DNA of 39,284 nucleotides from an uncultured bacterium (GTDB lineage Bacteria > Cyanobacteriota > Vampirovibrionia > Gastranaerophilales > Gastranaerophilaceae): assembly GCA_947428835.1 (NCBI GenBank), contig CANENE010000016.1, forward strand, positions 1 through 39,284, written 5' to 3'. This document shows positions 1-39,284 of the stretch, piece after piece (the stretch's first letter is position 1; each line of letters opens with the position of its first letter). Made by a program: the position numbers and the translations under genes. The notes below the pieces were generated by a model that did not search any database, was not told where the DNA came from, and saw only the letters and a program-made list of their open reading frames with translations.

Positions 1-90
1 AAAACGAACATAAAACAATAAAGAATTGAAGATATAAAAACTATTGCTACAGCAATATGCATCAGATACCAAAACAACTTCAATATAACA

Positions 91-114
91 AATGCAGGCA
101 TTGATGCCTGCATT
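91..114 (-). terminator. Hairpin downstream of fabF
   Basis: A perfect inverted repeat with 10-base arms (AATGCAGGCA / TGCCTGCATT) and a 4-base loop lies 30 bases beyond the fabF stop. Read on the minus strand the hairpin is followed by TTGTTATATT, a poor but T-containing tract, so it is probably the fabF terminator. The plus-strand side has no T run. Confidence 0.6.
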
Positions 115-143
115 ATAATGACGTATTATACAATAACTAATTA

Positions 144-1409
144 TTACCCTTCATACTTTTTAAACAGGATTGAAGCGTTTTGACCGCCAAAGCCAAATGA
201 ATTAGTCAGTGCATATTTAACATCTTCTTTTATTGCTTTATTTGGAACATAATTCAAATTGGCAACTTCGGGGTCTTGGTTTTCAAGGTTAACTGTCGGA
301 GGAATAACCCCTTCCGTTATTGTTTTAATGCAGACAATCGATTCTGCTGCGCCTGTTGCACCTATCATATGTCCGTGCATTGATTTTGTAGAAGATACTT
401 TTAAATCCTTGTTTGTATCAAGATCTCCAAAAACACGCGCAATTGCTTGTGATTCTGCGATATCTCCAAGATGGGTAGAAGTTCCATGGGCATTAATATA
501 ATTTACTTCTTTTGGTTCAATTTTAGCATCCTTGACAGCCATTTCCATAGCTTTTGCAGCACTTGCGCCGCTTGGATCAGGGGCTACCATATCATATGCA
601 TCGCCTGTTTGACCGTAGCCTACAATTTCTGCGTAGATTTTAGCACCTCTTTTTTCGGCATGTTCCAATTCTTCAATAACTAAAATTGCTCCGCCTTCAC
701 CCATTACAAAACCGTCTCTTTCTGTATCATAAGGTCGGCTTGCGTGGGTCGGGTCATCATTTCTTCTTGATAACGTCCTTGCTGTTGTAAAAGCGCCTAT
801 ACCGATATGCGTCATAACGGCTTCAGAGCCTCCTGCAATAATTACATCGGCATCTCCATATTGAATGGAGCGAAAAGCATCGCCCACACAATGAGCACTT
901 GTAGCGCACGCTGTAACTACTGCTTTATTCAAGCCTTTTGCGCCATGACGCATTGAAACTCTTCCTGCCGCCATATTACAAATTAACATAGGAACAGTAA
1001 ATGGAGAACATTTGACAGGCCCTCTTTCTATAATTGCTTTGTGGTTTTTTTCAAAAGTATCAAAACCGCCTGCTCCGGAGCCTACAATTACACCCACTCT
1101 GTATGGGTCTTCTTTTGTTATATCAAGACCTGAATCTTTAACTGCTTCATCAGATGCTACACAGGCAAACTGGGTAAATCTGTCCATGCGCTTCATTTCT
1201 TTTGGATCCAACAGTTCTTTTTCTTTAACTTCGTCTTCAAAAGTTGTTGCTTCAGCGCCAAATGTCACAAGGTGACCGTCTAATGGCATTCTTGTAAATG
1301 TTTTTATGCCTGAAACCCCATTTAAAATAGAATCCCAAAATTTATCCACACCACAGCCATAAGGGCTTACAATTCCAAGTCCGGTGACTACTACACGTCT
1401 TTTTTCCAT
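144..1409 (-). CDS. fabF: Beta-ketoacyl-ACP synthase II
   Basis: Condensing enzyme of type II fatty acid synthesis: it extends acyl-ACP by two carbons using malonyl-ACP in the cytoplasm. The 421-residue product has the usual length and all active-site motifs: Cys168 in TACATSAHC, His308 in NAHGTST, and Lys342/His347 in STKSMHGHMIG. An upstream in-frame ATG at 1466 would add 19 residues, but it lies inside a terminator-like hairpin. The ATG at 1409 is preceded by a GAAGGA ribosome site and begins the family-typical MEKRRVVVTGLG, so I chose it. It follows acpP on the same strand, the standard fatty-acid gene order. The hairpin between them suggests fabF is expressed by readthrough or from its own promoter. 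Confidence 0.97.
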   Translation of the reverse strand: MEKRRVVVTGLGIVSPYGCGVDKFWDSILNGVSGIKTFTRMPLDGHLVTFGAEATTFEDEVKEKELLDPKEMKRMDRFTQFACVASDEAVKDSGLDITKEDPYRVGVIVGSGAGGFDTFEKNHKAIIERGPVKCSPFTVPMLICNMAAGRVSMRHGAKGLNKAVVTACATSAHCVGDAFRSIQYGDADVIIAGGSEAVMTHIGIGAFTTARTLSRRNDDPTHASRPYDTERDGFVMGEGGAILVIEELEHAEKRGAKIYAEIVGYGQTGDAYDMVAPDPSGASAAKAMEMAVKDAKIEPKEVNYINAHGTSTHLGDIAESQAIARVFGDLDTNKDLKVSSTKSMHGHMIGATGAAESIVCIKTITEGVIPPTVNLENQDPEVANLNYVPNKAIKEDVKYALTNSFGFGGQNASILFKKYEG

Positions 1410-1456
1410 ATAATATATTATCCTTCTTTTATAAATTTTAGTAGCGGAAAAAATAA

Positions 1457-1488
1457 AAGGCTGCAAAAAGATAATCCCTTACAGCCTT
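1457..1488. terminator. Bidirectional hairpin terminator between acpP and fabF
   Basis: Arms AAGGCTG (1457-1463) and CAGCCTT (1482-1488) pair perfectly around an 18-base loop. The plus strand continues CTATTTTTT and the minus strand continues TTATTTTTT, so it fits an intrinsic terminator in both directions. Functionally it would end many acpP transcripts before fabF, a simple way to give more ACP than synthase. Confidence 0.65.
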
Positions 1489-1526
1489 CTATTTTTTAAA
1501 TTTAAACCTAAAAGTTAATTAGTTAA

Positions 1527-1763
1527 TTATTGGTGAGCTTCAATGTAAGAAACTGCATCTTGAACTGTAGCGATTTTTTCAGCATCTTCATCAGGAATTT
1601 CGCATCCGAATGCTTCTTCAAAAGCCATAACAAGTTCAACAGTGTCTAATGAATCAGCGCCAAGGTCAGCAGTGAAAGATGCTGATGGAGTAACCAAGCT
1701 TTCATCAACGCTTAATTGATCTATAACAACTTTTTTAACTTTTTCTAGGATTTCTGTACTCAT
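1527..1763 (-). CDS. acpP: Acyl carrier protein
   Basis: Small acidic carrier that holds growing acyl chains on a 4'-phosphopantetheine arm. The 78-residue product has normal ACP length. The attachment serine is Ser38 in [10 protein letters not shown], and the acidic helix II region ([16 protein letters not shown]) is typical for docking to synthases such as FabF. The ATG is preceded by GAGGT with a 5-base spacer. It is the first gene of the acpP-fabF pair and has its own promoter at 1802-1830. It is followed by a hairpin terminator, which fits its need for high expression. Confidence 0.97.
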
Positions 1764-1801
1764 TTTTACCTCAATTGTATAATACTAACTTTTACAAGAT
1801 T

Positions 1802-1830
1802 ATTATAAAGGCATCAAAATTATTTTGCAA
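1802..1830 (-). promoter_or_regulatory. Predicted sigma70-type promoter of acpP
   Basis: On the minus strand TTGCAA (1830-1825), a 17-base spacer and a perfect TATAAT (1807-1802) precede acpP. Transcription would start near 1795, about 30 bases before the ATG. This is pattern matching in AT-rich DNA, so chance is possible, but spacing and position are good. Confidence 0.5.
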
Positions 1831-1917
1831 ATATATTATTTTTATGTTCTTTTCGGCTCAAAAAGCCCTATTTATCGGTATTTCAATATGAAGTATTGTA
1901 AATAAAAATCTTTGATT

Positions 1918-4419
1918 TTAGAAAGTTTTAAGGTCGGCTGTCATGCTATCAAGTGTTTTTTTGCCTGCTTTTGTAAAATCTACTATGTAGTTAGAATTAT
2001 TGTTTTCCTGAATAATTTCAACAACATTTCCTATGCCAAAAGTTGAATGAAATACCCTTGTTCCAATTGGAAAAAGCCCTTCTTTTCTTGTTGTATTGAT
2101 ATTGGTTGGCGTTTTTGCTTTTTCTTTTGCCTTTTGTATCATCTCGCTTATTGAAAGATTTGGTTTATTTTCAGCTTCTTTTTTCTTTATGACTTTAGCG
2201 TTTATTCTTTTATAATCAATTTTATTTTCATTAGTTTTTTGGGCTTCAAATTTTTGCGCACTTTTTTTAATTCTTTCAATAGAGCTTAAAAGGCTATTGG
2301 TTGGTTTTGAGGATGACGCGGCCATAGAGCTTTCTTTTTTTTGATAATTATCATAATTTTGGTTTTGTGCTTTTTGCTTAATTCTTGAAACAACACTTGA
2401 AAAACTTGATTTGCCATCATAGCCCATATCTTGGGTACTATCAAATTCTATAAGATTTTGCGGAATTTCATCTAAAAATCTGCTTTTTGGATAATTTTGC
2501 CAATTTCCCCAAACGCGCCTGCTTGAAGCGCAGGTTAGGTATAATTTATCCATTGCCCTTGTAATACCTACATACATCAGCCTTCTTTCTTCTTCAAGAG
2601 CACTTTTTTCTTCGTGATATGAATTTTTTTTGATGCTTGGAAATAATCCTTCTTCAAGCCCGATTAGAAAGACTATCTTATATTCCAGACCTTTTGCGCT
2701 ATGAAGAGTCATCAAAGTAACGCTTGAAGAATCTTCTTCTTTTGTCTCATCAAGGTCAGAAACAAGTGCTACCTGGGATAAGAAGTTTCCAAGTATTCCA
2801 AGGTCATCTTCATCTGCTTGTTCAAGATTGAAATCGTCACTTTCAAAGTCTTTAACCACATTTATAAATTCTTGTAAATTATCTAATCTGGATTTATTTT
2901 CGACATTATCTTCTGCTCGCAATTCGCCTAAGTAGCCTGTGAATTCGAGCATATAAGATACAAATTCAGATAATATATATTCCATTTGTTTTGAAGTTAA
3001 TTCTTCAATTAAAGTATGAAAATTTGCTAAAGTGCTTTTGGTTTTAGCTGAAATATCTTCTATTTCATCAAGTCTTTTTAGGGTTTCATAGAGGCTTATG
3101 TCGTTATCGAGCGCAAAAGTATCAAGCTTTTTGATGGTTGTGTCGCCAATTTTTCTTTTGGGCACATTGATTATTCTTTTAAAAGAAGCATTGTCGTTGT
3201 GGTTATAGATTAGTTTTAGATATGCAAGAGCGTCTTTGATTTCTTTTCTATCATAGAATTTTAGCCCGCCAACGATTTTATAAGGAATACCCGCTGTTAT
3301 TAGGGCTTCTTCAACTGCTCTTGATTGTGCATTTGTCCTGTATAAAATAGCGATATTGTCGTAGTTGCCGATATCTTCTATTTTTTTTGCCAAATATCTG
3401 CTTTCATTATAATCATCTTTTGCTTCAAAAAATGTGATTTTCCCTCCTTCGCCTTTATTTGAATAAAGATTTTTTTCAAGACGTTCTTCGTTATTTTGAA
3501 TAACGTTATTTGCGGCATTCAGGATAACTTCGGTTGAGCGGTAATTTTGCTCCAATTTAATTAGTTTTGTATTTTCATAGTCATTTTGAAAATTAAGAAT
3601 AATCTTAAAATCAGCCCCGCGCCAGGAATAGATACTTTGGTCAATGTCGCCGACGCAAAAAAGAGAAGTATTTTCATCTTTTCTATCGGTTGGATAAAGA
3701 AGGTTTATAAGGTCGTATTGGGCTTTGTTTGTGTCTTGAAATTCATCAACTAAGATGTGCTTAAATCTTTTTTGGTATTTTTCTTTGATTTCAGGATTTG
3801 CTTTTAAAAGGTTGACTGTCAGCATAAGCATATCGTCGAAATCTATCGCATTATTAAGAGCCATTCTTTTTTCATATTCATAGTATATTTGAGAAATTCT
3901 TTCGCTGTAGTGGTCTTTAGCGTATGTTGCATAAGCATAGGCATCTTGCATTTTATTTTTGGCATTTGAAATAGCTGATTTGATTGATTTATATTCATAG
4001 ACTTTTTCATCTAAATTGAGGCTTTTTAAAATATCTTTTATTATGGTTTTGGTGTCTGTATCATCGTATATAACGTAGTTTTTAGACCAACTTCTTCCAT
4101 CTTTTGTTTTGTAATTTTCAATATCGTTTCTTAAAATTCTTCCGCAAATATTATGGAAAGTTCCGACCCACATTCTTTTTACAACGTTTTCGCCTAAATA
4201 AACGCTTAATCTCTGCTGCATTTCTTTAGCTGCTTTGTTTGTAAAAGTTACAGCTAAAATGTCATTAGGGCTTATGTTTTTTGTAACAAGTGAAGCAATT
4301 CTGCTTGTTAATACTTTTGTTTTGCCGCTTCCGGCCCCGGCTAGAACCAAAATCGGCCCGACATCACTTTTAACGGCTTCCAATTGCTTTTCATTCAAAT
4401 TTTTAAGAAACTCTTGCAA
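1918..4419 (-). CDS. pcrA: UvrD/PcrA-family ATP-dependent DNA helicase
   Basis: Superfamily 1A 3'-to-5' helicase for DNA repair and replication-fork maintenance. The 833-residue product carries the full motif set: Walker A GAGSGKT (28-34), GTFHNICGRILR (Ib region), VDEFQDTNKAQ (224-234), GDIDQSIYSWRGAD, LEQNYRS, TLHSAKGLEY and VGITRAMDKLYL. The last 50 residues (GTRVFHSTFGIGNVVEI) match the Tudor-like C-terminal domain of PcrA/UvrD that binds RNA polymerase. Before it lies a Lys/Ser/Gln-rich linker that looks disordered. The start codon is TTG, preceded by a GGGGGAAG ribosome site. It is transcribed toward acpP and is divergent from the SLOG gene. The exact pcrA versus uvrD name is not settled by sequence alone. 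Confidence 0.95.
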   Translation of the reverse strand: MQEFLKNLNEKQLEAVKSDVGPILVLAGAGSGKTKVLTSRIASLVTKNISPNDILAVTFTNKAAKEMQQRLSVYLGENVVKRMWVGTFHNICGRILRNDIENYKTKDGRSWSKNYVIYDDTDTKTIIKDILKSLNLDEKVYEYKSIKSAISNAKNKMQDAYAYATYAKDHYSERISQIYYEYEKRMALNNAIDFDDMLMLTVNLLKANPEIKEKYQKRFKHILVDEFQDTNKAQYDLINLLYPTDRKDENTSLFCVGDIDQSIYSWRGADFKIILNFQNDYENTKLIKLEQNYRSTEVILNAANNVIQNNEERLEKNLYSNKGEGGKITFFEAKDDYNESRYLAKKIEDIGNYDNIAILYRTNAQSRAVEEALITAGIPYKIVGGLKFYDRKEIKDALAYLKLIYNHNDNASFKRIINVPKRKIGDTTIKKLDTFALDNDISLYETLKRLDEIEDISAKTKSTLANFHTLIEELTSKQMEYILSEFVSYMLEFTGYLGELRAEDNVENKSRLDNLQEFINVVKDFESDDFNLEQADEDDLGILGNFLSQVALVSDLDETKEEDSSSVTLMTLHSAKGLEYKIVFLIGLEEGLFPSIKKNSYHEEKSALEEERRLMYVGITRAMDKLYLTCASSRRVWGNWQNYPKSRFLDEIPQNLIEFDSTQDMGYDGKSSFSSVVSRIKQKAQNQNYDNYQKKESSMAASSSKPTNSLLSSIERIKKSAQKFEAQKTNENKIDYKRINAKVIKKKEAENKPNLSISEMIQKAKEKAKTPTNINTTRKEGLFPIGTRVFHSTFGIGNVVEIIQENNNSNYIVDFTKAGKKTLDSMTADLKTF

Positions 4420-4532
4420 AAACTTCCCCCAACTCTATTTAGTTAATAAATTTATTTTAATTTTTAATAGACGACATTTCAAAAATATGATATTATTATA
4501 TAGCAAAAATTTTAAAGGAAAAATTAAAAAAT

Positions 4533-5126
4533 ATGGAAGAAGTTTTAAACTTTGATGATGACAGTCTTGATAAAGACGGCTCAAATCCTCCTTCGATTGT
4601 AGTTCCGCTTGAAGATATGGATAAAGTTGATCATAAAGAAGGCGATGATGTTGATGCTTTAGCTCAAGAACTTGCAACAATTCGTCAAAGTGCAAAAAGA
4701 ATTGCAATAATCGGCTCCAGAAATCTTACCATCACTCATCAGCAGATTATTGAAACGCTAACGACAAGCCTTGTTATGCAAGGAAATACAATTATCACAT
4801 CAGGTGGCTCCTCGGGGACTAACGCTGCTGCTATTAGAGGGGCACTAAAAGCTAATCCTGAGAAATTAAAAATTATTCTTCCTCAAACTATAGGTCAGCA
4901 GCCATCAGATGTTCAAGATCAGTTGATTGGGGTTCCAAATATAGTAGAACACCCAGATAGAGCTATGATGACTTTGGCTGATGCAAGTAGAATTTGCAAC
5001 CGGGAAATTATTTCACAATGTCAGCAGTTGATTTGTTTCCTTTCACATTCTTCTAATACATTGCATAAGGCTGTTGAATTTGCAGAAGAATCTCATAAAG
5101 TTGTGACTGTCTTTTATTTAGATTAA
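4533..5126 (+). CDS. SLOG/DprA-like Rossmann-fold nucleotide-binding protein
   Basis: A 197-residue protein with an acidic N-terminal tail (1-45) and a Rossmann-like core. IAIIGSRNLT (57-66) and the glycine-rich ITSGGSSGTNAAAIRGAL (87-104) are the nucleotide- or ligand-binding signatures of the SLOG superfamily, which includes DprA and LOG. The family resembles short proteins annotated in cyanobacteria as DNA recombination-mediator protein A. It lacks the length and flanking domains of full DprA, so a role in loading RecA onto DNA is not shown. It may instead bind a nucleotide ligand. AAAGG lies upstream of the ATG. It is divergent from pcrA, 113 bases away, which hints at a DNA-related role but does not prove it. 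Confidence 0.8.
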   Translation: MEEVLNFDDDSLDKDGSNPPSIVVPLEDMDKVDHKEGDDVDALAQELATIRQSAKRIAIIGSRNLTITHQQIIETLTTSLVMQGNTIITSGGSSGTNAAAIRGALKANPEKLKIILPQTIGQQPSDVQDQLIGVPNIVEHPDRAMMTLADASRICNREIISQCQQLICFLSHSSNTLHKAVEFAEESHKVVTVFYLD

Positions 5127-5225
5127 TTTGAATTGTAGTGTAATTTTGTTATGCTTAACTTGTTTCAGCATCTGATGTGTTGGGGTGTAATATTGGACTT
5201 TATGCGTTGCCACAAACCCGGTAAG

Positions 5226-5246
5226 ACCCTGAAACGAGTTCAGGGT
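5226..5246. repeat. Palindromic intergenic element (CCCTGAA type)
   Basis: ACCCTGAA and TTCAGGGT form perfect 8-base arms around a 5-base loop, inside a patch (about 5210-5250) that is clearly more GC-rich than the surrounding DNA. Read on the minus strand it starts CGTCACCCTGAACTCG. From memory this resembles short intergenic repeats found in many bacterial genomes. It sits between the 3' ends of the SLOG gene and the pseudopilin gene. Confidence 0.5.
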
Positions 5247-5265
5247 GACGAATTAGGAAGCTTTT

Positions 5266-5296
5266 AAAAAAAGCACCTCTGAAAAACCAAAGGTGC
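5266..5296 (-). terminator. Intrinsic terminator of the pseudopilin gene
   Basis: Arms GCACCT (5273-5278) and AGGTGC (5291-5296) form a 6-base stem. Read on the minus strand the hairpin is followed at once by seven T (5272-5266). It lies 40 bases beyond the pseudopilin stop codon, the right place and strand for its terminator. Confidence 0.75.
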
Positions 5297-5336
5297 GTAA
5301 TCTAACACAAAAAATAACATGAAACGTTTTTAAGCT

Positions 5337-6953
5337 CTAATCGAAATCCATAACTTCATCTGTTACACAACGAACGGAAAAAGCATACTTAAGTGCAGCA
5401 TCCGAATATGCGAAAGTTCCAAAAATGCCACCGTTTGGTTCTGCTAAATAACCAACTGCACCATTTTCTCCCCAAATATGATCGGGTGCACAACCATTTC
5501 CATATGCTCCTTGGCACTTTTCTTCTAATGGGAAACACTGATCACTTCCTTTGGTATTAGTATGGCGCTCGCATAATTGCAAACCGCCTGCGCCCATCCA
5601 CTTGCTTAATTTTGGATTTTCTTTTGTTTCAGAATTAATTACTTCTTTCCAGCCTTCAAGTTCGGCAAGTGTCGGCAATCTCCAGCTTCCTTGCCTTGTT
5701 CCAAAAGGTGCCCAATAATGACATATACTATTTGCTGCTTTATATGTACATACAGTTCTATAATTTGAAAGATAGTGGCTTATGCCATATTTTTCGTTAA
5801 CATTATTACCGCTACTGCTGGCAACTGATGTTAAACCCTTCCAACAGCATGCATCACCCGTGCATGAGGTTCCAACACTAACAAGTCCATGCAGATAGCC
5901 ATTATTCGCATTTTCTATAATAGGGCCTCCTGTATCAAATGCGTTATACTGGCTGACGCAAAGGTTCTTTCCATCAACTCCATTATATTCTTTAGGCACA
6001 AACATAGCGTTAAATGGTGCGCAATCACGATAACTTTTTGGCTTCCTCCAGCGGATTTCATTATTTGGCTCTTCTTTTTCGGCAGGTTTTTGAGCAAAGC
6101 TGTAATCTTTTAAGCCGTCGTATACGCATCTTACACTAAAGGCACGCTGTCTGGATAATTCAATTTTGTCCCAATTGCCAGTTGTATAATTATGATATAA
6201 TACATAAGGAAGATTTTTTTCGTTTATCCAGGTTATGGCTGGAATACAGTGATTATAGCTCGCTTTTATACAGTTTGAAATATGATTGCATTGTACAAAT
6301 CCATCTGCTTTATTTGTTCCATGGTCATTGCAAAATTGCAAACCATCTATACCTCTGTTAACATTCAGGAAATTGAAATTGCCTATCCATCCTTTTGCTT
6401 CGGCCTCATTTGGGAGTCTCCAACTTCCAACACTTGTTCCTTCCGGAGCGTAATTTCGGCAGATCGTATTTGCTGCGTACCATTGGCAAACAGTTCTGCT
6501 GCAACCGCTATAATCAGCACCTTTATTTCCCGTTAGCCCACATTGTCCCAATGTTGCGGTTTGGCCTTTCCAACAACAATTGCCGGTATCTGAAGTTGAG
6601 CAGGAGGAACCAACGGATAATTGTGATACACCGCTTATTGGTAATCCATTATCTCCCATATTATATTTTGTGACACATACATTATTCTTGCCGTCATTCA
6701 TATTTGCCGGAATAAAAAGAGCATTAAATTTATCGCAGTCTTCTTGAGATTGTGGTGCATTATTTTTAAGTTCTGTATTTTGATTATTTTGACTACTGCC
6801 AATAAAACTGCCAACTGTGATATTCGAGGCTTTTAGCTTTTTTGTAATAATTGGAGCAAAGGCTCCCAAAAGCAGAGAAATGATGACTAAGGATATTAAC
6901 AGTTCGATTAATGAGAAAGCTCGATTTTTTATATTATAATTTAGCGTAAACAA
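5337..6953 (-). CDS. Type IV pilin-like protein with two lectin-like (DUF1566-type) domains
   Basis: A surface or secreted pseudopilin candidate. The N-terminus has a prepilin cleavage and methylation motif, A^FSLIELL with the conserved Glu at +5, followed by a hydrophobic helix and a Lys-rich edge (ITKKLKAS). After it come two copies of a cysteine-rich domain, about residues 72-280 and 308-538. Each copy runs DC..FNA.F.P, GK..(V/L)CV..YN, CCWKG, RTVC.(W/Y).AANSIC-like, GSWRLP..AE..GW, GLQ.C and AFSVRCV. The SWRLP and SVRCV signatures match the Lcl/DUF1566 C-type-lectin-like fold. The longest frame starts with TTG at 6968, but the TTG at 6953 has GGAG nine bases ahead and gives a 12-residue leader, so I prefer it. 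It is divergent from an XRE regulator and followed by a clear terminator. The ligand is unknown. Confidence 0.85.
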   Translation of the reverse strand: MFTLNYNIKNRAFSLIELLISLVIISLLLGAFAPIITKKLKASNITVGSFIGSSQNNQNTELKNNAPQSQEDCDKFNALFIPANMNDGKNNVCVTKYNMGDNGLPISGVSQLSVGSSCSTSDTGNCCWKGQTATLGQCGLTGNKGADYSGCSRTVCQWYAANTICRNYAPEGTSVGSWRLPNEAEAKGWIGNFNFLNVNRGIDGLQFCNDHGTNKADGFVQCNHISNCIKASYNHCIPAITWINEKNLPYVLYHNYTTGNWDKIELSRQRAFSVRCVYDGLKDYSFAQKPAEKEEPNNEIRWRKPKSYRDCAPFNAMFVPKEYNGVDGKNLCVSQYNAFDTGGPIIENANNGYLHGLVSVGTSCTGDACCWKGLTSVASSSGNNVNEKYGISHYLSNYRTVCTYKAANSICHYWAPFGTRQGSWRLPTLAELEGWKEVINSETKENPKLSKWMGAGGLQLCERHTNTKGSDQCFPLEEKCQGAYGNGCAPDHIWGENGAVGYLAEPNGGIFGTFAYSDAALKYAFSVRCVTDEVMDFD

Positions 6954-6987
6954 TATATTATTCTCCAAATTTTGTTCTCTACCAAAT

Positions 6988-7057
6988 ATTATATAATGTT
7001 TACATCAAAAATCAAGCTTAATTTTAATGTTTACATTATTTAAACAAAATAAATAAT
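6988..7057. promoter_or_regulatory. Divergent promoters with twin palindromic operators
   Basis: Two copies of TAATGTTTACAT start at 6994 and 7025, 31 bases apart (about three helical turns). The second extends to the perfect palindrome TAATGT-TT-ACATTA (7025-7038); the first has one mismatch (6994-7007). Minus-strand promoter for the pseudopilin: TTGATT (7015-7010), 16-base spacer, TATAAT (6993-6988), so operator copy one fills the spacer. Plus-strand promoter for the XRE gene: TTTACA (7030-7035), 16-base spacer, AATAAT (7052-7057), so copy two covers the -35 box. This fits repression of both genes by the adjacent XRE protein. Confidence 0.55.
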
Positions 7058-7110
7058 GATTTATGCTAAAAATACGCAATTAAGTTATCAACAGGAATTT
7101 AAATTTTTAA

Positions 7111-7467
7111 ATGAACTCAAAACCTTTTAAAAAACAAAAAACACAGGAAGACTTTTATAAACTTGCTTTAGGCGAAAACATAAGAAACATCAGAAGGCGG
7201 ACAAAAATGACACAAGATGCTTTTTCTGAAAAAATCGGCATAGAACCATCGAGCCTTAGCAACATCGAAAACGGCAAAAGCTTTCCTTCAACCCTTACAA
7301 TTATTCAAATTCAAAAACACTTTAATATAAGAGCGGAAGAAATTTTTGATATTGAATTTTCAAACAATATCAAAACTATAGAACAAGATATTTCAAGCAG
7401 ATTAAAGACACTTGATAATACTAAAAAACGCGCTTTGTGGATGCTTGTAAAATCTTTTGAAATTTAG
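7111..7467 (+). CDS. XRE-family HTH transcriptional regulator
   Basis: A 118-residue DNA-binding protein with one Cro/C1-type helix-turn-helix at about residues 23-80: LGENIRNIRRRTKMTQDAFSEKIGIEPSSLSNIENG. The N-terminal 20 residues are basic, and the C-terminal 35 residues are helical and Lys-rich, perhaps for dimerisation. It is head-to-head with the pseudopilin gene and shares a control region with twin palindromes, so I infer it represses both itself and the pseudopilin. Its 3' end overlaps the convergent muramidase-like gene by four bases. It resembles the XRE proteins at 32723 and 38970 more than classical phage repressors, and no phage genes adjoin it. Confidence 0.88.
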   Translation: MNSKPFKKQKTQEDFYKLALGENIRNIRRRTKMTQDAFSEKIGIEPSSLSNIENGKSFPSTLTIIQIQKHFNIRAEEIFDIEFSNNIKTIEQDISSRLKTLDNTKKRALWMLVKSFEI

Positions 7468-9434
7468 ACTAAGAAATGTTTGTATTGATGGGTTGGATCA
7501 ATTGAAGCATATATATCGTTCCATCTGTTTTGCCAGCCTTTTGCAAATTTCTGTTGAGATGGGTCGTTTGCAATTATTCTTTGATATTTTTCCATTCTTG
7601 CCTGCATAAATTTATCAATATCGCCTTGGGCAATTTTATCAAATGCAGATGCACCGCCGACACCATGGTTTATGGAAGCATCAAGCAAGGCATAAGCATA
7701 TGCTGCGTTGCCTTTTCTTAAATAATCTGCAGCACCGCTCGCTTCAAAATAATTGACTCTATAAATTTCAGAAGCTTCTTCTTTTGTAATTTCTTTTACA
7801 CTTTTCTTTGGAAGCCCGTTTTGTTTTTGCCAAGCATCATAGGTTGCTTGTGTTATGCCCATGTTGGTTGCGCCTCCGTGGTCATCAGGATCATTTACGA
7901 AACCACCTTCATGACCAAATACTCTTCCGAGCATTTCGTCAAATGTTGCATCAAATGGGCTTGCTGCTTGTTTATTATCTATTTCTTCCTGTTCTTTTTC
8001 AAGCTCAGCAAGTTTTTCCTGTGCTTCATCAAGTTTGGGTTCTACTTTTTCAAGCTCTTGTTGTTTTACGGTTTCAACATTTTCTTTCTTATCATCATAG
8101 GTCTTAATAGCTTCTTTTGTTTCAGGGCTGGCTTGCTCTTGCATTTGGCTATCAAGCTCTTGTTTTTCTGCTTGCATTGATTCTTTTTCAGCCATTAGGC
8201 TTTCTTTTTGTGCTTTTAAGCTTTCAAGCTCTGCTTTAGCCGCTTCAACTTCGGCTTTAACACTTTCTATCTCGCTTTGAATTTCTTGTTTTCTTGCTTC
8301 AATTTGAGAGGCAACTTCTTGAGCCTCACTGCCTTCGCCGCTTGGAGTTTGGTCGCTTATAGAAGATAGCGAGCTTTCAAGGGTAGATATCTTTGCTTCG
8401 CCTTGCGAAATTTGAGCTTCAAGCTGTGACATTTGAGCATCACACTCTGAAATTTGCTGGTCAATTTCGCTCATTTTTTCAACATTTTCGTTATATTGTT
8501 CTTTTAGTTCCTGTTCAATTTGTTCATCTTGTTCAATTTGCTCTTGCATATTTGCTTTAGCTTCGTTGCGCTCTGTTGCTGCAGCAGCAACTTCTTGCTG
8601 TTTGCCTGCTTTGATATCGGAAACTTCTTGTTTATATTGTTCTATCTGTTCTTTGAGATTTTCTTTAGGATCATAGGAGCCACCGCCCGATGAACTGCCC
8701 CAGGAGCCATACGAACTGCCTCCGCCTCCGCCGCCTGCGACAGAGCCGCCCCAACTGCCACCGCCTGATGAGCCTGAACCTGCTATATATGGGTTAGAAG
8801 AAGTGCCAAAGTCTTTCTTTGGAACATTGACAGGTCCCTGATGGTTCTTAATACTTTCTTTTTCAAGCTGCTGCCATTTTTGTGCTTCCGTTTGAAGACC
8901 ATTGATTTCATTAAAGAAATCTTTTATATCATCCATAGAAAAATTAGCTTTATCACCATTAACATTTAAAGCTTTAATGAATTTCTGTGCCTCATCGTTA
9001 CTTATACCTTCAATTCCATCAGAATCAATCAGGCTATTCATCATATCATCAGAATATATTGCAGACATTACATTCATAAAAGCATCACTATTTTCAGCAC
9101 CTTCAGCTGTAGCATTTTCAACAGCTTCTTGAGATAAATCCATATCAGAAATTTCATCCATAGATTTTGTAAATACGGAAGCATCATCTTTAGCTTCTTG
9201 TTGTTCGCCATTATCTTCAATAGTTGCTGCAATGCTTTCCAAAATTCCATTCACAAAAGCGTCACCCGATTGATAACCATTGGCGCCTTTTTGTTCAAGC
9301 AATTCCCTGTCTTCTTTGCTTAGAGAATTAATATATTTTCGTGCATTGCTTTGCGCTTTAATATAAGAAGTGCCGTTTGCCTTCTTATCTATTTTGCTAT
9401 ACACTTTTCTAATAATTTTGTCTATGTTGCCCAT
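7464..9434 (-). CDS. GH108-type N-acetylmuramidase-like protein with long coiled coil
   Basis: A 656-residue protein. Residues 494-656 match the glycoside hydrolase 108 lysozyme fold: FDEMLGRVFGHEGGFVNDPDDHGGATNMGIT with the catalytic Glu509 in HEGG, then a helical core and the closing FAKGWQNRWNDI typical of the family. These enzymes cut the sugar backbone of peptidoglycan. Upstream is an acidic N-terminal region (1-190), a Gly/Ser-rich hinge (about 210-255) and a Glu/Gln-rich coiled coil (about 255-490). I see no signal peptide or membrane segment, so how it reaches the wall is unclear. Options are a phage-derived endolysin, a specialised secretion effector or a structural protein. No holin or phage gene is nearby. 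The ATG is preceded by AAGGGTG. It overlaps the convergent XRE gene by four bases. Confidence 0.85.
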   Translation of the reverse strand: MGNIDKIIRKVYSKIDKKANGTSYIKAQSNARKYINSLSKEDRELLEQKGANGYQSGDAFVNGILESIAATIEDNGEQQEAKDDASVFTKSMDEISDMDLSQEAVENATAEGAENSDAFMNVMSAIYSDDMMNSLIDSDGIEGISNDEAQKFIKALNVNGDKANFSMDDIKDFFNEINGLQTEAQKWQQLEKESIKNHQGPVNVPKKDFGTSSNPYIAGSGSSGGGSWGGSVAGGGGGGSSYGSWGSSSGGGSYDPKENLKEQIEQYKQEVSDIKAGKQQEVAAAATERNEAKANMQEQIEQDEQIEQELKEQYNENVEKMSEIDQQISECDAQMSQLEAQISQGEAKISTLESSLSSISDQTPSGEGSEAQEVASQIEARKQEIQSEIESVKAEVEAAKAELESLKAQKESLMAEKESMQAEKQELDSQMQEQASPETKEAIKTYDDKKENVETVKQQELEKVEPKLDEAQEKLAELEKEQEEIDNKQAASPFDATFDEMLGRVFGHEGGFVNDPDDHGGATNMGITQATYDAWQKQNGLPKKSVKEITKEEASEIYRVNYFEASGAADYLRKGNAAYAYALLDASINHGVGGASAFDKIAQGDIDKFMQARMEKYQRIIANDPSQQKFAKGWQNRWNDIYASIDPTHQYKHFLV

Positions 9435-9544
9435 TTTATGTTCACACCCTTTTTAAAAATTTGTACCCAAAAGTACACTTTCCTTCATCTAAATAGTTCC
9501 ACAAAGGTAGAATTTTATAACACAAACGTAAATAATTGCGAAGA

Positions 9545-9575
9545 AAATAGCAAAAAATTTTTGCCTCAGCTATTT
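9545..9575. repeat. Nested palindrome ahead of the HD-domain gene
   Basis: AAATAGC (9545-9551) and GCTATTT (9569-9575) are inverted, and a second perfect palindrome, GCAAAAA-A-TTTTTGC, occupies 9550-9564. The two structures are mutually exclusive. They end nine bases before the ATG of the HD gene, so they may form alternative RNA hairpins near its start or be a protein site. Chance is possible in AT-rich DNA. Confidence 0.35.
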
Positions 9576-9583
9576 ATAACAAT

Positions 9584-10624
9584 ATGAGAATATCAAACAT
9601 AAAGCCTTATTTAAATGCATTCAAAAGCTTTCAATATAAAAAGCCTTTTTCAAATTCAAATGCGCTAAATTTCACAGGGCACAATAATGCAGGCTATGAA
9701 AATACAAATACAGGGGGCTTATATGATATTAGTTATAATTCAAAATACCAGCTAAAAGATTTTGATTTTGATGAAGCTCTTATAAATTCAAACGATGCAA
9801 TTTTAGCAACCTGCGCTAAAGGAATTACTCTTGAATATTCAAGAAAAGATTATCTGGAGGACCTTGAAAGGGCTCTTTCAAATCTTGAAAATGATAAAAA
9901 AGAAGAAATTTTTGAAAAATTAAATATTCTGCCAAATTTCGAAAATGAAAAAATAACAGGCTACAATGGAATTTTAACTATTCAAAATTTAAATATCAAA
10001 AATAAAGCCGAAAAAGAAGTTTTTGATATTACAAAAAGATTTATCTATCATAACAAACCCAAAACAAACAATATTAATCTTGATAAAGCAGTTGGCGAAA
10101 TTTTGGCTTCCCACCCTGAATTTATTAATATTATAGGAAAAAAACAAAGCAAAGGCCACACATATACCCTTGATATTCATACTTTAATGGCGCTTTTAGA
10201 ATGTATCAAAAATCCAAAATATCAAAAACTAAATGAAGATGATAAAAATCTTATAAAACTAACTGTATTATTCCATGATATAGGAAAAGATGAAGGTATT
10301 ATTGATGAAAATCACGCACAAAAGAGCACTGAATATTTTATTCAAGCAAGCAACAACCTTAATATTTCAAAAGATACTAAACAAAGGATTGAAAAACTTA
10401 TATTAAACCACCATTGGCTTGAAAAATTGAATAAAAAGCAATGGAGTGCTAAAGAAATTGCAGATAAATTTGAAGCAATTAAAGATTTTGAATTAGCAAA
10501 AATGATAGCTAAAGCAGATATAATTGCAATTGGAAATCCTAAATTTCTTATTTTTCTTGATGCTCTTAAATTAGAAGAAATTAAAGAAATAGAGCAAATC
10601 TTAATCGCTAATCCATCTAAATAG
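9584..10624 (+). CDS. HD-domain metal-dependent phosphohydrolase-like protein
   Basis: A 346-residue protein whose centre (about 165-290) has HD superfamily features: HTYTLDIHT with His194, the metal-binding pair His231-Asp232 in LFHDIGKDEG, a downstream HAQKS, and NHHWLEKL. HD proteins hydrolyse phosphate esters such as nucleotides or cyclic dinucleotides. Here the layout is closer to the short HD domains of tRNA nucleotidyltransferases and YqeK-like enzymes than to HD-GYP, and the substrate cannot be read from sequence. The N-terminal 60 residues are unrelated, rich in Asn and Phe, and contain an LNFTG motif that may be a lineage-specific tag. No strong ribosome site precedes the ATG. The 3' end overlaps the convergent AsmA-like gene by 24 bases. 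Confidence 0.8.
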   Translation: MRISNIKPYLNAFKSFQYKKPFSNSNALNFTGHNNAGYENTNTGGLYDISYNSKYQLKDFDFDEALINSNDAILATCAKGITLEYSRKDYLEDLERALSNLENDKKEEIFEKLNILPNFENEKITGYNGILTIQNLNIKNKAEKEVFDITKRFIYHNKPKTNNINLDKAVGEILASHPEFINIIGKKQSKGHTYTLDIHTLMALLECIKNPKYQKLNEDDKNLIKLTVLFHDIGKDEGIIDENHAQKSTEYFIQASNNLNISKDTKQRIEKLILNHHWLEKLNKKQWSAKEIADKFEAIKDFELAKMIAKADIIAIGNPKFLIFLDALKLEEIKEIEQILIANPSK

Positions 10625-13600
10625 CTTAATTGAGCTTGTTTTTGTGATATCGCCTGAAATGATTACGCTAAATAGTCTTGTCGGCGTTTGGCTGGTTTGA
10701 TTAACAAGCAAAGGTATATTATCGGTATCTATAAGATTATTATCCGTTTTTTCTTGTTCATTTTCATCAGGCTTATTTAAAATATCATCAGCAGAAAATT
10801 TTCCTACATTTCCCATAACAGAAACAATGCTGTATGGAATTCTTCCAAGTATCTTTAAAGAAGCACTGTTATTTAAAATACTGTATCGCCCTTTAATAAG
10901 CATACTCATATTATTGCCTTTTGTTTTAATATATTGGATGTTACCAATATTGTCTTTTATCTTGATTGTTCCTTCAATTGTTTTAAAATAGCCCGTGTTT
11001 TGCTTTGTTACAGTTGATAAAAGTGAATTTAAGCTTAGTTTTAAAATGCCTTGGGAGACTATATTTCCTGCCTGCAAAAATCTTTCCAGCTTTGCAAATT
11101 GGTTTAATTCACCGTCATCTATATTAAATTTGATGTAACTGTTTAAAGACCTTAATAAAAGGTTTTCATCATTTGTTAGAATAAATTCGGCATCAATATA
11201 TGTTGATAGTCTTCCGCTGATTGCGATAGAAAATTCTTTTAATTTATTTGAAAGATGTCTTACGCCGATTTCTTTTATTGTTGTATTTATTTTTGTTTTT
11301 TTATTTTTAAGATTATAGCTTAAATTCCCCTGAATTTTGCCATCGTATAAATTTGCCCTAAAATCATCAAGAATTAAAATATTATTTTTAAAATTGCCTT
11401 TAAAATCAAAAGAATCCAAGGTAAAATCTTTGTTTTCAACGGTTGTAATTAAACCTTTCAAATCCAAAATTTCAAGCGATAGTTTATTTAAATCGGACGC
11501 ATTTTTATTATTCTGAAATTTTGAAAATTCATCTAAATTGATATAGTTTGAATTAAAAATCAGCGTATTTATTAAAATCTTTTCTTTCAAAAGCTTGATA
11601 TCGCTTGATAAAACAAAATCATTATTTGCTATTTTGCCTTTTAGATTTGCAATTTTGATATTTGAATTTTTAATATTCAAATTAAAGTCCTGAATATGCG
11701 CTTTTAAATCGTTTAAATGCAAATTGCTGATATTAAAGGCGCCATCTATATTTGGGTTATTTATGCTCTTTGAAATATTAAGATTTCCGATTATATCTAA
11801 AGAAGCGCCGGGGTTATATAGAATCAGACTTAATTTATTTGGGATACTTGCTTTTAAATTTAACATAGGATTTGTTTTAAAATCAGCAATTTCTCCTGTT
11901 AAATTTAGCAGACTGCCTTCTTTAGCTGCTCTAGATAATAATTTTAATTCATTTATTATAAATTTATTTTTATTTATTGTTGAATTTAAATTCAAATCAA
12001 AACTTGTCTCATTTGTTTTGAGATTAAAATAATCGTTTTTAGCCGGAATTTGCGCTTTTAATTTTATATTGTTTTCATTGACCGATGCTTTGATGTTATT
12101 TAAAGCAACCGGGTTATTTTGATTATTTTTATTTTTTAATATTAAATTATCAATGGAAATTGTAATTTCGCCGACTTTTTTTGGTGTCGGGTAAGCATCA
12201 ATTTGAGCGAGTTTTATTAAAACATTTGTCTTTAAATCTTTTAAATAAGCATTAAGATCATAAATTTTAGAATTAGATTGGATATAAGGGTTTTTCAAGC
12301 TGCCTTTGACTTTGACTTTTACCTTTAAAAATCCTTTTTGAATGTTTATTTTACTGAAACCGTCTTTGTTTGAAATCATTGATAGATTTTTAACAAATTC
12401 AAAAAATCTTGAAATATCAATGCTATCAGAATTAATATCCAAATCCAAATTTGTTTTTTCATCAATTGTGCCTTTAAGGTAGAATTTTTCTTGATTTGCT
12501 TTGTTGTTTATAATTGCACTTGAATTTATGATATTTATTTTGTTATTTAAAAAGCTTATGTTTGAATTTATCTTATCAAGCACAAAATAAGGCTCTTTCA
12601 TGATAATTTTTGCATTGATTATATCCAAATTTCCTTTTGAATTTATGGTTTTGAAGTTGCTTTTTAGATATATATCGGCTTTTGCCTTACCTTTAAGGCT
12701 TATATTTTCAAAATTATATTTAACATTCATAATCTTTAAAAGAATTTTTGACACATTATAAAATTCTTCAAGATTGATATCATTTGATAAAACATTTGCT
12801 TCAATAAATTTGCCTATAACCGTTTTTAATTCAAGATTGATGAATTGATTGTTAATGAGATTAAATTTGCAATTTGTATAGATTTTCTCGTTTTTGAAAT
12901 TTACGATAAAATTATTTTTTGGAATTTTAATATTAAAATAATCGAAGCTGAAGTCTTTTAGCTTAATATAGCCATCAAAAGTTTTTTTACTTAAAACATA
13001 TTTTAAATCAATATCAGCTTTTGTATAAAAATTATAATTATCTGCATAGATAAAGGGATTATAGTTATAATTAAAGATTTTATTTGCGAATTTATTTACA
13101 CTGTCTTCTTTTAATTTGAAGGTTATATTGGTTTGAAAATCGACAAGAGTCTTTTTGTTTTGGCTTATTTTTCCGGTTTCACTTGAAAGCGTTATATTAT
13201 TTAAAAATTTATTCAACTTTGCTTTTTGGATTTTGATTTTATAGGTTTTTTTAACGTTTTTATCATTCAAATTAAATTCAAAATCATCAAGAGCTATTTT
13301 TAAAAGCCCGATTTTAAAGCCATGGGATTTTTCAAAGATATTTTGGTTAATATAATTAAAACATTCGTATTTGTTTTTAAAATCAACATTAATAACAGCT
13401 TTTTTAATATTAACCTTACTTATATCAAGCCTTTTGAACAATAGATTAATCAGATTTATATCGCAGTTGATTTTATCTAATGTTACAAAATCTTTTTTGT
13501 TTGGATAAATGAGTCTTATTTTTTTGGCTTTTATATTAATATCGAATTTATAATTCGGGCTGATTTTGATATTTTCTATATCAAAAGAAAGTTTGGTATT

Positions 13601-13864
13601 TTGCTTTAGATATGAATTAAGGTAACTTTCGACATTTTCTTCATTTATAAAATCAGGCAAAATGAATAAATAGCAGCAATACAAAGCCAAAACAAAAAAT
13701 AAAAAGAAAAAGGATAAAAACTTAAGCAATTTTAAAGGATTAGTTTTGTTTTTGAATGATTTTCCTTTTGCTGTTTTTTCGGCTCTTTCAATTTCAAGCA
13801 AAGGAAAATTTGTCAAACTATTCCATACTCTTTTAATCCCGCTTTTCTTTTTATAGTATATCAT
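10601..13864 (-). CDS. AsmA/TamB-like envelope-spanning protein
   Basis: A 1087-residue protein with a basic cytoplasmic tail, one membrane helix (about 46-69) and a very long beta-rich periplasmic part built of repeated DFKL/NI-type strands, as in the AsmA superfamily (AsmA, TamB, YhdP, YdbH). Such proteins form hydrophobic grooves that bridge the periplasm and move phospholipids between membranes. The C-terminus, ERFLQAGNIVSQGILKLSLN ... TGYFKTIEGT ... RYSILNN, is shared with the 1452-residue protein at 17976, so the two are paralogues. It is the last gene of the TonB/ExbB/ExbD run, 19 bases after the second exbD, with no clear ribosome site. The AsmA-type assignment is firm; which family member it equals is not. 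Confidence 0.8.
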   Translation of the reverse strand: MIYYKKKSGIKRVWNSLTNFPLLEIERAEKTAKGKSFKNKTNPLKLLKFLSFFFLFFVLALYCCYLFILPDFINEENVESYLNSYLKQNTKLSFDIENIKISPNYKFDINIKAKKIRLIYPNKKDFVTLDKINCDINLINLLFKRLDISKVNIKKAVINVDFKNKYECFNYINQNIFEKSHGFKIGLLKIALDDFEFNLNDKNVKKTYKIKIQKAKLNKFLNNITLSSETGKISQNKKTLVDFQTNITFKLKEDSVNKFANKIFNYNYNPFIYADNYNFYTKADIDLKYVLSKKTFDGYIKLKDFSFDYFNIKIPKNNFIVNFKNEKIYTNCKFNLINNQFINLELKTVIGKFIEANVLSNDINLEEFYNVSKILLKIMNVKYNFENISLKGKAKADIYLKSNFKTINSKGNLDIINAKIIMKEPYFVLDKINSNISFLNNKINIINSSAIINNKANQEKFYLKGTIDEKTNLDLDINSDSIDISRFFEFVKNLSMISNKDGFSKINIQKGFLKVKVKVKGSLKNPYIQSNSKIYDLNAYLKDLKTNVLIKLAQIDAYPTPKKVGEITISIDNLILKNKNNQNNPVALNNIKASVNENNIKLKAQIPAKNDYFNLKTNETSFDLNLNSTINKNKFIINELKLLSRAAKEGSLLNLTGEIADFKTNPMLNLKASIPNKLSLILYNPGASLDIIGNLNISKSINNPNIDGAFNISNLHLNDLKAHIQDFNLNIKNSNIKIANLKGKIANNDFVLSSDIKLLKEKILINTLIFNSNYINLDEFSKFQNNKNASDLNKLSLEILDLKGLITTVENKDFTLDSFDFKGNFKNNILILDDFRANLYDGKIQGNLSYNLKNKKTKINTTIKEIGVRHLSNKLKEFSIAISGRLSTYIDAEFILTNDENLLLRSLNSYIKFNIDDGELNQFAKLERFLQAGNIVSQGILKLSLNSLLSTVTKQNTGYFKTIEGTIKIKDNIGNIQYIKTKGNNMSMLIKGRYSILNNSASLKILGRIPYSIVSVMGNVGKFSADDILNKPDENEQEKTDNNLIDTDNIPLLVNQTSQTPTRLFSVIISGDITKTSSIKLFRWISD

Positions 13865-13883
13865 TATAAATTATAGTTCATTT

Positions 13884-14267
13884 TTAAATTTCAACAATAG
13901 AAATACTTGAAACACCTGCGTTTCTTGCTTCATCCATTAATTTTACAACGCTTTGATGGGATGATTCGCCGTTTGCTTCAATTAAAAGTCCGTCAGGATT
14001 TGCTTCTATTTGTTCTTTTATTGTATCTTTAAGACTATTTAAGCTGATTTCAGAGTTATTCAGCAGATATCTGTCATCGGCAGTCACTGTTATTGTAATG
14101 AATTTGGAATCTTTATCAATAGAGCTTTGTTCAACGTACTCGGGAACTACAAGAGATAAACCCTGCTGATCAAGGATTGGTGCAATAACCATCATAATTA
14201 TAAGAAGTACGAGAAAAATATCTGTCAAAGGAGTGATATTGATATCATTGAATGTTTGTCTTTTCAT
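13884..14267 (-). CDS. exbD: ExbD/TolR-family protein (second copy)
   Basis: A 127-residue inner membrane protein that, with ExbB, uses the proton gradient to drive TonB/TolA-type proteins. The proton-handling Asp16 sits in INITPLTDIFLVLLIIMMV at the start of the single membrane helix, followed by a periplasmic domain ending in a typical ExbD fold (EANGESSHQSVVKLMDEARNAG). The start codon overlaps the upstream exbD stop as TAATG, and AGGAGG precedes it, so translation is coupled. The helix-coding DNA is identical over 64 bases to that of the upstream copy. The paired exbD genes may form a hetero-oligomer. Confidence 0.93.
   Translation of the reverse strand: MKRQTFNDINITPLTDIFLVLLIIMMVIAPILDQQGLSLVVPEYVEQSSIDKDSKFITITVTADDRYLLNNSEISLNSLKDTIKEQIEANPDGLLIEANGESSHQSVVKLMDEARNAGVSSISIVEI
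14177..14240 (-). repeat. 64-base direct repeat in exbD copies (copy in downstream gene)
   Basis: This stretch is identical base for base to 14599-14662 in the neighbouring exbD gene. It encodes the membrane helix NITPLTDIFLVLLIIMMVIAP. The rest of the two genes has diverged widely, so the identity at synonymous sites points to recent gene conversion or strong constraint. Confidence 0.9.
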
Positions 14268-14707
14268 TAATCATCCTCCTCAAGGTCTTGCTGCTCTTTT
14301 TTAGATAAAGGCTCACCTGCTACAACAAGCTTTTCATAGCCTGCGTTTTGAGCTGCCCTCATAACTTTCATTATTTCACAGCTTCTCGTTTGTTTATCTG
14401 CTCTAACTACTACTTCTTTCTTTTCAAGATTATCAACTAATAGCGCAAGCTCATCTTCTAATCTGTCTTCTGTCAGCTTATTATCATTCAGATAAAAAGA
14501 ATTATCTTTGGTGATTGAAACTGTTGCATTTTTAGCTTCAACTGCAAGTCCCGAATTAATTTCAGGAACTTCAATGCTGTTATCTACAGATTGAAAACTT
14601 GGTGCAATAACCATCATAATTATAAGAAGTACGAGAAAAATATCTGTCAAAGGAGTGATATTTATCTCATTGAACATTTTTTTGTTTCCTTCGTTGGAAT
14701 AATTCAT
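14267..14707 (-). CDS. exbD: ExbD/TolR-family protein (first copy)
   Basis: A 146-residue partner of ExbB in the proton-driven energiser complex. A short N-terminal tail leads to INITPLTDIFLVLLIIMMV with the conserved Asp22, then a periplasmic ExbD domain (DRLEDELALLVDNLEKKEVVVRADK). The C-terminal end is a charged tail, SKKEQQDLEEDD, absent from the second copy. AAGGT lies eight bases before the ATG. It is 22 bases downstream of exbB and overlaps the second exbD by one base. Having two different ExbD proteins with one ExbB is known in other bacteria, often for specialised TonB systems. Confidence 0.94.
   Translation of the reverse strand: MNYSNEGNKKMFNEINITPLTDIFLVLLIIMMVIAPSFQSVDNSIEVPEINSGLAVEAKNATVSITKDNSFYLNDNKLTEDRLEDELALLVDNLEKKEVVVRADKQTRSCEIMKVMRAAQNAGYEKLVVAGEPLSKKEQQDLEEDD
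14599..14662 (-). repeat. 64-base direct repeat in exbD copies (copy in upstream gene)
   Basis: Partner of 14177-14240, in the same reading frame and orientation and 422 bases away. Such a repeat could recombine to delete one exbD and leave a single hybrid gene. Confidence 0.9.
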
Positions 14708-14729
14708 TTTCTTACCTTTGCTTTAAAAT

Positions 14730-15377
14730 TTATAGAGCTATTGAATTATTTTTATCAACAGCAACTTCTTCATCTGAATCGATAAAGCTTAAAAATACAA
14801 GTTTAATTAATTTGAAATCAGATTCAAAACGAGCAACAACAACTTGGAAATAGTTGAATAATACAACTGCAACAATTGCAACGCCAAGACCAAGAGCTGT
14901 TGCTATAAGAGCTGATGCGATACCTGTTGCAACAGCTGCTGATTGGTTGCCTTGAGTGGCTAAGTCCTGGAAAGTGTATAGAATTCTAACTACTGTACCA
15001 AATAAGCCAAGAAATGGAGCTACACCGCCTATTGTACCAAGGATTGTTAAGTGGCGTTCCAGTTTTCTTGTAGCAAGAGAAGATGATATATCATATGCTC
15101 TTGAAAAACCTGATTTTTGTTCTGTATAAATTCTAAGTGCTTCATCTACCATTTCAGAGATGATGCCGCCTAATTGTACAGAAATCCTTTGAGCAGCTCC
15201 TATGTTATTTTTAACTAGTGCTTTTTGAAGACTTGGAATAAATTCAGAAATATTTCTTTCATTCTTTTTATAGTATGCAATTCTATTGATTGCTACATAT
15301 ACAACTAAGAAAGAACAGATGAAAATAGGAGTTAGTACTGCCCAATCCTGTGCTATTGCCGTTAACATTAAGTCCAT
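14730..15377 (-). CDS. exbB: ExbB/TolQ/MotA-family proton channel protein
   Basis: A 215-residue inner membrane protein with three membrane helices (about 12-31, 108-130 and 143-172). The family signature GTIGGVAPFLGLFGTVVRIL spans the second helix, and ATALGLGVAIVAVVLFNYF forms the third. A cytoplasmic domain lies between helices one and two. It forms the pentameric proton channel around the ExbD helices and drives the TonB-like protein encoded just upstream. GAGG precedes the ATG by nine bases. It is 18 bases downstream of the tonB-like gene, in one apparent transcription unit. Confidence 0.95.
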   Translation of the reverse strand: MDLMLTAIAQDWAVLTPIFICSFLVVYVAINRIAYYKKNERNISEFIPSLQKALVKNNIGAAQRISVQLGGIISEMVDEALRIYTEQKSGFSRAYDISSSLATRKLERHLTILGTIGGVAPFLGLFGTVVRILYTFQDLATQGNQSAAVATGIASALIATALGLGVAIVAVVLFNYFQVVVARFESDFKLIKLVFLSFIDSDEEVAVDKNNSIAL

Positions 15378-15395
15378 TTTTTTATCCTCATTTTT

Positions 15396-16541
15396 CTATT
15401 TTAATACACTATTCAATACGTTATAATCAAATGTAAATTCAATTGGAACGGATGATCCTTTAAATTCAGGCGGAAGCGGTCTAAAAGGAGCAGTAAGTTC
15501 AATTGCTTTCATTGCCGCGTTATCTGCCAAAGGAACTCCTGAAGATTTTGTTACTTTTTTAGATAACAATCTTCCGTCTCTTCCTATTACAAATGTTATA
15601 ACGACTCTTTTAGAGCTATCGCCTTTTGGAGGCGTCCAATTTCTTTTTATTCTCTGTTCAAGGTCTCTCATATAAGGACCCCAATTAGGCTGTTTTAAAG
15701 CATCAATTCCGGGTCTGCCATTGGGATTACCGGGGCTTGGGTTTCCTGCTTGTCCGCTTCCGCCGCCTCTTGCATAGCTGCCGCCTGAGGCACCTGAAGC
15801 CATTTTAGTACCAGTTCCTGCTCCCGATGAAGAAAATCTTGGTGCAGGTGCTCCTGATGAAGTACCCACTCCGCTTCCGCCGGCAGAACCTGTTGCAGGT
15901 CTATATGTGCTTCCAACCGGAGCTTTTGTTGCAGGAGTTGCAATTGCAAAAGGGCTCTTTGGTGCAACTACAGGCTTTACTGCACTTGGCTTAGAAATCG
16001 CACTTGGCGCAGCAGGTTTAACCGTAGGCTTAGCACTTGGCGCTTGAATGCTTTTTGGTTTTGCAATCGGCTGCGGAGTCGGTTTTACGACAGGCTGAGG
16101 CTGCGGTTGTACTTTTGGCTGCGGCTGTGGTTTAGACATCTGTTTTGGCTGAGCCGGTTTTTTAGCAGGTGTTGCAGCTTGAGCGGGAGATGGCTCTGAT
16201 ATTGCTTTTTTAGGATCATGGATTCCGCCTGCCCGAGAATCTCTATCCGATCTTATTTTTGTCTTTTTATTAATCGGAGGTTGTGATTCATTTTGAACAA
16301 GCTTAAATTCCATGTCTCTATTTGTAAGTTCAGGCTTTGGAAGATGAGGGAAAATAAGCCCTGATAAAGCCGTTACCATCAAAAGTAAAAATGCAAAAGC
16401 AATATGCAAAAGCAAAGATAATGTAATACCTGAAACTACTGGTACTTCATCGGTTGCTTCAAAAAGGCTAGGAAGCTTTTTAATAGCTTGCTTGCTTTCA
16501 TCTTGCTGTTGTATATCAAATCTGTTTCTTATCTGTGCCAT
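15396..16541 (-). CDS. TonB/TolA-like energy transducer
   Basis: A 381-residue periplasm-spanning protein. The N-terminal membrane helix, GITLSLLLHIAFAFLLLM, contains Ser42-x3-His46, the residue pair that TonB and TolA use to couple to ExbB/TolQ. Then comes a Pro/Lys/Gln-rich stretch (about 118-200) with PQPQPKVQPQPQP-type repeats, a Gly/Ser/Ala-rich segment (about 205-275), and a C-terminal TonB domain (about 285-381) with IKRNWTPP, VVITFVIGRDGRL and SSGVPLADNAAMKAI. The Pro-rich spacer is TonB-like, while the C-terminal domain also fits TolA. I see no tolB or pal here, nor a TonB-dependent receptor. No strong ribosome site precedes the ATG. Confidence 0.9.
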   Translation of the reverse strand: MAQIRNRFDIQQQDESKQAIKKLPSLFEATDEVPVVSGITLSLLLHIAFAFLLLMVTALSGLIFPHLPKPELTNRDMEFKLVQNESQPPINKKTKIRSDRDSRAGGIHDPKKAISEPSPAQAATPAKKPAQPKQMSKPQPQPKVQPQPQPVVKPTPQPIAKPKSIQAPSAKPTVKPAAPSAISKPSAVKPVVAPKSPFAIATPATKAPVGSTYRPATGSAGGSGVGTSSGAPAPRFSSSGAGTGTKMASGASGGSYARGGGSGQAGNPSPGNPNGRPGIDALKQPNWGPYMRDLEQRIKRNWTPPKGDSSKRVVITFVIGRDGRLLSKKVTKSSGVPLADNAAMKAIELTAPFRPLPPEFKGSSVPIEFTFDYNVLNSVLK

Positions 16542-16596
16542 ATTCGTTTAAATTATTTACCCATTACTTATTTTTATAAATTAGCCAAAAGAGCAA

Positions 16597-17289
16597 TTAT
16601 TGAGCAGATAGTGTAATTGGCTGAGTAAAGTATACATTAATTATACTATTTACCGGAATGATTATACTATCTCCTTTATTTGCTACATTTGATATTATTC
16701 CAAGACCTGCCCCTAAAGCTGTTCCATAAATTGCACCCCGACCGACAGAACCTGATAAGGCTCCTGCAATTACACCTGAAACTGCTCCTGCTCCAGCTCC
16801 GACTGCTGCATTTTTAGCATATTCTTTAGCGTTATCTTTAGCAGTAGATGCTTTTAGAATTCCTGTGGTGTCATCTGTTAAAATAACACCGCTTATTGGA
16901 ATTACATTTCCATATGGAGTGGTGATGGTTGTAAATCTGATTTGTGTTTTTGCAAATTTTCCGGCTAAGCCTGCTTTTCTATTGAATGTTATAGTGCCTC
17001 CTATAACGCTTCCGGATGGAGCAACCAGCTTTGAATTATACAAAAAATCATTTTTTAATATTGCAGTTATGCTTTGACCGACTATTGCATTTTGAGAATT
17101 TATTTCCTGTGCCAAAACAGCTTCTATTGTAGTTCCGGCAGGAACGTAGGAAACATAACCTGAAAGAGAATTATCATTGTTTATGCTGTTTGTATTTGCA
17201 TAATTATTTGCAAAAGAAACATCATCAGCGCAAAACGCTAACAAAATGACTGACAAGAATGATAAACTGACTAATTTCTTTAACATCAT
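16597..17289 (-). CDS. Secreted protein with glycine-zipper segment, function unknown
   Basis: A 230-residue protein with a signal peptide (MLKKLVSLSFLSVILLAFCADDVSFA). A beta-rich domain follows (about 45-145: VPAGTTIEAVLAQEINSQNA ... PSGSVIGGTITF). Next is a glycine-zipper-like stretch (about 155-200: GAGAGAVSGVIAGALSGSVG), which could insert into or pack on the outer membrane. The N-terminal ATGATG offers two starts one codon apart. It lies 55 bases upstream of the tonB-like gene on the same strand and probably belongs to that operon. The VPAG/IPKG opening resembles that of the next protein upstream. I do not recognise a named family. Confidence 0.7.
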   Translation of the reverse strand: MMLKKLVSLSFLSVILLAFCADDVSFANNYANTNSINNDNSLSGYVSYVPAGTTIEAVLAQEINSQNAIVGQSITAILKNDFLYNSKLVAPSGSVIGGTITFNRKAGLAGKFAKTQIRFTTITTPYGNVIPISGVILTDDTTGILKASTAKDNAKEYAKNAAVGAGAGAVSGVIAGALSGSVGRGAIYGTALGAGLGIISNVANKGDSIIIPVNSIINVYFTQPITLSAQ

Positions 17290-17346
17290 TATACTAATTT
17301 TCTCTTCCCTTTAAGTTATATTAACATAATTTTTGATTTTGACAAA

Positions 17347-17889
17347 TTATATATAAAAATTTTCATCAAATTGGACGAATATATTATCTCTTGAAGTAAT
17401 GCCCACATGGGAACCGAATTCATATTCGCCGCTTGGAACCCACTGCAGAGTGCCTCCCCATCTGTTTCCATAGACTCTTCTCGGGTGAATGGTTTTATTA
17501 TATGAAGCAGGATTTGTTAAATTGCCTCCCAACACATCACTGCTTGCAAAAATTACTCTTCCTGTCATTGTCCTTTGATGGTTTCTATCTTTAATTATAC
17601 CATCTATTGTGATACTCATTGCAGCATTCACTCCCTGTACGGGCATCTTTAACATACTTACATATCCTGTAAAAATGTCGCCTTTAGCGACTGCTTTGGT
17701 TTCTTGAACCCAAACATCGCTTGGAGCTATAAAATACACTCTTGACCCTTCTTCAAGTGATTTGGTGTTTATTGGGACTTTCGTATAGACCTTTACAAGA
17801 GTTCCTTTTGGAATATAAGGAGAATATGATAATGCCGCAAGAGCGAAGCCAAAAAATATTAGAATTATAAATATTATTTTTTTAATCAT
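17347..17889 (-). CDS. Secreted or membrane-anchored protein, function unknown
   Basis: A 180-residue protein with an N-terminal hydrophobic segment (2-22) that can serve as signal peptide or anchor. The mature part starts YIPKGTLVKVYTKVPINTKSLEEGSRVYF, similar in plan to the protein encoded just downstream (pro-Gly turn, then VYTKVPI/VLAQEI). It is likely beta-rich. There is no cysteine in the mature part. It is first in the run that leads to tonB, exbB, exbD and the asmA-like gene, and starts 86 bases from the divergent large AsmA-like gene. No ribosome site is visible. A role at the envelope is inferred only from location and the signal. Confidence 0.65.
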   Translation of the reverse strand: MIKKIIFIILIFFGFALAALSYSPYIPKGTLVKVYTKVPINTKSLEEGSRVYFIAPSDVWVQETKAVAKGDIFTGYVSMLKMPVQGVNAAMSITIDGIIKDRNHQRTMTGRVIFASSDVLGGNLTNPASYNKTIHPRRVYGNRWGGTLQWVPSGEYEFGSHVGITSRDNIFVQFDENFYI

Positions 17890-17975
17890 TGCAATATAAT
17901 AATATTTTTTTCAATAATTTCAACCTAATGATTGTATGATTTTTCATCAGATATGCTATATATAATATTACTAAT

Positions 17976-20900
17976 ATGGAAAAATCTATCTCAAAATCAT
18001 ATATAAAAAAAGCTTTAATTGCCCTGTCTATAATACTTATAGTACTTATGAGCTTAATTTGTGCTTTTAAAAAATATTTTTCTTATTCAATAATTGAAGA
18101 CTACTTTTTTAATTTCACAGGTTTAAAGCTGGAACTTGTTGAACCAAAAACAAAGCTTGGGGCGCATATTTGTTTTAAAGCTGATACTATAAGTATTTTT
18201 GACGAAAATAAAAAAACAAGATTTGTTTATATTCAAAATCCCGATATTGATTTCAAGCCCTTTAGTTTTTTATTTAAAAAGATAAATATTAAATCACTAA
18301 ATGCAAGAAGCATTGAAATTAATTTAAACAGAAATGAAAAAGGCATTTTTGATATTGTAAATTCAATAAAAAAACAGAAAGATGAAAAAGAATTTAAAAA
18401 TAATTTCAAAGATTTTAAAATAGTCAGATTTAATTCGGATATAAAAAATATAAAAATCTCTCTAAAAGATGATTTTCATACAAAAAGCACAACAACTTTG
18501 AATTTAGATAATTCCATAATTAAAAAAAGCAAAAAATCCTTTATAATCAACGAAAAAGGAACAGTTGAAACTATAATCAATTCTAAAAAAGAAATTTCAA
18601 ATATCGACATTAAAATAGACAGTGAAAACTATTATGAAGCAAATATCGATAATATAAATCTTCATATTTTTTCTTCACTTTTTGAAAAGTATCTGTCAAA
18701 TGATATTTTAAATGTCTATGGAAACGCTAATATCTCAATTATTAACAAAACATTTTTTATAGAAATTGATAAAATTATATTTAATTTAAAAAATAACAAA
18801 AATATAATCCCATATAGCAAAAATATCGTTTTAAAAGGATTATTTGATTTTGATAAAAATACATTTGAAATAAAACAATCAAAACTTTTATCCGATAAGC
18901 TCGATATAGAAGCTTTCGGAACCATCAAAAATATAAATTCCGATTTTAAAAATACGGATTTTGATTTTGATGTACAAATAAATAATACCGAACTAAACAA
19001 TCTTGCTTATTTTTTGCCCGATGGGCTCATATACTATAATCCAAGAGGTATAAAAACCTTAAAAGAAACAGGATTTTTTGGTATTTTAAATGGCAGATTA
19101 AAAATCAATTCTTCAATAAAGCCTGTTTGTGTTGAAGGATATGTCAAAGCAACAAATATTAGAATTTTAAGCGCTCCTAAAGCATACAGACCAAATGATG
19201 TTAACGCTCTTTTTATGAAAGATAAAGTAAAAATTCATACAAAAGTTTATTCATATAATAACGAATACGTTTTGATAGACGGCATTTCAAACTTAGATGA
19301 CAGCTTATATGGCGAATATAGTATAGAATCAAGCCAAAATGTTGATCTTAAATATGCTCAGGATTATCTAATTCCAATTCAAAGAATAATCGGCTTTAAT
19401 CTTGGCCCTGTTCCTATTATGAAGCTTTCAGGATTCGGAAATATCAACATCAAAACCAAAGGAACAATAGAAGATGCCAGAATCTTTGGAGAATTTAGAG
19501 CGCATAATGCAATAGCTTCTATTAAAGGAATTGACGCCATTTTAAAAAACGGTAGTGCAAGACTCATTTTTGATGACAGGAATTTGATTTTTAAAGAAAT
19601 CAAAGGAACTATGCAAAATGCCGATTTTCTTTTAACCGGAATAGGCGACACTAAAGGAAATATGGATGTAGATGTCAAAATCAAAGATATAAGAGCTATT
19701 GATGCTATTAATATTTTTAAAACAAGCGAACTATCCAAACCATACAAAAGCCTTTTAGATAATGTTGCAGGAGTCTCATCCAATATAAATGCTTTTATCA
19801 ACCTTAAAGGAAACAATTTATTAAATGAATATGAAAGCGACGATTTCTTATCCAAATTAAAACTTAAAGGGAGTCTGGATTTTAAAAACAACAAAATAAT
19901 TTTGAATAATTCAATGTTTGTTAAAAATTTAAATGGTAATTTCTCTTTTGGAGACAGCCAAAGCGCTAATTTAAATTTTAATATCGGAAATAGTCAAAAT
20001 TCAAAATTTAATTTTTCTTTTAAATCCAAAACGCCACTTGAAAATATTACAAAAGGCGAAGATATAATTTTTGATTCATATTTAAAAAGCTCAAAAGCTG
20101 AATTTCAAGATATACTTGATGAAATCAAAAATATAAAAAATAACGACCGAATAAATTATTTAAAATTTTTAGATGGTGTTAATTTCTTATATAAAATTGA
20201 CACAAAACATCAGGGAAAAATTAATATAAATAATATCAACCCGAATGATATCAAAATTTCAGGCTATATTTTAGGTTTAAATAGCGGCATAAATAAAAAT
20301 ATTAAATTCAATTCAGGTATTATCAAGCTTGAAGATAACAAAATTAATTTCAATAATTTCCAAACGGTTTTTAATCAGGGAAATATGAAAATTACAGGCA
20401 ACATCAAAGACTACCTTACAACAAAACCTATAGGCGATTTGAATATTGATATTGAAAATATTAACTTAAAGAAAATGTCTGAAATAATTCCAAAAGTTAA
20501 ATTTAGTGAAACAACTTTAAAAAAGGGTAAAATAACATTTAAAAACACTGCTTTAAAATTAAATTCATTTAGTATTGATGTTGAAAAAATGCCTCTTTAT
20601 TTAGATGCGCAAATAAGAAACATCTACGATAAAAATTCTGCTCTTGAAACTAATTTTTCCGCTCTGTTAAACGAAAAAACAATGGATTCGATAGTAAACC
20701 CTTATTTAGATTATCCTATTAAAATTAAAGGCGAAACCCTTGTTAAAGGTACTTTTAAAGGTGATGAGGATAATTATGATTTGAATTTTGCACTCACTAT
20801 TCCAAAAGATTGCGATATTTCTTTTTCAGGAGCCAACCTTGGAGATGTCGACATTAAAAGGCAAATCTTAGGTAAAATTAAAGTACACAATAATATCTTA

Positions 20901-22334
20901 AAAATTGATAACATAAGACTTGTTAAATACATCAAAAACCAAAACAACAAAACAAATCCATTGGTTACTTTGAAGGCAAATGGTGAAATTATACAAAAAA
21001 ATAAAAAAATGTATTATAACAATTTTAAAATTTCAACCAATACACCAATTAACGTTAGAATCTTAAATTTGGTATTTAAAAAATCTCTGCTTAAAAAAGG
21101 AAGCTTTGAATGTCTTATAAATCTGACAGGAGATATTAAATCTCCAAAACCGACAGGAAAAATAGTTTTCCAAGACCTCGATATTCCTTTGTATGATACA
21201 CAGATAAATGATATCAGATTAAACATTGAACAAAATGACATAATAGGTCAAATTGATGCTAAAAGTGCACAGAGCGATTTAACAATTGATTTTACCGCCC
21301 AAAATAGCTTTGAAACACCTTATGTTATAGATAGTGTTGATATTCAATCTACAAAGCTTGATATTTCACAAATTTTAAAAAGTGTAAGTGTTCAAACCAA
21401 TAAAACAGATATTGCAAAAAAACAAGATATTGCAATAAAACCTGATGATATTATAGTTAAAAAAGGTTCTTTCCATTTTAAAGATGTAAATTATGACAAA
21501 ATTACAGCTAAAAACTTAAAGGGAAATTTTGATTATAAAAATAACCTTTTCAATTTAAAAGATATTATTTTTGAAATTGCAAAAGGTCAAATCATAGCCA
21601 AAGGCACCTACAGCATAAATTCAACAAAATTAAACCTAAATGCTGCAATGGAAAATTGTGAAGCAAATCTTTTGACCAAAGATTTTCTTAAAATGCAGGA
21701 TCAAATCTTTGGAAAAGTAAATGGCTCTATGACTTTAAGCGCTAAAAATCTAAATACTCCCCAAGGCATAAAGACTCTTAAATCAGAAGTTACTTTTTCA
21801 ATAAATGAAGGTAAAATGCCAAAATTGGGATCGCTTGAATATCTTTTAAGCGCAGGTAATCTTATTAAAAACGGAATCTTAGGATTATCTTTAAATAATA
21901 TTATTCAAATTTTGACTCCCTATAAAACAGGTGAATTTGAAAAAATTTCAGGAACGCTTTTAATTAAAGGCGGCGAAGTACAAGATATTGAAATCCTTTC
22001 AAAAGGTAAAAACCTAAGCTTATATTTAAACGGGAACTATAGTATACTGGAAAACTTTGCTGATATCGATATCTACGGAAGACTTTCTAAAAATGTTTCA
22101 AATGCTTTAGTCGGAAAAGTTGCAAATGCTTCTATTGCACAATTTATATCTTCAATTCCAATAATTAAAAACAAAAATTCCAACAAAATTGAAGAAAACC
22201 TGCAAAAAATTCCATCTGTTGAAAACGAATCTGAGAATACTTCTCAAGATAAAGAAACAAAAGCATATTTCAAAGTAAAAGTTTTGGGAGATATTAATAA
22301 AGACAATTATATTAAGAGTTTCTCCTGGCAGTAG
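17976..22334 (+). CDS. Large AsmA/TamB-like envelope-spanning protein
   Basis: A 1452-residue protein with a short basic tail, one membrane helix (13-30) and more than 1400 periplasmic residues of repetitive beta strands (patterns such as DFDVQINNTEL and DVDVKIKDI). That is the layout of AsmA-superfamily lipid-transfer bridges such as TamB and YhdP. The C-terminal 250 residues (LEYLLSAGNLIKNGILGLSLN ... TGEFEKISGTLLIKGGEVQDIE ... YSILENFADIDIYGR) align well with the 1087-residue protein at 10601. TATAAT at 17961-17966 is only ten bases before the ATG and no ribosome site is visible, so the mRNA may be leaderless. It is divergent from the tonB-exbBD run. The 3' end overlaps the convergent GIY-YIG gene by 23 bases. 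Confidence 0.82.
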   Translation: MEKSISKSYIKKALIALSIILIVLMSLICAFKKYFSYSIIEDYFFNFTGLKLELVEPKTKLGAHICFKADTISIFDENKKTRFVYIQNPDIDFKPFSFLFKKINIKSLNARSIEINLNRNEKGIFDIVNSIKKQKDEKEFKNNFKDFKIVRFNSDIKNIKISLKDDFHTKSTTTLNLDNSIIKKSKKSFIINEKGTVETIINSKKEISNIDIKIDSENYYEANIDNINLHIFSSLFEKYLSNDILNVYGNANISIINKTFFIEIDKIIFNLKNNKNIIPYSKNIVLKGLFDFDKNTFEIKQSKLLSDKLDIEAFGTIKNINSDFKNTDFDFDVQINNTELNNLAYFLPDGLIYYNPRGIKTLKETGFFGILNGRLKINSSIKPVCVEGYVKATNIRILSAPKAYRPNDVNALFMKDKVKIHTKVYSYNNEYVLIDGISNLDDSLYGEYSIESSQNVDLKYAQDYLIPIQRIIGFNLGPVPIMKLSGFGNINIKTKGTIEDARIFGEFRAHNAIASIKGIDAILKNGSARLIFDDRNLIFKEIKGTMQNADFLLTGIGDTKGNMDVDVKIKDIRAIDAINIFKTSELSKPYKSLLDNVAGVSSNINAFINLKGNNLLNEYESDDFLSKLKLKGSLDFKNNKIILNNSMFVKNLNGNFSFGDSQSANLNFNIGNSQNSKFNFSFKSKTPLENITKGEDIIFDSYLKSSKAEFQDILDEIKNIKNNDRINYLKFLDGVNFLYKIDTKHQGKININNINPNDIKISGYILGLNSGINKNIKFNSGIIKLEDNKINFNNFQTVFNQGNMKITGNIKDYLTTKPIGDLNIDIENINLKKMSEIIPKVKFSETTLKKGKITFKNTALKLNSFSIDVEKMPLYLDAQIRNIYDKNSALETNFSALLNEKTMDSIVNPYLDYPIKIKGETLVKGTFKGDEDNYDLNFALTIPKDCDISFSGANLGDVDIKRQILGKIKVHNNILKIDNIRLVKYIKNQNNKTNPLVTLKANGEIIQKNKKMYYNNFKISTNTPINVRILNLVFKKSLLKKGSFECLINLTGDIKSPKPTGKIVFQDLDIPLYDTQINDIRLNIEQNDIIGQIDAKSAQSDLTIDFTAQNSFETPYVIDSVDIQSTKLDISQILKSVSVQTNKTDIAKKQDIAIKPDDIIVKKGSFHFKDVNYDKITAKNLKGNFDYKNNLFNLKDIIFEIAKGQIIAKGTYSINSTKLNLNAAMENCEANLLTKDFLKMQDQIFGKVNGSMTLSAKNLNTPQGIKTLKSEVTFSINEGKMPKLGSLEYLLSAGNLIKNGILGLSLNNIIQILTPYKTGEFEKISGTLLIKGGEVQDIEILSKGKNLSLYLNGNYSILENFADIDIYGRLSKNVSNALVGKVANASIAQFISSIPIIKNKNSNKIEENLQKIPSVENESENTSQDKETKAYFKVKVLGDINKDNYIKSFSWQ

Positions 22335-22611
22335 CTAAAAGTTGGGTTGTTCTTTTCTTATTTTTTTCAATCATTTCAAGCTTTTGCTGTCTTGAAAGAG
22401 AATGTTTTATCCTGTATTCTTCTTTAGATGCCGAGCTTTTATCTTCAAAAATATCAACATAGAGGATTTCAAGGGGTTTATTTGCTTTTGTATATTTAGC
22501 ACCTTTTTTAGGGTCATTTTTATGCTCATCAAATCTTTTGAAAATATCTTTTGCAATTCCTGTATATAAAGTGTTCGAGCTAGTTAGAAGAATGTAGAGA
22601 TAATATTTCAT
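22312..22611 (-). CDS. GIY-YIG nuclease-superfamily protein (YhbQ/UPF0213-like)
   Basis: A 99-residue single-domain protein. YYLYILLTSSNTLYTGIAKD (3-22) gives the two GIY-YIG strands as LYI and LYTGI. Arg26 in FKRFDEH and the Lys/Tyr-rich GAKYTKANKP follow in family order. Small stand-alone members such as E. coli YhbQ have poorly defined roles in DNA handling. It is translated from inside the end of dus (32-base overlap) with GAGG six bases before the ATG, so the pair is coupled. The last 23 bases overlap the convergent AsmA-like gene. The basic C-terminal tail (KKRTTQLLATARRNS) may bind nucleic acid. Confidence 0.88.
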   Translation of the reverse strand: MKYYLYILLTSSNTLYTGIAKDIFKRFDEHKNDPKKGAKYTKANKPLEILYVDIFEDKSSASKEEYRIKHSLSRQQKLEMIEKNKKRTTQLLATARRNS

Positions 22612-23566
22612 CTAAAGCCTCAAGGATTTCTTTTTTATTTTCGTATTGCACCAAAGCACTTCTGTATTTAGAAGCGTTTCTAACTGTCGATATATAATAA
22701 TTATAAAATTTCCTCATAAATTTAACGCCGTTTCTTTCACCCATAAAATCAACCTCTTTAATTAAATGTTCTTTTAGCATATTGATTTTTTCTTTCAAAT
22801 CGGGCTCAGGTAAAATTATTCCATCTTCTATATATTTTTGCGCTCTAAAGGGAAGACTGAAATCTCCCATAATTCCTCTTCCAATTGAAACACCATCGGC
22901 ACCTGTGATTTCAAGACATTTTTTCACATCATCAAGAGACTTTATATCACCATTTGCAAAAACAGGAATATCAAGTTCTTTTTTGAGCTTTGCAATTTTT
23001 TGCCAATCGGCACATCCGCTATATAACTGGCTTCTTGTTCTGGCATGAAGAGTCACAAAGCTTGCTCCTGCTTCTTGCATTTTTTGTCCGAATTCTATGT
23101 AGTTTTGGGTATCTGATGTCATTCCAAGCCTGAATTTAACGCTTACAGGTAAGTTTGTTGCATTTTTTATTTCTTTTACAATCTCATAGGCCAATTCGGG
23201 TGTTTTCATCATAGCGCTTCCATCGCCTGAAACGATAACTTTTTTCACAGGGCAGCCGCAATTTATATCAATCATAGAAGCAAAAGGTGCCAGTATCGTT
23301 GCAGCTTTAACCATTTTGTCTATTTTATGACCTACAAGCTGAAAAGCCAAAGGATATTCAAAATCTTCAAATTGGATTATCCTTGGATTTGGATTATTGC
23401 ATAGCATTTCAGAAGATATCATCTCTGTTGTCATAAGACAATTTGAGCCATATTTTCTAATCATACCCCTAAAAACAATATCAGAGACGCCGGCAAGTGG
23501 CGCCTGAATTACTTTTACCCCTTTTATATCAAAGGTTTTTATATCAAAGGTTTTACTTTTGGGCAT
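22580..23566 (-). CDS. dus: tRNA-dihydrouridine synthase (DusB-like)
   Basis: FMN enzyme that reduces uridine to dihydrouridine in tRNA D-loops. The 328-residue product shows the TIM-barrel signatures: QAPLAGVSDIVFRGM (21-35), the active-site loop DINCGCPVKKV with the probable catalytic Cys105, KFRLG, TLHARTR, FANGDIKS and GVSIGRGIMGD (phosphate binding). The N-terminus carries a duplicated TFDIK caused by a 15-base tandem repeat. The start ATG lies within the end of the upstream TPR gene (14-base overlap). DusB is usual next to fis or nifR3-type contexts, but here it sits between a TPR gene and a GIY-YIG gene. The subfamily (DusB) is my judgement from the GCPVKKV motif. Confidence 0.95.
   Translation of the reverse strand: MPKSKTFDIKTFDIKGVKVIQAPLAGVSDIVFRGMIRKYGSNCLMTTEMISSEMLCNNPNPRIIQFEDFEYPLAFQLVGHKIDKMVKAATILAPFASMIDINCGCPVKKVIVSGDGSAMMKTPELAYEIVKEIKNATNLPVSVKFRLGMTSDTQNYIEFGQKMQEAGASFVTLHARTRSQLYSGCADWQKIAKLKKELDIPVFANGDIKSLDDVKKCLEITGADGVSIGRGIMGDFSLPFRAQKYIEDGIILPEPDLKEKINMLKEHLIKEVDFMGERNGVKFMRKFYNYYISTVRNASKYRSALVQYENKKEILEALDEILSLHSSN
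23522..23554 (-). repeat. 15-base tandem repeat at the TPR/dus junction
   Basis: About 2.2 perfect copies of a 15-base unit (TTTATATCAAAGGTT on the plus strand). It lies at the start of dus and adds TFDIK a second time. Being a multiple of three, changes in copy number keep the frame. Confidence 0.85.
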
Positions 23567-25721
23567 TAACCTGTTCCAGATAGTTCTTTAATTCCTTGAC
23601 TCTTGCTTTTGCAAATTTTGTTGTTTCATCAGCTGTATTTCCTTTTAAATTAAGGAATTTTTCATAGTAGCCTACTGCCTGATTATAGTTTTCGATATTA
23701 TCATAATCTAATGCTAAGGCATAATAGCCATCAACAAATTCAGGATTTTTAGCAATCAAAAGCTGATATTGTTTGATTGCTTCATTTGGTTTTTTCATCT
23801 CATCCAAATCCAAGCCCTTATAGTATAAACCATAGCTATCATTTGGATTGTTTGCAAGATATTTATTAATCATATCTAAAGAAGCTTGGAAACTACCTTT
23901 TTCATATAAATCTATCCCTTGTTGTAAATAGTTAGCTGTTTCCAGTCCTTGTATTTCTTTTAAAAGGTCTTTTGCGCCTTGATTTTGGCTATCAAGTGCC
24001 AGTAATTTTTCAAGTTTGTTTTTAGCATTATTTGTATCATTCAATGAATAATAAGCCCAGGCGCTATTTAAAAGAGCATATTTGTCATTTGGATTTGTGT
24101 TTAAAATTTCCAAATAATACCTGTTTGCATTATTATAATCCTTCAATTCAAAATAGCAGGCAGCAATCATTGTTTTAACATCATTATTTTTTTCTTTGAT
24201 TTTTAAGTATTCGCTTAGTGCCTGACTATATTGCTTATTATTATATAGTTTTGTTGCTTTTTCATAAATTGTTGCAGTCGAATATGTTTTGGTATCTTGA
24301 AGATACTGGCTTAATTGTTTATTATTTGGAAGGTTAAGAAGTCCTTTTTGGCAAATTTCACTTGCAGCATCAAAGTTTTTTTCATCAAGATAAATTTGCG
24401 CAAGATTTATATACGTCTCTTCCTTTGCCGGATTTAAATTCATAGCTTTTAGATAATATTCAACGGCTTGAGCATTATTTTTTTCTTTATGAAGTTCAAG
24501 AGCATAGTTAAATTGGGCTTCATAGTTATTCGGGTTGTTTATTGCTTTTCTTCTTAAGTATGTAATAACTTTGTCTTTAGGAAAATTATTAAAGATTATA
24601 TCGTCCAGTTTCGCTTTTGCCTGTGCATCATTAGGATTTATTGCAAGAATTTTTTCATATTCTTTAGCGGCTTCTTCAAACTTCGACATTTGTCTTAAAA
24701 TATCGGCTTTATAATTTAACAGTTCAATATCGTTTGGAGTTTTAGACAGCAAGCTGTTGTATGTTTCAAGAGCGCTTGTGTAGTTTTTTTGTGCAATATA
24801 AACGGATGCTAAATTAAATAAAGATGTATTATCAGATGCATCCAGTTGATATGCTTTCATATACTGGGTTTTAGCTCCTTCAAGATTACCTTGTTTTTGA
24901 TAAATTGCACCAAGATTTATATAACCTTGAGCGTTATTTGGATTATTAGAAACACTTTGAAGCCATTTATTTTCAAGAATTTCTAACAATTCAGGGTTGT
25001 CTGCTCCGTAATTTAAAGCAAGATTATATTGTTCCATGCTGGCTTCAGCGTTATTTGCTTCATCCAACATAACGCCATATAAAAAATGCAATTTAGGATT
25101 TTTAGGGTTAATATCAATTGCGGTTTTTATATAATCCATTGCTGTTGCAATGTTGTTTAAGTTTTTATAGATGACTGATAAATTTTCATAAGCAGCTTCT
25201 TTGTAGTTGGTTTTTGTTAAATTTTGAAAATCATATCCGCTTGCGGCAAGTTCTCCCTGCGCACGAAGTGCTTTTGCGCTTTGCAGCCTTGAAGAAGCAT
25301 CTGATGAAATGGCTAATTTCTTTTCAAGCAAAGAAATTTCTCTTTCGCAGTTAGCTGCCATTGTACTGTCATTTTGGCTTGTTGGGCCGCTTTTCCAGTA
25401 TTTTGCATAAAAACAGGCACTTTTAAAGTCATTAAGCGCTTTTTTGTATTCTTTTGCAGTTTTATTGTAGTTTTGTGCTCTTGCAAAATATGAATTTTGA
25501 AGAGCTTCTTTGATTGTTGTATCATATGGAGAAAATCTTAAAACTTTTTTAAACTCAACAATAGCTGAAGCGTACTGGTTATTTTTCAGATATTGCATAC
25601 CATTTGAATAATATGCGCTAAACCTTTGTATATCTTCCTGGCTCATATCATTTGCAAAAGAAGAGGCAAAATTCAGCAGTGAAATGGCTAAAAATGTTGT
25701 AAAGATAAGCTTTTTTCTCAT
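23553..25721 (-). CDS. Exported TPR-repeat protein
   Basis: A 722-residue protein with a signal peptide (MRKKLIFTTFLAISLLNFASSFA) and then a near-continuous array of tetratricopeptide repeats to the C-terminus. Consensus pieces include YNLALNYGADNPELLEI, AINPNDAQAKAKL, LNPAKEETYINLAQIYLDE, LNTNPNDKYALLNSAWAYY and KNPEFVDGYYALALDYD. TPR arrays are protein-binding scaffolds; this one should lie in the periplasm or on the cell surface, perhaps for envelope or pilus assembly. AAGGA lies eight bases before the ATG. It heads an overlapping run with dus and the GIY-YIG gene. Sequence does not reveal its partner. Confidence 0.88.
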   Translation of the reverse strand: MRKKLIFTTFLAISLLNFASSFANDMSQEDIQRFSAYYSNGMQYLKNNQYASAIVEFKKVLRFSPYDTTIKEALQNSYFARAQNYNKTAKEYKKALNDFKSACFYAKYWKSGPTSQNDSTMAANCEREISLLEKKLAISSDASSRLQSAKALRAQGELAASGYDFQNLTKTNYKEAAYENLSVIYKNLNNIATAMDYIKTAIDINPKNPKLHFLYGVMLDEANNAEASMEQYNLALNYGADNPELLEILENKWLQSVSNNPNNAQGYINLGAIYQKQGNLEGAKTQYMKAYQLDASDNTSLFNLASVYIAQKNYTSALETYNSLLSKTPNDIELLNYKADILRQMSKFEEAAKEYEKILAINPNDAQAKAKLDDIIFNNFPKDKVITYLRRKAINNPNNYEAQFNYALELHKEKNNAQAVEYYLKAMNLNPAKEETYINLAQIYLDEKNFDAASEICQKGLLNLPNNKQLSQYLQDTKTYSTATIYEKATKLYNNKQYSQALSEYLKIKEKNNDVKTMIAACYFELKDYNNANRYYLEILNTNPNDKYALLNSAWAYYSLNDTNNAKNKLEKLLALDSQNQGAKDLLKEIQGLETANYLQQGIDLYEKGSFQASLDMINKYLANNPNDSYGLYYKGLDLDEMKKPNEAIKQYQLLIAKNPEFVDGYYALALDYDNIENYNQAVGYYEKFLNLKGNTADETTKFAKARVKELKNYLEQVNAQK

Positions 25722-25783
25722 AAAACAATCCTTGAATAAACTCTTTTATTTTTTTATTGTTTTATTATACTACAAGAAAAAAG

Positions 25784-25987
25784 TTAAAAGATAGATACAT
25801 CAGGATAATTTTCACAAGCAGGTTCTACCCAAACATAGGTTCTATCGAAAAACAAAGATTTGTTTTGTTTAAAAGGATTGGTGCAATTATCTTGAATAAA
25901 AGGGTTTTTTGCAAGATTGTTGTATTTTTTGGCGTAAAGCTCGTATTCTTTTATTTTATTTATTAAAGATTTCATATATTTAAACAT
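25784..25987 (-). CDS. Small hypothetical protein
   Basis: A possible 67-residue protein rich in Lys, Tyr and Asn (MFKYMKSLINKIKEYELYAKK ...), ending in FDRTYVWVEPACENYPDVSIF. I chose the ATG at 25987 over one 12 codons upstream because GAGGT lies five bases ahead of it. No family is recognised and there is no signal peptide. It stands alone between the TPR gene (same strand, 62 bases downstream) and the divergent efflux operon. The good ribosome site argues for a real gene; its size and lack of recognised homology argue for caution. Confidence 0.45.
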   Translation of the reverse strand: MFKYMKSLINKIKEYELYAKKYNNLAKNPFIQDNCTNPFKQNKSLFFDRTYVWVEPACENYPDVSIF

Positions 25988-26088
25988 AGTATACCTCGAT
26001 TTTAATTTAAAGGATAACTTCATTATCTCAATTTTTAATTTTTTTAAATTGCCCTAAAGAATAATTTATATAAAGAAATTTAACTAAC

Positions 26089-26117
26089 TTGAAATTAAAA
26101 ATTTATTTAAGTAAAAT
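26089..26117 (+). promoter_or_regulatory. Predicted promoter of the RND efflux operon
   Basis: TTGAAA (26089-26094), a 17-base spacer and TAAAAT (26112-26117) match the sigma70 consensus at ten of twelve bases. The start would be near 26124, leaving a leader of about 55 bases. GTTAA-gtaaca-TTAAC (26129-26144) in that leader is a small inverted repeat that could bind a regulator. No dedicated regulator gene adjoins the operon. Confidence 0.55.
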
Positions 26118-26179
26118 TATATAGCTTGGTTAAGTAACATTAACAACATTGTTTTACAAGAGGAGTAAGGTATTTATAT

Positions 26180-27340
26180 ATGAAAAAAATATTAGTTGTA
26201 TCATCAGCCGTAATACTTTTGTGCGTAGGCGCTCGTTTTGCAATTACAAAATTTGGCGAAATTACAAGAGCAAAGCAGATGAAAGAAGCCTCTATTCCTG
26301 TTGTACAATTGGCTGAACCGATTGAAATAGATACCTTCAAATCAATAGAAATCCCCGGACGCATCCAATCACAAGACAAAGTGGATTTGGTTGCAAGAAT
26401 AGACGGTTACCTTCAGGGCAAGCATTTTAAAGAAGGTGATTTTGTAAAAAAAGGACAGGTTCTTTTGACAATTGAGCCAACACAATATTTAAATAATTTA
26501 AATAAAGCATCTGCTGATTTAGAAAACGCTAAAGCAGCACTCTATAAAGCCCAAAAGGATTATGAAAGAGGAGCTGAACTTGTTAAAAAAGATTTCATTT
26601 CAAAATCAACTTATGATAGTTTATATTCAGAAAAAAGAGCAGCTGAAGCCGCAGTCAAATCTGCTTCAGCGCAGCTTGCCGAAGCAAGAAGAAATTATAA
26701 CTACACAAAAATAAAATCTCCGACAGATGGCAAAATAGGCTCTCTCACTGTTCAGGAAGGAAACTATGTAACACCCGCTACAGGTGCCATTGCAACCGTT
26801 GTCAAAACAAATCCAATATATATTAAATATAGTGTGGACTCCAAGCAATTTGATGAATTAAGAAATCAGGATTTTATTCCAAAAAAAGGCTCAGAGCCTG
26901 TTAAAGCAGATATTGTTCTTCCAAGCGGAAATACCTATCCTATTAAAGCAACGCAGGATTTCTTTGATAACCAAATTTCAACAAGTACAGGAACAATTGA
27001 TTTTAGGGCAACCGTTTCAAATCCTGATAACGTCTTAATTCCTGGCGATTTTGTAAAAGTTAAAGTATATTCCAATCAAAAAGTTAAAGCTCTTGTTGTG
27101 CCGCAGGAATTTGTTCTTCAAGATACAAAAGGCAAATATGTCTATATTGTTGACGAAAATAACACGGTTCAAACAAAATATTTTAAAGACGGCGGTCAAT
27201 ACGAAAAATATTGGATAGTAGCAGAAGGGCTTGGTTTGAATGATAAATATATCGTAACCAATCTTACAAAATTAATGCCCAAGACTCCTGTAAAAATTGC
27301 GCCAAAAGAAAATAGTGATACCGACAAAGAAAGTAAATAA
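26180..27340 (+). CDS. RND efflux periplasmic adaptor (AcrA/MexA family)
   Basis: Membrane fusion protein that links the inner membrane RND pump to the outer membrane channel. The 386-residue product has an N-terminal hydrophobic anchor (4-21), no good lipobox before Cys15, the first lipoyl half (VDLVARIDGYLQGKHFKEGDFVKKGQVLLTI, 69-99), a coiled-coil hairpin (about 105-170, NKASADLENAKAALYKAQKDYE) and the second lipoyl half with YTKIKSPTDGKIG. A beta-barrel and membrane-proximal domain follow (FVKVKVYSNQKVKALVVPQEFV). AAGGT lies nine bases before the ATG. It is the first of three genes; the transporter starts three bases after its stop. Confidence 0.95.
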   Translation: MKKILVVSSAVILLCVGARFAITKFGEITRAKQMKEASIPVVQLAEPIEIDTFKSIEIPGRIQSQDKVDLVARIDGYLQGKHFKEGDFVKKGQVLLTIEPTQYLNNLNKASADLENAKAALYKAQKDYERGAELVKKDFISKSTYDSLYSEKRAAEAAVKSASAQLAEARRNYNYTKIKSPTDGKIGSLTVQEGNYVTPATGAIATVVKTNPIYIKYSVDSKQFDELRNQDFIPKKGSEPVKADIVLPSGNTYPIKATQDFFDNQISTSTGTIDFRATVSNPDNVLIPGDFVKVKVYSNQKVKALVVPQEFVLQDTKGKYVYIVDENNTVQTKYFKDGGQYEKYWIVAEGLGLNDKYIVTNLTKLMPKTPVKIAPKENSDTDKESK

Positions 27341-27343
27341 AAA

Positions 27344-30300
27344 ATGTTTTCATCAAAATTTTTTATAGATAGACCCCGTTTTGCATTCGTTATTTCAATT
27401 GTAATAATGCTTGTAGGTTTTATTGCAATGAAAGCACTGCCTCTTGAAGAGTATCCCACAATTACCCCTCCTCAAGTTACAGTTAGTGCAACATATACAG
27501 GTGCAAGCTCGGATGTTATAGAATCAACCGTTGCAGCTCCTATTGAATCAGCTGTCAATGGCGTTGAAAGAATGCTTTATATGACATCTGATTCTAAAGA
27601 TGGACAATATCGTCTTACAATTTATTTTGAAGTAGGTTCAGACCCTGATATGAACGTTGTAAACGTTCAAAACAAGGTTTCTTTGGTTACAAGCAGACTC
27701 CCCTCCGATGTATCAAGATATGGCTTGACAGTTAAACAAAATACAGGCGGCGGCGGATTGTTGTATTATGGCATATATTCACCCGATAGCTCTGTCGATC
27801 TTGTAACACTTTCAAATTATGCTGCTATTTATCTTAAAGATGAGCTTGCACGTATCAACGGTGTTGCAGAAGTTCAAGTATTTGGCGGCAAAGACTATTC
27901 TATGCGTATTTGGCTTGATAGTGAAAAAATGGCAGCTTTAAATATCTCATCATCTGAAATAACAGCTGCAATAACTGCCCAAAATGCGCAAGTTTCAGCA
28001 GGTTCAATAGGTAATGAACCTTTGGTTAATAAAAAAGATATGGCGCTGACTTTAAAAACCCCGGGACGTCTTAAAACACAGGAAGAGTTTGAAAATATAA
28101 TTGTTAAGGCTTTAACCGGAGGTCAGACAATAAGATTAAAAGATGTCGCAAGAGTCGAGCTTGCAGGTGAAAACTATACAACAGACGGTAAAATTGATAA
28201 CCGCTCGGTTGCAGTTATGTCTGTTGCGCAGTTGTCCTATGCAAATGCAATTGATGTAGCAGATAAATGCAATAGAAAAATGGAAGAACTTTCCAAATCT
28301 TTCCCCGATGGAATCGCTTATTCTGTTTTTTATAATGCGACAGATTCAGTTAAAGATTCTCTTGAAGAAGTTGTTAAAGCTATCGTTCTTGCAATATTTA
28401 TCGTTGTTGCAACGGTTTATTTGTTCCTTGGAGACGTTAGAGCAAGTATAGTTCCGTTTTGCGCAATTCCCGTATCTTTAATCGGTACATTTGCGGCGTT
28501 TGCGATGTTTGGTTTTTCAATTAATACTTTGACTTTATTTGGCTTGGTGCTTGCCGTTGGTACCGTTGTAGATGACGCGATTGTTGTTGTTGAAAACGTG
28601 CAAAGACATATAGAATTAGGTTTAAAACCAAAAGAAGCAGCTATAGTTTCAATGGAAGAAGTATCAGGTGCTGTTATTGCAACATCTCTTGTATTGATGG
28701 CAGTATTTGTGCCTGTTGCATTTATCCCCGGCATCACAGGTAAGATGTATCAGCAATTTGCAATCACAATTGCAGTGTCAGTCGGACTTTCTACAGTTAT
28801 GGCGCTGACATTGGCGCCTGCTTTGTGTTCAATATTTTTAAGAAGCAAAGAAGACCTTCCAAAAAGAAGCTTCTATGAAAAATACAGACAATTATACCGC
28901 GAATATTGGCAAGATAAACAAAACCTTAAAGGTATAGAAAAAATAAAAGCCTGGGGCGAATTTTTGGCTTATGGCTGGGATGTTTCTCTTAAAAAGTTCG
29001 ACAGAGCCTTTGAAAGAACCAAAAATAGCTACATGGAAGGCTCAAAATACTTTATTGAAGCACCCAAAAGGACAATTATCACTTATGCTGCTTTGGTTTT
29101 ATTTTTGCTGTTTATGTTCAAATTAATCCCGACAGGATTTTTGCCAACAGAAGATAGCGGCGCTGTTTTTTCAACAATTCAATTAAAAGACGGTTCTTCT
29201 TTATTTAAAACAGGTGAAATCACACAGTCTTTGACTAATGACTTATTAAAAGTTCCGGGTGTAAATTCTGTTCTTTCTCTGAATGGTTTTAACGGCCAAA
29301 ATTCGGCAATTTTAATTATTCAGCTCGATGAATGGAAAACAAGACTTAAAGCAGGATTTTTAAAGTCATTGTTTATGTCCAAAAAAGAAAGAAGCGACCA
29401 GTCGCATAAAAATATTAATGATATTATTGCAACAGCAAACAGTTTTGGCGCAAAATACCCTAATGCCACAATGTTTTCTTTTGTTCCTCCTGCAATTCAA
29501 GGTTTATCTATGTTTGGAGGCTTTGAATATCAGCTTTTAGACAAAGGTCAAAGGACTCCGCAGGAACTTCATAACGAAGCAAAAATGCTTATAGCACGTG
29601 CTAATCAAAGCCCGAAATTAACAAGTGTATTTACACAATATAATTCCCAAACTCCGCAATTAATGCTTCATATAGATTATGATAAAATCATGGCGCAGGG
29701 AATTAATATAAATGATGTTTATACAGCTTTATCAAGCCAGTTTGGTACATATTATGTAAATGACTTTAACCTTTATGGCCGTGTATTCAGGGTAATGATG
29801 CAGGCAGAAGAGCCTTATAGAAGCAGTATTAATTCAATCGACAGAATCTATGTAAAAACTGCCTCGGGTGCAAGTGCTCCATTATCTACGCTAATTAGAG
29901 TCGAACCTGTAACAGGACCTTATGATATCACAAGATTTAATATGTATAAATCAATTCAAATACAAGGTAACCCTGCCAAAGGTCAGTCTTCGGGTGATGC
30001 TATTAAAGAAATGGAAAAAATTTCAAAAGAAGTGCTGCCGTCTGATATTGGTTTTGCATGGTCCGGAACATCTCTGCAGGAACTTGAATCCCAGGGGCAA
30101 ACAGTTATCGTTCTTGTAATGTCACTTGTATTTGTATATTTGTTCCTTGTTGCATTATATGAAAGCTGGATGCTTCCTGTCGGTGTTATGCTTATTGCGC
30201 CGATTGCTATGCTTGGAGCTGTATTATTCCAATATGTTTGGGGACAATCCCTTGATCTGTATGCTCAAATCGGGCTTATTATGCTGATAGGATTAGCCGC

Positions 30301-30661
30301 TAAACAAGCAATTTTGATTATAGAATTTGCAAAAACAGAACACGATGATAACGGTCTTGCTATTATTCCTGCTGCGCTAAAAGCTGCAACAACGAGGTTT
30401 AGAGCCGTTATTATGACAGTTCTTGCTTTTATTTTGGGGATTTTGCCTCTTGTTTTTGCAATAGGTCCCGGGTCAATGTCCAGGAAATCTCTTGGTGTAA
30501 CAGTATTTGGCGGAATGACAGCAGCAGCTGTTATTGGTACTATTCTTGTTCCGGCTTTTTATGTTGTAATCCAACAGCTTAGAGAAAATACAAAAAATAA
30601 ATGGCATAATAATAGTAAAAGCAACGACAACAAATCTTTGAATAAGGATGAAGATAAATGA
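27344..30661 (+). CDS. RND multidrug efflux transporter (AcrB/HAE1 family)
   Basis: Proton-driven inner membrane pump that exports drugs or other amphiphiles through the adaptor and the outer channel. The 1105-residue product starts [18 protein letters not shown] like AcrB and has 12 predicted helices in two halves. The proton-relay residues are present: Asp410-Asp411 in [17 protein letters not shown] and Lys987 in [15 protein letters not shown]. The cytoplasmic segment between helices 6 and 7 (about 500-575) is roughly 35 residues longer than in E. coli AcrB and is charged and aromatic. The C-terminal tail is Asn/Lys-rich. It is coupled to both neighbours (three-base gap upstream, four-base ATGA overlap downstream). 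Substrate cannot be read from sequence. Confidence 0.96.
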
Positions 30662-32331
30662 GAAAAAAATATATAATTTTTTTAGCATTCATATTGTTTT
30701 TGAGTCAAAATAGCGCCTTTTGCAAGGCCTTTGGTAAGATAAAAAAAGAAAAACCGCCAAAAGATAATATTGCTCAGGTGCAAAATAAAAAAGAAACAAG
30801 AAAAGAGCAGAAAGCAAAGCTTGAAAAGCTTTCTAAGTCAAATAAATCCGCTCAAACAGAAGACGAAAGTCAGGCTGATAAAAACCAAGATAAGGGTGAG
30901 GCAATATTTAAAAAAGATAAAGCTAAAAAAATTAAAGTTAAACCCGTCAAACAAAAAAAACAATACAAAGTAACCGATAAAGTCAAAAAAGAATACTCAA
31001 TTCCAACTGATATCTATATGAATGTCGGAGAAAGCTCCGATAAATCAGTTAAGCTTTCAGGAGGAATTACAAAATCGGTTGAGCTTAATCTTGCAGACTG
31101 CTTAGAGCTTGCGCTTATTAATAACCCTAAAATCAAAGCAGCTTATGCAAGCTCTGAAATTGCAAAATATCAAAAATGGGAGACTCTTTCAGGCTACAGC
31201 CCAAGGCTTGATTGGTCAACATCACTCAATCACCAAAAGCCCGATTTGAGTATGCTAAGAAACTCAATGAGTGTTTCTGCTTTTAATAAATATACATTAG
31301 GCACAATCAGCATTAAGCAGCTTGTTTGGGATTTTGGCTATACCCAAAATAAATATACAATCGATAAAATCACCTATGAAAAATCAAAATCCGAAATAGA
31401 TAAAACCGTAAATGAAGTTGTCTGTCAGATTAAAGACGCTTATTATAACCTTCTTTATGCTTTTGATAAGAAAAAAGTTGCAAAAGAAACTTTAGACCAA
31501 TACGAAAAAACCTATAATCAGGCCCTTGCTTTTTGGGAAGTCGGTACAAAAACAAAAGTTGATGTATTATTTGCCCAAACCAATATGGAACAAGCTAGAG
31601 CCGATTTAATTGCGGCAAATAATAACGCAGATATCGCTTATTCAAAACTTAATAATGCTATGGGGCTTCCTTTTGTAGATCCTTATACGATTGATACATC
31701 TTTAAGGTATGAACCTGTTTCTATCACTATGAAAGAAGCAATCACAATTGCAAATGATGCCCGTCCCGACCTTAAAGGCGCTATGCTTGATGTTGATGCG
31801 GCAAATCAGGCAGTTAAGTTGTCTTGGAAAACATTTTTACCAAGCCTTGAAGTTCAGGCAGGATACGCAAAAGGCGGTGTTGATAGCTGGACTGACAGGA
31901 ACTGGTATAATTACGGGGCTTTTTTAGAATTTCCGACAGTTAACCCTCTTTTAATCAGAAACCAAATCAAAGAAGCCAAAGCGCAGTACGAGCAGGTTAA
32001 ATACTCTACAAAAGCGCAGATAAATGATATCTATTATGAAATTCAAAATGTCTATACAGCTTTAAAAGATACCAAAGCAAGAATCCCTGTAGCAAAAACT
32101 GCTATGGAAAAAGCAAATGAAAACTATGAACTTGCTTCAGGCAGATACAAAGTGGGCTATGGCGATGTAATCGAACTTAAAGATGCCCAAGTTGCCCTGA
32201 GTGACGCGAAATTGAATTATTATCAGACAATATATGATTATAATAATGCAAGGGCAAACCTAGAGCGCGCCATTGGGCAGACTTTAAAACCCGATAAGTC
32301 AGAGGTTATTGATAATTCGCAGGAGTTGTAA
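30658..32331 (+). CDS. TolC-family outer membrane efflux protein
   Basis: Outer membrane channel of the tripartite pump. The 557-residue product has a signal peptide ([22 protein letters not shown]), then an unusual Lys/Glu/Gln-rich segment (about 27-112), then the TolC-type domain from about 141: [29 protein letters not shown], the second half repeating the plan with [28 protein letters not shown], and the closing [26 protein letters not shown]. The two-fold repeat is the family hallmark. At 557 residues it is longer than E. coli TolC mainly because of the charged N-terminal insert, which may be disordered in the periplasm. Its ATG overlaps the transporter stop. Confidence 0.94.
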
Positions 32332-32346
32332 AAAATATTTTAGGAA

Positions 32347-32559
32347 TTATTTTTTAAGAAAAGCTTTTACTTTTTCAAAATCATTAAGACTGTAATAGTC
32401 TTCTCCTTTGTGCACGCGAGGTTTTAAGAGGTCTTCTTTTTTTAATTCTTCTACTTTTTCAATACTTATATTGAGAGTTGACATAAGAGTTTTTGTAGGT
32501 AAAAATTTCACGTTTTTGTCTAATAAATCGTCTTCTTGGATTTTTTTTGTGTTTTTCAT
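32347..32559 (-). CDS. Small MerR-like winged-helix DNA-binding protein
   Basis: A 70-residue protein whose second half reads FLPTKTLMSTLNISIEKVEELKKEDLLKPRVHKGEDYYSLNDFEKVKAFLKK. This has the MerR/HTH_17 logic: helix-turn-helix, then KEDLLKPR and DYYSLNDFEKV. No effector domain follows, so it is more like an excisionase-type or stand-alone HTH protein. I chose the ATG at 32559 because GGAG lies six bases ahead; an ATG four codons upstream abuts its AAGGA. It converges on the efflux operon (15-base gap) and is divergent from an XRE gene, sharing a palindromic control region. Confidence 0.7.
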   Translation of the reverse strand: MKNTKKIQEDDLLDKNVKFLPTKTLMSTLNISIEKVEELKKEDLLKPRVHKGEDYYSLNDFEKVKAFLKK

Positions 32560-32628
32560 CTTTTTCTCCATTCCTTTTTATCTGACTGTGATGTACAAAA
32601 TTAATACAAAATGCATTTATATAATTCA

Positions 32629-32660
32629 TACACATTAAAACATAAAAATCTTAATGTGTA
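32629..32660. promoter_or_regulatory. Inverted repeat between divergent MerR-like and XRE genes
   Basis: TACACATTAA (32629-32638) and TTAATGTGTA (32651-32660) are perfect 10-base arms around 12 bases. The TAATGT hexamer matches the half-site of the operators at 6994-7038, but with opposite arrangement. No T run follows, so a terminator is unlikely. It is a plausible operator for the XRE protein encoded at 32723. Confidence 0.5.
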
Positions 32661-32722
32661 AACACCTGATTATAGTTTTTATACTATTAATTTTTATTTT
32701 AAATAACTTTACCATTGAAAAT

Positions 32723-33058
32723 ATGGATGAAAACAGCAAAAAGACAATACTTGGTAATTTAATCAAGAAAGAGAGAAAGAAACTAAAATTATCTCAAGAT
32801 AAATTTAGTGAATTAATTGGAATTGACCCGACAAATCTAAGTAAAATAGAAAGAGGCATAAGCTTTCCTTCTTTTGCAACTTTTTGCAGTCTGATTGAAG
32901 TTTTAAAAATTGAACCTAATTATTTTCTTGGTTTCATAAATTTTGAAAAAGTGGAAAAGAATCCCAAAGACCTTGAATTGCTTGAAAATTTAAAGACATT
33001 ACCTGATGATGCCAAAGATAAAATAAACGAGCTTATTTTAATATTGAAAACAAAGTAA
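32723..33058 (+). CDS. XRE-family HTH transcriptional regulator
   Basis: A 111-residue regulator with a Cro/C1-type helix-turn-helix at about 9-66: LGNLIKKERKKLKLSQDKFSELIGIDPTNLSKIERGISFPSF. The C-terminal segment (about 75-111, NPKDLELLENLKTLPDDAKDKINELILILKTK) is helical. The open frame extends to an ATG at 32654 that would add a hydrophobic 23-residue leader. That ATG lies inside the inverted repeat at 32629-32660, so I prefer 32723, although neither start has a good ribosome site. A membrane-anchored form cannot be excluded. It is divergent from the MerR-like gene, which may be its target. Confidence 0.82.
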   Translation: MDENSKKTILGNLIKKERKKLKLSQDKFSELIGIDPTNLSKIERGISFPSFATFCSLIEVLKIEPNYFLGFINFEKVEKNPKDLELLENLKTLPDDAKDKINELILILKTK

Positions 33059-33070
33059 TTTATTTTTTGT

Positions 33071-33110
33071 ATTGCCGTATTTTCACGTTGTTCGTCCCCG
33101 CAATGACGAT
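33071..33110. repeat. GC-rich intergenic repeat-like element
   Basis: A block clearly richer in GC than its surroundings, starting ATTGCCG and ending CGCAATGACGAT, which are roughly inverted. Read on the minus strand it begins ATCGTCATTGCGGGGACG. From memory this resembles the CGTCATTGCGAG-type intergenic repeats seen in many bacterial genomes. It lies 12 bases past the XRE stop. Confidence 0.5.
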
Positions 33111-33234
33111 TTTAAAAATATTTATATAAACTATCACAAATTTTATTAGCACAAAATCTAATTAATATTAGCACTATAGCGTATTTAAAAACACTTCCAA
33201 TTATTTTAGATTATAAAAGGAGGAAAAAAAGATT

Positions 33235-33537
33235 ATGTTAACAGAAAAAATAAACAAGGAACAATATTTTTTATCCGAATTTAAAAATGTTTCAAGAGAT
33301 ATTTTGCCGTGGCTTGAAAATTTGGCATACGAATGCCGCTGCAAAATTGATAAAAAAGAATGGAAAAGCAGATATAACAACTATGTTATTTATGACTATG
33401 AGCCCTTTTGCTCAGATGGCTTTGAAATCAATGTAACATTATCATCCAGACAAAGTGAATATCTTAATTTTGTTCGATATCTATATGATTCTAAAATCCG
33501 TACCATTGGCTATCTTAAAGGATGTTTGACCCTGTAA
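33235..33537 (+). CDS. Hypothetical protein of 100 residues
   Basis: A small protein with a strong ribosome site (AAAGGAGG, about 11 bases before the ATG), so it is probably translated well. It has no signal peptide or membrane segment. It is rich in Tyr, Glu and Lys, with four cysteines (two in YECRCKI, then CSDGF and GCLTL). The pattern RYNNYVIYDYEPFCSDGFEINVTLSSRQSEY suggests mixed alpha/beta. I do not recognise a family. It converges on radA with a ten-base gap and follows the XRE gene and repeat element. Confidence 0.65.
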   Translation: MLTEKINKEQYFLSEFKNVSRDILPWLENLAYECRCKIDKKEWKSRYNNYVIYDYEPFCSDGFEINVTLSSRQSEYLNFVRYLYDSKIRTIGYLKGCLTL

Positions 33538-33547
33538 AAACTTAAAA

Positions 33548-34948
33548 TTAATCCTGCTTAAGCCCTTGAATGATTGCATCGGTGATTTTAGCCACTTCTT
33601 TAATTTCCATATTTGGGATAGTTTCCAATAATTTCTTTCTGGTTTTATCGCTTATTTTTGGAATAATAGCTTTTTTAAAGCCAAGCTTAGAGGCTTCCTT
33701 TAGCCTTCTTTCAATATTTCCTACAAACCTGATTTCACCCAACAACCCGACTTCGCCTATTATAATACAGTCTTTTCTGATTGGAATATCTCTTATGGAG
33801 CTTATAATTGCAAGTGAAAGCGCAAGGTCGTAGCTTGGCTCAATTATATCGATACCGCCAACCACATTTACATAGACATCCTGTTTAGATAAATTCAAGC
33901 CGACTTTCTTTTCAAGAACGGCAAGAATTTGAAGAAGCCTGTTGTATTCAACTCCGACTGCAACGCGCCTTGGGTTGGTGTAGTTGGTAGAGCCGACAAG
34001 CGCTTGAATCTCATGGAGAAAAATTCTTGTACCTTCAAGTGTTGCAACAACAGCGCTTCCGGGGGCATCGTGAGTATTTTCAAGAAGCATCTCTGATGGC
34101 TTTGAAATTTCAACAAGCCCCTCATCTTCCATCTTAAAAACACCGACTTCAGATATTGCCCCGAAGCGGTTTTTAATGCACCTTAAAATCCTGTATTGCT
34201 TATATTTATCCCCTTCAAAATTAATCACACAATCAACCATATGCTCTAAAACCTTTGGCCCTGCGATATTGCCTTCTTTAGTAACGTGCCCTATTATTAC
34301 TGTTGTAATATTTTTTTGTTTTGCAATTCGCATCAAAACATTTGTACATTCCCTGATTTGAGAAACGCTCCCTGTGCTGCTTAAAATATTTGCACAAAAA
34401 ACACTTTGAATACTATCAACTATCAAAAAATCAGGCTTTATAGTTTCGATTTGGTTAATTACTTCATCAATACAGGTTTGATTAGTTAAATACAAGTTAT
34501 CGGGCGAAACATCGAGCCTTTTTGCTCTAAGCTTAACTTGTGTCGGGCTTTCTTCTGCACAGACATAAAGCACTTTTAATTTTTCGTCGTTCAATTTAAT
34601 TTCACAGATGCTTTTTGTTGTCTGCAAAACAAGGGTAGATTTACCAATCCCGGGGTCTCCTGCAAGCAAAAGCAAAGAGCCTTGTACGAAACCGCCCCCT
34701 AAGACTCTATCCAGTTCTTCAATATTGCTTTTGAAGCGGATTTGATTATCAAGCTTGATATCTGCAATTTTAGAAACAGTCGTTTCAGCTATGATATTAG
34801 ATGGTCTTGCATCTTTTGAAGTTGCAACAGCTGTTGTAATTTCTTCAACAAAACTTGCAAATTGGCTGCAATTGGGGCATTTTCCAAGATAAGAGGCTGA
34901 TTCGTAGCCGCAGTTTTGACAAACCCATTTAGATTTAGTTTTCGCCAT
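33548..34948 (-). CDS. radA: DNA repair protein RadA (Sms)
   Basis: Branch-migration helicase that helps RecA process recombination intermediates. The 466-residue product has an N-terminal zinc finger (Cys10, Cys13, Cys24, Cys27), a RecA-like ATPase with Walker A GDPGIGKST (97-105) and the RadA-specific KNRFG motif (CIKNRFGAISEVGVF), then a Lon-protease-like C-terminal domain (DVYVNVVGGIDIIEPSYDLALSLAIIS). The frame is open 13 codons further, but the ATG at 34948 has GGAG seven bases ahead and gives the normal MAKTKSKWVCQNCG start. It overlaps the end of rsmI by 14 bases. Confidence 0.96.
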   Translation of the reverse strand: MAKTKSKWVCQNCGYESASYLGKCPNCSQFASFVEEITTAVATSKDARPSNIIAETTVSKIADIKLDNQIRFKSNIEELDRVLGGGFVQGSLLLLAGDPGIGKSTLVLQTTKSICEIKLNDEKLKVLYVCAEESPTQVKLRAKRLDVSPDNLYLTNQTCIDEVINQIETIKPDFLIVDSIQSVFCANILSSTGSVSQIRECTNVLMRIAKQKNITTVIIGHVTKEGNIAGPKVLEHMVDCVINFEGDKYKQYRILRCIKNRFGAISEVGVFKMEDEGLVEISKPSEMLLENTHDAPGSAVVATLEGTRIFLHEIQALVGSTNYTNPRRVAVGVEYNRLLQILAVLEKKVGLNLSKQDVYVNVVGGIDIIEPSYDLALSLAIISSIRDIPIRKDCIIIGEVGLLGEIRFVGNIERRLKEASKLGFKKAIIPKISDKTRKKLLETIPNMEIKEVAKITDAIIQGLKQD

Positions 34949-35801
34949 CCAGTATCTCCTTGTAGATTTCGTTTTTATTGATTTCAAAAAGAGTTGAAAT
35001 AATAATTGAGATATCTTTATTTGAATAATTTAATTTTTTCAGTTTTTTGATTTTATCTTGAATATTGGTCATTTCAGCACTTTTGCCGGTTTTAATATTT
35101 TTTAAAAGCATAAGGGCAAATTCGCCTTTAATTTCTTTTTTTTCAAAATGCGCTATAGCTTCATTTATATCCATAATTTTGATTTCTTCAAATTTTTTGG
35201 TAAGTTCTCTTGCCAGTGCCATCTTTTTTTCAGGCTTTGTTTCTTTGATAATTTTCAAAGTCTCCAAGATTCTTTTGGGGCTTTCATAGAAAATCAGATT
35301 TTCAAAGTCATTTTTTTCAATAATTTGAGCAATTTGATTTTTTTGTCTTGGCAAAAATCCTATAAATTTAAAATCTTCATCATTGCGCCAAACGCTTTGA
35401 ACAAGCCCGATAACAGCACAAGCTCCAACTATTGGAATAACTTTTATATTATTTTCATAGGCTTTTTTTACGATAACGCAGCCCGGGTCCGACACCAAAG
35501 GAGTCCCCGCATCCGTTACAAGCGCTATATTTTGCCCTGATTTTAGAAGGTCTATTATGCTATCTGCTTTTTCATTTTCGCAAAATTTATGATAAGAAGA
35601 AACTTTGGTTGAAATATCGTATTTTTTAAGTAAAACGCTTGTATTTCTGGTATCTTCCGCTAAAATCAAATCTGCTTCTTTTAAAATTCGAATTGCTCTT
35701 AGGGTTATATCTTCAAGGTTTCCAATCGGAGTTGCAACACTATATAAAATTCCAAAACCGCTATTTTCTATGTTTTCTGTATTTTTTATAGCGCTTTCCA
35801 A
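34935..35801 (-). CDS. rsmI: 16S rRNA (cytidine-1402-2'-O)-methyltransferase
   Basis: SAM-dependent enzyme that methylates C1402 in the decoding centre of 16S rRNA. The 288-residue product has the tetrapyrrole-methylase-type fold with the RsmI hallmarks: LYSVATPIGNLEDITLRAI (19-37), LAEDTRNTSVLL, SYHKFCEN, ALVTDAGTPLVSDPG and FYESPKRI. The C-terminal 45 residues form a small Lys-rich helical domain. The start is TTG at 35801 with AAGGT five bases ahead, inside the end of cysS (16-base overlap). The end overlaps radA. The three-gene overlap suggests one transcript. Confidence 0.96.
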   Translation of the reverse strand: MESAIKNTENIENSGFGILYSVATPIGNLEDITLRAIRILKEADLILAEDTRNTSVLLKKYDISTKVSSYHKFCENEKADSIIDLLKSGQNIALVTDAGTPLVSDPGCVIVKKAYENNIKVIPIVGACAVIGLVQSVWRNDEDFKFIGFLPRQKNQIAQIIEKNDFENLIFYESPKRILETLKIIKETKPEKKMALARELTKKFEEIKIMDINEAIAHFEKKEIKGEFALMLLKNIKTGKSAEMTNIQDKIKKLKKLNYSNKDISIIISTLFEINKNEIYKEILDGEN

Positions 35802-37192
35802 GTTGTACCTTCTTTTGAATCTTTAAGCTGAATTTTATTTTCTAAAAGAATATCTCGAATTTCATCCGATTTTGCCCAGTCTTTGTTGTCTCTTGCCTGT
35901 TTTCTGATTGAAATAATTTCTTTTAGCGCATCTTTTGGATTAATTTTTTCATCAATTCCGAATTTAGCGTATAGCGGCTTAATCTGCTCAAACAATTCTT
36001 CATCAGATATTTCTTTATTTACAATTTCAAAATTAAACCCAAGAACATTTGATAGCATAATCAAAGTATTTGCGCTAATTTGAGTCGTTTTAGCATTTTC
36101 GTTTTTCTTGATTTTATCAGCTAAAGAAAATAATATCGCAAGTGCCTTTGAAGTATTAAGGTCATTATCCATAGCTTCTTTGAACATCTGAATGGCTTCA
36201 TCATCATATTCTTTTGTATCAACAAAGCCAATTGCAGCAGATAATAGCCTATTTACCCCTGTTTTTGCGGAATTTAGAGCAACATCATTAAATTCAACAG
36301 GCATTCTATAGTGATTTGTTAAAATAAAAAATCTGATAGCGTTGCCATCATAGGATTTTGTAACATCATCAATAGTTAAGAAGTTGTTTAGTGATTTAGA
36401 CATTTTTTCTTTGTTGATTGTAACAAAGCCATTGTGCATCCAGTATTTTGAAAATACGCAATCATTTGCGCATTCTGATTGGGCGCGTTCGTTTTCATGG
36501 TGAGGAAATGCTAAATCGGCTCCGCCTGCGTGGATATCGATTGTTTCTCCTAAATGTTTTTTGCTCATAGCAGAGCATTCTATATGCCACCCCGGGCGCC
36601 CTAATCCCCAGGGAGAATTGAAGCCGTGGAGTTCGTCTTTTTTCCAAAGGGCAAAATCAAGAGGGTTTTCTTTTTTGTCGTTGGTTTCTACCCTTGCGCC
36701 TTTTAATAGTTCTTTTATAGGCTGGCTTGAAAGTTCGCCGTATTTTTTGTATTTTTCGACTCTAAAATAAACATCTCCATCAACAGCATAGGCAAAGCCT
36801 TTTTCAATTAATGTTTTAACCATTGCAATCATTTCGCCGATTGTTTTTGTAGCGCGAGGCTCTATATCAGGCTTTAAGACATTTAAAGCGTTCATTGAAT
36901 TTATAAATGAGGCGTAAAATTCATCTGTCACTACCTTTGGTTCAACTTTTAAATTATCCGCTTTATTTAAGATTTTATCGTCAACATCGGTTACGTTTCT
37001 GCAATAGGTTACGTCATAGCCTAAAAATTTCAAATATCTATACAAAACATCCCATGTGATATAACATCTTGCATGGCCAAGGTGCGCTTTATCATAGACA
37101 GTCGGCCCGCAGACATACATTTTAACTTTGTTATCTTCTTTTGGTTTAAATTCTTCAATGGTGTTTGATAGAGTATTGTAGATTTTTAGCAT
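35786..37192 (-). CDS. cysS: Cysteinyl-tRNA synthetase
   Basis: Class I aminoacyl-tRNA synthetase that charges tRNA-Cys. The 468-residue product has normal length. It shows the HIGH motif as HLGH (37-40), KMSKS (263-267), and all four zinc ligands for cysteine recognition: Cys28, Cys206, His231 and Glu235. WHIECSAMS and GGADLAFPHHENERAQSE are family signatures. The anticodon-binding C-terminal region is intact. GGGGGC precedes the ATG. It heads the overlapping cysS-rsmI-radA run and is divergent from purA. Confidence 0.98.
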   Translation of the reverse strand: MLKIYNTLSNTIEEFKPKEDNKVKMYVCGPTVYDKAHLGHARCYITWDVLYRYLKFLGYDVTYCRNVTDVDDKILNKADNLKVEPKVVTDEFYASFINSMNALNVLKPDIEPRATKTIGEMIAMVKTLIEKGFAYAVDGDVYFRVEKYKKYGELSSQPIKELLKGARVETNDKKENPLDFALWKKDELHGFNSPWGLGRPGWHIECSAMSKKHLGETIDIHAGGADLAFPHHENERAQSECANDCVFSKYWMHNGFVTINKEKMSKSLNNFLTIDDVTKSYDGNAIRFFILTNHYRMPVEFNDVALNSAKTGVNRLLSAAIGFVDTKEYDDEAIQMFKEAMDNDLNTSKALAILFSLADKIKKNENAKTTQISANTLIMLSNVLGFNFEIVNKEISDEELFEQIKPLYAKFGIDEKINPKDALKEIISIRKQARDNKDWAKSDEIRDILLENKIQLKDSKEGTTWKAL

Positions 37193-37234
37193 TTTTGCCC
37201 CCGATTTAAGAATATTTAAGAGTTTTTTAAAAAG

Positions 37235-37265
37235 ATTTTACTATAAATATTTTAAGTAGTAAAAT
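37235..37265. promoter_or_regulatory. Inverted repeat between cysS and purA
   Basis: ATTTTACTA (37235-37243) and TAGTAAAAT (37257-37265) are perfect 9-base arms around 13 bases, in the 122-base divergent spacer. It could be an operator for either gene or a weak hairpin in a purA leader. No T run follows. AT richness raises the chance of coincidence. Confidence 0.35.
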
Positions 37266-37287
37266 AAGAAGGCAAGATAATATTTAA

Positions 37288-38613
<1,326 letters not shown>

Positions 38614-38622
38614 AATTTTAAA

Positions 38623-38970
38623 TTACTTTATTAATTGAATATATTGATAAATTTTGGGGATATTGTTTTCATTATTGTCCATAGAAAGGATAATATTTTC
38701 TTTCATTTTTGCAATACTTTCGGTTTCATCCGAAAAATATAGCTGCCAAGGTAGTACATTTAAAACCTGCGCAATTGCAACAAGATTTTCGCATTGGGGA
38801 TAATTATGTCCGGATTCAATCCTTGATAAGCTTTTCATTTCAATATCAACAAGTTCGGCTAATTCCTGCTGGGATAATCCTCTCTTTTTTCTAAAAAACT
38901 TTATTTTCTCCCCGATATTCTTCTTAAGCTTTATTGCTTCAGCTTTGCTTAATTTCGATAACTGCTGCAT
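38623..38970 (-). CDS. XRE-family HTH transcriptional regulator
   Basis: A 115-residue regulator with a Cro/C1-type helix-turn-helix at about 17-76: IGEKIKFFRKKRGLSQQELAELVDIEMKSLSRIESG. The C-terminal 35 residues may mediate dimerisation. A GTG at 38976 is in frame, but it abuts the AAAGGG ribosome site, which is well spaced for the ATG at 38970. It is head-to-head with a second pseudopilin gene and shares with it a spacer holding a 15-base-arm palindrome, so I infer it controls that gene and itself. This repeats the arrangement at 6953-7111. Confidence 0.87.
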   Translation of the reverse strand: MQQLSKLSKAEAIKLKKNIGEKIKFFRKKRGLSQQELAELVDIEMKSLSRIESGHNYPQCENLVAIAQVLNVLPWQLYFSDETESIAKMKENIILSMDNNENNIPKIYQYIQLIK

Positions 38971-39025
38971 AAACACCCTTTCTATTTATAAATTTTAAAT
39001 TCAAATCAGATGTTTAATAACTATT

Positions 39026-39060
39026 TTTAAATAAGAATTTTAAATAAATTCTTATTTAAA
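39026..39060. promoter_or_regulatory. Long perfect palindrome, probable operator
   Basis: TTTAAATAAGAATTT (39026-39040) and AAATTCTTATTTAAA (39046-39060) pair perfectly over 15 bases around TAAAT. It lies between the divergent XRE and pseudopilin genes, and its right end coincides with the -35 element of the predicted pseudopilin promoter. No T run follows on either strand, which favours a protein-binding site over a terminator. Confidence 0.6.
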
Positions 39061-39083
39061 GTTGTAATTTATAGAATTATAAT
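39055..39083 (+). promoter_or_regulatory. Predicted promoter of the second pseudopilin gene
   Basis: A perfect TATAAT (39078-39083) lies 17 bases after TTTAAA (39055-39060), a weak -35 inside the right arm of the palindrome. Transcription would begin near 39090, giving a leader of about 38 bases with AAAGGG before the ATG. Confidence 0.45.
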
Positions 39084-39127
39084 GTAAAATTTTAATTAAA
39101 AATATTATTTGAAAGGGTAATTTTTTT

Positions 39128-39284
39128 ATGAATAGCAAAAAATGTAAGATTTTGTTTGGATTTTCACTTATTGAACTTTTGATAAGCTTAATCATAATCT
39201 CTCTTTTAGTTGCGGCATTTACTCCAATCATAACGAAGAAATTGAAAGCATCAGATATTTCAATAGGTTCTTTTGGAAGCGGAA
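39128..39284 (+). CDS. Type IV pilin-like protein (5' part, runs off the window)
   Basis: The first 52 codons of a pseudopilin. A short basic leader of 11 residues (MNSKKCKILFG) ends in the canonical prepilin peptidase site G^FSLIELL with Glu at +5. A hydrophobic helix (SLIIISLLVAAFTPII) and TKKLKASDISIGSFGSG follow. Residues 10-52 are nearly identical to the matching region of the pseudopilin at 5337-6953 (FSLIELLISL, ITKKLKAS, then IxxGSF), so they are paralogues; the rest, perhaps another lectin-like domain, lies outside. AAAGGG is the ribosome site. It is divergent from an XRE regulator. Confidence 0.85.
   Translation, partial: MNSKKCKILFGFSLIELLISLIIISLLVAAFTPIITKKLKASDISIGSFGSG

Follow-up and report, generated by a model that had tools for sequence, protein, structure and literature searches.

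A conserved spacer with two putative operators between a small XRE regulator gene and a divergent pseudopilin gene in the Gastranaerophilaceae

The window, by which we mean the whole stretch of 39,284 nucleotides analysed here, corresponds to contig 16 in a draft genome of 1.8 Mb. In it a gene for a small XRE-family regulator and a pseudopilin gene are transcribed divergently from a common spacer, in which two putative operators, O1 and O2, were located (Table 1). The pseudopilin carries a prepilin cleavage/methylation N-terminus, recognised by both PF07963 and TIGR02532 above their cut-offs. Its start is likely the TTG at 6951-6953 and not the TTG 6968 of the open reading frame list, because several relatives begin with ATG-TTT-ACN at the matching position. 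The gene converging on the XRE gene (7464-9434, minus strand) codes for a protein of 656 aa in which a glycosyl hydrolase 108 domain was recognised (79.7 bits); it is perhaps a cell-wall enzyme. Another XRE-pseudopilin pair of divergent layout runs from 38755-39217 into the contig end, where it is truncated; its spacer contains a perfect 14-base inverted repeat. A third HTH_3 match in the window (32762-32926, plus strand) has no nearby pilin match. Comparison of the window with Rfam gave no match at the gathering threshold.

Table 1. Genes, predicted promoter elements and putative operators of the divergent XRE-pseudopilin pair (positions in the window).
Feature	Position	Strand	Basis
XRE regulator, 118 aa	7111..7467	+	HTH plus two C-terminal helices; HTH_19 52.5 bits (cut-off 30.2); AlphaFold model, mean pLDDT 85
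Divergent pseudopilin	5337..6953	-	N_methyl (PF07963) 28.6 bits (cut-off 21.2); TIGR02532 22.4 bits (cut-off 16.3)
Candidate third site, speculative	6973..6986		Near predicted pilin start; inverted O2-like word in one clade
Pilin promoter -10, TATAAT (predicted)	6988..6993	-	At least 4/6 matches at register in 19/27 spacers
Operator O1 (putative), TAATGTTTACATCA	6994..7007		Inside the pilin -35/-10 spacer; exact word and conserved block
Pilin promoter -35, TTGATT (predicted)	7010..7015	-	At least 4/6 consensus matches in 27/27 spacers; TTGACA in several distant relatives
Operator O2 (putative), TAATGTTTACATTA	7025..7038		Perfect 6+2+6 palindrome centred at about -42 of the predicted XRE start; exact word
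XRE promoter -10, TATGCT (proposed)	7062..7067	+	TATNCT in 24/27 spacers

The word TAATGTTTACAT occurs exactly at 6994-7005 and again at 7025-7036, both times on the plus strand and with starts 31 bp apart, as the first-pass annotation had claimed for its twin copies. O2 consists of the half-sites TAATGT and ACATTA around a central TT and is a palindrome without mismatch; in O1 five of the six half-site pairs match. Exact matches to the 11-position site were found in the 1.8-Mb genome only at the places of O1 and O2, and a pair of exact TAATGTTTACAT words within 60 bp is expected by chance about 2e-5 times per genome; of 5000 Markov-simulated spacers, 158 contained an exact 12-mer repeat of any kind. 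When up to two mismatches were allowed, the word was not enriched in the window (11 occurrences vs 12.5 expected from shuffles). Allowing one mismatch, the 11-position site gave 90 matches genome-wide vs 94 for the reversed control, which is background, and we therefore do not claim a wider regulon for it. Tests on single sequences gave little. The general 14-mer repeat test reached only p = 0.08 for this spacer, and the palindrome test gave p = 0.72. Over 37 spacers of the same genome repeats were weak (Fisher p = 0.02) and palindromes null (p = 0.996). As the repeat test on the spacer itself was weak, conservation is the main evidence for the operators.

To follow the spacer in relatives, XRE homologues were collected both in 191 family genomes and in contigs of named species. 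Of the 17 homologous loci from the latter, 12 carry the label Gastranaerophilales, Galligastranaerophilus or Melainabacteria and four that of 'uncultured bacterium'; the remaining one, which is the weakest, is labelled Firmicutes. Ten loci that repeated the same places were removed and the remainder anchored without gaps, which gave 30 rows (the window and 29 loci), with a column profile from 29. The counts below are over 27 rows and omit L022, where the anchor was misplaced and the sites are visible, as well as L025 and L027, whose spacers are without the sites; the aligned spacers are related by descent and such counts are thus not independent. In the 27 gapless spacers, which belong to XRE homologues of 40-100% identity, O1, O2 and the 31-bp register recur. 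The conserved blocks are O1 (approx. 6997-7004), the pilin -35 (7012-7015), O2 (approx. 7028-7039) and a TATNCT motif (7062-7067), and the columns between them vary. The O1 core retains TGT in 23/27 spacers and ACA in 16/27, both together in 12/27; for O2 the figures are 23/27, 17/27 and 13/27, respectively, and in one clade AGATTA replaces the ACATTA half-site. O1 and O2 resemble each other hardly more within one homologue (10.6/14 positions) than across homologues (10.2/14). The columns of the candidate third site are poorly conserved. For 23 of 28 homologues a divergent pilin motif was detected no more than 420 bp away. Of the five homologues lacking it there, L037 has a pilin motif at 493 bp and L043 has a pilin-like start that runs into the contig end, and beside the XRE homologues of L017, L019 and L023 no pilin motif was seen. 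The first-pass annotation had named retention of both palindromes in orthologous spacers as the test of its model, and both sites were indeed retained in register in the 27 spacers; its phasing of about three helical turns is kept there as well. Judged by this comparison, the conserved two-operator spacer is a real finding.

The pilin promoter that had been proposed, with O1 filling its -35/-10 spacer, agrees with the alignment, in which both the -35 and O1 are conserved; at the place of the -10 one clade has a 1-base insertion. The promoter suggested for the XRE gene fared differently. Its -10, AATAAT at 7052-7057, has at least 4/6 consensus matches in only 10/27 spacers vs 27/27 for the hexamer at 7062-7067, and it was set aside. 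Its -35, TTTACA at 7030-7035, averages 4.0 matches (at least 4/6 in 18/27 spacers), but lies inside O2 and too far away to serve a -10 at 7062. By the same comparison that gave the sites, their register and the pilin -35, the first-pass XRE promoter is probably wrong and the conserved TATNCT at 7062-7067 the -10 instead, without a consensus -35: at 15-18 bp upstream the hexamers agree with TTGACA at 2.1-2.7 of 6 positions on average, vs 4.6 for the pilin -35. Assuming that transcription begins 7 bases after the -10, the XRE start would be near 7074, and the centre of O2 would then fall at about -42 of the XRE promoter, if TATNCT is its -10. A position of about -42 is where class II activators sit. 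The first-pass XRE promoter would instead start transcription at about 7064, and the pilin start is predicted near 6981 on the minus strand.

The XRE protein matched HTH_19, HTH_3, HTH_31 and HTH_26, all above cut-off, and thus has a Cro/CI-type helix-turn-helix; Pfam detected HTH families only. The protein is predicted to be all helical. With its model as query, the best Foldseek matches were C.BclI, a designed DNA binder and C.AhdI; the lambda repressor ranked below them. By sequence the solved relatives were PezA and others with E values of 1.7e-5 or weaker. The best NCBIfam match across most of the protein was the RstR-type NF041951, which at 39 bits against a cut-off of 80 bits does not place it in the RstR family. 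We do not class the protein as a lambda CI, an RstR or a C protein. Across 13 close-clade proteins its recognition region does not vary, and its gene adjoins the conserved operators; as had been proposed, the adjacent XRE protein is likely the binder of O1 and O2.

The same arrangement is found many times in the genome. The counts of XRE-pilin pairs cover 3 genomes, those of pilins 15. The genome of the window has 45 prepilin-type N-termini at E ≤ 0.01, 44 of them over cut-off, and 67 HTH_3 matches, of which 30 are outside divergent XRE-pilin pairs. A divergent XRE gene lies within 700 bp of 37 of the 45 pseudopilins, with 0.6 expected by chance; two further pilins have an XRE gene upstream on the same strand and none has one downstream. 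Because the divergent layout is the same at 37 pseudopilins, it is probable that many are served by a repressor of their own. In the relatives G127 and G141, 23/36 and 31/96 pilins, respectively, have a divergent XRE gene. Across a phylum-wide sample, five genomes of the family (this one included) contain 45-102 such pilins and eight others 5-11. Eight pilins of the genome are unpaired. Six of these were inspected: one (L144, C17:9295) has a divergent MerR-family gene in place of an XRE gene (61.4 bits), and two have small divergent open reading frames with sub-threshold HTH-like or other matches only.

Some modules showed additional features. In one (L112, C3:1309) the XRE protein includes a Peptidase_S24 domain (37.8 bits, cut-off 23.3), and the pilin there may thereby be linked to DNA damage. 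Contigs often stop in or near pilin N-termini beside XRE genes (L043, L045, L065, L117 and the end of the window), perhaps because many similar pilin 5' ends break assemblies. At L201 (C3:77434-78093) two XRE-pilin modules flank a gene for a reverse transcriptase and one that is Avd-like (PF22296, 48.8 bits against a cut-off of 40). Beside this reverse transcriptase lies a 213-bp copy of the 3' end of the neighbouring pilin, with 92.5% identity to it; eight places in the genome match. Only 1/16 of its mismatches is at an A, so that a classical template repeat was not established. At E 1e-3 the copy did not match the window, and the idea that the retroelement acts on the pilin of the window was set aside.

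The two sides of the spacer were compared within and between modules. We searched for a word, alike at 9/10 positions or better, common to the pilin -35/-10 spacer and the XRE side, and took the expectation from pairing across modules. The comparison took in modules that had sufficient sequence and in which a pilin promoter could be recognised, 28/37 from the genome of the window, 9/22 from G127 (22 of its 23 pairs being covered) and 17/31 from G141. In the genome of the window 19/28 modules had such a word vs 6.4 expected (permutation p < 5e-5), and in G141 8/17 vs 3.9 (p = 0.003); in G127 the result, 5/9 vs 3.0, was not significant (p = 0.21). Strong pilin promoters (at least 10/12) were found in 43/90 modules vs 3.7 on average over 20 mononucleotide shuffles. 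XRE proteins and spacers were also compared between genomes for 87/90 modules. XRE proteins that resemble each other in different genomes have spacer motifs in common: for the 9 cross-genome XRE pairs with a normalised score of at least 0.55 the spacer motif score averaged 18.3 vs approx. 8.8, with one pair at only 8.0, and it was 9.6 for the next 24 pairs and 8.4-9.0 for the remainder.

A second module, with its XRE gene at C7:79611, was analysed in 20 loci, 18 of 30 homologue matches and 2 others. In 19/20 loci at least 11/14 positions of TTCTATATATAGAT match 48-49 bp before the XRE start, and TTCTAT was found in the last bases before that start in 20/20. A pilin motif is present within 260 bp in 13/20 loci and absent from that distance in 7/20. 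By its sequence this operator is unrelated to the O1/O2 word. The geometry of the module looks autorepressive, and for this reason the -42 geometry is not general to all modules.

Taken together, the most likely mode of action of the spacer is that of a divergent repressor switch of the lambda type, and we hold with good confidence that it is a private one, in which O1 would silence the pilin and O2 would control xre, many pseudopilins having their own autoregulated XRE repressor. We infer that O1 and O2 are bound by the XRE protein, its dimers probably sitting on the same face of the DNA; the conserved 31-bp register makes cooperativity possible and no more. Bound at O1 it would block the near-consensus pilin promoter, and at O2 it would control its own weak promoter. 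Occupancy of O2 would more likely activate than block the xre gene, because of the centre at about -42 and a promoter without recognisable -35. We give activation about an even chance and repression at O2 a somewhat smaller one. Lambda CI activates at PRM and controller proteins activate at OL, and the -42 geometry suggests that auto-activation fits at least as well as the self-repression of the first-pass annotation. In that case the pilin would stay in an 'off' state that sustains itself until a fall in the XRE level flips it.

The model of the first-pass annotation was a plain double repressor, in which the XRE protein, sitting on O1 and O2, turns down the promoters on both sides in a negative feedback loop. 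Repressing their own promoter is the commonest behaviour of small XRE proteins, O2 adjoins the xre promoter and could hinder polymerase there, and the second module has one operator near the -35 region and one abutting the start codon. However, the conserved -10 places the centre of O2 near -42, beyond the core promoter, and the hexamers at -35 distance match TTGACA at 2.1-2.7/6 positions on average. We regard this model as a serious possibility that falls short of being the expected one. It is improbable that a different regulator binds the sites and the adjacent XRE gene is merely a neighbour: the 67 HTH_3 matches of the genome offer other candidates, but operator type tracks XRE type across genomes and the exact sites occur in the genome only within this spacer. 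That the repeats are a matter of chance in an A+T-rich spacer, as the lack of enrichment of the word and the p of 0.08 would allow, is contradicted by the footprint, a register identical in 27 spacers while neighbouring columns drift, and can be dismissed.

The proposed private switch can be compared with several known systems. In lambda OR, with PR and PRM, a small HTH repressor likewise adjoins operators between two divergent promoters, one operator silencing the strong promoter and another lying near -42 of the weak promoter of the repressor. The predicted starts give operator positions that would fit this CI-type switch if the conserved TATNCT is the -10. Unlike CI, the 118-aa XRE protein has no CI-type C-terminal domain, and there are two clear operators here vs three in lambda, with a pseudopilin as the target. 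The restriction-modification controller proteins C.AhdI and C.BclI, among the best structural matches, belong to a group that activates and represses its own promoter via two adjacent operators. The XRE protein is longer than these and has two extra helices, its operators lie between divergent genes, and its neighbours are the pseudopilin and the GH108 protein. RstR-type phage repressors gave the best NCBIfam match over most of the protein, but far under the cut-off, and the neighbour here is a pseudopilin. With phase-variable or recombining pilin families the system shares a large paralogous set of surface proteins, apparently controlled gene by gene; unlike in these, each gene would be under a repressor of its own.

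The design as such, one repressor with operators on a pair of divergent promoters, is familiar; tens of modules per genome is a scale that we did not find described. The literature was covered by titles and the beginnings of abstracts, most subscription papers lying outside this scope, and there no description of such XRE-pseudopilin modules was found. Passages of PMC5877343 mention pilA and type IV pili, and 'XRE' is absent from those passages.

The operators that were compared differ from one module to another, and we infer orthogonality of XRE proteins and operators. Tentatively, and as a reading that we consider rather unlikely in full, the lineage may possess tens of CI-like switches that are orthogonal to one another, that each serve one surface pseudopilin and whose independent flipping would give combinatorially different pilin coats in a clonal population, and at least one pilin may be diversified by the adjoining reverse transcriptase and Avd-like genes. 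If the XRE proteins bind only their own sites, one cell would naturally contain many repressor-operator pairs that are orthogonal to each other, and the surface-protein repertoire would be controllable gene by gene. With promoters, sites and binding proteins all predicted, a group known largely from metagenomes becomes experimentally approachable.
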